DNA of 64,000 nt. It comes from Ariolimax columbianus (lineage: Eukaryota > Mollusca > Gastropoda > Stylommatophora > Arionidae). Positions within the stretch are counted from its first letter, which is position 1. Each line of letters starts with the position of its first letter. Below the pieces are notes generated by a model that was given only the letters and a program-made list of their open reading frames with translations, was not told where the DNA came from and did no database searches. The stretch is taken from assembly GCA_036924085.1 (NCBI GenBank), contig JAVGWX010000005.1, positions 96,276,730 through 96,340,729 on the forward strand, in the 5' to 3' direction. Shown here piece by piece: positions 1 to 64,000 of this stretch. The position numbers were made by a program, and so were the translations under genes.

Positions 1-322
1 TTGGAGGTGTCATAGAGAGAAGATCATAACAATCGTTGATCTTCCAGATCGGTATCCACATTGTGACTGTGGGACCACGCGCTCAGCCAGTTTGTGTAGT
101 CGCAGTGAGATCACTCTGGCAAAGACTGCAAACAACACTTGGCAGTGAGATGCCTCTGTAATTATTAGTCACTTCTATCACCTTTATTTTTTGATAATGT
201 GATAATCTTTAAATCCATCATATCTTGAAGTATGATGGCCTCTTTCCATCTTTGGCAAAGCAGCAAATGTAGAGGTTTCAACAGCGCATATTTAGAGTGC
301 TTGATCAGATCAGATGGGATCC
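1..322 (-). pseudogene. Non-LTR RT fragment, distal half of an interrupted element
   Basis: The minus strand holds broken reverse-transcriptase motifs of a LINE: an IPSDLIKHSKYALLK-like stretch near 320-275, then NNYRGISL near 140, then QCGYRSGRST close to position 20. These are the usual RT blocks 1-2 (fingers) of endonuclease-type LINEs. Frameshifts and stops are present. It continues the fragment at 1743-2585: removing the insertion 323-1731 plus one 11-bp TSD copy gives a continuous frame reading SDRIPSDLIKH across the junction. The palm motif would lie beyond the window edge. Confidence 0.8.
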
Positions 323-1742
323 ATCATGAGGAAACTAGCAGGCACAAGCTGGGGAGCAGACGAAAAAAAACTAAAGAAACTGTACACTGGAAGAGTGAGA
401 CCAGTTCTCGAGTATGGCATTGAGGCATGGACAACAGCAGCAAAGGCGAACTTTGATAAAATTAGCAAACTTCAAAACCAAGCCATGAGAGTTATAACAG
501 GAGGCATGAAGTCAACGCCAATTGTAGAATTTGAAAAGATTACAAATCTGCAATCGATGACCGACAGAAGAGAGTGCAGAGCCCAACAGCAAGCACAGAA
601 ATTCAGAAGACTGACAGACCATCCAATGCATCAGAGACTAAATACATTTGGAAATGGGAAGCTAAAGCGGAGAAACTTTGTAGAAATAGCCAAAGCAAAG
701 TTGAGCGAATACCCTATGAACACCGTAACAATACTAAATCCCACCCCTACTGTACGCAAACCCACATGGAAGCAGCATATCATTCCGGAGATGGTAGAAA
801 ATATACCAGGTATTGGAAACAAGAACAGCCAAACTGAAAAAGAAAGAAGAGACATAAGCCTAAGGTACATAACGGAAAACTGCCCAAGCATGGACTGGAC
901 CCATGCATACACCGACGGTTCTGTAACAAACACAACACAGAACGGAGGGGCAGGGGTATTCCTGAGCCTACCAAATGGTACAAAAACAACACTGTCAGTG
1001 GCAACTGGAAAATTCTCAAGCAATGTTAGAGCGGAGGCAGAGACACTGAGGGCTGCAGTAGAAGCAATGCTGACAGTCGAAAGAAATGAAAGCCAGATAG
1101 TCCCGTTTACAGATGTCCTGGCCGTAGTTACAGCACTAAAAAGCCAGAAAAATACTGAATTTAATGATTTAAGAGCAGTACTTTGTCAACTATGCCAGCA
1201 GGCCGCACCAAAAAGAGTAGTGGTACAGTGGGTTCCATCCCACTGTAACATCCAAGGCAACGAGGAGGCAGACAGACTGGCTAAAGAAGGTGCAAGATTA
1301 CCACAACCAGATTCTAGTGTGAATTACGAAGAATCCAAAAGGGCTCATTAGGGCCAGATACATGGCCAAATGGGAAACAGAACATACTGGCTACTACAAA
1401 AATGATGCCTACAACCAGTTGAACAGAAGAGAGCAAGTCGTGGTCTTCAGACTCTGCACAGGCCACAACAGACTGAGGTACCACCTATTCAATAAACTGA
1501 AAATAGGTGGCACTGACGAATGCACTTGTGGTACAGGTAAAATTAGCGCTGAACATCTGCTGCAAAACTGCCTGATATACGAGGACCAGAGAAAGCACAT
1601 GTGGCCATCACCAGTGGCAACACTAGACAAGCTCTATGGCACTGTCGACAGCCTTAGGATGGCCGCTGCTTTCTTCGAACAAATACAGGTTGACGTCTGA
1701 CAGCGTACGAAGAAGAAGAAAAAGAAGAAGAAGATGGGATCC
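312..1742 (+). mobile_element. RNase H-type LINE insertion flanked by an 11-bp TSD
   Basis: AGATGGGATCC occurs at 312-322 and again at 1732-1742. Between them is a 5'-truncated non-LTR retrotransposon of 1409 bp ending in a (GAA)n-type tail (about 1709-1731). It interrupts an older minus-strand RT element exactly at its IPSD codons. Other copies of this family in the window lie at 32424-32494, 34049-34893 (minus) and 34296-34547, all with the same 3' end: a conserved terminal codon block, a GTACG or similar motif, then GAA repeats. Confidence 0.9.
323..1700 (+). pseudogene. LINE ORF2 C-terminus: RT thumb plus RNase H
   Basis: An open frame runs to 1351 and resumes in another frame at about 1350-1700; one extra base near 1341-1350 separates the parts, judged against the copy at 34.8 kb. 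The first part starts in the post-palm RT/thumb region (VRPVLEYGIEAW). RNase H follows: YTDGSV carries the first catalytic Asp, ETLRAAVEA the Glu region, PFTDVLAVV the second Asp and WVPSHCNIQGNEEADRLAKE the His/Asp end. The second part holds TGHNRLRYHLF and the cysteine-containing tail CTCG...AEHLLQNC. The ATG at 314 and its first three codons belong to the target site, not to the element. The copy is 5'-truncated, so it is dead, but it is the best-preserved copy of its family here. Confidence 0.88.
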
Positions 1743-2585
1743 GGTCGCTGCCTGATGCTTTGTCCAGCGCCAAGATGTGAATAGATGTATTGAGATCTTC
1801 TAAAGTTGATTCGACGTCTAGCTCCTCCAGTCTAGGATAGCCTCGAACAACATTAGGTTCTGTGGGAGTCACCGTACTGGAGCATGAGTAGAGGTCAGAG
1901 TAATGCTCTATCCATCGCTCCATCTGCCTTCCTTTGTCAGTTATTTTCTCGCCACTAATGGATTTGATCGCCGCTGTCTTGCTGTGCATGGGACCAATAA
2001 CTTTTTTTATGACATCGTACATCTCTCTGAGTTTTCCTATTTGTGGCGCAGTCTGTATGTTTTCACTGAGTTGGAGCCAGTACTCATTTGCACAGCGGCG
2101 AACTGTTTGCTGAACTTGGCTGTTGGTTGATTTGAGAGATTACACAGTAGGTGGATTTGGCTGGCACTTGAAGTTAATCAGAGCTGTGTGCTTTGTCTCG
2201 ATGATGTGGGTCATGTAATTGATTTTGGCTTCGAGCCAGTCATTTGATTTCGCAGTGATTCTTAAAAAAAAATAACAAGCGCAGAGAATGTTGCAAAGAT
2301 GTTGCTCCCAGGTTTCTGTGACCATGATGTTACTTTGTGAAAGTCTGAGAGTTTCCCTGAAAGCGCCGTTAAAGGGATTGATCAGCGAAAGGTCTAACAT
2401 TTTGCTCGTTATGTGGTTGACCTTCATGTCTAGTGTGATAGAGCTTTCTTGATTGCGATTTGATTTTACACCAAACCAGCTCGTGGTCTGTGTCCCAGTT
2501 TGGGCTATGGTAGAATCGAGTGAGGATAACATATTTGAGATGACACCTTCTCACAATAATCAGATCAAACTGTGTTCTACCCAAT
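1743..2585 (-). pseudogene. Endonuclease end and RT linker of the interrupted LINE
   Basis: Read on the minus strand from 2585 downwards. The end of an APE-type endonuclease is visible (FDLIIVRRCHLKYVILTRFY, then TDHELVWCKI, the family's SDH-L-CK block). A linker follows (KKVIGPMHSKTAAIKS...RQMERWIEHYSDLY) and then LDKASGSDRIP, the start of the RT fingers. Frames change several times, so it is a pseudogene. It is split by the insertion at 323-1731 and continues at 1-322. Confidence 0.8.
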
Positions 2586-2639
2586 AATTTATATTAAAAC
2601 CCCTATTTTGTGGTGTAGAATGTTATAAAGGAACAGAAA

Positions 2640-2816
2640 CAGTGTATTTTTTCCAGTGCCAGGAAACAGTTAAATTACAAAAATACTTACTGCCACATAA
2701 AACACTTGCTGCTACATAAAACACATCATTTCACACCAAAAAAAAACAACCCCGCTGTGCTACATAAAATATTCATCGCTTCATAAATCACTCTTTGGTA
2801 AATGTAAACTGTAGAA
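2640..2816. repeat. Outlying units of the CTACATAAAACA minisatellite
   Basis: Degenerate copies of the GCTACATAAAACAC unit precede the CR1-like fragment at 2817. The same unit dominates 3330-5050, so the fragment appears to have landed inside an existing array. Confidence 0.6.
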
Positions 2817-3300
2817 AGCATTAGTTAGACCTAGATTGGACTACTGTGTACAGGTGTGAAGTCCTTATCATAGAGGGGATATACAAATGCTGGAAAGAAT
2901 ACCAAAAAAAAAAAGGAGCGACAAGGCTGATAGTGGGATTCCAGAATTACAGTTATGATCAAATACTCAGAAAAACCGGCCTTCAGTGTCTAAAAAAGAG
3001 AAGAATTCGAAGTGACTTACTACAGGTTTTATAAGATGTTCAGAGAAATGGATAAATTAGACTATAACAAGTTTTTCAAAATACAACCACCCACAAAAAC
3101 AAGAGGGCATAGCTACACATTAACTAAAGAGAGGTTCTTATTAGATATTACGGAAACATTTTTTAGTTAGAGAGTTGTGAATGCTTGGAATGCATTGCCA
3201 TAGGAAGTAGTGACGGCAGGGACAATTAATGCACTTAAGAATAAATTGGATGCTAATATAATCTGGAGCAAAGTAATATAAATAAAACTGGATGTATACA
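2817..3300 (+). pseudogene. CR1-like LINE 3' end (copy A)
   Basis: Conceptual translation shows the C-terminal RT signature: LDWTTVYRCEV, NYSYDQILRKTGLQCLKKRR, YNKFFKI, TRGHSY and VVNAWNALP followed by INALKNKLDANI. Stops and shifts interrupt it. The 3' end contains TATACAGACTCTGCAGAGTC, shared with copies B (29530) and C (31085, minus). A dead fragment, 5'-truncated. Confidence 0.85.
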
Positions 3301-3410
3301 GACTCTGCAGAGTCTTCTAAATAAGTATAAAGACACTTATTACTACATAAAACAGTGATTCCTACAACAAAAAACACGTATCGTTATTTACAGCACTCAT
3401 CGGTAAATAA

Positions 3411-3630
3411 ACGCTCACTGCTACAGAAAATACGCTCACTGCTACAGAAAATACGCTCACTGCTACAGAAAATACAATCACTGCTACAGAAAATACGCTC
3501 ACTGCTACAGAAAATACGCTCACTGCTACAGAAAATACGCTCACTGCTACAGAAAATACGCTCACTGCTACAGAAAATACGCTCACTGCTACAGAAAATT
3601 CGCGCACTGCTACAGAAAATACAAACAACA
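3411..3630. repeat. 21-bp tandem array
   Basis: About ten copies of TCACTGCTACAGAAAATACGC. Because the unit is a multiple of three, frames on both strands stay open and give false repetitive peptides. It is one of four sub-arrays of a single evolving satellite. Confidence 0.95.
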
Positions 3631-3650
3631 CCCATCGCTTCATAAAACTC

Positions 3651-3835
3651 GCATTGCTGCATAAAACAGTTAACTAAATAAATCACTCATTGCTGCATAA
3701 AACAGTTAACTAAATAAATCACCCATTGCTGCATAAAACAGTTAACTAAATAAATCACTCATTGCTGCATAAAACAGTTAACTAAATAAATCACTCATTG
3801 CTGCATAAAACAGTTAACTAAATAAATCACTCATT
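3651..3835. repeat. 36-bp tandem array
   Basis: About five copies of a 36-bp unit that begins ATTGCTGCATAAAACAGTTA and ends AATAAATCACTC. The first half is the satellite core; the second half looks like an added spacer that was amplified with it. Confidence 0.95.
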
Positions 3836-4628
3836 GCTACGTAAAATGCACACTGCTTTGCCAAACACTCCTCGCTACATAAAACACTCATTGCCTCACG
3901 AAACACTCATTGCTACAAAAAACACTCATTGCTGCATAAAACACTTTCTGCTACACGATACATTCATCGCTGCAAAAAACATTCATTGCTACATAAAACA
4001 GGTATTGTTAAATAAAACATTCATAGCTACATAAAACAGGTATTGTTAAATAAAACATTCATAGCTACATAAAACACTCATTGCCGCACGAAACACTCAT
4101 TGCTACATAAAAGACATATTGCTATATAAAACGTCCATTGGTACATAAAACGCTAATTGCAATATAAAACACGTATTGCTACATAAAACACGTATTGCTA
4201 CATAAAGCGCCCATTGCTACATAAAACACGTATTACTACATAAAACGTCCATTGCTACATAAAACGCTAATTGCAACATAAAACACGTATTGCTACATAA
4301 AACACGTATTACTACATAAAACGCCCATTGCTACATAAAACGCCCATTGCTAAAAAAAACGCCCATTGCTACATACAACGCACATTGCTACATACAACGC
4401 CCATTGCAACATAAAACACGTATTGCTACATAAGACACGTATTGCTACATACAACGCCCATTGCTACATAAAACGCCCATTGTTACATAACACGCCCATT
4501 GTTACATAAAACGCCCATTGTTACATAAAACGCCCATTGTTACATAAAACGCCCATTGTTACATAAAACGCCCATTGTTACATACCACGCCCATTGTTAC
4601 ATAACACGCCCATTGTTACATAACACGC
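3836..4628. repeat. About 20-bp diverged tandem array
   Basis: Roughly forty variants of ATTGCTACATAAAACRCCC, with local homogenised runs such as a GTTACATAAAACGCCCATT stretch near 4480-4580. Variation between neighbours is higher than in the flanking sub-arrays. Confidence 0.93.
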
Positions 4629-5025
4629 CCATTGCTACATTGAAACACGCCCATTGCTACATTGAAACACGCCCATTGCTACATTGAAACACGCCCATTG
4701 CTACATTGAAACACGCCCATTGCTACATTGAAACACGCCCATTGCTACATTGAAACACGCCCATTGCTACATTGAAACACGCCCATTGCTACATTGAAAC
4801 ACGCCCATTGCTACATTGAAACACGCCCATTGCTACATTGAAACACGCCCATTGCTACATTGAAACACGCCCATTGCTACATTGAAACACGCCCATTGCT
4901 TCATTGAAACACGCCCATTGCTACATTGAAACACGCCCATTGCTACATTGAAACACGCCCATTGCTACATTGAAACACGCCCATTGCTACATTGAAACAC
5001 GCCCATTGCTACATTGAAACACTCA
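4629..5025. repeat. 22-bp homogeneous tandem array
   Basis: About 18 near-identical copies of ACGCCCATTGCTACATTGAA plus AC (22 bp). High identity implies that this is the youngest amplification of the satellite. Confidence 0.95.
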
Positions 5026-5063
5026 CTGATGCAACAATCATTTATTGATACATGGAACCCCCG

Positions 5064-5857
5064 TTCGCTTAATGAATTCTCTCAACATTCTCTAACAACT
5101 GAAAACATATGTCGTCTGACAAATTCTTTGTAGACCTAGAAATATCCAGTCGTATTGGTAACGCTTCTGCTACACAACGCGAGCTTGGGAAAAACAGAAT
5201 GTGACAATTAAAACCAAGGTCATGTGTCATCAGCACGCGCTTTCGTGGTAGTAGTACTTGAGCAGTATATGCCAAACAAGAACATAGACTTAAACCCTTC
5301 CATCTACCACGCCTACGATCCATTCTTGGAATTACATTGATGGACAGAGCGACAAATACAGAAGTGCACTCTCACACAGACCTCCCAAGAATGTATACTC
5401 TATTTAGATAGCGAACACTTCGATAGCTTTTTGTGGTATGGAAGATGGTAGAATTCCCAAAGATATACTCTACTCTATGGACAGTTGGCGGATGGCAAAA
5501 GAAAAGTCGGCCGACCACAGTTGAGGTTCAAAGATTTGTGTAAACGTGATATGAAGTTCTTTGACATGAATCTGAAATCCCAAGAAACGAAGCTGCATAC
5601 CAAACCAATTGGAGATGTACCCAGAAGGACCACCTTATGTCTGGTTCAGAGAAGCTCTTGGTAAAATGGAGACATGAAACGACAACTCCGTAAGAAGAAA
5701 GAAAACAAGAAAAGCTAAGTATATATTTTTTATTTACCTCTCCCAGTCGTATCATGGTATAGTCAGTCATGACTGAAAGGGGTTACTACGACTACATTTG
5801 CTCAATGAAGTCTCTCAACAATCTCTGACAACTGAAAACATCTGTTGTCTGTCACTG
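5064..5857. repeat. Pair of about 57-bp direct repeats flanking an RT fragment
   Basis: A sequence containing CTCTCAACATTCTCTAACAA at about 5064-5120 returns as CTCTCAACAATCTCTGACAA at about 5800-5857, both followed by CTGAAAACAT and a GTCTG motif. The pair brackets the RT fragment at 5268-5720. It is too long for a TSD, and I do not know its origin. Confidence 0.6.
5268..5720 (+). pseudogene. LINE RT C-terminal fragment
   Basis: The translation follows the post-palm C-terminus of endonuclease-type LINEs: EHRLKPFHLPRLRSILGI, DRATNTEV, PRMYTLFR, then PKIYSTLW and GKRKVGRP in a second frame and a KRDMK...FDMN block. Several frameshifts are present. The same family type is seen at 10755-11700 (plus) and 56505-57390 (minus). 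Not functional. Confidence 0.82.
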
Positions 5858-5859
5858 TG

Positions 5860-6655
5860 ATGCTGGCAGGGATCTTTAGACTAAACTTACCTGATTGTAT
5901 CATGCTGTTTGGCGAAATTCGAAAAGCTATTTGAATGTACTATTCATACCCAAAGTGAGCACGGAGTGAATAATTGTTTCTGTCCTATAAAAAAGATGCA
6001 TTGTAACTAATTTGTTTGTTAACCTACTGAATTCGAGGGTGACTGAACCTATATACTCACGAATGTGACGGTCATGTGGTGTTCAGGAACAATATCGTTA
6101 AACTGCAGAGGGCATCAAGAAAGGTGAAAACTTACGAAAGAGTTTACCTCGTTGCTTTCTACAACCAACTGAACAGATCACGTATACACATCAAGACAGA
6201 ACACACACGCATACACGAACACACCTCATACTGATATATCACATTACACCGCACACACAACTCCAATTCCGTTTCCATAAAAATATAATGTATATTATTT
6301 TTGTCCTTCAACGGCATACACATAAACTGATGACGCAAATCTTGTAATTAAATTCAGGCCTATTGGTAAACACAAATCCGTTGAAGTGGGCTTGTTAGCA
6401 GGTCTGGTCTGCAAATTGGAGAGTAAAGAAATGTATAGTAAAATCGGTTACACTTCTATCAGTATTCATGTCGAATATTCGATCATGATTTGTATAGAAC
6501 AAATGGCTACATTACTTGTTTCAGCATTGATGGCTCACGAAGGAAGGCTGCTTGCACTCACGCACTAAGTCTGACACACAATGAACAAATGCGATGATTG
6601 AAAATAGTTGGACAAGATTTACAGAATAAAACGATGAACACAAAACAAAGAACAA
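5860..6655. other. Unassigned non-coding stretch
   Basis: No coding, tRNA-like or tandem signal was recognised. A 60-aa ORF at 6386-6568 has no recognisable motif and is probably chance. Confidence 0.5.
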
Positions 6656-6659
6656 GTTT

Positions 6660-7592
6660 ATTATGGCGCATATTAGCAAACGAGAGAACTTTTACAGCAA
6701 TAATGGATTCCACAGTACCATATATGCGGAATGTATAATGAGAAATGTGCGAGAAGATGAGAACATTGAAAGTTTCAACCCATCTACGATTGGGGGGTAC
6801 GAGATTCCAGAGTTACGATACACAGATGACAGTGATACTATCAAAAAGCGCGGAAGGGCTAGAGCAGCTACTTTCAGCCATTAATGGACAAAGTAAAGAT
6901 CAAAATCTGTTCATAAACATAAACAAAACAAAGATAATGACCACCGATAAAAAACAATGTCAGCATAAATTTACAGTGGGTGGTGAGGAAATAGATCAGG
7001 TCACACATTTTGAATATCTGGGCTCCAGAATCAACAAAAATGGTGACTGCTCGAAAGAAATCAGAAGAAGACTAGCTATGGCAATGCAGAGACTGAACAG
7101 CCTGAAGAAATTATGGCAGGGCACCAACAAAATGATAAAAGTAAGTCTTGAGAGCCTGTGTTTTTCCTGTGGCAGCTTATGGTTGTGAAGCATGGACGAT
7201 TACCAAAACTTCTAGACAAAGAATCGAATCCTTCGAGTCAAAATGTTACAGAAAGATCCTCAGAATACCATGGACAGAGAAAAGAACAAATGTAGACATT
7301 CGGCAAAAGTTGAGCATAGAGGAGAACTGGTTTACCAATTCCATTTTGGCTAGAAAATGCAAATACTTTGGTCACATCAAGAGACACAACGGTCTTGAGA
7401 GGACGGTGATGGACGGTATGGTGCCAGGCAAAAGAGGAAGGGGTAGACCAAGAAGACGATGGCACAAAGATATCCAGGAAGGCGGAGTATGACTGTGGCG
7501 GAAGCTGGTGTTTTGGCAAGGGAACGAGTTTCTTTCAGACAGACTGTGATGGGAGCGACGTTCTACAAAGGACATGCTACATGAGAGAGACA
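6660..7592 (+). pseudogene. LINE RT fragment with degraded palm motif
   Basis: The frame pieces, in order: ECIMRNVRE...IGGYEIPELRYTDDSD (palm; the canonical YADDT has become YTDDS), SAEGLEQLLSAINGQ, NINKTKIMTTDK, VTHFEYLGSRINKNGDC, then AAYGCEAWTITKTSRQRI, KILRIPWTEKRTNVDI, FGHIKRHNGLERTVMDG and GKRGRGRPRRRW. At least two frameshifts occur (near 6840 and 7150). The last 440 bp are about 95% identical to 16938-17385, so the two fragments derive from one recently active family. Confidence 0.88.
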
Positions 7593-7663
7593 GTACCAAG
7601 TGTTCAGAAATACATTTATTTTCCTTGTTTTAATTTGTCATTGTCTTGAAGACGATTGTATGG

Positions 7664-7720
7664 TCGATATATATATATGTATTTAACACACACGCATATA
7701 TATATATATATATATATCAT
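7664..7720. repeat. (TA)n and (CA)n microsatellite
   Basis: Alternating TA runs at 7665-7680 and 7696-7718, separated by a short CA/CG-containing stretch. Confidence 0.9.
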
Positions 7721-7834
7721 TTGCTCTAGTTCTACCTGAATGGGGTACATCGTGCTGAAACTACTATCATTAGTTAGGGGCACTTGTGTCCTATTACTGC
7801 TAGGTGGTCCACTTGTCATGGACTAGCCACGTGA

Positions 7835-8345
7835 CAGATACATAGAAATGGCGGACAACACTGTTAGAACTCGCATGATACAGCGTGTTGTTGTGACGTT
7901 TCTTGTGAAAGGCGCAGTGGTACAAGCGGAAGTTTACAGAAGACTGCAATCACAATACGGTGATGAGACACTCAGCAGCAAAAAGACATTGCAATAGAGT
8001 GAACCTTTTTAAAGAAGGCCGTACATCCGCTAGTGATAATCCGGTCCTGCTCCTATAAGATAACGCTCGACCTCATATGGTTTACTACAGTATGTACCTT
8101 CTGCAGCAACTCGCCTGGAAGGAAATGCCACATCCACCTTACAGCACCAGACCTCACTCCAAGCGATTTTCACCTGTTTTGATCCCTAAAAGAATTCCAA
8201 AGACGTCAGCATTTCAGCACTGATGACTAACTGAAGCAGACTGTCCTGGACTTGTTCGGACATACTGACACATCTTTCTGCGCTGAAGCTTTTCAAGCAT
8301 TACCTAAACGCTGAGATAAGTGTATACACGTTGAAGAAGATTATT
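7835..8345 (+). mobile_element. Mariner-type transposase relic, internally deleted
   Basis: The N-terminal helix-turn-helix region is readable (ADNTVRTRMIQRVVVTFLVK, then VYRRLQSQYGDETLS), followed in another frame by NLFKEGRTSASDNP. The frame then jumps directly to DNARPHMV, the second catalytic Asp region of mariner transposases, and HPPYSTRPHSKRF. The segment with the first catalytic Asp is missing. It ends near LR*DKCIHVEE-like codons and a poly-A stretch. Terminal inverted repeats were not located. Clearly inactive. Confidence 0.82.
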
Positions 8346-8714
8346 TAAAAAAAAAAAAAATTGCATTTTGGCAATTTGAAAAAAAATTATTTTCTTTACA
8401 AAAACAAAAAAAAAAAAAAACAAAAGTCCCGGTATATATTATTTCAAGTGTACATATTTCTAAGTAATGTTTTCTATTTGTATGAATTTAAAAATTCATA
8501 TCCAATTTCACTGCAACAACTATAGACATCACCGACGAAAAGGAACGAATATAATAGTCATCTAGGGAGCAGATGTGTTTGATCTAGCAGCTTATTCTCG
8601 GTGACCCGAAATTAGCGATGCCACTAATAAAATATATCAGCTCAGATAGGAAAAATTCAAACTAAGGTCACGCACTATGGACAAAGCGGGGTTCAAGTTA
8701 GTGACCACGAGACA

Positions 8715-8728
8715 GAAAGAGAGAAAGC

Positions 8729-8784
<56 letters not shown>

Positions 8785-8790
8785 AAGAGA
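8715..8790. repeat. (GA)n microsatellite
   Basis: GA repeats with occasional AAGA interruptions; the peptide ORFs over it are artefacts. The flanking 8430-8700 and 8800-9225 hold nothing I can identify. Confidence 0.93.
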
Positions 8791-9234
8791 TGTTGTATGA
8801 AGATGAGTGGGGGTTCCAGTTCAGCCCGTTTATTGTATTATCTAGAGTCACAGAATAGAGAGTAGGTGTATTGAAGGACACATAATGTGACGACAAAACT
8901 CTTACTGTCGGATTGACGAAAAAGTCAGCTAAGTGAATAGGTTTAGGTGAGATAAACTTGTCGGATTGAGAAAGGTTACAATCCCAATAGTGATTAGAAT
9001 AGCTCGCAGGGAAACGTGGTAGGGACAGAGGTATCTCGTGAACAGATGCCATGCTCTTTGAGGAGGCGTCTAAAGAGTCAATAAAACCAGGAGCAACATA
9101 GATTTCAGACAGAGCTGATCTAGAAAGTTAAACAACTTTGCTTCATCGTCCATTGCATTTGTATTTATTTGGGTGATTGGTGGCCCATCTATGATCAGCG
9201 AGACGAGAACGAAATCTGATCACTTCCAGTGAGA

Positions 9235-9385
9235 CGGTTCATCGGTACAATCAAGGTTCTGGTGAACCCATGAGTACAATCCCATGTCCCAGCCGAAAGG
9301 GTATGTGAACCCAGTGATACAATCCCATATCTCTTTCGAAAAGGGTCTGGTGGACCCAGTGATACAATCCCGAAAGCCGTGTAAC
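9235..9385. repeat. Short degenerate tandem repeat
   Basis: Three to four copies of a roughly 56-bp unit with the core GAACCCAGTGATACAATCCC. Confidence 0.75.
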
Positions 9386-9434
9386 AGTTGCATTTCACAA
9401 AAGGCCGTGATGCCTGTCTTGGTTCTGATGTCAA

Positions 9435-10545
9435 AATGTTAATAGAAAATCGTTTTACATCGTCTAAGTTTCTCTTCCTCTGTCGTTGTCTTGCTCGGAA
9501 GCCAGACCGTCAGGCATTATAAGTTCGCAGCGGAATATGACCAAGAAGCATTCTCATGAGATGACACATTGCATCTTCTGTATGTATATGTCTTCGATAC
9601 AGTGGATGGAACTGTTCCTTATGTGAATGTCCTCGTTTCTCAGCCTGTCTTTCCCGGAGTCTCCCGCGGCCATTCACAGGCATCTCATCTGGCAGGGGGA
9701 TACTTTGTTCTCTTTCGCCTTGGGCATGGTCCATGTTTGACTCTGGTAGCACAATGTTGGTAGGACAATAGGCAGAATTAATTACTACTAGAATGCGAGA
9801 TTAATGCATGAATGTCTGAGCAGTAGTGCTAGTTGAAAAGTCACTCCTGATGCGTTATGACATCTAGTCTTCCGAGAAAAAGCAGCTACCAGACATCCTG
9901 AGCTTGCTGCACGTTCTGAATGCACGAGTTAAGCGGACCATGCGTTCTGTCCACTCTCAGAGTTGTCGTCTAAGCCGTGCTCACAGGACTACCATACGTA
10001 TCACAGGTTGCGTAAAAGTGTCTGTCTAAGTACGGATGTCTAATGATATACGTGCATGTAGCTAGCAACCTAACCTGTACCTGGTGGAATAGTCTCCAAC
10101 CTATGAAAATACTCACAAAGCCATACACACAAAGAACACGTTTTCTGAGTGTTCATTAGCCTTCTGGAATTGAATGGAAAGTTCAAGAAGCAATACTCCA
10201 TAGCTGACACTTGAATTAAAGAACAAAGTAAATAGAAACGAATAAAGTGGTTTGATTAAAAAAAAGGACACAGGTTGATAACGTTCTAAACTAATTGCTT
10301 AGTTTGTATATGATATTCATTAAAAATCTAACCCGTATTCAGTAAGCGACTGCAGGGATAAGCGGCTTCTATTCCTACGTTTTATAAATTGCGCTGGTGA
10401 ACCCAAAAAGTAAAGATCCCATTAACACGCCAGTCTGGCATATTGAGAACGTGATGATAGTCCAATATTATTCTTGACCAACGGCACTCTAAGGGTGATG
10501 TGGTAAACGTCATACAGGCCGCCTAAACTTTCCAAGACGATTTTT
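9435..10545. other. Unassigned non-coding stretch
   Basis: No recognisable gene, SINE or array. The ORFs at 9510-9763 on both strands are short and show no motif. Confidence 0.45.
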
Positions 10546-10549
10546 TTAT

Positions 10550-10692
10550 CATATTTTTTAGACTGAGTTGACTCCCGGTGTCGTTTTGTGGTCGTAAAAA
10601 TCCCGCACCAAGTGGGAACCGAACCCCGATCGCTCGGCTTGGAAGCTAATACACTAACCACTGGTACCTCGGCTTCTCTGAAGGACTCCATA
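10550..10692 (-). mobile_element. tRNA-derived SINE (minus strand)
   Basis: On the minus strand an A-box-like TACCAGTGGTTAGTGTATTAG is followed about 35 bp later by a B-box-like GGGGTTCGGTTCC, the spacing of a type-2 RNA polymerase III promoter. The body downstream contains CGGGATTTTTACGACCAC. No tRNA cloverleaf can be completed, so this is a SINE and not a tRNA gene. Confidence 0.7.
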
Positions 10693-10754
10693 ATGGGAAT
10701 AAATACTGCAATGATTAAATCATTTATATAAATCGACTACTATATACTCCAATA

Positions 10755-11700
10755 GTAAAGAGGTCCTCCAGAAACTGGAAGGCAGGTTCGCCGAGTGGTG
10801 CAATCAGTTTAGGTTTACCCTAAACCTGGAAAAATACGAAGGTCTACGCACGGCGAATTAACACTCCCCCCTCAATAAAGATTGAGGGCGTCACTCTGGA
10901 GGTCGTCAACAGCTTCACTTTCGATTCTGCTATCAGCAACGCTTTGTCGCTCGAGATGGAGGTATACAATTTGTTTGGTGGGGAGAGCACCGTCATGTCC
11001 CGCCTGAAGAAGAGAGTCTGGGAAAACAATTTGCTGTTTCAATACACCAAGGCCCAGGTCTATCAGATCTGCGATCTTAGCACTCTCGTGTATAGATGCG
11101 AGACTTGGAGTACTTCCACTAAGCAGGAGCGGCGACTCAATACCGTTCACATACAGTGCCTGTGGCGTATAATCAGGATTGGGTGGCAAGAGTGAGTGCC
11201 ATATCATGTGAATTTACAGCGAGCAAACACTCACAGCATATACTTGCTGTTAAAGCAATGATGGGCTCGATCGTTGAGCCATTTTACCGATTACTGGAGA
11301 GGATGTTAAAGGACAGCTGACCAATGGAGCTAAAATAATCGGCCTTCCCGCACTGCAATTCAAGGACGTTAGCAACTGGGTCATGAGGTCATGCGACATC
11401 TAGTCCTAGGGCTGGTAAAGGAATACTCAGGATCGAGTTATTTGACAAAAATCAGTTGGGTGGAACATAGTGGCTGCTGGCACTCGTAGACGCCTTCTGC
11501 CTACAGAGAAAAGAGAATCAGGGAATACTCCGGCAAGTCAGCCACGTCAACGTGGTTGTACGATCTGTGACAGGAACTACCACTTGCAGGTGGGTCTTTA
11601 CAATCATGGCTAGACAGTGCCGAAATACAGGAGACAGAGCTGTACAAAACTCAAAAGGTGCCACGCACATGGTCTACATAGACTGAGACGCTAATAATGA
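10755..11700 (+). pseudogene. LINE RT C-terminal half with terminal finger-like motif
   Basis: Successive frames give the fingers-to-thumb region: LEGRFAEWC-like codons at about 10780, LEVVNSFTFDS, AISNALSLEMEVYN, SRLKKRVWENN, AQVYQICDLSTLVYRCETW, QERRLNTVHIQCLWRIIRI. Weaker matches run through to CTICDRNYHLQVGLYNHG near 11560-11610, the degenerate C2H2-like finger that ends this LINE type. Multiple stops. Same family type as 56505-57390 (minus). Confidence 0.82.
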
Positions 11701-11704
11701 TAAA

Positions 11705-12670
11705 CTTGAATACTTAAAACAAAGCTGCCACAGAAATGACAATGTTCAACGGACGCTTTCATCTTGATCTATTTGTCCATTTACCACCCCAATTGGAGTA
11801 CAGGGTAAACATTAGAGTTGGCCTCCTTAGAGAAGTCTGCATCAATGCACTTTGTGTGCTATTGTGTTGGTGATTTCTGCAGACATACTTTCCACAATAA
11901 GTTTGCTAGGTTCATGCACGACTCTCATGTCGCCCTTAACGACTTGCATGGCGGTGTAGTGAGCCTTTCCTTTAGTCCCCACTACGCATTTGCTGGCGTC
12001 ACTCGCGGAAACACAATGAATTGGTGCACGTTTAATGGAAGGATGATCATAAACATGTGGTCAGGTGCTCAGCTGGGGAGCAACACGCAAAGACATATCA
12101 CCATCGTTTTGTATGTGAATAACAAGACAACTTACCTCCATAGGAAACGGTTATTACCCTTGGTTAAACAATTGCGAAACTGAAAATATAGAATGCAAAA
12201 TGTATAAACTACATTTCTAAATGCGTTCAGAAATACATGCCGTTGAAATGTGTTAAAATTTCCTAATAATTCATGAGCCTATCAACGGGAATAAGTGCAT
12301 GTGTCCCTATTTTCACGAAGACGTCAGAGTGCTATTAAAAAAGTATAATGTACACTACACAGATATCTCAAAACAAACATTTTTTGTTGTTATCTTCACG
12401 AGGAGGCCTAAAGTTATCGTATCTACCCAATAAGTTTGATACTTCTGTTTAATGATAGTACATTAAGGTGAGCTCTGCAAATATTTCTTAATTTATCATA
12501 GGCTATGAGTAAATTAGTATTCCTTATAAATGCGCATCAATGTTAATAATATTACGGATTTCCGATAAGAGCTGTGTGTTTAGGTACAATTAAATGAGTA
12601 ATGTGTTTTTTTGTCAGTATTTCTTTTTACTAAATGCTCAGTTCCAAGCTTCAGGATAAGTTTAAGCATA
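11705..12670. other. Unassigned stretch with one 121-aa ORF
   Basis: The plus-strand ORF at 11818-12183 (121 aa) contains FCRHTFHNKFARFMHDSH, faintly like a zinc-binding His/Cys motif, but no family is recognised and no promoter or splice signals stand out. The remainder is AT-rich and featureless. Confidence 0.35.
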
Positions 12671-12719
12671 TACTAATTCATGTAATTTTGTAGCAATACA
12701 TACACGAAGAATGGCTTAC

Positions 12720-12945
12720 CATCTTCAGAATTGGATGGCTCAAAGAGTTTGATGGCTATTGTTTGCTGAATAAATCTCATACCTTCTTTCTGACAATCAT
12801 TTTCCTCTTTCATTAAATGGTCTCCACATTTAATCCAGAATTGTTTATCAATGTTTAACTCAGCAGCATATTTGTTTACACCTAATAGTTTCAAGGTTTG
12901 CCACCTGCCACTATTTGATATAAGTGTCAATGGTACGTTGCAATC
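12720..12945 (-). CDS. Exon-like ORF, function unknown
   Basis: On the minus strand an open frame runs from about 12945 to a consensus splice donor: coding ends ...PSNSEDG with GATG|GTAAGC at 12720/12719. The peptide (ISNSGRWQTLKLLGVNKYAA, then DKQFWIKCGDHLMKEENDC, then RFIQQTIAIKLFE) has a globular, charged composition unlike the repeat-derived ORFs. Possible acceptors are after TTTAAG near 12946 or after CTATTAG at 12882. I do not recognise the family. It lies 40-50 bp downstream of a transposase relic on the same strand, so it could be a host exon, a captured exon or an unrecognised transposon part. Confidence 0.4.
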
Positions 12946-12989
12946 TTAAACACCTATAATCATGTTTCTGGGTTACTTTGTCAGTGTGA

Positions 12990-13730
12990 TATATTGCGAA
13001 TTTGGAATAAATGTCTTTGTCCTGTGTCTATTCTTTACATGTGACAAGAAATCAGGCTTAGGGTACATTTTTGAATATTGAATGTACTCTATTGTTAGTC
13101 GAAGTTTGATCTCGTCCTTAGTACTTGCTGACGTCGGGATCATGTCCTCTGGTGCCACTGCACAATGGTAGGAAGCATCTAACAGAATGGTCTTTCTATG
13201 ACGGAAGGTCTGTTTTCTAAATCCATTCTCTAAATATGTATTCATTCATCTCTGAATGGTAGTCCCGATTTTGTGGTAGATTCTGAAACAAATATGAGCT
13301 CACATTCTTTCAACAGTTCAATATGTATGTTGCCTGCATGAGTTGTTCTCAGTCGATGTCCCTTACTACTTGGAGCAGTTCGCTTTATAGTTTCATCTTC
13401 AGATTGTCATTCATTTTCCTTAGTATGGTGTGCATTTATTCATGTTTCATCTACATACACAGTATTGTAATTGTCTGTACGCATTTCTATAATCTCCCGT
13501 AAATATCTACGTCTAAAATACTTGGGAGACTTTTTACAAATGGATTTTTCCCTCACTTATGCTTGCGCAATGTGACGTCAACACATCCTATATTTATCTA
13601 TGTAATGTGAAATTTAAAAACATATTTTTTGGTAAATACCTCTTTAGAATCCACTATTTTAAAAATGTGTCGATGAATAACTTCTTTGTCAAAGCTATTA
13701 ACTTTCTTTTTCCTTCCTCGGCTTATGCTG
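12990..13730 (-). mobile_element. DDE-superfamily transposase relic
   Basis: Minus-strand pieces in order: GRKKKVNSFDKEVIHRHIF (N-terminal DNA-binding side), PKYFRRRYLREI, YNTVYVDETWINAHHTKE (first catalytic Asp, the hallmark DETW-N-HHT of this transposase type), GHRLRTTHAG, ECELIFVSEST, then TILLDASYHCAV (second catalytic Asp) and IPTSASTKDEIKLRL followed by DFLSHVKNR. The frame breaks several times. The third catalytic residue region (PPYHC-NPIE in relatives) is not visible. The element is dead. Confidence 0.78.
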
Positions 13731-13734
13731 ATAT

Positions 13735-14285
13735 TTGTTGAAAGAATTGCATGTTCTAGTGTCCTGTGTGAGAATGAATAGTCGCTAATACCCTGGGCAT
13801 GCATTGTTCCCTGCTCTGTGTTGAAATACAATTATAAAGACTGCCACATTTAGCGTCACACTAGAAATATGTATTTAATGTTATTGCTTTGTGTTTTAGT
13901 GAAACGAATTTTACCTTTCGACGTCATTCAAATAATAAAGGCAGACATATTTCTCCGTTGTCTTTACAAATGAAAAAAAAAGAATGAAGATAACCACTTA
14001 GTGCTCTACATGTGTGGTGCATCTCAAGTATTTAAATGCAATAGTAGTACCAAAATAAATTTAAAATGTATTATAATAACTTCGTTTGAATAAAGAAGGT
14101 GACGTAACGTCGATCTTACAATAGGAAGAAATATATATTTTCATCAATATGTTGCTTTCAGATGCTGAGATAAAGAATTGTTCAGATCGTCACAACAGCT
14201 TTTTACATTTGTATGTCCGCCGGTCTACCTGTATTTTCAAACGTCTACATATCTATTAATCAGCCTTTCTGTCTGTCTCTTCATC
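13735..14285. other. Unassigned AT-rich stretch
   Basis: No feature recognised. Confidence 0.45.
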
Positions 14286-14289
14286 TATC

Positions 14290-14520
14290 TACTTGATTGA
14301 TTAGCTTAGTGGTACAAAACTCGCTTTTCACGGCAGAGGTACAGGGTTCAACTATCTTAACAGTCACGCCCCAGACGACCCAGTTGCGAACAGGCACCTG
14401 GCATATGACTAGAAGAGAAAATGACAGCGAGGAAAGGAGCTGGCCCTCTACCTCAAATACTGAAGTTCCTAACAACTTCATTCCCCGACAGTGGGCTAGC
14501 TACTTTGGGACGAAGCTTTG
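14290..14520 (+). mobile_element. tRNA-derived SINE with GACCCAG body
   Basis: An A-box-like TTAGCTTAGTGGTAC and a B-box-like GGGTTCAACTAT are followed by the body ACGACCCAGTTGCGAACAGG and an AGGAGCTGGCCCTCTACCTC block. The same body motif occurs at 21690-21790 (minus), 33420 (plus) and 35250 (minus), so it is one SINE family. Confidence 0.7.
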
Positions 14521-14789
14521 CTTTACTACTTGTCAATCTGTCCGTCCATCTTTCTATATATCTCTCGGTATGTCTGTTTGCCTGTATGCCAGTCTGTCTG
14601 TTTTGCCTACACATCGATTTATTTTTCAGAATTAGTTACCTGTGGTGCAGACAACAGGACGGAAGGATACTGACAAAACATATTCTATTAGGAATTTTGA
14701 CTATTGGTAATGGAAGGGAAGTAATCGAAATATTATAAGAGTGAACCATTAAAGACCGGTAACTCTTATGACTGTAATTAGACAATATC

Positions 14790-15559
14790 ACCCTCTTCCC
14801 ACTCTTTCTCTGTCTATCACTTTAATTCTCAATCAGTCTCTCCTTCATTCTACCTGTGTATCTATGTCTCCTCTTTTCTCTATCTCGTTGTGTCACTATC
14901 TCGATTTCCCTCTTCATCGATCTCAATCATCTGCCTCTCTCTTTCTTCAGCTCTATTTTTCTCTCTTTCTCTCGTCCTCTTTTTACCTCCCTTTTTTACA
15001 TCTCCTCCCAATCACTCTATCTGTCAATCTCCATCTATATTTTTCTCTCCTGCCATCTCTACCTTTCTATATCTCTCCATTTACCCCCCCCCCCCTCTCT
15101 CTCTCTCTATACACACACTCTCTCGTTTTCTTTATATATCTCTGTCTCTCTGCTTCTCGCTCTATATCTCTTTCTCTGTCTGTCTCTCCCCTTTCAATTT
15201 ATTGGTTATTGATATATATCGTTTTCTCTCTACGTGTCTCTCTTTCTTCTCTCTCTCTTTCTCTGTCTGTCTTTTTCTATTTCATTTTCCAATTTTTGTT
15301 CTTCTCCAATTTCTTTCTTTCTAATATCGTTCAATATATCTTTCACCTCTCTTTCCCTGTCTCTCCCTCTCCAAATATATCTCCCTCTGTCTTGCTGTTT
15401 CTCTCTTCATCTATTTTAATATACCCATATCTCTCTATTTTTTCCCCTCTATAAATTACTCCTTTCTCCTTTCAATATCTCTCTCTCTCCCTTTCTCCCT
15501 CCATCTTTCTCCCTCTAGCAATCTCTCCTCTGTATTTCTCCTTCTGTCCTTCTGTCTCT
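14790..15559. repeat. About 770-bp polypyrimidine tract
   Basis: The plus strand is almost only C and T, with CTCT, TCTTT and CCCC runs. It keeps three plus frames nearly stop-free and produces long Ser/Leu-rich ORFs that are not genes. The tract resumes after the insertion at 15560-15723. Confidence 0.93.
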
Positions 15560-15723
15560 TCTTCTTCTTCTTCGCTCGTTATCAATCTCCCGCTACCAAT
15601 CCCTTAACAGGGCTTTGCAAGTTGCAGGATATAGTCCGGAGAACGGAATGCGTTGTGTCGCTAGTTTACATTTCGACTGCGATATTTGCACCTTTCGGTC
15701 CGACACATCCGTCTTCGGCAGGA
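15560..15723 (-). mobile_element. (GAA)n-tailed retro-insert with 13-bp TSD
   Basis: TCCTTCTGTCTCT is present at 15547-15559 and at 15724-15736. The 164-bp insert between them reads on the minus strand as a short body ending GGGAGATTGATAACG and a GAA repeat tail. The body matches 23977-24136 (plus strand), which has the same GAA tail. It is either a SINE or the 3' end of a LINE. Confidence 0.83.
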
Positions 15724-15739
15724 TCCTTCTGTCTCTCTA

Positions 15740-15900
15740 TCTACCTCTCCCCTCTATCTGTTTCTCTCCCACAATCACATAAACAATGTGATACATGTAA
15801 ACACATTGTGACTCTTATGCAAAGTAACATAAATGAAGTAAAGTGTGGGGTTGGAAGCAAAAATCCCTGTACAATACAGCCAGGTTTAAGGCTCACATAA
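15740..15900. other. Residual pyrimidine tract and unassigned sequence
   Basis: CT-rich sequence to about 15780, continuing the tract interrupted by the insert, then unassigned sequence up to the RT relic. Confidence 0.5.
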
Positions 15901-15904
15901 CGGA

Positions 15905-16812
15905 CAGAAGATGGCATATTACGCATTTCACACCAACAGTCAATCAATCATTCAATCAATCGAGTGTCTTCTCCAGATTGAAGGTTCCATCGTAAAATGT
16001 GATCCTCCCACGCGTAGCTCTGCCTACCTTGTGCCCGTCTTCCGTCTAACCTACCCTCAACTATGGGTTTTTTTAAAGAGTGTCAAGTCTTTTTATGTTT
16101 CCAAAAGATATGATCTTGGGCTCTGTATGTCTGTCAACAGATCTCTGTTCATCTCTAGTTTCTCCAGAACCTCTACATCTGTTAGCTTCCTTGATGAAAT
16201 GCGACCCATTCTCCTGCACGTCCACATCTCCAGAGACACTAATCTACCTTCAAAATGCTTGTTCATTGTCCAAGTTTCCGCATTATATAGAAGTGTCTAC
16301 AAATCACTTGATCATTCTTATTTTGAAGTTGTAGCTAGCCTAGGTCTATAAATGTGAATATCGTCTTCATTCTATTGAATGTATCCTTGGCTATATCTAG
16401 TCTCTTGATTTGAGTTTCAGATTTATCATTACCGGTTATTAAATGCACACGACATGATAAACTTGTCCCCTGCTCCAACCACATCTCCGCTTTCTCTGAT
16501 GTACAATTTGGGCTTTTCCTTTATTCTTCTAATTATCACAGCTTTTTGTAAATTTTAATATATTTTTATTTAGACCACACTCTGCACTGCTCTTATTGAC
16601 TTGCTCAACAAGGTCTTGAAATTCCTATCACTGTCGCCAACAGTTCTGTATGTGTCATCAACATAACACAGATTGTTTATCACTCTTCCGTTCATATTTA
16701 GTCCAGACATTTCTCCGACTTGCCTGAAGGTTAAAGATGCAAGGTGACAATACACATCCCTACTGCATGCCTCGTTTTATAACAATGTTTGGTGAGAAGT
16801 TATTTTCTCCCA
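15905..16812 (-). pseudogene. LINE RT, palm to C-terminus (distal half)
   Basis: On the minus strand from 16812 downwards: GENNFSPNIVIKRG, then CVLSPCIFNLQ, a frameshift, GLNMNGRVINNLCYVDDT (palm catalytic motif, YVDD in place of YADD), RNFKTLL, and further on LYNAETWTMNKHFEGRL, LEMWTCRRMGRIS and TDVEVLEKLEMNRDLL (thumb/C-terminal region). It continues the N-terminal half at 17401-17765; the insertion at 16813-17389 separates them. Decayed but nearly collinear. Confidence 0.83.
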
Positions 16813-16937
16813 AAAAAATTGCAGCAATCAAATGTGAAAATAACTTCTCACCAAACATTGTTATAAAACGAGGCATGCAGTAGGGATGTGTATTGTCACC
16901 TTGCATCTTTAACCTTCAGGCAAGTCGGAGAAATGTC
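16706..16937. repeat. Perfect 102-bp inverted repeat with 28-bp spacer
   Basis: Positions 16706-16807 and 16836-16937 are exact reverse complements (each pair of positions sums to 33643). Mismatch begins one base inside and one base outside these limits. The left arm is part of the minus-strand LINE target. The right arm belongs to the 577-bp insertion and duplicates that target in reverse. Confidence 0.95.
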
Positions 16938-17389
16938 CATTAAACGTCTTGAGAGCCTGTGTTTTTCCTGTGGCAGCTTATGGCTGTGAAGCATGGACGA
17001 TTACCAAAACTTCTAGACAAAGAGTCGAATCCTTCGAGTCAAAATGTTTCAGAAAGATCCTCAGAATACCCTGGACAGAGAAAAGAACAAATGTAGACAT
17101 TCGGCAAGAGTTGAGTATAGAGGAGAACTGGTTTATCAATTCCATTTTGGCTAGAAAATGCAAATACTTTGGTCACATCAAGAGACACAACGGTCTTGAG
17201 AGGACGGTGATGGAAGGTATGGTGCCAGGCAAAAGAGGAAGGGGTAGACCAAGAAGACGATGGTACCAAAATATCCAGGAGTGCCTGAGTATGACAGTGG
17301 CGGAAGCTGGAGTTTTGGCAAGGGAACGAGTTTCTTTCAGACAGACTGTGATGGGAGCGACGTTCTACAAAGGACATGCTACATGAGAG
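16813..17389 (+). mobile_element. LINE-derived insertion with 11-bp TSD and inverted target copy
   Basis: ATTTTCTCCCA is present at 16802-16812 and 17390-17400. The insert has three parts: 23 bp of unknown origin, an exact inverted copy of the neighbouring target (16836-16937), and a 5'-truncated LINE 3' end (16938-17389). Joining the flanks with one TSD copy restores the minus-strand LINE frame (VLGENNFSPN). Confidence 0.85.
16938..17385 (+). pseudogene. LINE RT C-terminal fragment inside the insertion
   Basis: Nearly intact frame: CVFPVAAYGCEAWTITKTSR, CFRKILRIPWTEKRTNVDI, FGHIKRHNGLERTVMEG, GKRGRGRPRRRW, then LSMTVAEAGVLARERVSF, ending ATFYKGHAT. It lacks the palm and all upstream domains. 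About 95% identical to 7148-7592. The well-preserved frame suggests a fairly recent insertion. Confidence 0.88.
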
Positions 17390-17400
17390 ATTTTCTCCCA

Positions 17401-17765
17401 GCACAAGCTACTAATAAAGCTGATATAATTCACTTCGATGCCTATTTTCTGCAGACATGTAATTATATGTTAATTCTGCTATCTGTCAAACGCTTTTCTA
17501 TAGTTTATGAAGAATACCCAAATAACCTTTTGGTCTTCTATTTATTTTTCAGCAAACATTCTGACACAAAGTATGACTTCTCTGATGCCGTAGTTTTTTT
17601 TATTTTAACCAAACCGTCCTTCACCCACTTCTCTATCTATTTTATGTTTCATTCTTTCGTGTATTTATATAGTCGTTACAGTTCACTGTTTTAAAAGTTT
17701 GATTTGGTCAAGTCAATGAAAATATCTTTCCAGATCTCCGTGGATGCATCCCGTTGTGTATATGT
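17401..17765 (-). pseudogene. LINE RT fingers region (proximal half)
   Basis: The minus strand from 17765 reads IYTTGCIHGDLERYF, then a gap, HERMKHKIDREVGEGRFG, YGIREVILCVRMFAEK, FINYRKAFDR and LQKIGIEVNYISF. These are RT motifs 1-3 of the element continued at 16812-15905. Stops are present. Confidence 0.78.
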
Positions 17766-17829
17766 CGTTGCATAGATCAAAGATAGCATCAATAGCGAAG
17801 CTGGAAAATGTTTTTATCACTTCTGTGGG

Positions 17830-18165
17830 CGAGGAGACTGACGTCTAGTCAGGCAAAATATACTGATCAGACATTCTTAGTCAGGGTCAGGCACGTCACC
17901 ATCACGCAGATCTCCCTGGAAGCAGGATGTTTGTATGGCAGTCTGGCTAACGAGGTGGAAGATCGACGTGATCCGCTTAGTAGTGAACGAGATGCAGATG
18001 GAGTTAAGCATAGCACAACTGCCGGGAAACCTCGATCAACTTTCGTCAGCCCGATCGGGATGTGAGGAAAGCAACAGCAACCGGCCACCAAACGCTCTTT
18101 GGGGAGGGGGGAGGGAACACAGGATTATACGTACTCATTGTGAACATTCAACAACAAAAATACCC
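17830..18165 (+). mobile_element. Dispersed element with 37-bp motif, copy 1
   Basis: Starts near GGAGACTGACGTCTAGTCAG, carries about one 37-bp unit (ATACTGATCAGACATTCTTA...), then a body of about 270 bp (GGCAGTCTGGCTAACGAGG...GATCGACGTGATCCGC) and ends in CATTCAACAACAAAAA. Same order as 48480-48865 and 53270-55785. No coding potential or tRNA-like boxes seen. Confidence 0.72.
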
Positions 18166-18339
18166 TTTCTGTGACTATCTTTGCTGGATCTGCAGCTGTA
18201 CTTTATCTCATAATTTGTTTGGCTCTTACTACTTCCGATTTGAGTATGTCTGGGCCTTCCTAGTTATTTAGCAGGTGTGGTTAGTCATCCCTGTTGTCAT
18301 CGACGAACTGGTAGGTGTTTTATGTACTCTGCCAATCGT

Positions 18340-18825
18340 TGAATTGGATTGTTACATTAACTATCACAAAATAGGCTGTGGTTGAAAAAGGATTGTTACA
18401 TTAACTATCACAAAGTGGGCTGTGGTTGAAAAAGGATTGTTACATTAACTATCACAAAGGGGGTTGTGGTTGATGAAGGATTGTTACATTAACTATCACA
18501 AAATAGGCTGTGGTTGATGACGGATTGTTACATTACCTATCACAAAGTGGGCTGTGGTTGATGAAGGATTGTTACATTAACTATCTCAAAGTGGGCTGTG
18601 GTTGATGAAGGATTGTTACATTAACTATCACAAAGTGGGCTGTGGTTGATGAAGGATTGTTACATTAACTATCACAAAGTGGGCTGTGGTTGATGAAGGA
18701 TTGTTACATTAACTATCACAAAGTGGGCTGTGGTTGATGAAGGATTGTTACATTAACTATCACAAAGTGGGCTGTGGTTGATGAAGGATTGTTACATTAA
18801 CTATCACAAAGTGGGCTGTGGTTGC
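18340..18825. repeat. 44-bp minisatellite, about 11 copies
   Basis: The unit contains GGATTGTTACATTAACTATC, ACAAAGTGGGC and TGTGGTTGATGAA. Proximal copies are more diverged (AAATAGGC, GTTGAAAAA) than distal ones. Confidence 0.95.
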
Positions 18826-18839
18826 GGTAGCTGTTGTTT

Positions 18840-19690
18840 GAATTTTTTTTTTTTTTTGCTTAGATGTTTGCCTCACTAGTTTCTACTGGCGGAGGCTCGC
18901 CATTTTCCACCCCAGACCGTAGTCAATTGGGCGATATCAGGACGCATAAACCAGTGCTTGGATGCATGTGTGCATCTGTATGTACCTATGCTAGGTTTGT
19001 GCGCCCTCAGAAGCTAGTCCAACCAAAGTGCAATGGAAGGGCTCGTCGCTGTTGTTTGAAGCTGCTTGGGCTGAGTTTTCTATTGACGATGTTTCTTTAA
19101 TATCGAACTGCACTGGTTCCTCTTATATCCCGAAGAGTACTTGAGATTTCGTACATTGTCCTCTTGGCTGTAGTGTAATACGAGGCTCCTTAGTAAACTC
19201 ACCATTTTCGTGATAACAGTGTCGATCCCTTAATCATTGACCAGACTGTTATGCTATACTCATTTTCCAGAAATCACTAACGGGGGTAATGATTGTTTCC
19301 CCTGACCCTGAATACTTGATTCAGATACGTGTCTATACATAAATGTATAATCTGCAGTGTAATATTTTGTTCAGTATATTCATTTATTCAGTGTCCTAAT
19401 TTGTTCAGTGTATTAATTTGTTCAATGAATTATTTTGTAATTTGGCTACGTATCAGGTTTATTAGGCTCGTGTTAAAAAAAATGTATACTTAATTAAGTT
19501 TAGCCAAGATATTCAATACATTGTGATATAACCTATACGATTCGGTAGTTTAAAGGAGCGTATCTCGCCAAATCGATAAACCAAATAAAAACAACAAGAA
19601 CATATATTCTGTTATATTTTGGGATAGTCTGAAACAGTCCAAGAGGAAGACAGTGAACAGAAATGTCTGATGCTCATGTTGGCAAACCTC
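18840..19690. other. Unassigned stretch
   Basis: A 16-bp T run at 18842, then unassigned sequence with a 78-aa plus-strand ORF (18864-19100) lacking recognisable motifs, and several TTTGTTCAGTGTA-type short repeats at 19370-19430. Confidence 0.4.
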
Positions 19691-19699
19691 TACATACAA

Positions 19700-19862
19700 T
19701 GGTGTAAGTAAGTACAAGGGGATCAACATGTCACATCCCAGGGTGTAAGTAAGTACAAGGTGATCAACATGTCACATCTCAGGGTGTAAGTAAGTACAAG
19801 GTGATCAACATGTCACATCCCAGGGTGTAAGTATACAAGGGGATCAACATGTCACACCACAA
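19700..19862. repeat. 40-bp minisatellite, 4 copies
   Basis: The unit contains GGTGTAAGTAAGTACAAGGT and GATCAACATGTCACATCCCA. Confidence 0.93.
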
Positions 19863-20059
19863 AGGGAGTGGCCATGTTGGATCATTCTCGTGAGTATTCT
19901 AGTCTCCAGATAATTCGAGAACTCGCTGTTTGCCTCTCACAAGGTGAGATATTCTTGTCGTCTTGATTATTCCTTTACCATTGGCACGGATACATTAATT
20001 TCAAGGACTCATCTGTACTTCTTAACAAAATATATACGCACACATACACTTAACAACCA

Positions 20060-20077
20060 TGAACACACACACACACG

Positions 20078-20115
<38 letters not shown>

Positions 20116-20118
20116 TTG
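20060..20118. repeat. (CA)n microsatellite
   Basis: ACACAC with a few CGCG interruptions. The surrounding 19865-20250 holds nothing else recognised. Confidence 0.93.
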
Positions 20119-20254
20119 TATAGATGCGCGCACACTCACAGAGCGAATGAGAGAAAACGAAAGAGAAACATGAACTTCTCAAAGTGAAAGCACATTTGTT
20201 ATTTCAGTCCCAAAAATAAAGAAATACAATAACTCTAAGGTTGACTGTACTTAC

Positions 20255-20296
20255 ATAGGTTGACTCCAGCTTGTTGTCCCATCATGTTTCCAATGG
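20255..20296 (-). CDS. Candidate 3' exon of the reeler gene
   Basis: Minus strand: acceptor ...TTTCATTCAG then 42 bp ending at a consensus donor GTAAGT (20254-20249). In the frame that needs two bases to complete a codon it reads IGNMMGQQAGVNL. That phase fits exon 4 directly (phase 1) or the candidate exon at 21539-21482 read in its alternative frame. The exon is small, so chance is possible. Confidence 0.4.
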
Positions 20297-20699
20297 CTGA
20301 ATGAAATATGTGTATACAGTATGAATAGGTAACGCACCAAAATCTTCTTATCTTTCATCTACGAAACATGTATACCGTATATGTTGGGTCATCTGGAGCG
20401 TTGCTATACCTATTGCTGTAAATGGATACCTGACTTAATTATATTGAAGGAAAGGCAGCGAAGACGGGAACTGCCAACTAGATCTTCCGAAAAGCTGATA
20501 TCTAGTAATATGAAGTCTCTAACACCTTATCCCCAACAGCAGTTTCTGTTAAGGAACTACCGTTATAGTTATCTGTTGTACCTCACAAAGATGTTCAATG
20601 TCAATGTCGTTTGGTGGGGTTATTCATGAATAGAAGAACAGCGTGATGTAAACCGCTGCCTGGTGATGCAACGTCTTAAATAGTGCAACTTAGAGGGTT

Positions 20700-21480
20700 A
20701 TAAATACAAAGAATCATAAGGAAAAGAGGAAAAACTGAAAAGAAGGGGAAAAAAGAACAGGACGAAGAAAACAATAAGAAGAGGAATATGAAAAAGAAGA
20801 ATAAAAACAACAAGAACAACCAGAAATAATACAAGAGTGAGAAGAAACATTTGAAGAGAATGAGACAAAGAAGAAGAAGATGAAGAAGAAGAAGAAGAAG
20901 AAGAAGAAGAAGAAAAAGAAGAAGAAGAAGAAGAAGACCAAGAAGAAGAAATAGAAGAAAAAATAAAAGAAGAAAAAGAAGAAGAAGAAAATGAAAAAGA
21001 AGAAGAAGAAAAATAACAATTATAAGTAGTAGTAGTAGTAGAAGAAGAAAAAGAAGAAGAAGAAGAAGAAGAAAACGAATAAAAAAAGGAAAAAGGACAT
21101 GAAGAAGAATGAAATGAAGAAGAAGAAAAAATAAGATAAAGAAAACAAACACAACAAGAAATACAGGAAGAACAATAAGAGGAACAAGCAGAAGACTTTT
21201 GAATATAACAGAATGAAGAATATTAGAAAGTAAAAAAAGTAGAAGTAATAAAAACATAAATGAATAACTGGAAAACGAAAATGAAGGAAGCGATACAGAA
21301 CACGAACAATGTAAAGAAACCATGAAAAAGTAGAAGACGAAAGAATTCAAAAAGATAAAAATGAACAAGATGAAAAAATGAATAAAGTAGAACAAAAAGA
21401 ACAAGATGAAGTTAAATGTGTTAAAGGGAAGATGAGTAAGAGAAAAGGTATGGAAACGAAGAACAAACAATTGGTATTTA
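20700..21480. repeat. About 780-bp polypurine tract rich in GAA
   Basis: The plus strand is almost only A and G, with a core of pure (GAA)n at 20868-20940 and 21040-21075. All minus frames give poly-Phe/Leu ORFs (up to 298 aa), which are artefacts. It lies between two candidate exons of the minus-strand gene. Confidence 0.93.
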
Positions 21481-21481
21481 C

Positions 21482-21539
21482 CTGGGACACCTTGTTGAAA
21501 CTGGCTGAACATTTGCTCCCTCATCTTCCTTGCCTTCTC
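21482..21539 (-). CDS. Candidate 3' exon of the reeler gene
   Basis: Minus strand: acceptor ...GACCTACCAG, 58 bp, then CCCAG|GTAAAT donor. One frame reads EKARKMREQMFSQFQQGVPG, an amphipathic Gln/Met-rich stretch; the frame predicted from exon 4 (phase 1) reads REGKEDEGANVQPVSTRCP, also open. The frame is therefore undecided. An upstream in-frame MMTYQ suggests that the exon could extend further. Confidence 0.4.
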
Positions 21540-21589
21540 CTGGTAGGTCATCATTGAAAGTTCAATAGTCAAATCAAGGTTTGTCCCAC

Positions 21590-21800
21590 AGCAGTTACAC
21601 TACTGTCAGGAATGAGGGTGTTAAAGACGTCGGTATACTAAGCCACATATTGCATTAGGCAGGATGGATAGTTCCCTCCACTGATTCCTTTTGCTTTTCT
21701 AGTCTTATACCACGTACCCATTTAGGGCTGGGTTGACGGAAGCGTACCGTTAGCTGGATTCTTTCCCCGTACCTTTGCCATTTCAATTGCTGTGCATTAA
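21590..21800 (-). mobile_element. SINE copy, GACCCAG-body family (minus)
   Basis: The minus strand reads CGTCAACCCAGCCCTAAATG then GGGTAC (body), then the 3' block whose plus-strand form is ACACTACTGTCAGGAATGAG. The same 3' block is at 25745, 27715 and 35115. The tRNA-like head is missing or unrecognisable. Confidence 0.62.
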
Positions 21801-21867
21801 CTAATATAGATGAACAATGTATGACAAGACATACGCAAGCAGAAAAAAAGTTCAAAATTATCAGGAC

Positions 21868-22330
21868 ATGCTTTTTCCAAAGTGCGACATATGGTTGTCA
21901 GACATGGACATTAACCAAATCAATTGCCACAACAGCAACAACAAAAAATAAAAAATAAAAGACCACATCTTTAAATATGAAATGTTACAAAACGATGTTG
22001 AAAATAGCATGGAAAGAAAAAGCACAAATGGAGAAAAATTGCAATCGTTGCATATAACATAAAATAGACTTTTACACAACATTAAAAGAAAGATTACATA
22101 TTTTGGTCACGTACAAAGATATAACAAAACATATAGTGTTATAATGGTGGTCACGGTTCTTGGAAAACATGGTCAACTCCAGCGAAGGTGGCATCGGGAC
22201 TTTACGGAAAGTCTTGGCATGTCTTTGTAAGACGCGGACCGATTCGCCATAAACCGTAATGTACACAAAACTGCCGCAGACAGAGACTACACTACGTTCA
22301 TGACATAATAGGTCACATGATGATGATGAA
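21868..22330 (+). pseudogene. Degraded LINE RT C-terminal fragment
   Basis: Readable blocks: FFQSATYGCQTWTLTKSI, LNMKCYKTMLKIAWKEKAQ, then KTAADRDYTTF at the end. They match in order the post-palm region seen at 7150-7592, but stops and indels are frequent, and an A-rich insertion lies near 21930-21960. Confidence 0.7.
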
Positions 22331-22499
22331 ATTTGACCCTAAAATCGATAACTCTGCTACTACGCTAATCGTTTGCTTAAAGAACAATGTGCGACGCTGA
22401 TTCGTAACCTTTCAACGATGGGACCTACACTGGATGTCCTAACCTCTAGACATTTCATTTAGTCATATTTAGCATGACCGCACAGTGGGTGTAGTTCTT

Positions 22500-22925
22500 C
22501 GTTCTTCGTTCTTCGTTCTTCGTTCCTACTTATTAGTTTTTAGTAGAACCCGTTCTTAGTTAAACCTGTTATTAGTTCTTAGGTCTTAGATCTTACTTAT
22601 TAGTTTTTAGTAGAACCCGTTCTTAGTTAAACCTGTTATTAGTTCTTAGGTCTTAGTTCTTACTTATTAGTTTTTAGTAGAACCCGTTCTTAGTTAAACC
22701 TGTTATTAGTTCTTAGGTCTTAGTTCTTACTTATTAGTTTTTAGTAGAACCCGTTCTTAGTTAAACCCGTTATTAGTTCTTAGGTTTTAGTTCTTACTTA
22801 TTAGTTTTTAGTAGAACCCGTTCTTAGTTAAACCTGTTATTAGTTCTTAGGTCTTAGTTCTTACTTATTAGTTTTTAGTAGAACCCGTTCTTAGTTAAAC
22901 CTGTTATTAGTTCTTAAGTCTTAGT
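22500..22925. repeat. 67-bp minisatellite, about 6 copies
   Basis: The unit contains TTAGTTTTTAGTAGAACCCG, TTCTTAGTTAAACCTGTTAT and TAGTTCTTAGGTCTTAG. The array abuts the 3' end of the minus-strand LINE relic at 22930-23350 and may be derived from its 3' UTR. Confidence 0.95.
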
Positions 22926-22929
22926 TCTT

Positions 22930-23350
22930 GGTGCTTTGTTCCACCTGTTCTTCGATAAAGAGTGGTCGTTCTTATGCGATTTCCAGCTCAGGATCCATTC
23001 GTTTCTGTCACGGGCGCGTGTTGCGCAGTGGGATAGTAGTCTGTCTGTTGTGGGGTCGTGTGTGTTGAATTTATCTAGGGAATCTCGCCAGCGAGTTGGG
23101 GGATATACCATTTTGTCACGCGGGTACCACATGGTGATATTGGGGCTCCATCTTTCGTCTTGTATTCTAGCTATATGCCCTGCCTAATGGTGGTCCGAAT
23201 GGTTGTCGTGTTGTAGGATATCCTTAATGTGTGACATTCTCCTAATGTTGCTATTGTGCAGTTCATGGGTATGATTAACGTCTATAATGTAACGTAGAGC
23301 AGATGTTATCTATGAGTTTCTTTGCCCTTCGAAGAATTAAAAGTTATCAT
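22930..23350 (-). pseudogene. LINE RT C-terminus
   Basis: The minus strand reads DVNHTHELHNSNIRRMSHIK, then GHIARIQDERWSPNITMWYP and PTRWRDSLDKFN, ending ARDRNEWILSWKSHKND. These are the HVAR-D-RW, RWRDDLDK and W-ARDR-W blocks found at the C-terminus of many LINE RTs. One in-frame stop (GHI region) and a lost N-terminal side. Confidence 0.8.
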
Positions 23351-23814
23351 ATATCTGATTTGCTCGAGTTTTACCGGTGCAAATAATAGTAAAACTGTAA
23401 CCTATCACGCATGGTGTAAGAGACGACACTGAGCAAGTTCACCATCTTGCAGAAATGTTGAGCTACACAAATGTCAACAGATGTAGTGAGGTCAATGTTT
23501 GATGATTTGACTTGTATTTGTTGAAGATTTATTTTCCACAGAGACCTGACAAGGTTTTCATTGATTGAGTGATTGACAACGCAACAATATGTCAACATCT
23601 TGCCACAAAGGATAACTACGAACAGAACAGCGGAACACAATAATATATGGCATCAAAACCCATAATTCTCGCCGCGTGTGCGTCGGTCACAGTACCACTT
23701 ATTACTCTGAATCATAAACAAATTAATTGTAACATGGGAGAAGTACTCCCAGAAACTAAGAACACATTGATCCAAATAAAAATACATTCCGTTGTTGCCT
23801 ATAGTGGTCAGCGA

Positions 23815-24136
23815 CCCATTGCTGACTGCTAGCGTCAGGGCCATCAAACCATAGCTGCCAAGACCCGTCTACACCTCCACGTGGTGATCCTGGATAACAG
23901 GCTGCAGCAGGGCAGACTGGCTAAGGAGAAGGGATCGAAGAGGGAATGCTAACCCGGTACTCAAAAATGCTTGCTGAAGTCGGATGTGTTGGACCAAAAG
24001 GTGCCAAAACATCGCAGCCAAGCTGTAAACAACAACACAATGCATTCCGTTCTCTGGACTACATTCTGCTACTTAAGCCCTTTCAGGGTTTGGTAGTGGG
24101 AGATTGAGAACGAAAGACGAAGAAGAAGAAGAAGAA
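23815..24136 (+). mobile_element. (GAA)n-tailed retro-insert, second copy
   Basis: The last 160 bp match the minus-strand insert at 15560-15723 (ACATCGCAG, CAATGCATTCCGTTCTCTGG, GGGAGATTGAGAACG, then GAA repeats at 24118-24136). The upstream part (CCGTCTACACCTCCACGTGG) extends further 5' than the first copy. No coding motif was recognised; probably a LINE 3' UTR or a SINE. Confidence 0.7.
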
Positions 24137-24139
24137 GTA

Positions 24140-25525
24140 TTTTACAAGGAAATTAAGACTTGCTAGAGGTGAAAGAAGCGAAATCCAAACTGAGGACAGA
24201 GCAGCATATAACTGTCAGAGTGGGTATCTTTAATATAATTGTCTATAATAGAAAGCTACTTAAACATTATGCAGTTGATTCTAACTAGCAAATCGAAGCT
24301 ATTAATTTGAATTCTGTCGGCTACAAATTTTGGTAACTGAATTTTTTAAATTTGACACTTTTTGTCAGGGACAATTCTTTAAAAACAATGCACATACTTT
24401 CACAAAAATATGTTGTTATCACAGGGTATTTAATTAAACTGACTTTAAAATATGTTTTAAACATATTTCAGTATCGAGTTCCGTCATTATTGATTGGTTA
24501 TTGCAATGTGTATCATATTTGGTTAAATAAAACTGTTATTCACAAACACGCAGATGTTCAGTACCGAGTTCCATATAACCATCGTTATGGTCGTACACCA
24601 TACAGGGTTGCACTAGTGGTACCCACGTTAAAAAAGAATAGGGTCACTGTGACCTTCCATGCCCGTCGTAAGAGACGACTAAAGTGGGGTCTGCTTGAGA
24701 CAAGTTACCTCATCATGTATAATCATTTTCAAGTAACTGTTCCTACAGGATGGTACACACGGTCTATGGGAAGGGGAAAACTGTCATTGTAGGCCAATGC
24801 TTTGTTTGGAGCGAAAAGGTGAATGGTCATCATCATCTGGCACTCTCGCTAGAGAGATATGGAAGCCCCCGGAAAGTACATATGATACAAAAGAAAAATC
24901 AATAATTCGTACCAGAAACAGAAAAACGTGTGCATGTTGTGGCTGTGAGCTTCATGGCTCCATCTGATAGCAGTCTCTTCTTCCGCCCTGGACGAATTTC
25001 GGCTAAAAGCCTCAGCAACTGGACATGGTAGTGGTCGACCAACGCAACGGGCCTTAGGTGCCTAGGCAAACATTTGTATTATTATAACGATTTGCTCTGG
25101 TACTATGCTGCCACATTGAAAATTATCATATTATCCGACACAAAGCGTTTTGTTTTGCTATTATTTCTGCATCGTAGCTGGAACAAGTTTCCCCGCAATA
25201 TGATTAAACATGTAATCGTTGGGAAAACTGATTGACTCAAGTGACCTTTAGATCATTCATTGGGTTCTTATAGCATTGGTATGAAGAAAACATATGTACA
25301 AGAACATACAATTATGAGATAGGCAGGCATGTTCATGACGGAAACAAAAGTGATTAGTTGAGGCAAAAACTGTATAGTGACTAGAGAAGTGTTAGACTAA
25401 CAACGGAATTTTTTACGGAAGTAGGTGTGGTTATTTTGACGGAGGTGAAGAAGGGTAAAGAGGGTGGGGGAGGGGGAACTAAGAGAATGTAGAAGATTAT
25501 TTGAAGGACCAACAACAGGAGGTGA
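24140..25525. other. Intronic or intergenic sequence, unassigned
   Basis: One 146-aa plus-strand ORF (24352-24792) has no recognised motif. No arrays or SINE boxes were seen. Confidence 0.4.
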
Positions 25526-25530
25526 CTTAC

Positions 25531-25607
25531 TAGACGGATCAGCTGTGAGGGTGCTGGCACTCTTAACACCTATCCAGAAGGTGGAGAAGTTGCCCACTAT
25601 GGTCGCT
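25531..25607 (-). CDS. Reeler gene exon 4
   Basis: Acceptor TTTATCTTTCAG, 77 bp, donor GTAAGT. It starts in phase 2, completing a Val codon, and encodes ATIVGNFSTFWIGVKS and STLTADPS. This holds the last beta strand of the reeler domain (FW-GV-S is its usual close). It ends in phase 1, so at least one further exon is needed. Confidence 0.85.
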
Positions 25608-27158
25608 CTGAAAGATAAACACAGGTAAGTTATGAAAGCCAGACGAACCAGAGCAGTTTCAATTACATGTGTGATTGTAGCTATATTGTTATTTGTGTGC
25701 ATGCTATATTTATGTGCAATACATGAAGTAAAAGTAAAGTTCTACACCAGACACTGCTGTCAGGGATGAAGTGTTAGAGACTATATTGTACTAGGCCACT
25801 ATATTTTGAGAAGCTAGGAGGACAACTGCCTCTCTCATTGCCTATCATTCAACAACAGTCAATCTGACAATCTTTCAGTTATGTCGTAACATGTGATTAA
25901 AGAAAGTTGTGCATGGAGCTAGCAACCATCAGTCGATATGAGTATTCAGTTAAACATTATAAATGCTACAATATAATAAAACAAATCGAAGGAACTATTC
26001 ACAATTTAATACTAGAAAGTCTAGAGTACAACAAAACATTAGAAAGAGTACAATTCAACTAAACATTAGAAACACTACAATACAACTAAACATTAGAAAC
26101 ACTACAATACAACAAAGCATTAGAAAGATTAAAGTACAACTAAATATTAGAAAAACTATAGTGCAAATAATCATTAGAAACACTTCAGTACAAATGAACA
26201 TTAGAACGATTGCACTGTAACTAAAAATTTGAACAAATACATAATAAATACAGCCATACATAATACTGCAAAACGTATAAACTATAAATATTACAGAACA
26301 ACTAAAAATGAGAATGCCTACAGTAACACAGAAAATAAGTTGTCAATAACAACACAAACAGGCACTGGTAGGTTTTACGGAGCAGATATGCAATAAGAAA
26401 TCCATCATAGAAAGAGTCCTGCGATCACTTACTGGGTAGGTAGGAACTGGTTCACTGGATCCCCATGCATGTAGCAAAATTCAGTTGAGCACTAGATTAT
26501 ATATTTCTTTATGTAAAACAACTAGCAACAGAGCCACCAGTTGAAAGGACATAGTTTGTTTGGGAACATGATTCCTGTGTGGGGACATTTGCCATTGTTG
26601 TCTTTGTCATCGTTAGAACAAAGTGGAAAATATAGATTCACAAATAAATACAAATACTAAAAGTTTTCGTCATGGATAAGTGACATTAAAAACTAAATAA
26701 GTTTGTAATTAATCTAAACAATTTCGATTGAAACGTAGAAAGGAAGGATTTATAAATCTGGATACAAGTAACAATATATACATGGAGGAAAATAACAGGG
26801 ATGCCGGAAACCAGCAGAAACATCTGATATTTTATTTTCTCATTCACATTATTTTCTAAGATACAATGCATTTTACTCTGTTTTGCGTCTAGCTGCCCAA
26901 TATGTCCAACTTCAGCACTACTTTTTAAAATGGATTTACTTCTAAGAGGTAAACGTTCTGTTTCATGATACCAAGCACAAGCAACATTAAGTTGGGAGCC
27001 GTGCCACTATCAGTTTCTTTGCTTAGCAGCCTCTCCAGCCCCAGCTTATTCCTTCTCGACCCCCCCCCCTCCCTCCCATCCCCAATGTCGGATGTGGTTT
27101 CATCCAAAGAGAGATAATGCAGAAATAAAGAATATAGATGTTCTGTAGTAGTGACAAG

Positions 27159-27203
<45 letters not shown>

Positions 27204-30200
27204 GAGAGAGAGAGAGATAGAAAGTGAGACAGAGAGAAAGCGAGAGAGAGAAAGAGAAATAGATAGAGATAGAGTAACTAAGGAAAGGCTAGTAGTCTTC
27301 TTATTGTTATATAGCACCACAGACATGTGTAGGGTATTTTACACACACATATACATACACACACAGACACACACACACACGTCCATACACGCAAAGACAC
27401 ACACACACGCGCATACACCAACAGAGAGTGAACGAGAGAAATTGAGAAAAGGGTAGTAATCTCCAAGTTGTCATACAACACCGTACACACAGACATATAC
27501 ACGCAGACACACAGACACATACGTAGAGATGAGAGGGGCAGGGGGGGGGATGACATAGGGAGAGAGAGATAGGAAGAGTGATAGGGAGCGGTAACGGAAC
27601 ATTAAAGACCCCACTCCACCAAGAAATATATTCTAGAAAGGAAATTAAGATGAATGGGCCATATTATCAAAAACATACTCGGTTATTAGCGATAATAATG
27701 ACAAGCCGGAAACTGTTGTCGCAGACACTGTTGTTGGGGGGGATGAAGTGTTAAAGAAGTCATTGTTGGAAGTATAAGTTCGTTGTGAAATTTGGTGACT
27801 AGTAGACTTCCACGCGCGTTTGGCTTCCCTAACTAAGCAATGTAGCCTATAACTAAATAGGTTGTCTGGGGCGTGCCACGAGTTGGGGCAAATACTATGA
27901 TGTGAGTGATCATTATTTATAACTAATTATATTCTTAACAGGCAACCACTGCGGACGAAGAAGGTGGGAATACGAGACCGAACCTGGAGTAGAAAGGTTG
28001 AATACGAACATATCTTTATAGTAGTCTCATATTGGAAAACTAACTGGGATATCACTCTGTGACGAACACCAAAAGCAGTTGTATGCTACATGGAGAAACA
28101 GAAGGTATAACAGAAACTACGAGAGCAAATGAAAACACACAAATATTTGACGCAAAAGAAGCTTACACAAATTGGACACGACCAAGCTGATAGTCGGGAG
28201 GCGTCCACTGACAGGTCACTTTGCTCTTAGCCTGACCATTGACGTGTGTGACCCCGTACCTGCCACAGTAGCTGACCTTCTTGCCCTCACTACCGCATGT
28301 AACATCTCCAGAAAATGACGCCTCCGTAGCATCCCCTTGAAGGAAGAATCCCTTGAAGTTGGGCGTGGCTGCTGAGTTATTGCCCTCTATGCTGACTGAG
28401 GATGTATTATGTCAAATTATATTAAGAGTAGCAGGAGAAGTTATTCCAATTTAAATTATCTGTATGAAGGTAACTGGAGAAGAAACACATCTACAATATT
28501 ATATCTGATCGTAAATGAAGAAAATGTTTAACTAACGTTATCAATTTGATGGTGACTGGAGAAGTGTCCCATTAACATTATCAATTTGATGGTGACTGGA
28601 GACAGTGTCACATTAACATTATCAATTTATTTGGTGACTGGAGACAGTGTCACATTAACATTATCAATTTATTTGGTGACTGGAGACAGTATTACACATA
28701 AATTATTATTTTCACGATGACTGGAGAAAGTACACTAAAATGATGAATTGTGAACACTCAAGTTCTCTCTTTTACGATAACATATAGTCAAACGGAATCC
28801 CTTACAATGAAGTATCTAATATTTCATCCCGGACAGCTATATTTACCACCTTGTATCGTGTATTCCATTGCTTAGGTCAACCAATTACATTGCTAAGGAA
28901 TGAAGTCCGCTTTGCAATAATCCCAAAAGTTCATACATTAAGATTGGAAATTAGTTAGTCATGTTCGACGATATGAATGCATGTGCTCCTTACTTGCAAG
29001 ACCTGCACTCAAACCGTTCGTTCGCCTGCTGGCATATCAATATATACGCTCGTACATTCAATAATGTTGAGGATAATGAAAGCAATAATAACAAAGACGA
29101 TTACAGTAATAATATGATTGGTTTCGCTTACTTGTAACAGCCTGGCCTGTACGGTAAATGTTATCTGCTGGAGAGCTCATGGTGATGGTGAATGGTGCAG
29201 GTGAAGACTGTGGCAATATGTCGCCGTGGTTTGGCCTAGATGGCAGATAAGTCCGAAATGAAGTTGGTTAGATAAATATGTTACGAACTGGGATATAACT
29301 AAATACCAATGGTGTCTGCTCTCTCTCTCTCTCGTGTAATTAGGATACTTGGAAACATTTTGTTATAGGGTTCATGAAATGATGTCAGCTAATGGCTCGG
29401 ACACACTCCGCCCATCCTTGGTTAGTGAATTCTTATATTCGTCGCTCGTCCCCAAAAAACCTTTTTTGTTACATTATGTGGTAGTTCACAGCACGGCTGT
29501 GTGATCTGCGTCTCCGACCCGACAACATCCGAGAAGACTCATCAGAGTTTGTAGACCTAGATTGGAGTATTGTGTACAGACTAGATTTAAACATGATTGA
29601 CAAGATACAAAGAATGACAACACTGATAGTTGTATTTCACAATTACATTTATGAAAAAAGACTAAGAAAAACCGGCCTACTGTGTCTAGAAAAGAGAAGA
29701 ATACGAGGTGATTTAATCAAAATTTATAAGATAATGAAAGGAAAGGATAGATAAGACTTTAACAAGTTTTTTTTCCAAAATAGAACCATATGCAAGAACA
29801 AAAGGACATAGCTACAAATTAGCTAAAGGAACGTCCAGATTAAATATTATGAAATTTTTTTTTAGTCAAAGAGTGGTGAATTATTGGAATGCATTGGCAC
29901 AGGAAGTAGTGAAAGCAGGGACAATTAATGCATTTAAGAATAGATTGCATGCGCATAGCTTTTAGCGCAAGGACATGTAAATGCAACTGGTTGTATACAG
30001 ACTCTGAAGAGTCACATAAACCAGTATAAAGACATTAAGTTAAGTTAAGTTACTTTTATACACAAATTAAAAGACTGCATTAAAAAACAAATATTTATCA
30101 TAATTCCGGCATTCGTTAATAGAAAACATTACAGAAAATGCCCGCAATGAGACCCAGATATGGAACAAGGAATATATTGACAAAATAAACCGTAAAAGAA

Positions 30201-33200
30201 AAACAGATGTTGCTAACCTTAAATAATATCAGGATAAAATTGAGGAAAACAATGACCACTGCTTAAGTGCTAATCGCATTGTGTGGGGCTGAAACATGGA
30301 CAAACGGATGAATAAAGCTTGGAAACGCTTGAAATTGGTGATACCATTAGATGCAAAGACTGTTTGACAGAAAAAAGACAAAATGGCAACCTCTTCGCCG
30401 AGGTGGTAGCACAAAGACGAATATTGCAAATGATACAACAACAAAGATTGCGTTGGTTGGGGTACCATATTATACATGAAAGTCTTCAGGCGAATATTTT
30501 AGGGAGCAAAACAAATGTTGTTGTTACTGTCATTGGCAAGATGGAGAGACATGCTCAGAAAACGTTACAACCGGTTTCTGAACTGATAAAACAGATGATG
30601 ATTGGGATGAAAACGAGATGTTTTATAGAAAAAGCCTTGCACCTTTAAATGTTACCGTCCAAAAAACAAAACAAAAATAAAACCGAAAGATTGCACTAAG
30701 AAACAAAAGTATATCCAGGATTTTAAAAAAATCCCCCCAAAAACCGAAAGATTGCACCAAGAAACAAAAGTATATCCAGGATTACCATTATTCTAGTGTT
30801 TTGTTTTGTTTAGCAATTGTTAATTTTTAAAATCTGGCAACATTTCCTGCACACCAAAGCAAGCAGACGTAAGTTGGCGTATAATTAAAATGTAATCTTT
30901 ATAAGATATTCAAGAATGTTCCTCCAGATCATATCACAAGTTATCATTCTAATACGAACAATAGCAATTAATGCTGTTGACTACACAAACATCCTTATGT
31001 AGGCCTAATATAACACGCTAACCTCAACTTTAAAAACTGACTGTGTGCTTTCTTACAAAAAGAAGAAACGGTAGACCTTGACTTACCAGCGTTTTTATAC
31101 TGGTTTAGAAGACTCGTCTGTAGACAACCAGTCACATTTACATTAACCTGCATTAAAAGCTATGCACATCCAATCTATTCTTAAATACATTAATTATCTC
31201 TACCTCCACTACCTCCTGGGGTAATGCATTCCAAGCATTCCCCACTCTCTGACTAAAAAAATATTTCCTAATATCCAATCTGAGCTTCTCTTTAGTTGAT
31301 TTGTATCTGTGTCCTGTTGTTCTCGTTGGTGGTTGTATTTTGAAGAACTTATAATAGTATAATTATGCTTTTATGTGATTATCTTATAAAGCTGTATTGT
31401 CACCTGGAATTTTTCTCTTTTCCAAACACTATAGGCCGGTTTTTCTGAGTATTTCCTCGTAACTGTAATTCTGGAATCCCAATATCAGTTTTCTTGCTCT
31501 TCTTTGTATCCTTTCCAGCATGTTTATATCTGCTCTACGATAAGGACTCCACACTGTACACAGTACTCCAATCTAGGTCTAACTAAAGCTTTATACCGTT
31601 TGACAATTTCCTCCTTACTCCTATGTTTAATATCTCTTTTTATCATACCTAACATTGCTTTGGCCTTATTCACTGCTACCTGGACTTGCTCATTATTTTT
31701 TCCTGTTTTCTCTATTATATCCCCTAGGTCCCTTTCCTTATCTATCATTCTAATATTGTTCTCGCCCATTCTGTAGTTATGTTCCATATTGGATCTACCC
31801 ATGTGGATGACTACATTTATCTATATTACGGTTCATTTGGCATTTCATAGAATTTTATCTAAATCCGACCTCAATATATCCCCCTCTAATATAAATGAGA
31901 CGCTCCTACATAGTTTTATGTCATCTGCAATTTTTTCTTTCATGGATCCTATATAAATGTTTAGCTCGTTTATAAGATCAATATCGGCCCCAACCCCAAG
32001 CCCTGTGGCACTCCACTTTTTACTTCACATCAGCCAGAGTACTCCTTAGTTATGCCAACTCTCTGTCTTTTTCCCGTTATCCAAATTTCAATCCATTCGG
32101 CAACTTGCCCACCTATTCCATGTAAATTTAACTTTTTCCAATCTCCAATGAGGTACACTATCAAAAGCCTTTGCAAAATCTCGATAAATAACATCCACTA
32201 TCTATCATTTTAGTAATCTCTTCCACGAATTCCAATAGATTTGTTAAGCACGATCTCCCTCTAGTAAACCCATACTGACTCTTTATGATTGGATTAAACT
32301 TGTATAAATACATTACAATGTTTTCTTTAATTATTGACTTTAACAATTACAGACTATGCTCGTTAAATGTATCGGTCTATAATTAACTGGATCTGACTTC
32401 TTTCCCTTTTTGAATAAATGTATTCAGGATGACAGCTGCTTTTTTCGAAAAAATAAAGGTCGACGTCTGAAAGCGTAAGAAGAAGAAGAAGAATAATAAA
32501 TGTATCACTCCTGCAACTTTCCAATCTCTTAGAACAATCCCTTTAGCAAGTGATTAAGAACATAATATTGCTAATGGTTTTACTAGTTGGTCTCTAATTT
32601 CAAATAGCATTTTCGGATAGATACCATTTTGACCTGGACATTTATCCACTTTCAACCCATCCAATTAAAAAAAAAAAACATTTCCTCCGTAATACAGAAT
32701 GATTTTAATCCCACAATATCCATTTCATATTTGAAAATATATATAGGCTCTGGGATCTTGGAACAGTATTATTTTGTGTAGTAGTATTGTATTGTATTGA
32801 TTTAGTAGATTAGCTGTCTCCATATTTTCTCTTTTTATTTTACCTGTGCTATCTATGAGAGGATCTACCGTGTCTTTCGTTCTTTTTTATTTCTAACATA
32901 AGAAAAGAAGCTTTTACTATCATTCTTGATCAAATTAGCAATTTTTTTTCCAAGTCTATTTTTGCTGCTTTATTCACTTACTGAGCTATGTTTTGCTTGT
33001 CCAAATATTTTAAATTTGTATCTTTTGATTTACCTGACTTTATATATTCCTTTCCATGCTTTCCAAACAGTTCCGCAACGATAACGTTTTCCATCATATT
33101 TTTCTCTGTAGTAAATGTAAGGTCGAGTACTCTGTTCAATCATTCTCTTTATACCGTTAAGTTATCATTGCACTACAGGCTTGAAATAAAACCTATATGA

Positions 33201-33817
33201 AAATTAAACGACGAATATAGCACGCACAGAATAGGCTATTTAAGAATGTAGCCTAAAGATCACACTCTAGGAAGTCAAATTAGCATGTCATGGAGCTGGC
33301 CACTCAACCTCACACAAGTTTAGTCGTGAACCGATGAAGCTGATTGGATGAGTGGTGGTGTAATAGAACTCACTTCTCATTGCAAATTGTCCAGGTTTAA
33401 TTTCCGTTCATAGATACGCACCAGCCGACCCAGCTGTAAATAGTTCACACGTTTCCGTAAGAATAGTGCAGGTTCCAAGAGCGCCTAAAGACACAAGTTC
33501 ACGTAAAAAGAATGCAGGTTCCCAGAGCATCTAATGACACATGTTCACTTAAGAAAAGTGCAGGTTTCCCAGGTCGTCTACAGACACATGTTCACGTAAG
33601 AAGACTACAGGGTCACAGGTCGCCTAACGACACAAGTTCACAAATGTGATGGGATATGATGAAACACAAAACAACAACATTACCTGTAATTTCCCGTGGT
33701 ACAGTGTGACGAGAAGGCGTCCATGGGATTAGTCGCATTATTTTGTGCACCTGTAGAATAGCCATATGAATGCGCCACGATCGTAAGCCAGACCATCAAT
33801 GTCCCTTGTCGCAACAT
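25531..33817 (-). CDS. Secreted reeler-domain protein gene (four supported exons)
   Basis: Exons 33817-33684, 29235-29132, 28395-28167 and 25607-25531 join without stops in phases 2, 1, 2, 1 and give 181 residues before the next intron. Order: signal peptide (MLRQGTLMVWLTIVAHSYGY, cleavage near residues 20-24); an SSHC cysteine; PNHGDILPQSSPAPFTITMS; FKGFFLQGDA; CGSEGKKVSYCGRYGVTHVN; TCQWTPPDY; GRVQFV and ATIVGNFSTFWIGVKS. This is the reeler (Reelin N-terminal) fold in order from start to end; relatives include single-domain secreted proteins of invertebrates described as putative defence proteins, and larger ferric-chelate-reductase-like proteins. No DOMON or cytochrome b561 segment was seen downstream, so the short secreted form is favoured. 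No function is proven. Introns of 4.4, 0.7 and 2.6 kb are full of repeats. Codons are intact, so the gene is probably live. Confidence 0.85.
25735..25880 (-). mobile_element. SINE 3' end (minus), truncated
   Basis: The plus-strand block CACTGCTGTCAGGGATGAAG then TGTTAGAGAC...TTGTACTAGGCCA matches blocks at 21595, 27715 and 35115. The tRNA-like head is absent. Confidence 0.55.
25975..26225. repeat. About 26-bp degenerate minisatellite
   Basis: About nine diverged copies of AACATTAGAAACACTACAAT plus ACAACT. The 85-aa ORF over it is an artefact. Confidence 0.88.
26433..26491 (-). CDS. Weak candidate exon between reeler exons 3 and 4
   Basis: The minus strand shows a donor CCCA|GTAAGT at 26433/26432 preceded by an open stretch containing YMHGDPVNQFLPT, with a possible acceptor AATCTAG at 26492. 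Exons 3 and 4 already join perfectly without it. If real it would be alternative, but its phases do not match a simple cassette. Confidence 0.2.
26500..27055. other. Unassigned intronic sequence
   Basis: No recognisable feature; a C-rich run follows at 27060-27080. Confidence 0.4.
27157..27520. repeat. (GA)n followed by (CA)n microsatellites
   Basis: GA repeats at 27157-27275, then after a unique interval (27276-27340) CA-rich repeats at 27343-27420 and 27485-27520. Nearby ORFs on both strands are artefacts. Confidence 0.92.
27700..27900 (-). mobile_element. Possible SINE remnant (minus)
   Basis: The plus-strand block GACACTGTTGTTGGGGGGGA then TGAAGTGTTAAAGA is the shared SINE 3' block. The adjoining 27780-27900 is not clearly alignable to the other copies. 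Confidence 0.45.
28167..28395 (-). CDS. Reeler gene exon 3
   Basis: Acceptor CATCCTCAG, 229 bp, donor GTAAGC at 28166. It begins in phase 1 and ends in phase 2. It encodes the core of the domain: ISIEGNNSAATPNFKGFFLQ, ASFSGDVTCGSEGKKVSYC, YGVTHVNGQAKSKVTCQW and PPDYQLGRVQF. Three cysteines (in DVTC, SYC and VTC) are present for probable disulphides. Confidence 0.88.
28540..28735. repeat. About 42-bp minisatellite, 4-5 copies
   Basis: The unit contains TGGTGACTGGAGACAGTGTC and ACATTAACATTATCAATTT. It is intronic (intron 2 of the reeler gene). Confidence 0.9.
29132..29235 (-). CDS. Reeler gene exon 2
   Basis: Acceptor CTGCCATCTAG, 104 bp, donor GTAAGC. One base completes the Arg codon of exon 1, then PNHGDILPQSSPAPFTITMS and SPADNIYRTGQAVT. 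P-HG is the usual start of a reeler domain. It ends in phase 1. Confidence 0.87.
29530..30060 (+). pseudogene. CR1-like LINE 3' end (copy B)
   Basis: Translation gives VDLDWSIVYRLD-like codons, DKIQRMTTLIVVFHNYIYEK, RKTGLLCLEKRRIRGDLIK, NKFFFQNRT-like, TKGHSYKLAK and VVNYWNALAQEVVKAGTINA followed by FKNRL. The 3' end carries TGTATACAGACTCTGAAGAG and a tail of (TTAAG)n at about 30041-30055, the short tandem 3' terminus typical of CR1-type elements. It sits in intron 1 of the reeler gene, antisense to it. Confidence 0.85.
30235..30650 (+). pseudogene. LINE RT C-terminal fragment
   Basis: Blocks: LIALCGAETWTNG at about 30275, LETLEI, EKRQNGNLFAEVVAQRRILQ, QQQRLRWLGYHIIHE, and ending QMMIGMKTRCFIEKALHL. 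The order fits the post-palm C-terminus of a LINE type different from its neighbours. A 109-aa frame survives. Confidence 0.75.
30680..30785. repeat. About 42-bp direct duplication
   Basis: ACCGAAAGATTGCACTAAGA and AACAAAAGTATATCCAGGAT occur twice, at about 30682 and 30741, separated by an A/C-rich spacer. Confidence 0.8.
31085..33010 (-). pseudogene. CR1-like LINE, linker and RT through to the 3' end (copy C)
   Basis: The longest CR1-like relic here. Minus-strand order: KNRLGKKIANLIKNDSKSFF then SYVRNKKE (linker), DKCPGQNGIYPKMLFEIRDQ, VLRDWKVAGVIHL..FKKGKKSD (split by an insertion), VNYRPI, LLKSIIKENIVMYLYKFNPI, SQYGFTRGRSCLTNLLEF, then after a gap MGRSNMEHNYRMGENNIRMI, DKERDLGDIIEKTGK, AKAMLGMIKRDIKHR, YKALVRPRLEYCVQ and NAWNALPQEVVEVEI. 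The palm YADD region is not cleanly readable. It lies in intron 1 of the reeler gene and on the same strand. Confidence 0.86.
32413..32505 (+). mobile_element. 71-bp RNase H-LINE 3' end inserted with 11-bp TSD
   Basis: AATAAATGTAT is repeated at 32413-32423 and 32495-32505. The insert 32424-32494 is only the last codons of the RNase H LINE (TAAFFEKIKVDV) and a GAA tail. Removing it and one TSD joins ...WKVAGVIH to LFKKGKK of the host CR1-like RT in frame. Confidence 0.93.
33265..33450 (+). mobile_element. SINE copy, GACCCAG-body family (plus)
   Basis: Head GATTGGATGAGTGGTGGTGT, B-box-like CCAGGTTTAATTTCC, then body CAGCCGACCCAGCTGTAAAT. It is about 75% identical, inverted, to 35210-35410. 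It includes the shared leader ACTCTAGGAAGTCAAAT. Confidence 0.68.
33450..33640. repeat. About 49-bp degenerate minisatellite, 4 copies
   Basis: The unit contains GTTCACGTAAGAA, GTGCAGGTTCCCAG and CTAAAGACACA. It begins exactly where the SINE body ends, so it may have amplified from the SINE tail. Confidence 0.82.
33684..33817 (-). CDS. Reeler gene exon 1 with signal peptide
   Basis: Start ATG at 33817-33815. 134 coding bases end at CAG|GTAATG (33684/33683) in phase 2. The encoded N-terminus has a basic residue at position 3 and a hydrophobic stretch TLMVWLTIVAHSYGY followed by STGAQNNATN, a good signal peptide with cleavage near Gly-Tyr-Ser. An upstream in-frame ATG (34021) would add 68 residues with no reeler-like feature; the later ATG is preferred because it puts the signal sequence at the N-terminus. 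Confidence 0.82.
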
Positions 33818-34036
33818 CGTGTCCCCACTTGCGATTGACAACAGCAACAACTCACAGTACAGGATTCTGCAAGATATATCGCACAATATGTGTTTGTGAT
33901 GCGTTCCTGATTTCGAGGTACATACTGTGTACGTGTAAGAGTGTTGAAAATCAGGTAAATACCAGTTTTGACACCCTGCTCCGTGATAGACGACATTGAA
34001 GACAGAAGTTGATTGTATCAAATGAATAAGATACTT

Positions 34037-34905
34037 GATGTTTGATACTTCTTCTTCTTCTTCGTACGCCGCCAGACGTCAACTTGTATTTGTTCGAAGA
34101 AAGCAGCTGTCATCCTGAGGCTGTCGACACTGCCATAGAGCTTGTCTAGTGTTGGCACTGGTGATGGCCACATGTGCTTTCTCTGGACCTCGTATGTTGG
34201 GCAATTTTGCAGCAGATGTTCAGCGGTCATTTTCCCTGTACCTCATTTGCATTCGCCAGTGCCACATATCTTCAGTTTATTGAATAGGTGGTACCCTATT
34301 CAACAAATTTAAGATAGGTGGAACCGACGAATGCCCGTGTGGTACCGGGAAAATGACCGCTGAACATCTGCTGCAGAACTGCCCGACATACGAGGATCAG
34401 AGAGAGCAGATGTGGCCATCACCAGTGGAATCACAAGACAAGCTCTATGGCAGTGTCGACAGCCTCAGGATGACCGCCGCTTTTTTCGAAAAAATATTAG
34501 TTACTGTCTGACTGCGTACAAAGAAGAAGAAGAAGAAGAAGAAGAAGAATAGGTGGTACCTCAGTCTGTTGTGGCCTGTGCGGAGTCTGAAGACCACGAC
34601 CTGCTCTCTTCTGTTCAACTGGTAATAGGCATCATTTTTTGTGTAGCCAGTATGCTCTGTTTCCAATTTGGCCATGTATCTGGCCCTAAGAAACCTTTTG
34701 AACTCTTCGTAGGTCACACTAGAATCTGGTTGTGGTAATCGTGTACCTTCTTTTGCCAGTCTGTCTGCCTGCTCGTTGCCATGAATGTTACAGTGGGATG
34801 GAACCCACTGTACCACTATTCTTTTTGGTGCGGACTCCTGGCATAGTTGAAAGAATACTGCTCTTAAATCATTACGTTCTGAATTTTTCTGGCGATGTTT
34901 GATAC
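34037..34905 (-). mobile_element. RNase H LINE (minus) with 12-bp TSD, host of a nested copy
   Basis: GATGTTTGATAC is present at 34037-34048 and 34894-34905. The element, read from 34893 down to 34049, gives VQWVPSHCNIHGNEQADRLA, TYEEFKRFLRARYMAKLETE, TGHNRLRYHL, [nested insert], FNKLKICGTGEC, KMTAEHLLQNCPTYEVQRKH and TAAFFEQIQVDV, then the GAA tail. It holds only the RNase H end and C-terminal domain (5'-truncated). It lies about 220 bp upstream of the reeler start codon on the same strand. Confidence 0.92.
34283..34560 (+). mobile_element. Nested RNase H LINE copy with 13-bp TSD
   Basis: AATAGGTGGTACC is present at 34283-34295 and 34548-34560. The 252-bp plus-strand insert reads TLFNKFKIGGTDECPCGTGK, MTAEHLLQNCPTYEDQ and MTAAFFEKI, followed by nine GAA units. 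It interrupts the minus-strand copy between LRYHL and FNKLK; joining with one TSD restores LRYHLFNKLK. Confidence 0.94.
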
Positions 34906-34944
34906 GATATGGATAATGGATTTGAGAGCGAATTGTGTGAGTAC

Positions 34945-35030
34945 TTAGCCTCTGTGATGTAGGGTTTAGCCTCTGTGATGTAGGGTTTAGCCTCTGTGAT
35001 GTAGAGTTTAGCCTCTGTTTATGTAGTGTT
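34945..35030. repeat. 21-bp tandem repeat, 4 copies
   Basis: TAGCCTCTGTGATGTAGGGT plus T, the last copy diverged. Confidence 0.92.
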
Positions 35031-35104
35031 AACAGAAGAAAGGAAGATTTATAATAGATAGCGTTAATATTGACGAAGAACTGCTAGTGGTTATATAGTG
35101 AAGG

Positions 35105-35410
35105 TTGTCCAATCGCTGATACTGCTGTCGGGGATGAAGTGCTGAATGTCTCATTGTACTTGGAATTGCCATTTTAATGAGATAGTGTGGCGTTTTTCAA
35201 TCCTTATTACCTTTCCCTCTCTAACAGTAAGTTATGAACTATTTACCGTAGAATCGGCTGGTGCAAGGGTAATCAAACCTGGACAATGTACAGTGAGGAG
35301 TTAGTTCTGCTACAACAAAACTCATCTAATTAGCTTCATCGGCTCAGGTATAAACTTGTATGGAGCTGAGTGGCCAGTTTCATGACTTGCAAATTTGACT
35401 TCCTAGAGTG
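35105..35410 (-). mobile_element. Most complete SINE of the GACCCAG-body family (minus)
   Basis: Minus-strand order: leader ACTCTAGGAAGTCAAAT (35405), head with GATGAAGCTAATTAGATGAG, B-box-like CAGGTTTGATTACC, body CAGCCGATTCTACGGTAAAT, and a 3' block (reverse complement of ATACTGCTGTCGGGGATGAA at 35115). It defines the family's layout, of which the other copies keep parts. Confidence 0.68.
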
Positions 35411-35613
35411 TAGTTAAAATGTAAGGGTAAATGCATGTGCTTTGAAATAAGGAATCGCACATCGCGAGCTTTGCCGCAAAAGACTAGTGCTCTAACACTT
35501 GAACAATTCGAACGTAGTAAAACGAATATAGGTAATGAATAAATGAAATGAAATACAGGACATTAGGTGAAAATCAGATCATATATCATAAAACATCGAA
35601 GTTCGGCTGTAAC

Positions 35614-36053
<440 letters not shown>

Positions 36054-36054
36054 G

Positions 36055-36660
36055 GAGCCATATAAACAAACACATGAACAAGCTAGTAGACAGATGGAAA
36101 ATACACTTAAACAGACTGTCAGTCAGAGTGACAATTAGACAGAGAGACAGACATTCTGACGGACATAAAAAGTTAGACTAGACCTTTTCGAAAATACCTT
36201 CCAGCTCACAATACTAACCAAATTATTTTATATCTGGCAGAAAGGTCTACTACAGAACTAATTGTCGCTTGTTTCTCGTATACTTCCCGTTGACAATAGC
36301 AACAGGAAAATCCTCATACAAGTCTACAAATATAATAGGGCAGTATTTGGGAGGTGGAGCCTAGTTTCACGTGTGACTCTTCCCGTCGTGCTGTCAGCTG
36401 GTGTCAGGTTTAAAGAGCGGAATAGTAATTACTACGTATTTTTAACATTTATGTTGTCTTAATTTTTTTAAGTTTCTCAAGTCACTGGACAGGTTCTCTG
36501 TCTCGCTGTATCTAAAAATTGAAACAATAACGGTTTTGCTAGTAGGTAAATAGGAGAGAATTTGAATGAGTGGTTCATGGGTAATCTAGATGAGGAACAT
36601 CCAGGCCATTATCTCAGATATCCCGTACTTCTTATGGTACTGATATGGTAAACACTTGTC
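36055..36660. other. Unassigned stretch
   Basis: Nothing recognised apart from scattered GACAGA motifs trailing the microsatellite. Confidence 0.4.
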
Positions 36661-36667
36661 AGTCTCT

Positions 36668-36935
36668 GTGCGGACGGCGTGAGCTAGTGGTTAAGTGACA
36701 AGGCTCACAACCGAAGGTGCTGGGTTCGATCCCCATCACAGCACCAGCCGTTACCCCGGGAAAGCAAACCCTTAGAAAATGCAGGAAGAAGCAGGCATTT
36801 ACACAAAATGGATGCTGGAGTAGGATGCACTAGGCCGACAAGAGCAAAATAAAAACCACAGTGCAACGCACGCACACCGACTTGAGTATTAGATAAATTA
36901 GGCGAACGCAAAATAAAAACACCAAAAAAAACTTG
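36668..36935 (+). mobile_element. tRNA-derived SINE
   Basis: Clear type-2 pol III boxes: A-box GTGAGCTAGTGGTTAAG and B-box GGGTTCGATCCCC, 30-odd bp apart, then a unique body (TTACCCCGGGAAAGCAAACC, GGATGCTGGAGTAGGATGC) and an A-rich tail (AAAATAAAAACACCAAAAAA). A different family from the GACCCAG SINEs. Confidence 0.85.
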
Positions 36936-36962
36936 TCTCTCTTACATTAATACTGTTAACGA

Positions 36963-37025
36963 CACTACTACTACTACTACTACTACCACCACTTCTACTA
37001 CTAGTAATAGTACTACTACTACACT
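36963..37025. repeat. (ACT)n microsatellite
   Basis: ACT repeats with few substitutions, directly after the SINE tail. Confidence 0.93.
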
Positions 37026-37069
37026 ACTAGCTAGTTATTGCCCACCGCGAAGCGATGATGGCCACAACA

Positions 37070-37350
37070 TCAGACTGTTTTGTCTTAATCATGTAATGTG
37101 CGGCTGTATTTGGATTGTAGTGAGAAAGAATATGCGCTGGTCATCAATCTCACTCTTATCCCAAGCTACATTGAATCAGTGGCAAGAATATTTGTTGAGA
37201 CAACAGGAGATAACTCAGGATGCAGACACTCTGGTCTTACCTCCCATGAGACCAGGTGTCGCTTGAAACTAGCGGGATTCGATCGTCCACCTTTTCCGTC
37301 CATCACTGTTAGATGCCATTGCCTTAACTTTATGACTATAGCGACACCCA
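37070..37350 (-). mobile_element. tRNA-like SINE, second family (minus)
   Basis: The minus strand carries TAAAGTTAAGGCAATGGC, a B-box-like GATCGAATCCCGC and the body AGACACCTGG...GAGTTATCTCCTGTTGTC. It aligns over its whole length with 39085-39395, about 70-75% identical by eye. Confidence 0.68.
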
Positions 37351-37364
37351 GTTGTAAATACTAC

Positions 37365-37740
37365 ACTACTACTACTGCTACTACTAATACTTCTATTACT
37401 ACTACTAGTACTCGTACAGCTACTACTTGTACTGCTACTCCTACCTACTACTACCACTTCTACTACTACTTCTACTACTACTACTACTGCTACTACTGCA
37501 AATAGTACTGCTACGTCTACTGCTACTCCTACCTACTACTACCACTTCTACTACTACTAGTACCTCTACTTCTACTACTAGTTCTACTACTTCTACAAAT
37601 ACTACTAATACTTTTACTAATACTGCTTCTATTACTGCTGTTACAACAACTACTACTACTACTACTACTACTACTCTAGTACAATTACTACTGCTGCTCC
37701 TACTTCTACAACTATTATAACTGCAACTACCACTACTCCT
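37365..37740. repeat. (ACT)n / (CTA)n rich region
   Basis: About 375 bp of imperfect ACT trinucleotide repeats. It begins where the SINE at 37070-37350 ends. Thr- or Leu-rich ORFs are artefacts. Confidence 0.94.
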
Positions 37741-38178
37741 ACTATTACAAACACAAACTAACTAATTTTCAATAGCTTCCAAGTAGTTAAGCAATTTAGG
37801 CAGTATCATTAACTAGCCATACAGGTTCCGTAATCATCCTTTCTGGACCTTCATCAACGAGGATTGAGAGTCCTAAAATATAGTTTCCCAGATTAATGAG
37901 GCCGAATAATGTATATGTACATGTGAACGGAAATTGCTGCGCAAACAGCACTCACATACATATTGTTGATTGTATGAGATATATGTACAGACCACGCCAT
38001 GACAATTTTGATTACTGACAATTTATGGGAGACAATACGGCTTCATTGTATTGTTCGTGTTTCAAAATCCAGTTTCTTTATAAAGTTATGTACTCTATTG
38101 TCTTAGAGTTAACCTTTGGTATTGTCTTTAATACTGTTTTAAATTTGAGAATGGCAGTTTGCTTTGGTAAGATTATGT

Positions 38179-38522
<344 letters not shown>

Positions 38523-38524
38523 AT

Positions 38525-39080
38525 TGGAAGCTATTCTTTCTGGGCCGAGTTAATCTTTGCGACGTTGTTTATGAATTAAAATACGGACTACAGCAGGTTA
38601 CAATGGCTCCTATCACCTCTTGTGGAGTACTGGAGAAGGTGAACCTTACTTAGAGTGGCTGTGGGTTTTTGCTTTTCTGAGTTTTGAAGTCTTGTAATGT
38701 CGTCAGTCCTATCTTATGGAGTCTTTAGTTATCTTTTACAGATCTGGAGACACACAATTCCTTTCATGAACTCTGCCTTACGCATTCACTAGTTCGCCGA
38801 AGGAAACAAACTGCCATCTATCTTCCCGTCAGTTGTGTATTCTTTGACATGAATAGTTGGACCTGAAGGTCTGTCACGAAAGTTAATGCCGGTAACATCA
38901 ATCTTACTGTTACATGTGACCTGTTATGGCAGTGATTGTCAGAACCGAAATGATTGAGCGGAAAATTACGAGATTTTAAAACATGTTTTGTTATTTAGCA
39001 CAACTTTAAAAAAATGTATACTATCGACAACCATACACATAATATAATATTCTTATGTTGCATTTTGTATCGCATTCGAA
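38525..39080. other. Unassigned stretch
   Basis: No recognisable feature. Confidence 0.4.
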
Positions 39081-39084
39081 TCAT

Positions 39085-39395
39085 ATCCACACAGGTGGTT
39101 TTATTAGTATTCCATCGCAAGCGGTTTTGTCTTGATGTAACTTGTGCTGTATTTGAGTGAGAAAGAAGCTGCACTTGTTATCGACCTCACTCTCTGGTCC
39201 CAAGCTGCCTTGGACCAGCGGCAAAACATAAGTCAAGACGACTTGGGGTAACTCAGGATGCACACAGCCTGATCCCATCTCTCTTGAGACCAGAGGTCAC
39301 TTTAAAACTTGTGGGATTCGATAGTCACTATTACTGTTCATCGCTTTGGGAGGCGAGGCCATGACTTCTCTACCACATCGACCCCCAGACCACTC
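39085..39395 (-). mobile_element. tRNA-like SINE, second family (minus)
   Basis: Minus strand: GGTAGAGAAGTCATGGCCTC, B-box-like CTATCGAATCCCAC, then the body CCTCTGGTCTCAAGAGAGAT, CATCCTGAGTTACCCCAAG and CACTCAAATACAGCACAAG. Partner of 37070-37350. Confidence 0.7.
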
Positions 39396-39399
39396 TACA

Positions 39400-40735
39400 T
39401 AATCTGTAGACAACCGATTTGACATTCAAGTTGTGTAGTTTCGTCATAAAGTGATCAACAGACGATTGGGATATTCATCCCTCCCGGTCACCCCGGCTCA
39501 GTCAGCTGTTTCTTGATATCCATCACTGATCAGGGACGATGGTTTCACTAGATTCGTCCCGGCTGCATTTCATTCCGTCTGCCTCCACACTTTGTTGTTT
39601 ACTTGGAAATTCGCTGCCTCGAGATATGAATTAATGAGGATGCTGGAAGATTTTCATAGCTGTCCTAGATTTTCCTTATGATATCTGCATGCGAATAAGT
39701 TGTGTAAAGAAAATGCTTGTAATATTGACGACAAGACGATAGTTGGCTAGGTCTCAGTGGCCTACAGCAGTCAAGGACGTAGACAATTCAAACCGGCTTG
39801 AATAGATTACGTGGAACGTTGGGCAGGAAGAAAAATAACATTCGAAATAAAAATCACATCGAATAATGAACACCATGAAAGAATCCAATGCACGAATCCA
39901 TTTTCAAAATTGATATTCATTGACGTTATGACATAAATTATTGTGCGAACTCGCTCGAGAGTTAAAGACATGATAAAGGAATGACATTGATTTCAATGAC
40001 TGTATATGAATTAATATGTATACATAAGCGGTGTACTTTAGTAACAAACGGCAATATTTATGTATCAGTATAGTCAGTAGCTCATGGTAATGCGGATTTC
40101 AACTTGATTTTTCATGACATGAGCAATGACACCTCTACGCATCAGAAAGGATAGGTTTTTTTTTCTCTACGAAGGTTAAATAAAGCATATACTGAACATT
40201 ATGTGACTACTGCAATGACGAGAGACCGTTATTCTTCAACCGTATAGCTCCTCCAGATGGAACTAATGCATGGGTTTAAGCGTTATGGACATATTTTAAA
40301 AATAATATGTAGGCGCGTTCAGATTAAGATATCGTTTCAAGAAATCTAGCCAGTCTTAGTGAACATATCTAATCATGTTGCTTACATTTTAAGACAAGAG
40401 TAAAGACATTTGCTGGAAATTATTTTAAAATGAAATGAGAAACAAATAACACACATACCCCAATCACAAACATAATAATGGTAGACATGCTACAGGTACA
40501 TTTGTTTATTTAATAGGTAGATCTGTCAGATCACTTGGTACTCGCATAAATTAAACAAAATATGATATGGGATAGTAAAAACATACAGTTTGTAGTTTAT
40601 AAACGTGTAATTAGGTGCCAGCAATATCGAGCTTCGAGATTATTGTAGGTAGTAGACACCAGGTGTCGCAAGCACGTGATCAGGTCAGATACCTGCTAAG
40701 AAAGTATGCAGTAAAAAAACATGGTGCTGTTATTG
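39400..40735. other. Unassigned AT-rich stretch
   Basis: No ORF, array or SINE box recognised over about 1.3 kb. Confidence 0.4.
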
Positions 40736-40737
40736 TT

Positions 40738-40845
40738 TTTTTTTTGGGGGGGGGGGGGGGGTGAGGGGGAGGGTTGCGTGGGAGGACTAGGGAGTGAGAA
40801 TGGGAAGGTGTGGAAGGTATAATGATTGGGGGGGGGGGGGAAAGA
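40738..40845. repeat. G-rich low-complexity tract
   Basis: G runs at 40746-40760 and 40827-40840 with GGGAGGG motifs between, capable of G-quadruplex formation on the plus strand. Confidence 0.85.
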
Positions 40846-40904
40846 CTTTTGTCAGATGACATTCATAAGGAAAGGATTTCTGTGAAGTTTTTTTCTGATG
40901 CTAC

Positions 40905-41060
40905 GGGATACAATTCATAGAAAACTTCAAGGCCTGCTGACAACAGACCAAAAACATTTGTGCTGCAGGTTTTCGTGTACTGATAAAGCGATGAGATAAG
41001 TGTATCAATATTGTGGGAAATAATGTTGATAGAAAAGGGACAATGTTTGCGAAATAATTA
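40905..41060 (+). mobile_element. Mariner transposase C-terminal relic
   Basis: The translation reads AGFRVLIKR, a stop in place of Trp, then DKCINIVGNNVDRKG, matching the C-terminal LVKRWDKC-GDYVEK block of mariner transposases. The end of the relic at 8290-8345 (GATAAGTGTAT...) matches the same position, so the two are members of related families. Confidence 0.68.
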
Positions 41061-41064
41061 ATGG

Positions 41065-41940
41065 TTTTCATGTACGAATCTCATTTGATTTTTAAAAAAA
41101 TATCCATTTGTGACATATTTACTGTCTTGTCCTCACTTTACATAAATACCTATTGGCAGCGTTGAAAAGTGAAGATACTATAAATTGTAGGTCAGACCCG
41201 CCTGAACAAAACATGTAATATAATAACATCTATAATAGACTTGAATAAAAAAAAACATGTTCAAGCTTCATTTGTATTCTGTACCACTGCGCACGGGTGG
41301 ACTGAGCGAATATACTGCAGAACATGTTTCACAAGACTGAGTTACGTGTAGCAAATTGAAGAAGACAATCTGGCCAAGTGTATCAACACTAAAAACAAAG
41401 TAATACGAATTAGAAGAAAAGCTTTAGGCAACGGTCGAGTTCAACGGGGGAAATCATCTGACCAGGTAACAATAAACAACCGAACACAAGAATAAGAATT
41501 GCAAGCTGTCTTTCATGGCTGCCGAGTTTCTGTCCATAACTACGGGCTATGTCACTTAAAAATAGAAAAATACTTTTATTTAGTCAAGACTTTTTCTCGA
41601 GAGGTCGAGACCTTTTATGATACATTAGGGTTTCACGGACTACCGAATGAGAAACTCTGCAATAAACTATTTTTAGCACAAGAAAACATTAACGGAAAGT
41701 TGATCTAGTTGAGGAATAACTAATTAGACAAGGAGGCTTAACAGAGCTTAACAGTAATATATTAATCACGACCAGAAACGTGCAGATTACAAAAACATGT
41801 TTCAGAACATCATCTACAACAGCGCAAATCAAATGTAGTAACACCTAGGCCATCTACCGGTTAAAGCAGGAAAGCTCAGCTTCTCGACTTGCTTGCACAG
41901 CTGGAGATGCTGCATTTTCGCAGACTTTTAAAATGTAATG
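41065..41940. other. Unassigned stretch
   Basis: One 69-aa ORF (41499-41708) without motifs; otherwise nothing recognised. Confidence 0.4.
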
Positions 41941-41949
41941 TTTGCTAGA

Positions 41950-42590
41950 AGAGTATTCTCGATTTGCCGGACTTTTCTAGAAATTGTGGCGTGGTTCCAG
42001 GCCTCGTCCAGGGCGGAGGAGGAGGTTGATATTTGCTGGAGCCATACTGTGCGGAGAAGGCCTCGTCTGCCTCTCCAGCCGGTCGGAGGAAGACTTTTGG
42101 CGCTGAGGAACAGCTTGTGTAGTATCTTGTGGGCAGGGTTAAATGGTCCTTTCGTACAACATCACCGAATAAAGAAACTCGGCGTCGGTCAAGTATTTCT
42201 GAGATTGGGTAGATGCCTGTTTTAGCAGAGACCTCCACGTTACAGATGTAGTCATGTCATCGGATGCCTAGGATACGCTTCTGATTGCTCATTTGGAAGG
42301 CTTCCGTGTCATGTCTGTTTCAGTAATGTTCAGGTCTCGGTATCGTGGGGCAAGACGGTCCACGCAGGACTAGTAGTTGCGAAATTGTTTCCCAAGAGAG
42401 GTCTTGCCATTATACCACACACCTCGGTGGTCATGCAAAGCAGACTTAGCTAGTCCGATCCGCCTTGGCATATCAGGACCTTTGCACCCGTCGGATGATA
42501 TCATGCTACCGAGGTAGATGAATTCCCAGGGAGGACGTTTCGCTGTTTCACATTTCCAGAGAGGGCTGCAACGCAGAACTGTCTGTGCCG
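41950..42590 (-). pseudogene. LINE RT C-terminal fragment
   Basis: Minus strand: FIYLGSMISSDGCK, PRRIGLAKSALH, WYNGKTSLGKQF, then in other frames ITETDMTRKPS and IYPISEILDRRRVSLFGDVV followed by a Pro-rich degenerate end. FxYLGS-I-SDG and I-RRR-LFG are the usual post-palm landmarks. Highly decayed. Confidence 0.73.
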
Positions 42591-42614
42591 AACAGGAAAT
42601 ATGTATTTATATAT

Positions 42615-42832
42615 ATGTGGGATTCCGTGGCGAAGTAGTTTAGCCGTCAGCCTCGTGATCAGGTGGTGTGGGTTCGACTCCGGACTCCACCGTCTTTTTC
42701 ACGGGTACTTGATGCGGAGTCCCCTGCATCTTGTAGTCGCCCCCTAGTCATCTTGTCCGTGACTTGCCACTGGGGTCGGGAGAGTGAAGATAAAAAGTAG
42801 CGCAGTTAATCCTTACTAAAAATAGCGCTAGC
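42615..42832 (+). mobile_element. tRNA-derived SINE, third family
   Basis: A-box GTGGCGAAGTAGTTTAGCCG and a perfect B-box GGTTCGACTCC about 35 bp later, then a body with GATGCGGAGTCCCCTGCATC and CCACTGGGGTCGGGAGAGTG, ending TAGCGCTAGCAAAATAAATT. It sits next to (TA)n tracts. Confidence 0.85.
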
Positions 42833-42875
42833 AAAATAAATTATGCCATCATCGTCTACGATGGACGGCGGCCTT

Positions 42876-42876
<1 letters not shown>

Positions 42877-42958
<82 letters not shown>
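42877..42958. repeat. (TA)n microsatellite
   Basis: About 40 TA units with one GTA interruption. Confidence 0.97.
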
Positions 42959-42960
<2 letters not shown>

Positions 42961-43243
42961 CACTGCCTTGTGGGATACCTATTTACGGAATAGGCCTCGG
43001 GAGTAAACCGTGAGAAAAAATATGCATCCTGTACTATCTCCGGTCGTCTCGATAATGTCTTGTCATTGGTCAAATGTATCTCAGGACGAGAGAGTGAGGT
43101 TGACAGAAAGCGCAGTTACGTTCTTACTTTAGTTTAAATCACAGTGCAAGTCACCCATTTCAGCGGACAGAGCAAGAAGAAAAAAATATTCTCCACACAG
43201 CTGAACAGTGAAAGTGGTCTTCATCAATCATATGAGATGGACA

Positions 43244-43246
<3 letters not shown>

Positions 43247-43322
<76 letters not shown>
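43247..43322. repeat. (TA)n microsatellite
   Basis: About 35 TA units, one TTTA interruption. The interval 43325-43680 is unassigned. Confidence 0.97.
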
Positions 43323-43682
43323 GATTGTTTCCTCTTTTCCTCTTACGGACGTGTAGAATACAATCAGCCAGTCAATCAGTCATTAAGTCATTCCGTCAGT
43401 TAGTTATCGATTGTTCTCGATTAGTTACAATTAATATTTTTTTAGTTTTTTTTAGTTTTTATTGCGCTGAACACATAAAGCTATGGGGCGGGGACAATGT
43501 AAAGTTTCTAAAAAAATTGAAATAGCTATAATCAGTTTATAAGAAAATATCACAGGTGGCAGAGTTATGTGAAGAATAATGTTATGATATCCCAAAACTT
43601 TTTTGTTACACATTTGAAACCATTTTTAGTCGAAAAATGCGATAATGAGTGTTCTGTAGCATCAGTTGAAGTTATGAGACAC

Positions 43683-44495
43683 CCCAAAACTGGTGCTTTC
43701 ACAAAAGATAAGCTTAGAGCCACCACAAAACTGGTGCTTTCACAAAAGATAAGCTTAGAGCCACCACAAAATTGGTGCTTTCACAAAAGATAAGCTTAGA
43801 GCCACCACAAAACTGGTGCTTTCACAAAAGATAAGCTTAGAGCCACCACAAAACTGGTGCTTTCACAAAAGATAAGCTTAGAGTCACAACAAAACTGGTG
43901 CTTTCACAAAAGATAAGCTTAGAGCCACCACAAAACTGGTGCTTTCACAAAAGACAAGCTTAGAGCCACCACAAAACTGGTGCTTTCATAAAAAATAAGC
44001 TTAGAGCCACCACAAAACTGGTGCTTTCACAAAAGATAAGCTTAGAGCCACAACAAAACTGGTGCTTTCACAAAAGATAAGCTTAGAGCCACAACAGAAC
44101 TGGTGCTTTCACAAAAGATAAGCTTAAGCCACAAAAAACTGGTGCTTTCACAAAAGATAAGCTTAGAGCCACAACAAAACTGGGGCTTTCACAAAAGATA
44201 AGCTTAGAGCCACCACAAAACTGGTGCTTTCACAAAGGATAAGCTTAGAGCCACAACAAAACTGGTGCTTTCACAAAAGATAAGCTTAGAGCCACAACAA
44301 AACTGGTGCTTTCACAAAAGATAAGCTTAGAGCCACAACAAAACTGGTGCTTTCACAAAAGATAAGCTTAGAGCCACAACAAAACTGGTGCTTTCACAAA
44401 AGATAAGCTTAGAGCCACAACAAAACTGGTGCTTTCACAAAAGATAAGCTTAGAGCCACAACAAAACTTGTGCTTTCACAAAAGATAAGCCTAGC
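43683..44495. repeat. 41-bp minisatellite, type A (about 20 copies)
   Basis: The unit contains GATAAGCTTAGAGCCACCAC, AAAACTGGTGC and TTTCACAAAA, with an AAGCTT (HindIII) site in nearly every unit. A CCACAAC variant alternates with CCACCAC. One type A unit is also found inside the type B array near 44600-44640. Confidence 0.96.
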
Positions 44496-45135
44496 GCCAC
44501 CACAAAACGGAAGCTTTCCAAAAGATAAGCCTAGCGCCACCACAAAACGGATGCTTTCCAAAAAGTATGCCTAGCGCCACCACAAAACGGATGCTTTCCA
44601 AAAGATAAGCTTAGAGCCACAACAAAACTGGTGCTTTCACAAAGGATAAGCCTAGCGCCACCACAAAACGGATGCTTTCCAAAAGATAAGCCTAGCGCCA
44701 CCACAAAACGGATGCTTTCCAAAAGATAAGCCTAGCGCCACCACACAACGGATGCTTTCCAAAAGATAAGCCTAGCGCCACCACAAAACGGATGCTTTCC
44801 AAAAGATAGGCCTAGCGCCACCACAAAACGCATGTTTTCCAAAAGATAAGCCTAGCGCCACCACACAACGGATGCTTTCCAAAAGATAAGCCTAGCGCCA
44901 CCACAAAACGGATGCTCTCCAAAAGATAAGCCAAGCGCCACCACAAAACGGATGCTTTCCAAAAGATAAGCCTAGCGCCACCACAAAACGGATGCTTTCC
45001 AAAAGATAAGCATAGCGCCACCACAAAACGGATGCTTTCCAAAAGATAAGCCTAGCGCCACCACAAAACGGATGCTTTCCAAAAGATAAGCCTAGCGCCA
45101 CCACAAAACGGATGCTTTCCAAAAGATAAGCCTAT
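44496..45135. repeat. 40-bp minisatellite, type B (about 16 copies)
   Basis: The unit contains GATAAGCCTAGCGCCACCAC, AAAACGGATGC and TTTCCAAAA. It differs from type A at fixed sites and by one base of length. Because 40 is not a multiple of three, the reverse ORFs rotate through all frames and are artefacts. Confidence 0.96.
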
Positions 45136-45251
45136 CTTAAATGGCCGTTGCCAGGAAAGTAAACAAACTGGAATTGAACGTTGAAAAGACATTGGAAAGA
45201 CAATTGTTAGCACTAGCTTTGGATGAAGACGCAGGTTCAGCAATAGAGCCT

Positions 45252-45325
45252 GACATAGGAGACTAACGTCTCGTCAGACAAAACATGCTGATCGGACAAT
45301 GCTAGTCAGAATCAGGAGAAATAAG
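45252..45325 (+). mobile_element. Fragment of the 37-bp-motif dispersed element
   Basis: GGAGACTAACGTCTCGTCAG then ACAAAACATGCTGATCGGAC and AATGCTAGTCAGAATCAGG match the 5' part of copy 1 at 17830. The body is missing. Confidence 0.65.
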
Positions 45326-45329
45326 CTAA

Positions 45330-46935
45330 GCCTCCCCCAACCTCCCCCCCTCCCCACACACACACACGCACATCACTTCCGTGTTATTCTCCCTGGAGAA
45401 TAACGCGTAGCGTTAGTAGAGAGAGAGCGACATTCTAATTCTGTTCTGTTCAAATCGACGTCATTGCACTTTGGACAAACTCACAGGCACTCAGTCTCAG
45501 CAAATAGGGTAGAGTTTATATACTGAAAGTTCAAGTAGCCCGCTGGTTGTACATACTCCTTCTCCGTCCTCTAGGACGGCCCATCCAGTAAAGTTAATTA
45601 ACCCAGTCTTAGAAGTGGGTACTGACCGACATCAAAATGTATCTCCTTTCTATGTCCACATTCAATGTCCTTACTATAAGTTACTCAGAGCCGATATGTC
45701 AACTCGTTCATTCTTGCTCAATCCCAGTATGGCAAGGATGGTAGATTCACACAAGCCTCCAAAGTCTTGGTGCCTCTGTGTTTTTTCTTTTCGATCGTAC
45801 AGCATCCATCCCTTCTATACCTTCTTGTGTCATTGGTTTTACATTTCAACATGTTGTCTCTTCTTTAGTTTGTGGCTTGCTAACTTACTATGTGAGTATA
45901 TATTAGTGATAAATGCTTGATCAAACTAACAATGGGACACAAGCATACATTCAAGACAGAAATAATATTTAATTCGATGGTGTCCCTTTGAGAATCGTGA
46001 CATCACAACGTTAAAAACAAGAGGTAATGGTCACTTGATAATGGGAAAACCTAAAACAAAATGATGAAATATAGTTTGACAAAACGATAATAACGGATGA
46101 TAACCGATATACTGACCAAATAAGGTCTTCATCACGTACTACTCCCAAAAACTAAAAAAAACAGCACAGTAAACACAAGCTCAACTAAATACGTAAAGCA
46201 GCCAGATTACTTAAAAAGGGCGAAATAAAATATAGACACATAAACTAGAAGTGACAATATTAAAGTCAATTAATAAATCAAACTGCATTATAATTCAGGT
46301 GGATATTAATAATAACAAGGTCTGCAGCTAAAATGTGATCATCAAGGGCAAAAACATTTTAATATATCGATTTTCCTAGTTCACAATGTGGCTCTGTCAG
46401 ATTTAAAGACTATTTAGTCTCATATAAAGTGACCATCGTTAGATTACAAACTGAACAGAAAAATTTGAAGTGGCATATTGATAATATATTTGTGATTTAC
46501 ACGACTGATCTGGGAACATGGGACAGTTTAATAGTTTGTTACTGACCTGCTTAATAACCACTGGTGACAGGAGAAGAACTGAAAGAGAGGTGAAAGTGTA
46601 TGTTATTTATTTGTATTCTTCAAGGACTTCCATATAGTTTCTCATCAAAGATTGTTTAGGAAGTTAAAATCCCATGGTCTAAGTGGCGACATTGCAAAAT
46701 GGATATAAAGCTGGTTAACATGAAGAGTGCAGAGAGTTCGCATACATAAAGGAGTACTTTGAGCCATAAAATGCGAAGTGATACTGGGATAGGTGCTGAG
46801 ATCAGTTTTCTTCTTGATATGCACATGAGTGAAATAAAATATAATATTCAAATGCCTCAAAACTCTTCTCCACTTTCTTTGTCAGGGTCAAGTTTTCTAC
46901 TAAAAAATATTTAAACTGAATGCATTTAGTATTTT
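45330..46935. other. Unassigned stretch, one weak exon-like signal
   Basis: Mostly featureless. On the minus strand near 46553-46584, a 32-bp stretch is bounded by CTCTTTCAG and GTCAGTAAC, a possible small exon with no context to support it. Confidence 0.3.
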
Positions 46936-46939
46936 ATGA

Positions 46940-47600
46940 TTCTAATTTGTAAGATCTGAGATATCTGCTTTGACAGAAGTGTATCTCTAATGCTGTTAAA
47001 TGTATTGTTGGGCATTTTAATTCTTTTAATGATCGCCCTTTCGCATTTTCCATCAGATGAAATGAGATGGCCAAGGTATACATTACTTGACATTTGTTCC
47101 ACAATTTCTTCATTTATATGGTGAACACCATAGCTTTAACATTTTGATGTTGATTGCGAACCCATAATGTTGACTTTTGCTGGTTATCTCATTCATTACG
47201 TTCTGTACATGTACTGGATCCTCTGCTATTAACGTTGTATCATCAGCATATCTGATTTTATTGATGCTACGTTCTTCTATATTCAATCCAGGCATGTTAT
47301 CTATGTCTTTGAAAATATGTTCTGTGTGTACATTAAACAAGCAAGGGGAGAGCACACAACCCTATCAACCTCATTTGTTAATAGGTATACTAGGTGACGC
47401 CTCCTATCTAGTTCTCAAACACACTAATTGATCCCAATATAAGTTTGTGATACGTTTGATATCATTACCGTTCAGATTGATATCCTCCAGACATCTTATT
47501 AATTGTCCACGCGTCACGTTATCAAACGCTTAATGTAATCAATGAAGCAAGCATATACGTCCTTTTGCACCTCCATGTATTTTTCCACAAGCATGGAGAT
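46940..47600 (-). pseudogene. LINE RT core fragment with intact palm motif
   Basis: Minus strand: EKYMEVQKDVYACFIDYIKR, degenerate fingers, then CVLSPCLFNVHTEHIF, MPGLNIEERSINKIRYADDT (canonical palm YADD), LIAEDPVHVQNVMNEI, FAINI, then EEIVEQMSSNVYLGHLISSD and RAIIKRIKM. The order is correct from motif 3 to post-palm, with frameshifts near 47350 and 47110. Confidence 0.85.
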
Positions 47601-47609
47601 AAGTGTAAG

Positions 47610-48150
47610 TGTACAGTCATTCACATGGGTAGATCCAATTTGGAATATAAATACAGGAAGGAAAAATAATATTAGGAATTTAGGCCTAGGGCTTAGGGGT
47701 TATAATAGATCACACAGGTAAGGCGAGTGAGCAAGTCCAGGTAACATTGGAAAGGTACTAGGTAAATGGAATGTTAGGTATGGTAAAACGAAGCATTACA
47801 CATAGGATGAAGGAAGTGATAGTCAAACTGTTTAAAGCATTAGTTAACCTAGACTGGAGTACTATGTTCCGGTGTGTAATCTTTATCGTAGAGAGGATAT
47901 AAATATGCTGGAAGGAATACGAAGAGGAACGACAAAACTGAGATTGGGAGCTCAGATTTATAGTTACGAAGAAAGACTCGGAAAACCCGATATACAGTGA
48001 ATATAAAGAGTCAGGATACGCATTCAAAAATAGATTGAAGGCATTTATATATTTTCAGAAAAAGTTCAGTTTAAGAAATTTGTTGTATTACAGACTGCAG
48101 AGCCTGTGTAAATAAGTTCAGTTAGCCTAAGAGGTTTTACGACACTGTAG
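47610..48150 (+). pseudogene. CR1-like LINE 3' end (copy D)
   Basis: Readable blocks: CTVIHMGRSNLEYKYRK, NIRNLGLGLRGY, then PRLEYYVPVCNLYR, DINMLEGIRRGTTKLRLG and YSYEERLGKPDIQ; ends CAGACTGCAGAGCCTGTG. Heavily broken; more diverged than copies A and B. Confidence 0.78.
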
Positions 48151-48479
48151 CGAACCTTGCTTGTTTGAGTTGATAGTGTAGGTATATGAATGTAGACTAT
48201 GAAGAGGAAATAAAGCCAGTTTTGTTTTATGAGTAGTTAAGACATTCCGTGTTGCAAACATATAAAGTACATTTACCCATCGTCCAATTGTTACTTAAAT
48301 CCGAAAAATGAATTGATAATGATGATATAATCTCCTTAACTGTTAACTGGTAGCTCCTGACAGCCCAATGCCTAAGTTGTTATGGTGATGTGTACAGTAT
48401 GTTGTGTATGGCGGCGTGTGGTAGGAGCAACCAGTTTCACCTTGATCGGCTAGCCCAGGACACAAAGTCAGGATGTAGC

Positions 48480-48865
48480 CCACTGATATTGATCGGACAG
48501 GTTAGTCAGGGTATGGCAAAACATACTGACAGATCATGTTTGTCAGGGTAAAGCAAAACATACTGATCAAACATGTTAGTCAGGGTAAGGTAAAAATATA
48601 ATGGCCAAGACCACCACCTCAGTTGACTGTTTTTATGGCAGCCTGGCTAACAAGGTCGGAGATCAACGTGGTACCCACACGTGTGAGCGACATGTAGATG
48701 CATCCAAGCACAGCACAACCGCCTGGTGGACCCCGGTTCACATTCATCAGGACGTTCGGTATGTGATGACAGTTACTGCAACCCGCCACAGAACGCCATT
48801 TTCATGGATCACAAAAGAGTAATCTAACTCATTGTGGGCATTCAACAACAACAACAACAATCACA
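48480..48865 (+). mobile_element. Dispersed element with 37-bp motif, copy 2
   Basis: Three 37-bp-type units (ATACTGATCAAACATGTTAG and variants) at 48490-48600, then the body GGCAGCCTGGCTAACAAGGT...CGACATGTAGATGCATCC... and the tail CATTCAACAACAACAACAA. An ORF of 73 aa spans the body but has no match in the other copies' frames. Confidence 0.78.
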
Positions 48866-48974
48866 CCACATGCAGGATTTTGGTTGGTGTGAGTGGAGGG
48901 TGTACACATCATTAGTTGGAGTGTATTCTACCATAGAGGGGATATAAGTACAACCATAATACCAATAGTCTATA

Positions 48975-49207
48975 CATGATACCGGAATAACTCGCAGTCA
49001 CGACGGCGTTTATTCCTACTCTGACGTCCACCCGAAGGATTTACGTGGTTGGGAAATAAAGGTAGCTCGTCCATACAGTTACCATTCAGTACACTGGTTA
49101 AGTTTGTATTATACATGATAGAAAATAACCTGTCCCTCAAAGAGGGATTTGAATGTAATGGCCCCGGGTTGAGGAGTCCAACATTTAGACAGCTCGGCCA
49201 CCCATCT
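48975..49207 (-). mobile_element. tRNA-Leu/Ser-like SINE (minus)
   Basis: The minus strand begins GGTGGCCGAGCTGTCTAAAT then GTTGGACTCC (A-box and D-arm like a class II tRNA), and ATTCAAATCCC serves as a B-box about 45 bp later, consistent with an extra-arm tRNA ancestor. Body with GGTGGACGTCAGAGTAGGAA; ends near TCCGGTATCATG. Confidence 0.72.
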
Positions 49208-49284
49208 CCTTGGTACACATTCAAAAGGGCATGTAAGGCTTTCCAGAAGAGTAGAAGAAGGAGTAGAAGTGCCAATAACCCGTG

Positions 49285-49865
49285 AGTGATGCCGATGGGT
49301 TGTCGCCCTGAACCTGTTAGCGCGTCATATTACATCCTATTTTACGAGGCATTTTAGGAAGACTTGTTTCCGTTGGAGACGAATTATCGCGCATCGTTCT
49401 GCTGGTCCGCACTTCAAAGATGTTGTTTATTGTGTCCGGCAGTGGAGCCAAGACTTTTTGTTACAGATGTTGTTGATGTCCTTGTTAGCTGTGAACACCA
49501 ACAACGCAACAAGTCCGAAGCAGGATCAGTTCCCGGCATTTATAATGAATGGACACATTAAACAGAAAATGTAATCACAGCACACCTTACACACAGGCGT
49601 CATGAATTCAATGTTGCAAGCGTTCATTATTTATAACAGAATATCGACGTAACTTGATGGATTGGGGTTGGGGAAGGAAAAGGTATGACCGGTTTGTTTC
49701 TTTGTGCCGTATCTTTAATTTGTGTAAGTCAGACATCGATTTACAGCTAGGTGGACTGGAGAGTGTTGAGATCCAGAATCGTCTTCTATTCTTGTACAGC
49801 TAAAGAAAACAACCTGCATAGTTTATAATTTTTTAGCAAAAGGTAATCAGGATCCGATAAGACGT
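49285..49865. other. Unassigned stretch
   Basis: No recognisable feature. Confidence 0.35.
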
Positions 49866-49869
49866 GTTG

Positions 49870-49962
49870 TTTAAAGTCCCGCCTCACGTCATTATCACGC
49901 TCCTGGAAACAGGCTGAGTCACAGCAGCCTGACCAACGTGGTAAAGGAACGCCATATTGTTC
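49870..49962 (+). mobile_element. Internally deleted body of the 37-bp-motif element
   Basis: CTCCTGGAAACAGGCTGAGT, CACAGCAGCCTGACCAACGT and GGAACGCCATATTGTTC match the start and end of the copy 1-3 body with the middle missing. Confidence 0.5.
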
Positions 49963-49964
49963 TT

Positions 49965-52445
49965 TCTGCCGTCTTTTTCTTTGCCTCTTTCAAATTCAGC
50001 ACTCCGTCACTTAAGGACTGTCGTATGTTGTCTTTTCAAAGTACTTGGTGACGTTCTAGGGGTCTGAGTCCCTGACTTTTTATCTCTCATGACCGCCTTG
50101 GTATCCGATCTTCTTCCATTCTACAGACATGGCCAAACTACTGTAGTTGGGACTGCTCCACTCGTGTCTTCATTGGTTCGGCTTCTAGATTGCTACGTAT
50201 TGTCTTGTTACGGATCTTGTTCCTTTTCGTCACTTGAACCGCCTTTCTTAGGTACCTCATTTCTGAAATGTGTAGTTGCCTTTCTTGGACTGTGGTTATT
50301 GCCCATGACTCACATCGTATGTCAGGACAGGTACATAGGTCGAGCGGTATACATCCAACTTTGTTTTCCTGCTTTTTTTTTTCTTTTGCTGAGAAATTCT
50401 CCGTTTACTACATGAAAAAGTCTACCAGCTGCTGCCCTTCGTGCATTTAACTCATCATTGATTCCTCCCCTGATAATGTATGTTCTTATCTCTGGCAATC
50501 ACCATGGTTTTTTTGTGGAGTTACTGATGTGCATTCATCTCTTCTTCAACTCTTCTTCCCAGACCTGCAATTTGATCTGAAGATGTGCTTCGGATTTCGT
50601 GATCTGGGCCACATCGTCTGCAAATGCTAGTTCCGAAATTGTAACTTGGTCTTATCTTACAGTACCCTACTCATACTTTTTTGTCCGTTCCTTCCAGGCT
50701 TTGATGACTTCATCCATGAGGAGTATGAAAAGGTACGGGGATAGAATGTCCTCCTGTCTTACGCCGCTACTGGTCCTGAACTCTCCTGACTTTTGAGTTG
50801 ATGTCCTCACATAATTTATGCATGTTTTATAATAACTGCATGGAAGAGATCAGGGGTCCTTGGATATTCTTCCTTGTCAGGCACTCCCAGAGTTTGTCCC
50901 AAGGGACTTTATCAAATGCTTTCTACAAATCCAAAAAGCAGAGATTTCTGGTGTTATACGATCATGTCCTGCTGCTTTACCAATCTTAATTTTCTCCAAT
51001 GCTGCCTTTAGTTCTTCCATTGTGATATTATCGTTCCCCTCCATGGCTCCCTCTTCTTGAATTGGGACTGTTACTTTCAGAGCTTGATTTTCCTCCCCTC
51101 CAAGGAGATCTGAGAAATATTCTTTCCATCTGTTCATTACCTCTTCTGGGGCGGTCAACAGCCAACCTTGTTTATCTTTAACAAATGTCAGGGGGCATTC
51201 CTTTTCCTTCCTCGAGTTCTTTATAGTCCTGTAGAACAGTTTCTGGTTTTCTCCAGTATTATTTTCCTTTTTCTCTCCAACTTCCTCCCAGGATTTATGT
51301 TTAGCCTTGAGCACAGTCTTCTTTGCTTCTGTTCTAAAATGTACATATTCTTTATATTTCTTTGTTTGTTCTTATGTATTCCTAGCCCGTAGGTATTGCT
51401 TCCATGCCTCTTTCTTTTCACGTATTAGTCTTTTCATTACTTCTGTCCACCATGGTGCACCATTTCTCTTCCATCCTTCTCTAGTTTGACCGCAAGCCTA
51501 TACTGCAGTCTCTTTGAGGAGGTCTTTGAATTTTACCCAGAGCATTTCCATATCTTCTTCAGATTCCTCCATACTTCGTATTGCTGTTGTTATGAGCTCT
51601 TGGTATCTCCTCTTAACATCTTGTTCTCTTAGTTTGTAAGTCTTAATTTTATGTTCTCCTTGTGTTATTATATTTCCTGCTTGTTTATCGAAGTTGCTTG
51701 GCTGGATAACTTTTTCCAATTTCTCTCTTTATTTAAACTAGGAAGTGGTCGCTTCCTATCTCTGGTCTTCTGAACACTCTAGCATCCTTTAGATACTTGG
51801 AATCAGTTTTCCTCACTATCGCATAGTCAATTATGGATCTTTAATTTCCTGTCGGCTCGAATCTTGTGTAGGCATGGATACGCTTGTGTGGAAACCGTGT
51901 ATTTATAACAAGGTTTTGTGCTCTGCAGAATCTCAGAAGTCGTTTTCCATTGTCATTTAAGACATCTACTCCATAACTACAGATCACTCCGCCCCATCTA
52001 GAATAGTCGTTTCCAACTCTTGCGATGAAATTTCTAAGGAGAAGTACTTTATTATGGCAATCGTCTACGGTCCTTTGAAGGAGCTCATAAAATTCATCTT
52101 TTATGTCATTGCTCTCATCTTCGTTTGGTGCATACACAGTGACGATATCCATTTAACTATCCTCCTCTTGTAGACTTAGAACCATCAGTCGTTCTGAAAT
52201 AATCTTCCATCCTTTAATGTTTGCATTTTTATTACTATCAACTATACAGCCCACCCCAGCCCTGGCTCTTTCAGTCATGGAAACTCCGCTGTAAAGTATC
52301 ATGTTGCCATCTTGGTCCAGAACGCCCTGTCCCTTTTTCTTTGTTTCTGTAAGTGCAAGGACTGTCAATTTTTCTCTCTTCATCTCGCCTATTAGTTTAT
52401 TTTCTTTTTCGTTTATTCTTCTTACATTTCATGTTCCGTAAATCG
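49965..52445 (-). pseudogene. Near-complete LINE: endonuclease plus reverse transcriptase
   Basis: The most complete retroelement in the window. Minus-strand order: IYGT*NVRRINEKENKLIGE (start of the APE-type endonuclease, Trp codon replaced by TGA), KLTVLALTETKKKGQG (catalytic Glu region), VSMTERARAGVGCIV, MDIVTVYAPNEDESNDIKD, LLLRNFIARVGND (GDFNA block decayed), INTRFPHKRIHAYTRFEPTG; then KVIQPSNFDKQ, RSMEESEEDMEMLWVKFKDL, KSWEEVGEKKEN (linker); RWKEYFSDLLGGEE, KAALEKIKIGKAAGHDRITP (fingers); VRQEDILSPYLFILLMDEVI, LAFADDVAQITKSE (palm FADD); and RSRTNEDTSG to the C-terminal remnant. Several frameshifts; no TSD identified. A 5' UTR may extend to about 52710. Confidence 0.88.
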
Positions 52446-52449
52446 TGGT

Positions 52450-52712
52450 TCTTATTTCTCGCCTGTTCGTCACCTATGAGATCAGTCCGGTTTTCTCTAT
52501 ATTTTCACTTGTAATCGTTTGTTAAGACAAACAGGTGATTAACCTGCTGTGTCTTTACATGGTGGGAGGGTTGCCTCCTAACAGCCTCCATGCCTGCCGA
52601 CCGGTTTTTGTGCACGGTTGCTTATTTCCAGCTAACCTCCAAATAAGGAGGCCTTTCAGCAATCCACAACCCTGCTGACTCAGGGTAGGAGGTAGGTTCT
52701 TCCTCGCCCAGT
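52450..52712 (-). other. Possible 5' UTR of the LINE at 49965-52445
   Basis: Non-coding sequence directly upstream of the endonuclease start, lacking repeats and ending where the minisatellite begins. Confidence 0.4.
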
Positions 52713-52714
52713 TG

Positions 52715-52985
52715 GGGTATTAGAACTCTCCTTTATTCCTGTATCAGACTTGAGTTATTAGAGCTCTTTTTTATTTCTGTATCAGACTTGAGGTATTAGA
52801 GCTCTTCTTTATTCCTGTATCAGACTTTAAAGTATTAGAACTCTCCTTTATTCCTGTATCAAACATGGGGTATTAGAGCTCTTCTTTATTCCTGTATCAG
52901 ACATGAATTATTAGAGCTCTTCTTTATTCCTGTATCAGACATGAATTATTAGAGCTCTTCTTTATTCCTGTATCAGACTTGAGGT
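52715..52985. repeat. About 38-bp minisatellite, 7 copies
   Basis: The unit contains TTTATTCCTGTATCAGACTT, GAGGTATTAGAGCTCTTC. The TATTCCTGWATCAGA core is shared with the array at 62140-63560, suggesting a common origin. Confidence 0.92.
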
Positions 52986-53269
52986 ACTTAAGGTGAGTCT
53001 TAGTCGCTGACTTCTCTTTGTCCATGAAATCTTGCCCTTAAGTATCTTCTGTAGAAGACGTGCATGTCGTATACTCTGTTCTACCCAAATCGATCTTTGT
53101 TTTTGTATAATTTCCAATAGTTGTTTATGTGCGCTTACCTCAGTGAGTACATTGTCAATGAATCCTCTTTCTGGCCAGCTCACACGTTTCATTCTACTGT
53201 AACACGACATTCAAACACGTGCATGTTGTTCTGAGCATTTGTCTCTGGAGTCCATGGTCAGCCACATTC

Positions 53270-55785
53270 CGTACATACTGGTCAGACATGTTAGTCAGGG
53301 TTAGGTATAACATACTGATCAGACATGTTAGTCATAGTTAGGTATAACATACTGATCAGACATGTTAGTCAGGGTTAGGTATAACATACTGATCAGACAT
53401 GTTAGTCAGGGTTAGGTATAACATACTGATCAGACATGTTAGTCAGAGTCAGGTATAACATACTGGTCAGACATGTTAGTCAGGGTTAGGTATAACATAC
53501 TGGTCAGACATGTTAGTCAGGGTCAGGTATAACATACTGATCAGACATGTTAGTCAGAGTTAGGTATAACATACTGGTCAGACATGTTAGTCAGAGTTAG
53601 GTATAACATACTGGTCAGACATGTTAGTCAGGGTTAGGTATAACATACTGATCAGACATGTTAGTCAGAGTTAGGTATAACATACTGGTCAGACATGTTA
53701 GTCAGGGTTAGGTATAACATACTGATCAGACATGTTAGTCAGAGTTAGGTATAACATACTGATCAGACATGTTAGTCAGGGTCAGGTATAACATACTGAT
53801 CAGACATGTTAGTCAGGGTCAGGTATAACATACTGATCAGACATGTTACTCAGGGTCAGGCACAATATACTGATCAGACATGTTAGTCAGGGTCAGGTAT
53901 AACATACTGATCAGACATGTTAGTCAGGGTTAGGTATAACATACTGATCAGACATTTTAGTCAGAGTCAGGTATAACATACTGATCAGATATGTTAGTCA
54001 GGGTCAGGTATAACATACTGATCAGACATGTTAGTCAGGCTCAGGTATAACATACTGATCAGACATGTTAGTCAGAGTCAGGTATAACATACTGATCAGA
54101 CATGTTAGTCAGGGTCAGGTATAACATACTGATCAGACATGTTAGTCAGGGTCAGGTATAACATACTGATCAGACATGTTAGTCAGGGTCAGGTATAACA
54201 TACTGATCAGACATGTTAGTCAGGGTTAGGTATAACATACTGATCAGACATGTTAGTCATAGTTAGGTATAACATACTGATCAGACATGTTAGTCAGGGT
54301 CAGGTATAATATACTGATCAGACATGTTAGTCAGGGTCAGGTATAACATACTGATCAGACATGCTAGTCAGGGTCAGGTATGACATACTGATGAGACATG
54401 TTAGTCAGGGTCAGGTATAACATACTGATCAGACATGTTACTCAGGGTCAGGCACAACATACTGATCAGACACGTTAGTCAGAGTTAGGTATAACATACT
54501 GATCGGATATGTTAGTCAGAGTTAGGTATAACATACTGATCAGACATGTTAGTCAGAGTTAGGTATAACATACTGATCAGACATGTTAGTCAGAGTTAGG
54601 AATAACATACTGATCAGACATGTTAGTCAGAATCAGGTATAATATACTGATCAGACATGTTAGTCAGAGTTAGGTATAACATACTGATCAGACATGTTAG
54701 TCAGAGTTAGGAATAACATACTGATCAGACATGTTAGTCAGAATCAGGTATAATATACTGATCAGACATGTTAGTCAGAGTTAGGTATAACATACTGATC
54801 AGACATATTAGTCAGGGTCAGGTATAACATACTGATCAGACATGTTAGTCAGGGTCAGGCACAACATACTGATCAGACATGTTAGTCAGAGTTAGGTATA
54901 ACATACTGATCAGACATGTTAGTCAGGGTCAGGTATAACATACTGATCAGACATGTTAGTCAGGGTCAGGTATAACATACTGATCAGACATGTTAGTCAG
55001 GGTCAGGTATAACATACTGATCAGACATGTTAGTCAGGGTTAGGTATAACATACTGATCAGACATGTTAGTCAGGGTCAGGTATAACATACTGATCAGAC
55101 ATGTTAGTCAGGGTCAGGTATAACATACTGATCAGACATGTTAGTCAGGGTCAGGTATAACATACTGATCAGACATGTTAGTCAGGGTCAGGTATAACAT
55201 TCTGATCAGACATGTTAGTCAGAGTTAGGTATAACATTCTGATCAGACATGTTAGTCAGAGTTAGGTATAACATACTGATCAGACATGTTAGTCAGAGTT
55301 AGGAATAACATACTGATCAGACATGTTAGTCAGAGTCAGGTATAATATACTGATCAGACATGTTAGTCAAGGTCAGGCACAACATACTGATCAGACATAT
55401 TAGTCAGGGTCAGGTATAACATACTGATCAGACATGTTAGTCAGGGTCAGGCACAACATACTGATCAGACATGTTAGTCAGAGTTAGGCAAAATATACTG
55501 GTCTAGACCCTTCACCTCAACTTCCATTTAGTCCTTCCTGGAAACGGGTTGTTTTCATTGCAGCCTGGTTGGCGACATGGATCGACGTGATCCCCGCAGT
55601 AATGAACGACACACAGATTAAGCCAAGCGTAGTACAACAGCCTAGAGGATACCGGTCTACCTTCATCAGCACGCTTGGGATGTAAGGAAAGGTACAGTAA
55701 CCTGCCACTAAATGTTCTTTTCAGTGCGCACAAAAAGAGTAATCCTAATTCATGTTGTGCATTCAATAACAACAAAACCCCATTT
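53270..55785 (+). mobile_element. Dispersed element copy 3 with a 60-unit 37-bp array
   Basis: About 60 copies of a 37-bp unit (ACATACTGATCAGACATGTT, AGTCAGGGTCAGGTATA) occupy 53270-55500. They are followed without a break by the same body as copies 1 and 2 (CTGGAAACGGGTTGTTTTCA, TGCAGCCTGGTTGGCGACAT, GATCGACGTGATCCCCGC) and a CATTCAATAACAACAAAA tail. Variants (GGTCAGG/AGTTAGG, GCACAACA/TATAACA, GAATAACA) recur in blocks, a sign of segmental amplification. Each unit holds TGATCA. Confidence 0.88.
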
Positions 55786-55799
55786 AGTCCAATTGATAA

Positions 55800-56400
55800 T
55801 TCATGAGAAATAACTATTCTTTCGCTAACTTCAATGAGGTAAGAGATTTTTGTTTCTTTTCTCTGAAGACCTTTTGCCATTGCAATTCTCGTCTTAATTT
55901 CCATTTCTTTGCCTCTGTCTTTTGTGATGTTTTGCCTTAAATATGTAAACTTATGCACTTGTTCGATTATTTATTTTTTATATGGATGCTTGTATGTATT
56001 TGCCCCTGCTGCTTACCAAAGTCTTCGACTTCAGTGTATTTGTATTCATGCAAACTGTTTGATTGTGCTTTTAACTAGTTCGAGTATTCTCTGTAACACT
56101 GCAACTGATCTTCACATTATGACTTGATTATCGGCAAATTGTATAGCCTCTACTATTGACATTACAACTCCGAACAACATTTTCCATCATCAACTTAGAA
56201 TATTTGTTATAGGAAATCGTGAAAGCAAGCAAACGTGTCACCTCCTCTGTCTTATTGAAACTGTTTCTGTTAGTGCTTCGTCGATTGATTTAAATACTTC
56301 ATTGTTTTCAAACATGTTCTGGATAAGCCTAGTGTTTGGTCGCTCTATACCTGTTTGTTGCATTTCTTAAAGAGTTTGTTCCAGTCAACTCGATCAAAAT
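55800..56400 (-). pseudogene. LINE RT fragment, palm to post-palm
   Basis: Minus strand: RPNTRLIQNMFENNEVFKSI, VEAIQFADNQVIM (palm, YADD/FADD decayed to FADN), EQVHKFTYLRQNITKD, then KEMEIKTRIAMAKGLQRKET. YLGQ-I-DG-C-EI--RI-MAK is the matching consensus. Dead. Confidence 0.78.
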
Positions 56401-56409
56401 GATCCTCGA

Positions 56410-56500
56410 ACAGAGTAGATAGATGAATCAAACGGATACATAGCAGATATATAGAATCAAACAAATACATAGTAGATAGTTAGAATCAAACAGATAATAA
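56410..56500. repeat. 29-bp minisatellite, left part
   Basis: About three copies of ATAGAATCAAACAGATACAT plus AGTAGATAT. The same array resumes at 57395. Confidence 0.85.
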
Positions 56501-56504
56501 TAGC

Positions 56505-57390
56505 TGTCCATCGTTGTCGATGAGGACATCCGACATCATCCTTGTCACAGATTTCCCTGTTGGGTGTGGGTGCGCATGTGGCTGAACAGACCAATGTGGG
56601 CACGAAAACATCTGCTACATATCGGGCACACGAGGTTTGTAGAAGGTGATGGTGTTCCCGCTGTTTGGGATTTCCGGGTCTCGCGTCTGCTCTAGGTTTT
56701 CACAACACGGATGTCTTCGCCGGTAGCTGCACCCGATTTGATCGCTCTTCTCCAGTCAGATCTGTTTTTCGCAAGACATTCCCAGGTGTTGATGTCTATC
56801 CGGCAACCTTTCAGTTATTCTTTCAGACCGTCTTTAAAACGTTTCTTTGGTCGCCCTCTGTCGCGTCATCCCTCTCTCAGCTCGCCGTAGAGAAGCTTCT
56901 TTGGGAGCCGCTCGTCTGACATACGGACGAGGTGTCCGGCCCATCCTAGTCGTGCTTTTTCTAGCAGTGCATGGATGCTGGGCTTGTTAGCCCTCGAGAG
57001 AACCTCGATGTCAGTGACACGATCTTGCCATCTGATGTAGAATATTCGCTTCAAGCAAACCTGTGTGGAAGTGGTTTAACCTCCTTGCATGTCCAGAATA
57101 TACAGTCCAGTTTTCGCAAGCGTATATTATGGTTGGAATAATGGGTTGCACGGTAGACTTTGAGTTTGGTCTTGACGCTGATGCCACGACGTGCCCAGAC
57201 CACCAAGCGCATTCTACCAAAGGCTGTGCTGGCCTTTGCTATTCTGCTTGCCACCTTAATCGTCTAGGCTGACAAATCTCGGCAGCGTGCTGCCCAGATA
57301 TGTGATTTGTCTACGACATTCAGCGTCTGCCCGCTGACTGAAGTCTCTGGTTTTGTGTACGGCATGCCTGGTGCTGGTTGGTACATGACC
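56505..57390 (-). pseudogene. LINE RT C-terminus ending in a C2H2-type finger
   Basis: Minus strand: MYQPAPGMPYTKPETSVSGQ, LNVVDKSHI, SRIAKASTAFGRMRLVVW, RRGISVKTKLKVYRAT, YACENWTVYSGHARRLNHFH, RWQDRVTDIEVLSRANKPSI, GWAGHLVRMSDERLPKKLLY, GELREG, KKRFKDGLK-like, and finally LVCPICSRCFRAHIGLFSHM ending RTH, a perfect C-x2-C-x12-H-x3-H finger. Frameshifts near 57200 and 57050. The element landed in the 29-bp minisatellite, which flanks it on both sides. TSD not resolved because the target is repetitive. Confidence 0.86.
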
Positions 57391-57394
57391 TCTG

Positions 57395-57495
57395 TTATTA
57401 GTAGATATATAGAATCAAACATATACTTAGTAGATAAATAAAATCAAACAGATACAAAGTAGATATATAGAATCAAATAGATACATAGTAATCGC
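57395..57495. repeat. 29-bp minisatellite, right part
   Basis: About 3.5 copies of the unit seen at 56410-56500. Confidence 0.85.
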
Positions 57496-57499
57496 TCCT

Positions 57500-59085
57500 G
57501 GTTGATCATTCTTTCCACGAAAAGCTGCAACGATGAAATGACAGTCCGTCCTGTAGCACGTTACAAATAAAGAAAATATTAGCGAGGGATAAAAGAATTG
57601 GAAACTCCAAAAATGAATTCGAATAGAAAAAGAGGCAACGAAGAACGAGTCACGGGGAGTTAGGAACATGAATTCCAATGCCAGGGACAGCCCAGAATCA
57701 GAGTACGGGGACCGTAATATTTATTTTTTTATCTCGTGAGAATGAGGCTACCGCCGAACGTATTGAAAATCGGGTCAAAGACCGTGGAAACGTAGACACT
57801 TTTACAGGTGCAGAACATCTGGAGCAGGTCAAATGTCTAGCAACGGACTTTCTCAAAGTATCGACTTATTCAAGTTCAGCACTGGGACTCAGACTAGACA
57901 CACAACACAAGGACACGAGAGACAATTAACTCACAAGAATAAACTAGTAGTTGATGTTAGCTACCCTACTCTCACTCCTATCCACAGCCAGAAAGAAACT
58001 AGCAAAACAGGGATCTCAGCAGCAAAGGAGGTGATGCTGGCATTCTTGAGTCCGATGGTAAAGATGATTGCAAAAAATTAGTAGGAGCATATTGAATATA
58101 CTAAACGATAAGGCATTAACAGCTCAGTACAGTTAAAAGTGTAGTAGTGTATTTGACTATTCTTGATATATAGTCATACGCATTATGAAATGTGTTTACC
58201 TCATATATAGTTTTGAGAAACACGGACTAGTCAGCTTTGAGGTGTTGTGTTCCTTTTTAAAAAAAAATAATTAGAATGAGATATGTTGAACTCATTAATG
58301 TCTTGGAAGAAACTGGTGTGCGTTAAGTACAACTATCCAATTATATTTTTGATGTGGATATATGGATCCATGTTTTAAAAATGTTTTGTTTTTGTTGTTA
58401 TTTTTAAAGAGAGCTGTTTTATTCGGTGGTCTGATTTAAAGCGACAAGTGGAAAAGAACGGTGGAATGTAGCCATTGAAATGTAATATTGATGAATTTAT
58501 TGATGTTGTTCCTGTAAGAGAGCGAATGACTTATACCCGCGAATGGTATATCATGTAATAGGAAATAGTAGACCTCCTATTTCTTTGGTTTGTTTCGACG
58601 AATGCTGTTTGTACAGCGTACGAATGGTTTTAGCTATGCAAGCCTAACCAATTTTATTGAGATGAGGGTTCGGATATTTTTCAGCATCAAGGTAAACGGA
58701 AGTAGGTTGCTGGGATATACTACAGAACATAGCCAGTGAGTAACTAGAATAGAGAGAGAGAGAGAGAAATATAACTCACCGAGGCAGACAAGTACTGAGA
58801 GGGAACTAGAGACCACACATGTATACAATCTGTCTGTGTGTGATGTTCTGTTTGAGTCGTCGCTGACACCTGTAACACGTGCCGCCGACTTCCATGTCCT
58901 TGAGTGGCATTCGTCTGCATTCTCGTCAGAGGGAGACGTGTTTCTTCAGATTATTATAATGTGAATGCTGTTTACTACATAAATATTCAATGGGTTTCGC
59001 TGTTGTTAAATAATTGTTAGTGTTTTAGTTGTGAGCTCAAGAGTGGTAGTTGTAAGGAAGAAAGTTAATAATTCATGATATAGTG
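57500..59085. other. Unassigned stretch
   Basis: No family recognised. Short ORFs at 57678-58081 (83 and 82 aa) have no motifs. A minus-strand GTGAGT donor-like site at about 58779 follows an open stretch (VVSSSLSVLVCLG), too weak to call. A short (GA)n run lies at 58750. Confidence 0.35.
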
Positions 59086-59089
59086 AGGC

Positions 59090-59404
59090 TGCCACGTGGA
59101 TATAATTAGTACCGTAACTTAAGGTGGCAATAACCCTGCACTGCAACGTGGATATAATTAGTACCGTAACTTAAGGTGGCAATAACCCTGCACTGCCACG
59201 TGGATATAATTAGTACCGTAACTTAAGGTGGCAATAACCCTGCACTGCCACATATATATAATTAGTACCGTAACTTAGGGTGCCAATAACCCTGCACTGC
59301 CACATATATATAATTAGTACCATGGCTTAGGGTGGCAATAACCCTGCACTGCCACATATATATAATTAGTACCATGGCTTACGGTGGCAATAACATTAAT
59401 CTGC
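59090..59404. repeat. 52-bp minisatellite, 6 copies
   Basis: The unit contains GCCACGTGGATATAATTAGT, ACCGTAACTTAAGGTGGCAA and TAACCCTGCACT. The distal copies share ACATATATATAA in place of ACGTGGATATAA. Confidence 0.94.
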
Positions 59405-60145
59405 CACAGACCAAATGAGATGTTCTAAATGGCCATTGAAGAACCACACGTAGCTAGGACCCATCTTAGTGCACATAGCTACTCCACAGAGGAACGCGTG
59501 GACGAATGTTTTCGATCCCTTGATACTGACAAAGATGGCAGCAGATCGAATCGCCGGTACGGCATATGTTGTTTTTCTGTCGGGATGAAATTAAACAAAC
59601 ATAGCCAGCACACGATGTAGTGACATTTGTGGTGAAGTGGCCTGTGAGAGGATAGTAGACGTATTTATGGAGGGCTTGATTCTCCTATCAAGGACGCGCT
59701 GAAGTGAGGCGAGGCCCTCGGGATGGGAAATATAGGTATAAAGGGAGCAAACAGCAACACGAAGAGATAGAGATAGAGAAGGATAGAGTAGATTAGAGAA
59801 GGATAGAGAAGGATAGAGAAGGTTGGATGAGAAAGTATCCCGTCGTGCAAGGAGATCATGCGAGTCTAGAGACTTCCATATGCATAATTAACGGCGCCTG
59901 TCAACCTTTAGTCATGTGGCCCGCCTCCTCCTGGCTGTTCTGATCCGCCAGATCCTGCACTTCGCTTGTTGGAACTAAGGGTGGGAAAAGACCTTGTCCG
60001 ACATAGAGGCGACACGTGATCGCACGCACAACACCTGGCTGTGACAAATTGCCCGCGCCCATTAGAGCCATACGCCTCGTGGACTTCGGCCATCGTCTTG
60101 GTCACAACGATCGAAGCCAAGGGCAATGGTCACCTAAGCGGATTA
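59405..60145. other. Unassigned stretch
   Basis: Contains a short GGATAGAGAA repeat (59770-59830) and a GC-richer block at 59895-60130 with a 72-aa minus ORF (TKTMAEVHEAYGSNGRG), possibly an unrecognised dispersed repeat. Confidence 0.35.
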
Positions 60146-60149
60146 ATAT

Positions 60150-60730
60150 CATTCCGTCTTAGCTCGCAATTTATAATAAGCAAATAATGATCAGTATTAG
60201 CCTACACGCCCGGGTAATCAATATGTTTGTTTAATTGATTTTTATATCCTGTTTTTGCACTGGTGTAATCTATTTGATACCTTTCCAGATTCCCTGGACT
60301 TGTCCATGTGCGTCCCCTTCTACTCGGGACTTAATTCCAGGTGTTTATTACAATAAAATTCTCCTTTAGATAAAAGTCCACTAGCTTTTGTACTCTATCA
60401 TTCCTAGTGCCCAGTCTATTCTTTCCAACATTCACATTCCAATCTCTCATTATCTCCACATTATCTAGTTTCTTTATTGTCCTCAGTATTTGCTCTAAAG
60501 TGAGTACTATTCATCTCTTCTACGTCTACTTCATAGTTTATTGTTGTGGGCATATATATATTTGTAGCATGACTGCCCCAAAACACTGGAAGCCATTTTA
60601 ATCTTCATTAACCTGATCTTTGGTATCATCACCTCTGTCAGTGCAGCTGTTGGACAACTATCCATTATTAAAACTACACAATCTTGTTCCCTGCCACTTT
60701 CTGGGTATGTCACATAATAAACCTCACTGT
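60150..60730 (-). pseudogene. LINE endonuclease-domain fragment
   Basis: Minus strand: LIMDSCPTAALTEVMIPKIR, IYAHNNKL (YAP block), VEIMRDWNVNVGK-like codons, VQKLVDFYLKENFIVINTWN, RRGRTWTSPGNLERYQIDYT and ANTDHYLLINCELR (SDH-LL block). The order is that of APE-type LINE endonucleases from middle to end. Broken by stops; the RT that should follow is absent and is replaced by unrelated sequence at about 60140. Confidence 0.75.
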
Positions 60731-60769
60731 GATATGCTCCATCGTGTCTCACTCAGTCCAAGTATATGC

Positions 60770-62040
60770 ATTGCTAACCTTCCCATCTCCGTCGTATCTC
60801 CCTCAGTCCAAGTATGATAACCTTCCCATCTCCGTCGTATCTCCCTCAGTCCAAGTATGCTAGCCTCCCCATATCCAGTGTGTCTCTCTCAGTGCAAGTA
60901 TGTTAGCCTCCCCATCTTCCTCATGTCTCCCACAGTCCAAGTATGTTAGGTCCCTCATCTCCATCCTACCTCCCTCAGCCCAAGTATATGTATTGCCAAC
61001 CTCTACATCTATATTCTATCACTCAGACCAAGTATATGTATTGTCAACTTCTCCATCTATATTCTCTCACTCAGCCCAAGTGTATGTATTGCCAACCTAT
61101 CCATCTATATCCTGTCTCACTCAGCTCAAGTATATGTTTTGTCAACCTCTCCATCTATATCCTGTCTCACTCAGCCCAAGTATATATTTTGTCAACCTGT
61201 CCATCTATATCCTGTTTCACTCAGCTCAAGTATATGTTTCGTCAACCTCTCCATCTATATTCTCTCACTCAGCCCAAGTATATGTTTTGTCAACCTCTCC
61301 ATCTATATTCTCTCACTCAGCCCAAGTATATGTTTTGTCAACCTCGCCATCTATATTCTCTCACTCAGCTCAAGTATATGTTTTGTCAACCTCTCAATCT
61401 ATATTCTCTCACTCAGCCCAACTATATGTTTTGTCAACCTGTCCATCTATATTCTGTCTCACTCAGCCCAAGTATATGTTTTGTCAACCTGTCCATCTAT
61501 ATCTTGTCTCACTCAGCCCAAGTATATGTTTTGTCAACCTGTCCATCTATATCCTGTCTCACTCAGCTCAAGTATATGTTTTGTCAACCTGTCCATCTAT
61601 ATCCTGTCTCACTCACCCCAAGTATATGTTTTGTCAACCTCTCAATCTATATTCTCTCACTCAGCCCAAGTATATGTTTTGTCAACCTGTCCATCTATAT
61701 CCTGTCTCACTCAGCTCAAGTATATGTTTTGTCAACCTCTCCATCTATATCCTGTCTCACTCAGCTCAAGTATATGTTTTGTCAACCTGTCCATCTATAT
61801 CCTGTCTCACTCAGCCCAAGCATATGTTTTGTCCACCTCTCCATCTATATCCTGTCTCCCTCAGCCTAAGTATATGTTTTGTCAACCTCTCCATCTATAT
61901 CCTGTCTCACTCAGCCCAAGTATATGTTTTGTCAACCTGTCCATCTATATCCTGTCTCACTCAGCCCAAGTATATGTTTTGTCAACCTGTCCATCTATAT
62001 CCTGTCTCACTCAGCCCAAGTATACGTATTGTTAGACTAC
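60770..62040. repeat. 50/47-bp minisatellite, about 26 copies
   Basis: The unit contains TCAACCTGTCCATCTATATC, CTGTCTCACTCAGCCCAAGT and ATATGTTTTG. A 47-bp variant (TATTCTCTCACTCAG) occurs in a block at 61240-61420. The unit has no stop in any plus frame, so 404-, 308- and 298-aa ORFs overlap; none is a gene. Confidence 0.96.
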
Positions 62041-62139
62041 CCATCTCTATGATGAGGTTCTCTAACTTCTCCAGTCCTCATCATGCACAAATGTTCCATG
62101 AAGCTAAGTTTTAACAAGGATTTGGTTCGTGACTTCCCG

Positions 62140-63560
62140 AGAGGTATTGATTTTAGAACTTATTTTTATTCCGGTATCAGATGCGAGATATTAATTTTAG
62201 AGCTTTCTTTCATTCTTGTATCAGATACGCGGCATTGATTTTAGAACTTTCTTTTATTCCTGTAATTTATTTAACAGATTTTTTCTAGGTTTCTTTTTTT
62301 CCTGAATCAGACATCCGGTATTGTTCGTCTAGCTATCTTTTATTCCCGAATCAGAAATCAATAATTTTTCCTGTCTTTCTTCTATTCCTGAATCTGAAAT
62401 CCTGAATTATTCCTCTTGCTATCCTCTATTCCTGAAACAGAAATCCTGTATTCGTCCTGTGGCTATCTGTTATTCCTGAATCAGAAATCCTGAATTCTTC
62501 CTCTGGCTATCTGTTATTCCTGAATCAGAAATCCTTAATTCTTCCTCTGGCTATCTTTTATTCCCGAATCCGACATCCAGTATTCTTCCTTTAGCTATCT
62601 TTTATTTCTGAATCATAAATCCTGTATTCTTCGTATGGTTATATTTTATCCCTGAATCAGAAATCCTGAATTCTTCATCTGGCTATCTTCTTTTTCTGAA
62701 TCATAAATCCTGTATTCTTCGTATGGTTATATTTTATCCCTGAATCAGAAATCCTGAATTCTTCATCTGGCTATCTTCTTTTTCTGAATCATAAATCCTG
62801 TATTCTTCATATGGTTATATGTTATCCCTGAATCAGAAATCCTGAATTCTTCATCTGGCTATCTGTTATTCCTGAATCAGAAATCCTGAATTCTTCATCT
62901 GGCTATCTTCTTTTCCTGAATCAGACAACCTGTATTCTTACTGCGGATATATCTTTTATTCCTGAATCAGAAATCCTGAATTCTTCATCTGGCTATCTTC
63001 TTTTTCTGAATCATAAATCCTGTATTCTTCGTATGGTTATATTTTATCCCTGAATCAGAAATCCTGAATTCTTCATCTGGCTATCTTCTTTTTCTGAATC
63101 ATAAATCCTGTATTCTTCGTATGGTTATATGTTATCCCTGAATCAGAAATCCTGAATTCTTCCTCTGGCTATCTGTTATTCCTGAATCAGAAATCCTGAA
63201 TTCTTCATCTGGCTATCTGTTATTCCTGAATCAGAAATCCTGAATTCTTCATCTGGCTATCTTCTTTTCCTGAATCAGACAACCTGTATTCTTACTGCGG
63301 ATATATCTTTTATTCCTGAATCAGAAATAGTGTATTTTTCATCTGGCTATCGTTTATTCCTGAATCAGGCATCTCATATTTTTCCTTTAGCTATCTTGTA
63401 TTCCTGAATCAGGCATCTCGTATTTTGCCTTCAGCGATCATGTATTCCTGAATCAGACATTCGGTTTTCTTCCATTAGCTATTTTTTACTCCTTGATCAG
63501 ACATCTGATATTCTTCTTTTAATTAACTATCTTTTACTCCTCGATCAGACATACCAAAAT
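62140..63560. repeat. 44-bp minisatellite with higher-order structure, about 32 copies
   Basis: The unit contains TGAATCAGAAATCCTGAATT, CTTCMTCTGGCTATCTGTTA and TTCC. Dimers alternate with the variant TGAATCATAAATCCTGTATT at 62607-62830 and 62990-63130. An about 354-bp (8-unit) block recurs: the marker CAGACAACCTGTATTCTTAC is at 62922 and again at 63276. Edge copies are diverged. Confidence 0.94.
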
Positions 63561-63564
63561 ACTT

Positions 63565-64000
63565 TACTTCTGATGATGCTATGATTTTGTATTCCATATT
63601 CAAGCGCAGAGTTGTAACGTTTATTCTCCAATGAATGTATATTTTTGTTCGCTAGCTTGAGTACGCTCGTAAATTTATCTGGCCAGTCTTTCTCTTGCAC
63701 TACCGATGTCTCCTAATTTTTAGCGTATTCCTAAGAGTTCCATATTCTGCCATTATTTCTTATTCTAATCTCCAGTTGTATTTGTTGTAGCTGGCCGTTG
63801 TCATGGATGAGTGCTTTCTATTGCACTATCCCTTCTGGTGCGACAGAGACATCTTTTAGTGAGAAACTAACGTATGGCTGTGACATTGTTAGTTATACGT
63901 CCTGGTTCTGCAACTACATAGTGGCACTACTTTTACATTAGCGTTAAACAGCCTAATGGTATTTGCTCGACAGAATGTGAAGTTCCATATTGGGCGGAGA
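63565..64000. other. Unassigned end of window
   Basis: No recognisable feature. Confidence 0.35.

What the first reader, a model, noticed from the sequence alone, without database searches (positions are those of the whole stretch)
16706..17400. Retrotransposon insertion that copied its own target in reverse, making a perfect 102-bp palindrome
A 577-bp insert with an 11-bp TSD (ATTTTCTCCCA) contains an exact inverted copy of the adjacent host sequence 16706-16807 joined to a 5'-truncated LINE end of another family. Arms are identical although the host LINE is old. This fits template switching onto flanking DNA during target-primed reverse transcription and is distinct from ordinary twin priming, where the inverted part comes from the element itself.
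Basis: partly seen in the sequence, partly recalled or inferred. Interest (0 to 1): 0.82.

Follow-up and report, generated by a model that had tools for sequence, protein, structure and literature searches.

The report
Jumping-gene insertion beside foldback target copy
A fragment of a jumping gene landed inside an older one and, while the insertion was being completed, the broken target end most likely folded back and was copied in reverse, leaving an unusual DNA palindrome made by steps that are individually known.

Summary
The palindrome is real: perfect 102-bp arms (16706-16807, 16836-16937) inside a 577-bp insert (16813-17389) flanked by an exact 11-bp duplication, ATTTTCTCCCA (16802-16812, 17390-17400). 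The insert's right part is a 5'-truncated LINE (from about 16939). Its 3' end agrees, to within one AG unit, with a sister copy at 6721-7589, so target-primed reverse transcription is well supported.

They are the piece of the host LINE's reverse-transcriptase region that the left arm now lacks. With them the host shows the 24-residue spacing found in 28 of 29 scorable relatives, and scores above 998 of 1000 shuffles; two broader profiles discriminate less or not at all. The inverted copy was therefore 123 nt, began inside the duplication and had an 8-nt loop; the left arm lost 22 bp between ATTTTC repeats.

Best reading: the target's 3' overhang, with added A's, snapped back on its own TTTT, copied 123 nt of flank, then switched to the LINE cDNA. 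Precedents exist for most steps. My paper searches found no description of the combination. The window's genome could not be searched, so recurrence is untested.

The parts
16080..16801 (-). Host LINE (older, broken), left of the insertion: rest of RT and C-terminal region, on the minus strand; approximate extent
   Evidence: translation; tblastn; alignments run past the arm (composite residues 2-147 to the profile, 1-149 to P0089)
16706..16807 (+). Left palindrome arm = host LINE sequence in its original place, lacking 22 bp at its inner end
16802..16812 (+). Left copy of the 11-bp target-site duplication ATTTTCTCCCA; its first six bases belong to the arm too
16808..16808 (.). Point at which the left arm lost 22 bp (ACATTTGATTGCTGCAATTTTC, or a shifted equivalent) between two ATTTTC repeats (inferred)
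16813..16814 (+). Two A's that neither the target duplication nor the inverted copy explains (part of an A7 run 16812-16818)
16815..16937 (-). 123-nt inverted copy of the host flank; 16815-16835 keeps 21 nt now missing from the left arm
16938..16938 (+). One unassigned base (C) between inverted copy and LINE
   Evidence: inference from the residues of relatives before the VLRAC motif
16939..17389 (+). 3' end of the inserted LINE (LINE2), 5'-truncated, open for 148 codons, ending TGA GAG
17390..17400 (+). Right copy of the target-site duplication
17401..17645 (-). Host LINE, right of the insertion: upstream RT part (AFDR ... LCW), approximate extent
6721..7589 (+). Sister copy of the inserted LINE (96% identical over the 445 bp they share), probable 9-bp duplication ACAGTACCA at 6712-6720 and 7590-7598; its end TGAGAGAG is one AG longer than the insert's TGAGAG

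Best explanation
A LINE inserted into an older LINE by target-primed reverse transcription. After both strands were nicked, the left end of the target carried an 11-nt 3' overhang, ATTTTCTCCCA. A few A's were added to it, these paired with the TTTT inside the same overhang (4-bp stem, 8-nt loop), and the folded end copied 123 nt of the flanking strand. The new end then switched to the truncated LINE cDNA with no visible matching bases and completed the second strand. Later, or during the event, the palindrome lost 22 bp from one arm by slippage between two ATTTTC repeats. Shown from sequence: the insert, duplication, LINE 3' end, inverted copy, its start inside the duplication (to within a few bases of an A run). 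Strongly supported: the missing 22 bp. Inferred: which strand primed, whether the LINE enzyme or a host polymerase acted (I lean to the LINE enzyme), and the order of events.
For: Perfect arms and duplication. LINE 3' end shared, to within one AG, with a sister copy that has a probable 9-bp duplication of its own. Spacer is host RT sequence: 24-residue spacing as in 28 of the 29 relatives that have the motif (91 of the 120 listed could not be scored); 120.8 bits against 96.9-99.5 without it; 2 of 1000 shuffles and 1 of 1000 random 22-mers of the window score as high (the host's nine spacer residues were masked in the alignment used to collect the relatives). Assembling inferred target, snapback, LINE and 22-bp loss in order gives 1695 bases of the window exactly (a check of consistency, since the pieces come from the window). 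ATTTTC is the only direct repeat of 6 or more, at spacings of 10-49, in the inner 70 nt (1 of 1620 position pairs). Precedents: human ORF2p extends RNA hairpins and primers of 5-10 nt, adds untemplated bases and switches templates (PMC10830420 passages); polymerase theta does untemplated addition and snap-back (PMC4912351 passages); yeast breaks give foldback inversions of 2 to about 150 bp (PMC11724301 passages).
Against: One example only. Seven A's make the exact start of the copy ambiguous by a few bases. Two other profiles discriminate less: with the first relative set the length is favoured (67.8 against 52.2-55.8 bits) but 81 of 500 shuffles score as high, and Pfam RVT_1 gives slightly more without the spacer (34.8 against 33.1 bits). 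The A's must be added before the end can fold, and a 4-bp stem is short. Copying 123 nt needs strand displacement or resection, for which I saw no passage. The join at 16937/16939 shows no microhomology. Arm identity need not mean youth, since inverted arms can homogenise (PMC8604942 passages).
Confidence: 0.58

Rival explanations
1. The first-strand cDNA, after leaving the LINE RNA, switched onto the bottom strand of the left flank at about 16706 and copied towards the break.
For: Gives the same product. LINE enzymes jump templates, and a jump from the RNA to upstream target DNA is part of proposed models (passages of PMC6895275; PMC10830420).
Against: The bottom strand should end at the first nick, just before ATTTT, yet the copy contains AAAAT from inside the duplication, unless the T/A run arose by tailing. 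It needs a jump into duplex about 120 bp upstream. The published R2 model jumps to the top strand, which would not give an inverted copy.
Confidence: 0.18
2. Host repair made the inverted copy in another way than by priming on the 11-nt overhang: a resected target end folded back at a distance, or a hairpin-capped end was reopened, and was then joined to the LINE cDNA.
For: Foldback inversions at yeast breaks need Pol delta, and end joining for the far side (PMC11724301 passages); DSB-induced inverted duplications depend on Pol delta (PMC10622511 title and passages).
Against: Hard to tell apart by sequence. Most yeast foldbacks of that study were under 14 bp and used a 10-bp imperfect inverted repeat with a 41-nt loop, unlike here.
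Confidence: 0.14
3. The template was RNA: the reverse transcriptase jumped from LINE RNA to a transcript of the host LINE, from this locus or a copy, as in chimeric retrogenes.
For: LINE RNA-to-RNA jumps are documented (PMC2104539 passages). The inverted copy reads in sense orientation with the LINE part. No genome-wide search for a source copy was possible.
Against: The copy ends inside the target duplication, which a transcript gives no reason for, and it matches this broken copy 102 of 102. An inverted same-family pair elsewhere in the window has arms only 84.9% identical.
Confidence: 0.06
4. Assembly or foldback-read artefact, or chance.
For: Palindromes are typical of foldback reads (recalled); no reads were available.
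Against: The second arm runs into a LINE 3' end, then an exact 11-bp duplication and the rest of the host; a foldback read would not give that. An exact 102-bp arm is beyond chance (next exact one 39 nt).
Confidence: 0.04

Closest known systems
Foldback (snap-back) inversion at double-strand breaks in yeast (PMC11724301, PMC10622511; passages seen)
   Same: Inverted copy of break-adjacent sequence, started at inverted microhomology next to the break, size within 2 to about 150 bp, far end joined elsewhere
   Different: There a 10-bp imperfect inverted repeat with a 41-nt loop, here at most 4 bp after added A's with an 8-nt loop; here the break carries a LINE target-site duplication and the far end is joined to LINE cDNA
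Twin-primed 5'-inverted L1 (Ostertag and Kazazian, recalled; PMC2912911 and PMC12350158 passages)
   Same: Inversion at the 5' side of a LINE insertion with a target-site duplication, primed from the second target strand
   Different: The inverted part is host flank, not the element; it copies DNA, not the LINE RNA
LINE 5' junctions with extra or rearranged target sequence, such as R1/R2 (PMC2718515 passages)
   Same: Extra target-derived bases at the 5' junction, untemplated bases
   Different: The 16-27 nt target duplications there are not described as inverted; the word 'inverted' does not occur in that text
Chimeric retrogenes by template switching (PMC2104539 passages)
   Same: One insert, one duplication, joined sources
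   Different: The other sources there are RNAs; here it is the target's own flank
Inverted duplications as a class of human structural variants (PMC12350158 passages)
   Same: Inverted copies of local sequence are common (277 events outside mobile-element insertions, median 284 bp), mostly with 1-15 bp microhomology at breakpoints
   Different: Not tied to a LINE insertion in the passages seen

Membership tests
Target-primed LINE insertion | Exact target-site duplication around the insert | tested here: met
   11 bp
Target-primed LINE insertion | Element's true 3' terminus at one border | tested here: met
   Agrees to within one AG unit with the only close sister copy in the window, 6721-7589; two copies only
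Target-primed LINE insertion | Empty site in an allele or relative | not testable with these tools
   The genome search did not complete (14 attempts)
Twin-primed 5' inversion | Inverted segment derives from the inserted element itself | tested here: not met
   Inverted segment is host LINE, another family
Foldback inversion at a break | Inverted copy of sequence adjacent to the break | tested here: met
   123 nt, begins inside the duplication
Foldback inversion at a break | Inverted microhomology that lets the end prime on itself | tested here: inconclusive
   TTTT/AAAA with an 8-nt loop, but the A's must first be added
Foldback inversion at a break | Dependence on a DNA polymerase and end joining | not testable with these tools
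   needs experiment
RNA-to-RNA chimeric retrogene | A separate RNA source of the second part | tested here: inconclusive
   No other DNA copy of the host segment in the 64-kb window; genome not searchable

The most novel reading that the evidence does not exclude
The LINE's own reverse transcriptase tails the target overhang and self-primes on it, so palindromes of the target flank are a built-in by-product of second-strand synthesis in this LINE clade, usually lost or shortened afterwards by central deletion.
Probability: 0.25. Interest if true: 0.62.

Novelty: new variant of a known kind. Interest (0 to 1): 0.42.

Why it matters
The second half of LINE integration is still described as very poorly understood (PMC6895275 abstract). 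A natural insertion in which the second primer seems to have folded on its own overhang gives a concrete, searchable signature: an inverted copy of the upstream flank that begins inside the target duplication. It also links retrotransposition to palindrome formation, and shows in one locus a likely central deletion that turned a tight palindrome into a spaced inverted repeat.

Tried and rejected
Spacer as untemplated or foreign DNA: rejected, 21 of its 28 bases are host RT sequence. Other places in the window resembling the spacer: the closest has 5 edits over the 23 bases searched. Ordinary twin priming: rejected, because the inverted part is not the inserted element. Inverted duplication older than the LINE: disfavoured, because the target duplication encloses both.

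Searches that led nowhere or were weak: a protein search with a 158-residue host composite gave 11 candidates and no hit; searches with a window relative (58 hits) and with a masked alignment (1513 hits, only the best 120 listed and used) worked. My first spacing script found nothing in any of the 58 because of letter case; the second anchored on a different W; one search scored 25 of 58 (19 with 24, 4 with 23, 1 with 25, 1 with 27). Pfam found no domain in the LINE2 C-terminal part at E 0.001. Rows dropped: 91 of 120 relatives lacked the L[YHFC]W...G[CDS]xxS pattern and were not counted for spacing; all 120 were in the profile. The sister copy's 9-bp duplication is the longest of the four shared words of 8 or 9 bases listed, two of which are parts of it.

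Literature: ten searches were answered, two of them with no paper. Among the listings and the passages I opened, none describes a LINE insertion with an inverted copy of its target flank. No paper was read whole: PMC2837659 outline and abstract only; passages of PMC2912911, PMC11724301, PMC7617806, PMC2718515 (also outline), PMC8604942, PMC4912351, PMC6895275, PMC12350158, PMC10622511, PMC10830420, PMC2104539. Most subscription papers are not held, so this is weak evidence of novelty.

Full report
Observation. The window holds a perfect inverted repeat, arms 16706-16807 and 16836-16937. It is by far the longest exact inverted repeat of non-simple sequence in the window, the next exact one being 39 nt; an inexact pair with arms of about 245 bp exists at 34048-34535. 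An exact 11-bp direct repeat, ATTTTCTCCCA, lies at 16802-16812 and 17390-17400, giving an insert of 577 bp at 16813-17389.

The inserted LINE. From about 16939 to 17389 the insert reads as an open LINE C-terminal region of 148 codons ending in TGA GAG. A second copy in the window, 96% identical over the 445 bp they share, runs from 6721 to 7589 and has a probable 9-bp duplication of its own, ACAGTACCA, at 6712-6720 and 7590-7598. The alignment of the two copies ends right after ...CATGAGAGA; by its duplication the sister copy ends TGAGAGAG, one AG longer than the insert's TGAGAG. So the right border is very probably the element's real 3' terminus, which with the duplication indicates target-primed reverse transcription. 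The protein has no match at the host LINE's own C-terminal region with the threshold at E 1, so the two are different families.

The spacer. Of the 28 bases between the arms, 5 belong to the duplication, 2 are unexplained A's, and 21 look foreign but are not. Read in frame with the inverted arm they give KIAAIKCENNFSPNIVIKRG...GCVLSP, which fits the RT stretch of LINE relatives, for example LYWHQKAAIRIQGALSPYAEIKRGVRQGCVLSP in P0085. The right flank of the insertion ends in the preceding residues (...SLCW). Joining right flank, spacer and arm gives exactly 24 residues between W and GCVLSP. Of 120 listed relatives (best of 1513), 29 could be scored, 28 with 24 and 1 with 25. Against their profile the host with the spacer scores 120.8 bits and without it 96.9-99.5; 2 of 1000 shuffled and 1 of 1000 random window 22-mers in its place do as well. 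The host's nine spacer residues were masked in the query that collected the relatives. Against this, a profile from an earlier set of 58 relatives supported the length (67.8 against 52.2-55.8 bits) but not the letters (81 of 500 shuffles as high), and Pfam RVT_1 scored the shorter version slightly higher (34.8 against 33.1). I weigh the closer, masked set most.

What follows. The inverted copy is 16815-16937, 123 nt. Its inner end lies inside the target duplication: it contains AAAAT, the complement of the first five bases. The left arm in its original place lacks 22 bp, ACATTTGATTGCTGCAATTTTC, which is one copy of a 6-bp direct repeat ATTTTC plus what lay between the copies. This is the only direct repeat of 6 or more, at spacings of 10-49, in the inner 70 nt (1 of 1620 position pairs). 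Before the loss the arms were 123 bp with an 8-nt loop, CTCCCAAA. Taking the inferred target, adding duplication, two A's, inverted copy, one C and the LINE end, then removing the 22 bp, gives 1695 bases of the window letter for letter; since the pieces come from the window this shows consistency, not proof. The join of spacer and right flank uses a 5-nt overlap in an A/T run, so the start of the copy is uncertain by a few bases; the exact 24-residue spacing is the independent support for it.

Mechanism. In target-primed insertion staggered nicks on the two strands give the duplication (PMC7617806 passages); here they would leave the left flank with the 3' overhang ATTTTCTCCCA. If a few A's are added, they can pair with TTTT in the same overhang and prime copying of the flank. 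That yields, in order, left flank, duplication, A's, inverted flank, which is what is seen. The new end must then move to the LINE cDNA. Human ORF2p extends RNA hairpins and primers of 5-10 nt, adds untemplated bases and jumps templates (PMC10830420 passages). R2 polymerase adds untemplated bases before initiating from an unannealed primer (as stated in PMC2718515 passages). Polymerase theta combines untemplated addition with snap-back replication (PMC4912351 passages). Yeast breaks give foldback inversions of 2 to about 150 bp, most under 14 bp, through inverted microhomology next to the break (PMC11724301 passages). So the agent may be the LINE enzyme or a host polymerase; the sequence cannot decide. 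I saw no passage on strand displacement over such a length. A switch of the first-strand cDNA onto the left flank's bottom strand gives the same product, but that strand should have ended before ATTTT, so I rank it second. Copying an RNA of the host locus does not explain why the copy ends inside the duplication.

Later history. Loss of 22 bp beside the centre between short direct repeats widened the loop from 8 to 28 nt. Tight hairpins are targets of processing: yeast work notes that Mre11 processes hairpins with loops up to about 8 nt (PMC11724301 passage). That palindromes are often stabilised by asymmetric central deletion is recalled, not taken from a passage. The loss may also have happened during the insertion itself. 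The 102 of 102 identity suggests a recent event, but inverted arms can homogenise (PMC8604942 passages), so I give no age.

A contrast inside the window. At 34048-34893 a retrotransposon-like element (another copy at 1143-1734) is interrupted by a same-family 3' part in opposite orientation, with a (GAA)n tail and an apparent 14-bp duplication (and my reading of its sequence; no family search was made for it). There the arms are 84.9% identical. I take this as an ordinary same-family insertion in reverse, which shows how different the perfect arms of the present case are.

Limits. Single case, no reads, no empty allele; the genome search did not complete. Inverted duplications as such are common variants in humans (277 outside mobile-element insertions in one study, PMC12350158 passages). 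The literature searches found no report of the present combination, but the library lacks most subscription papers.

Noticed in passing
34048-34893, with 1143-1734: A second inverted structure: an element copy interrupted by an opposite-oriented 3' part of the same family (arms 84.9% identical), ending in a (GAA)n tail, with GGTACC (self-complementary) at the 5' junction and an apparent 14-bp duplication GAATAGGTGGTACC. The 5' truncation falls at about the same element position as the target site.
   Followed up: partly
53273-55508 and 17847-17894: A 37-nt satellite array of about 60 copies; a single unit-like match lies at 17847-17894, at the edge of a diverged dispersed repeat: 17853-18160 matches 48553-48854 (68%) and 17912-18100 matches 55534-55720 (73%).
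   Followed up: no
3411-5025, 18346-18824, 22501-22929, 43676-45131, 60956-62032, 62292-63516: Many minisatellite arrays, with units of about 19-67 nt, in 64 kb.
   Followed up: no
47215-47529 (minus), 21851-22257, 11058-11192: Further old, broken LINE fragments of related families.
   Followed up: partly
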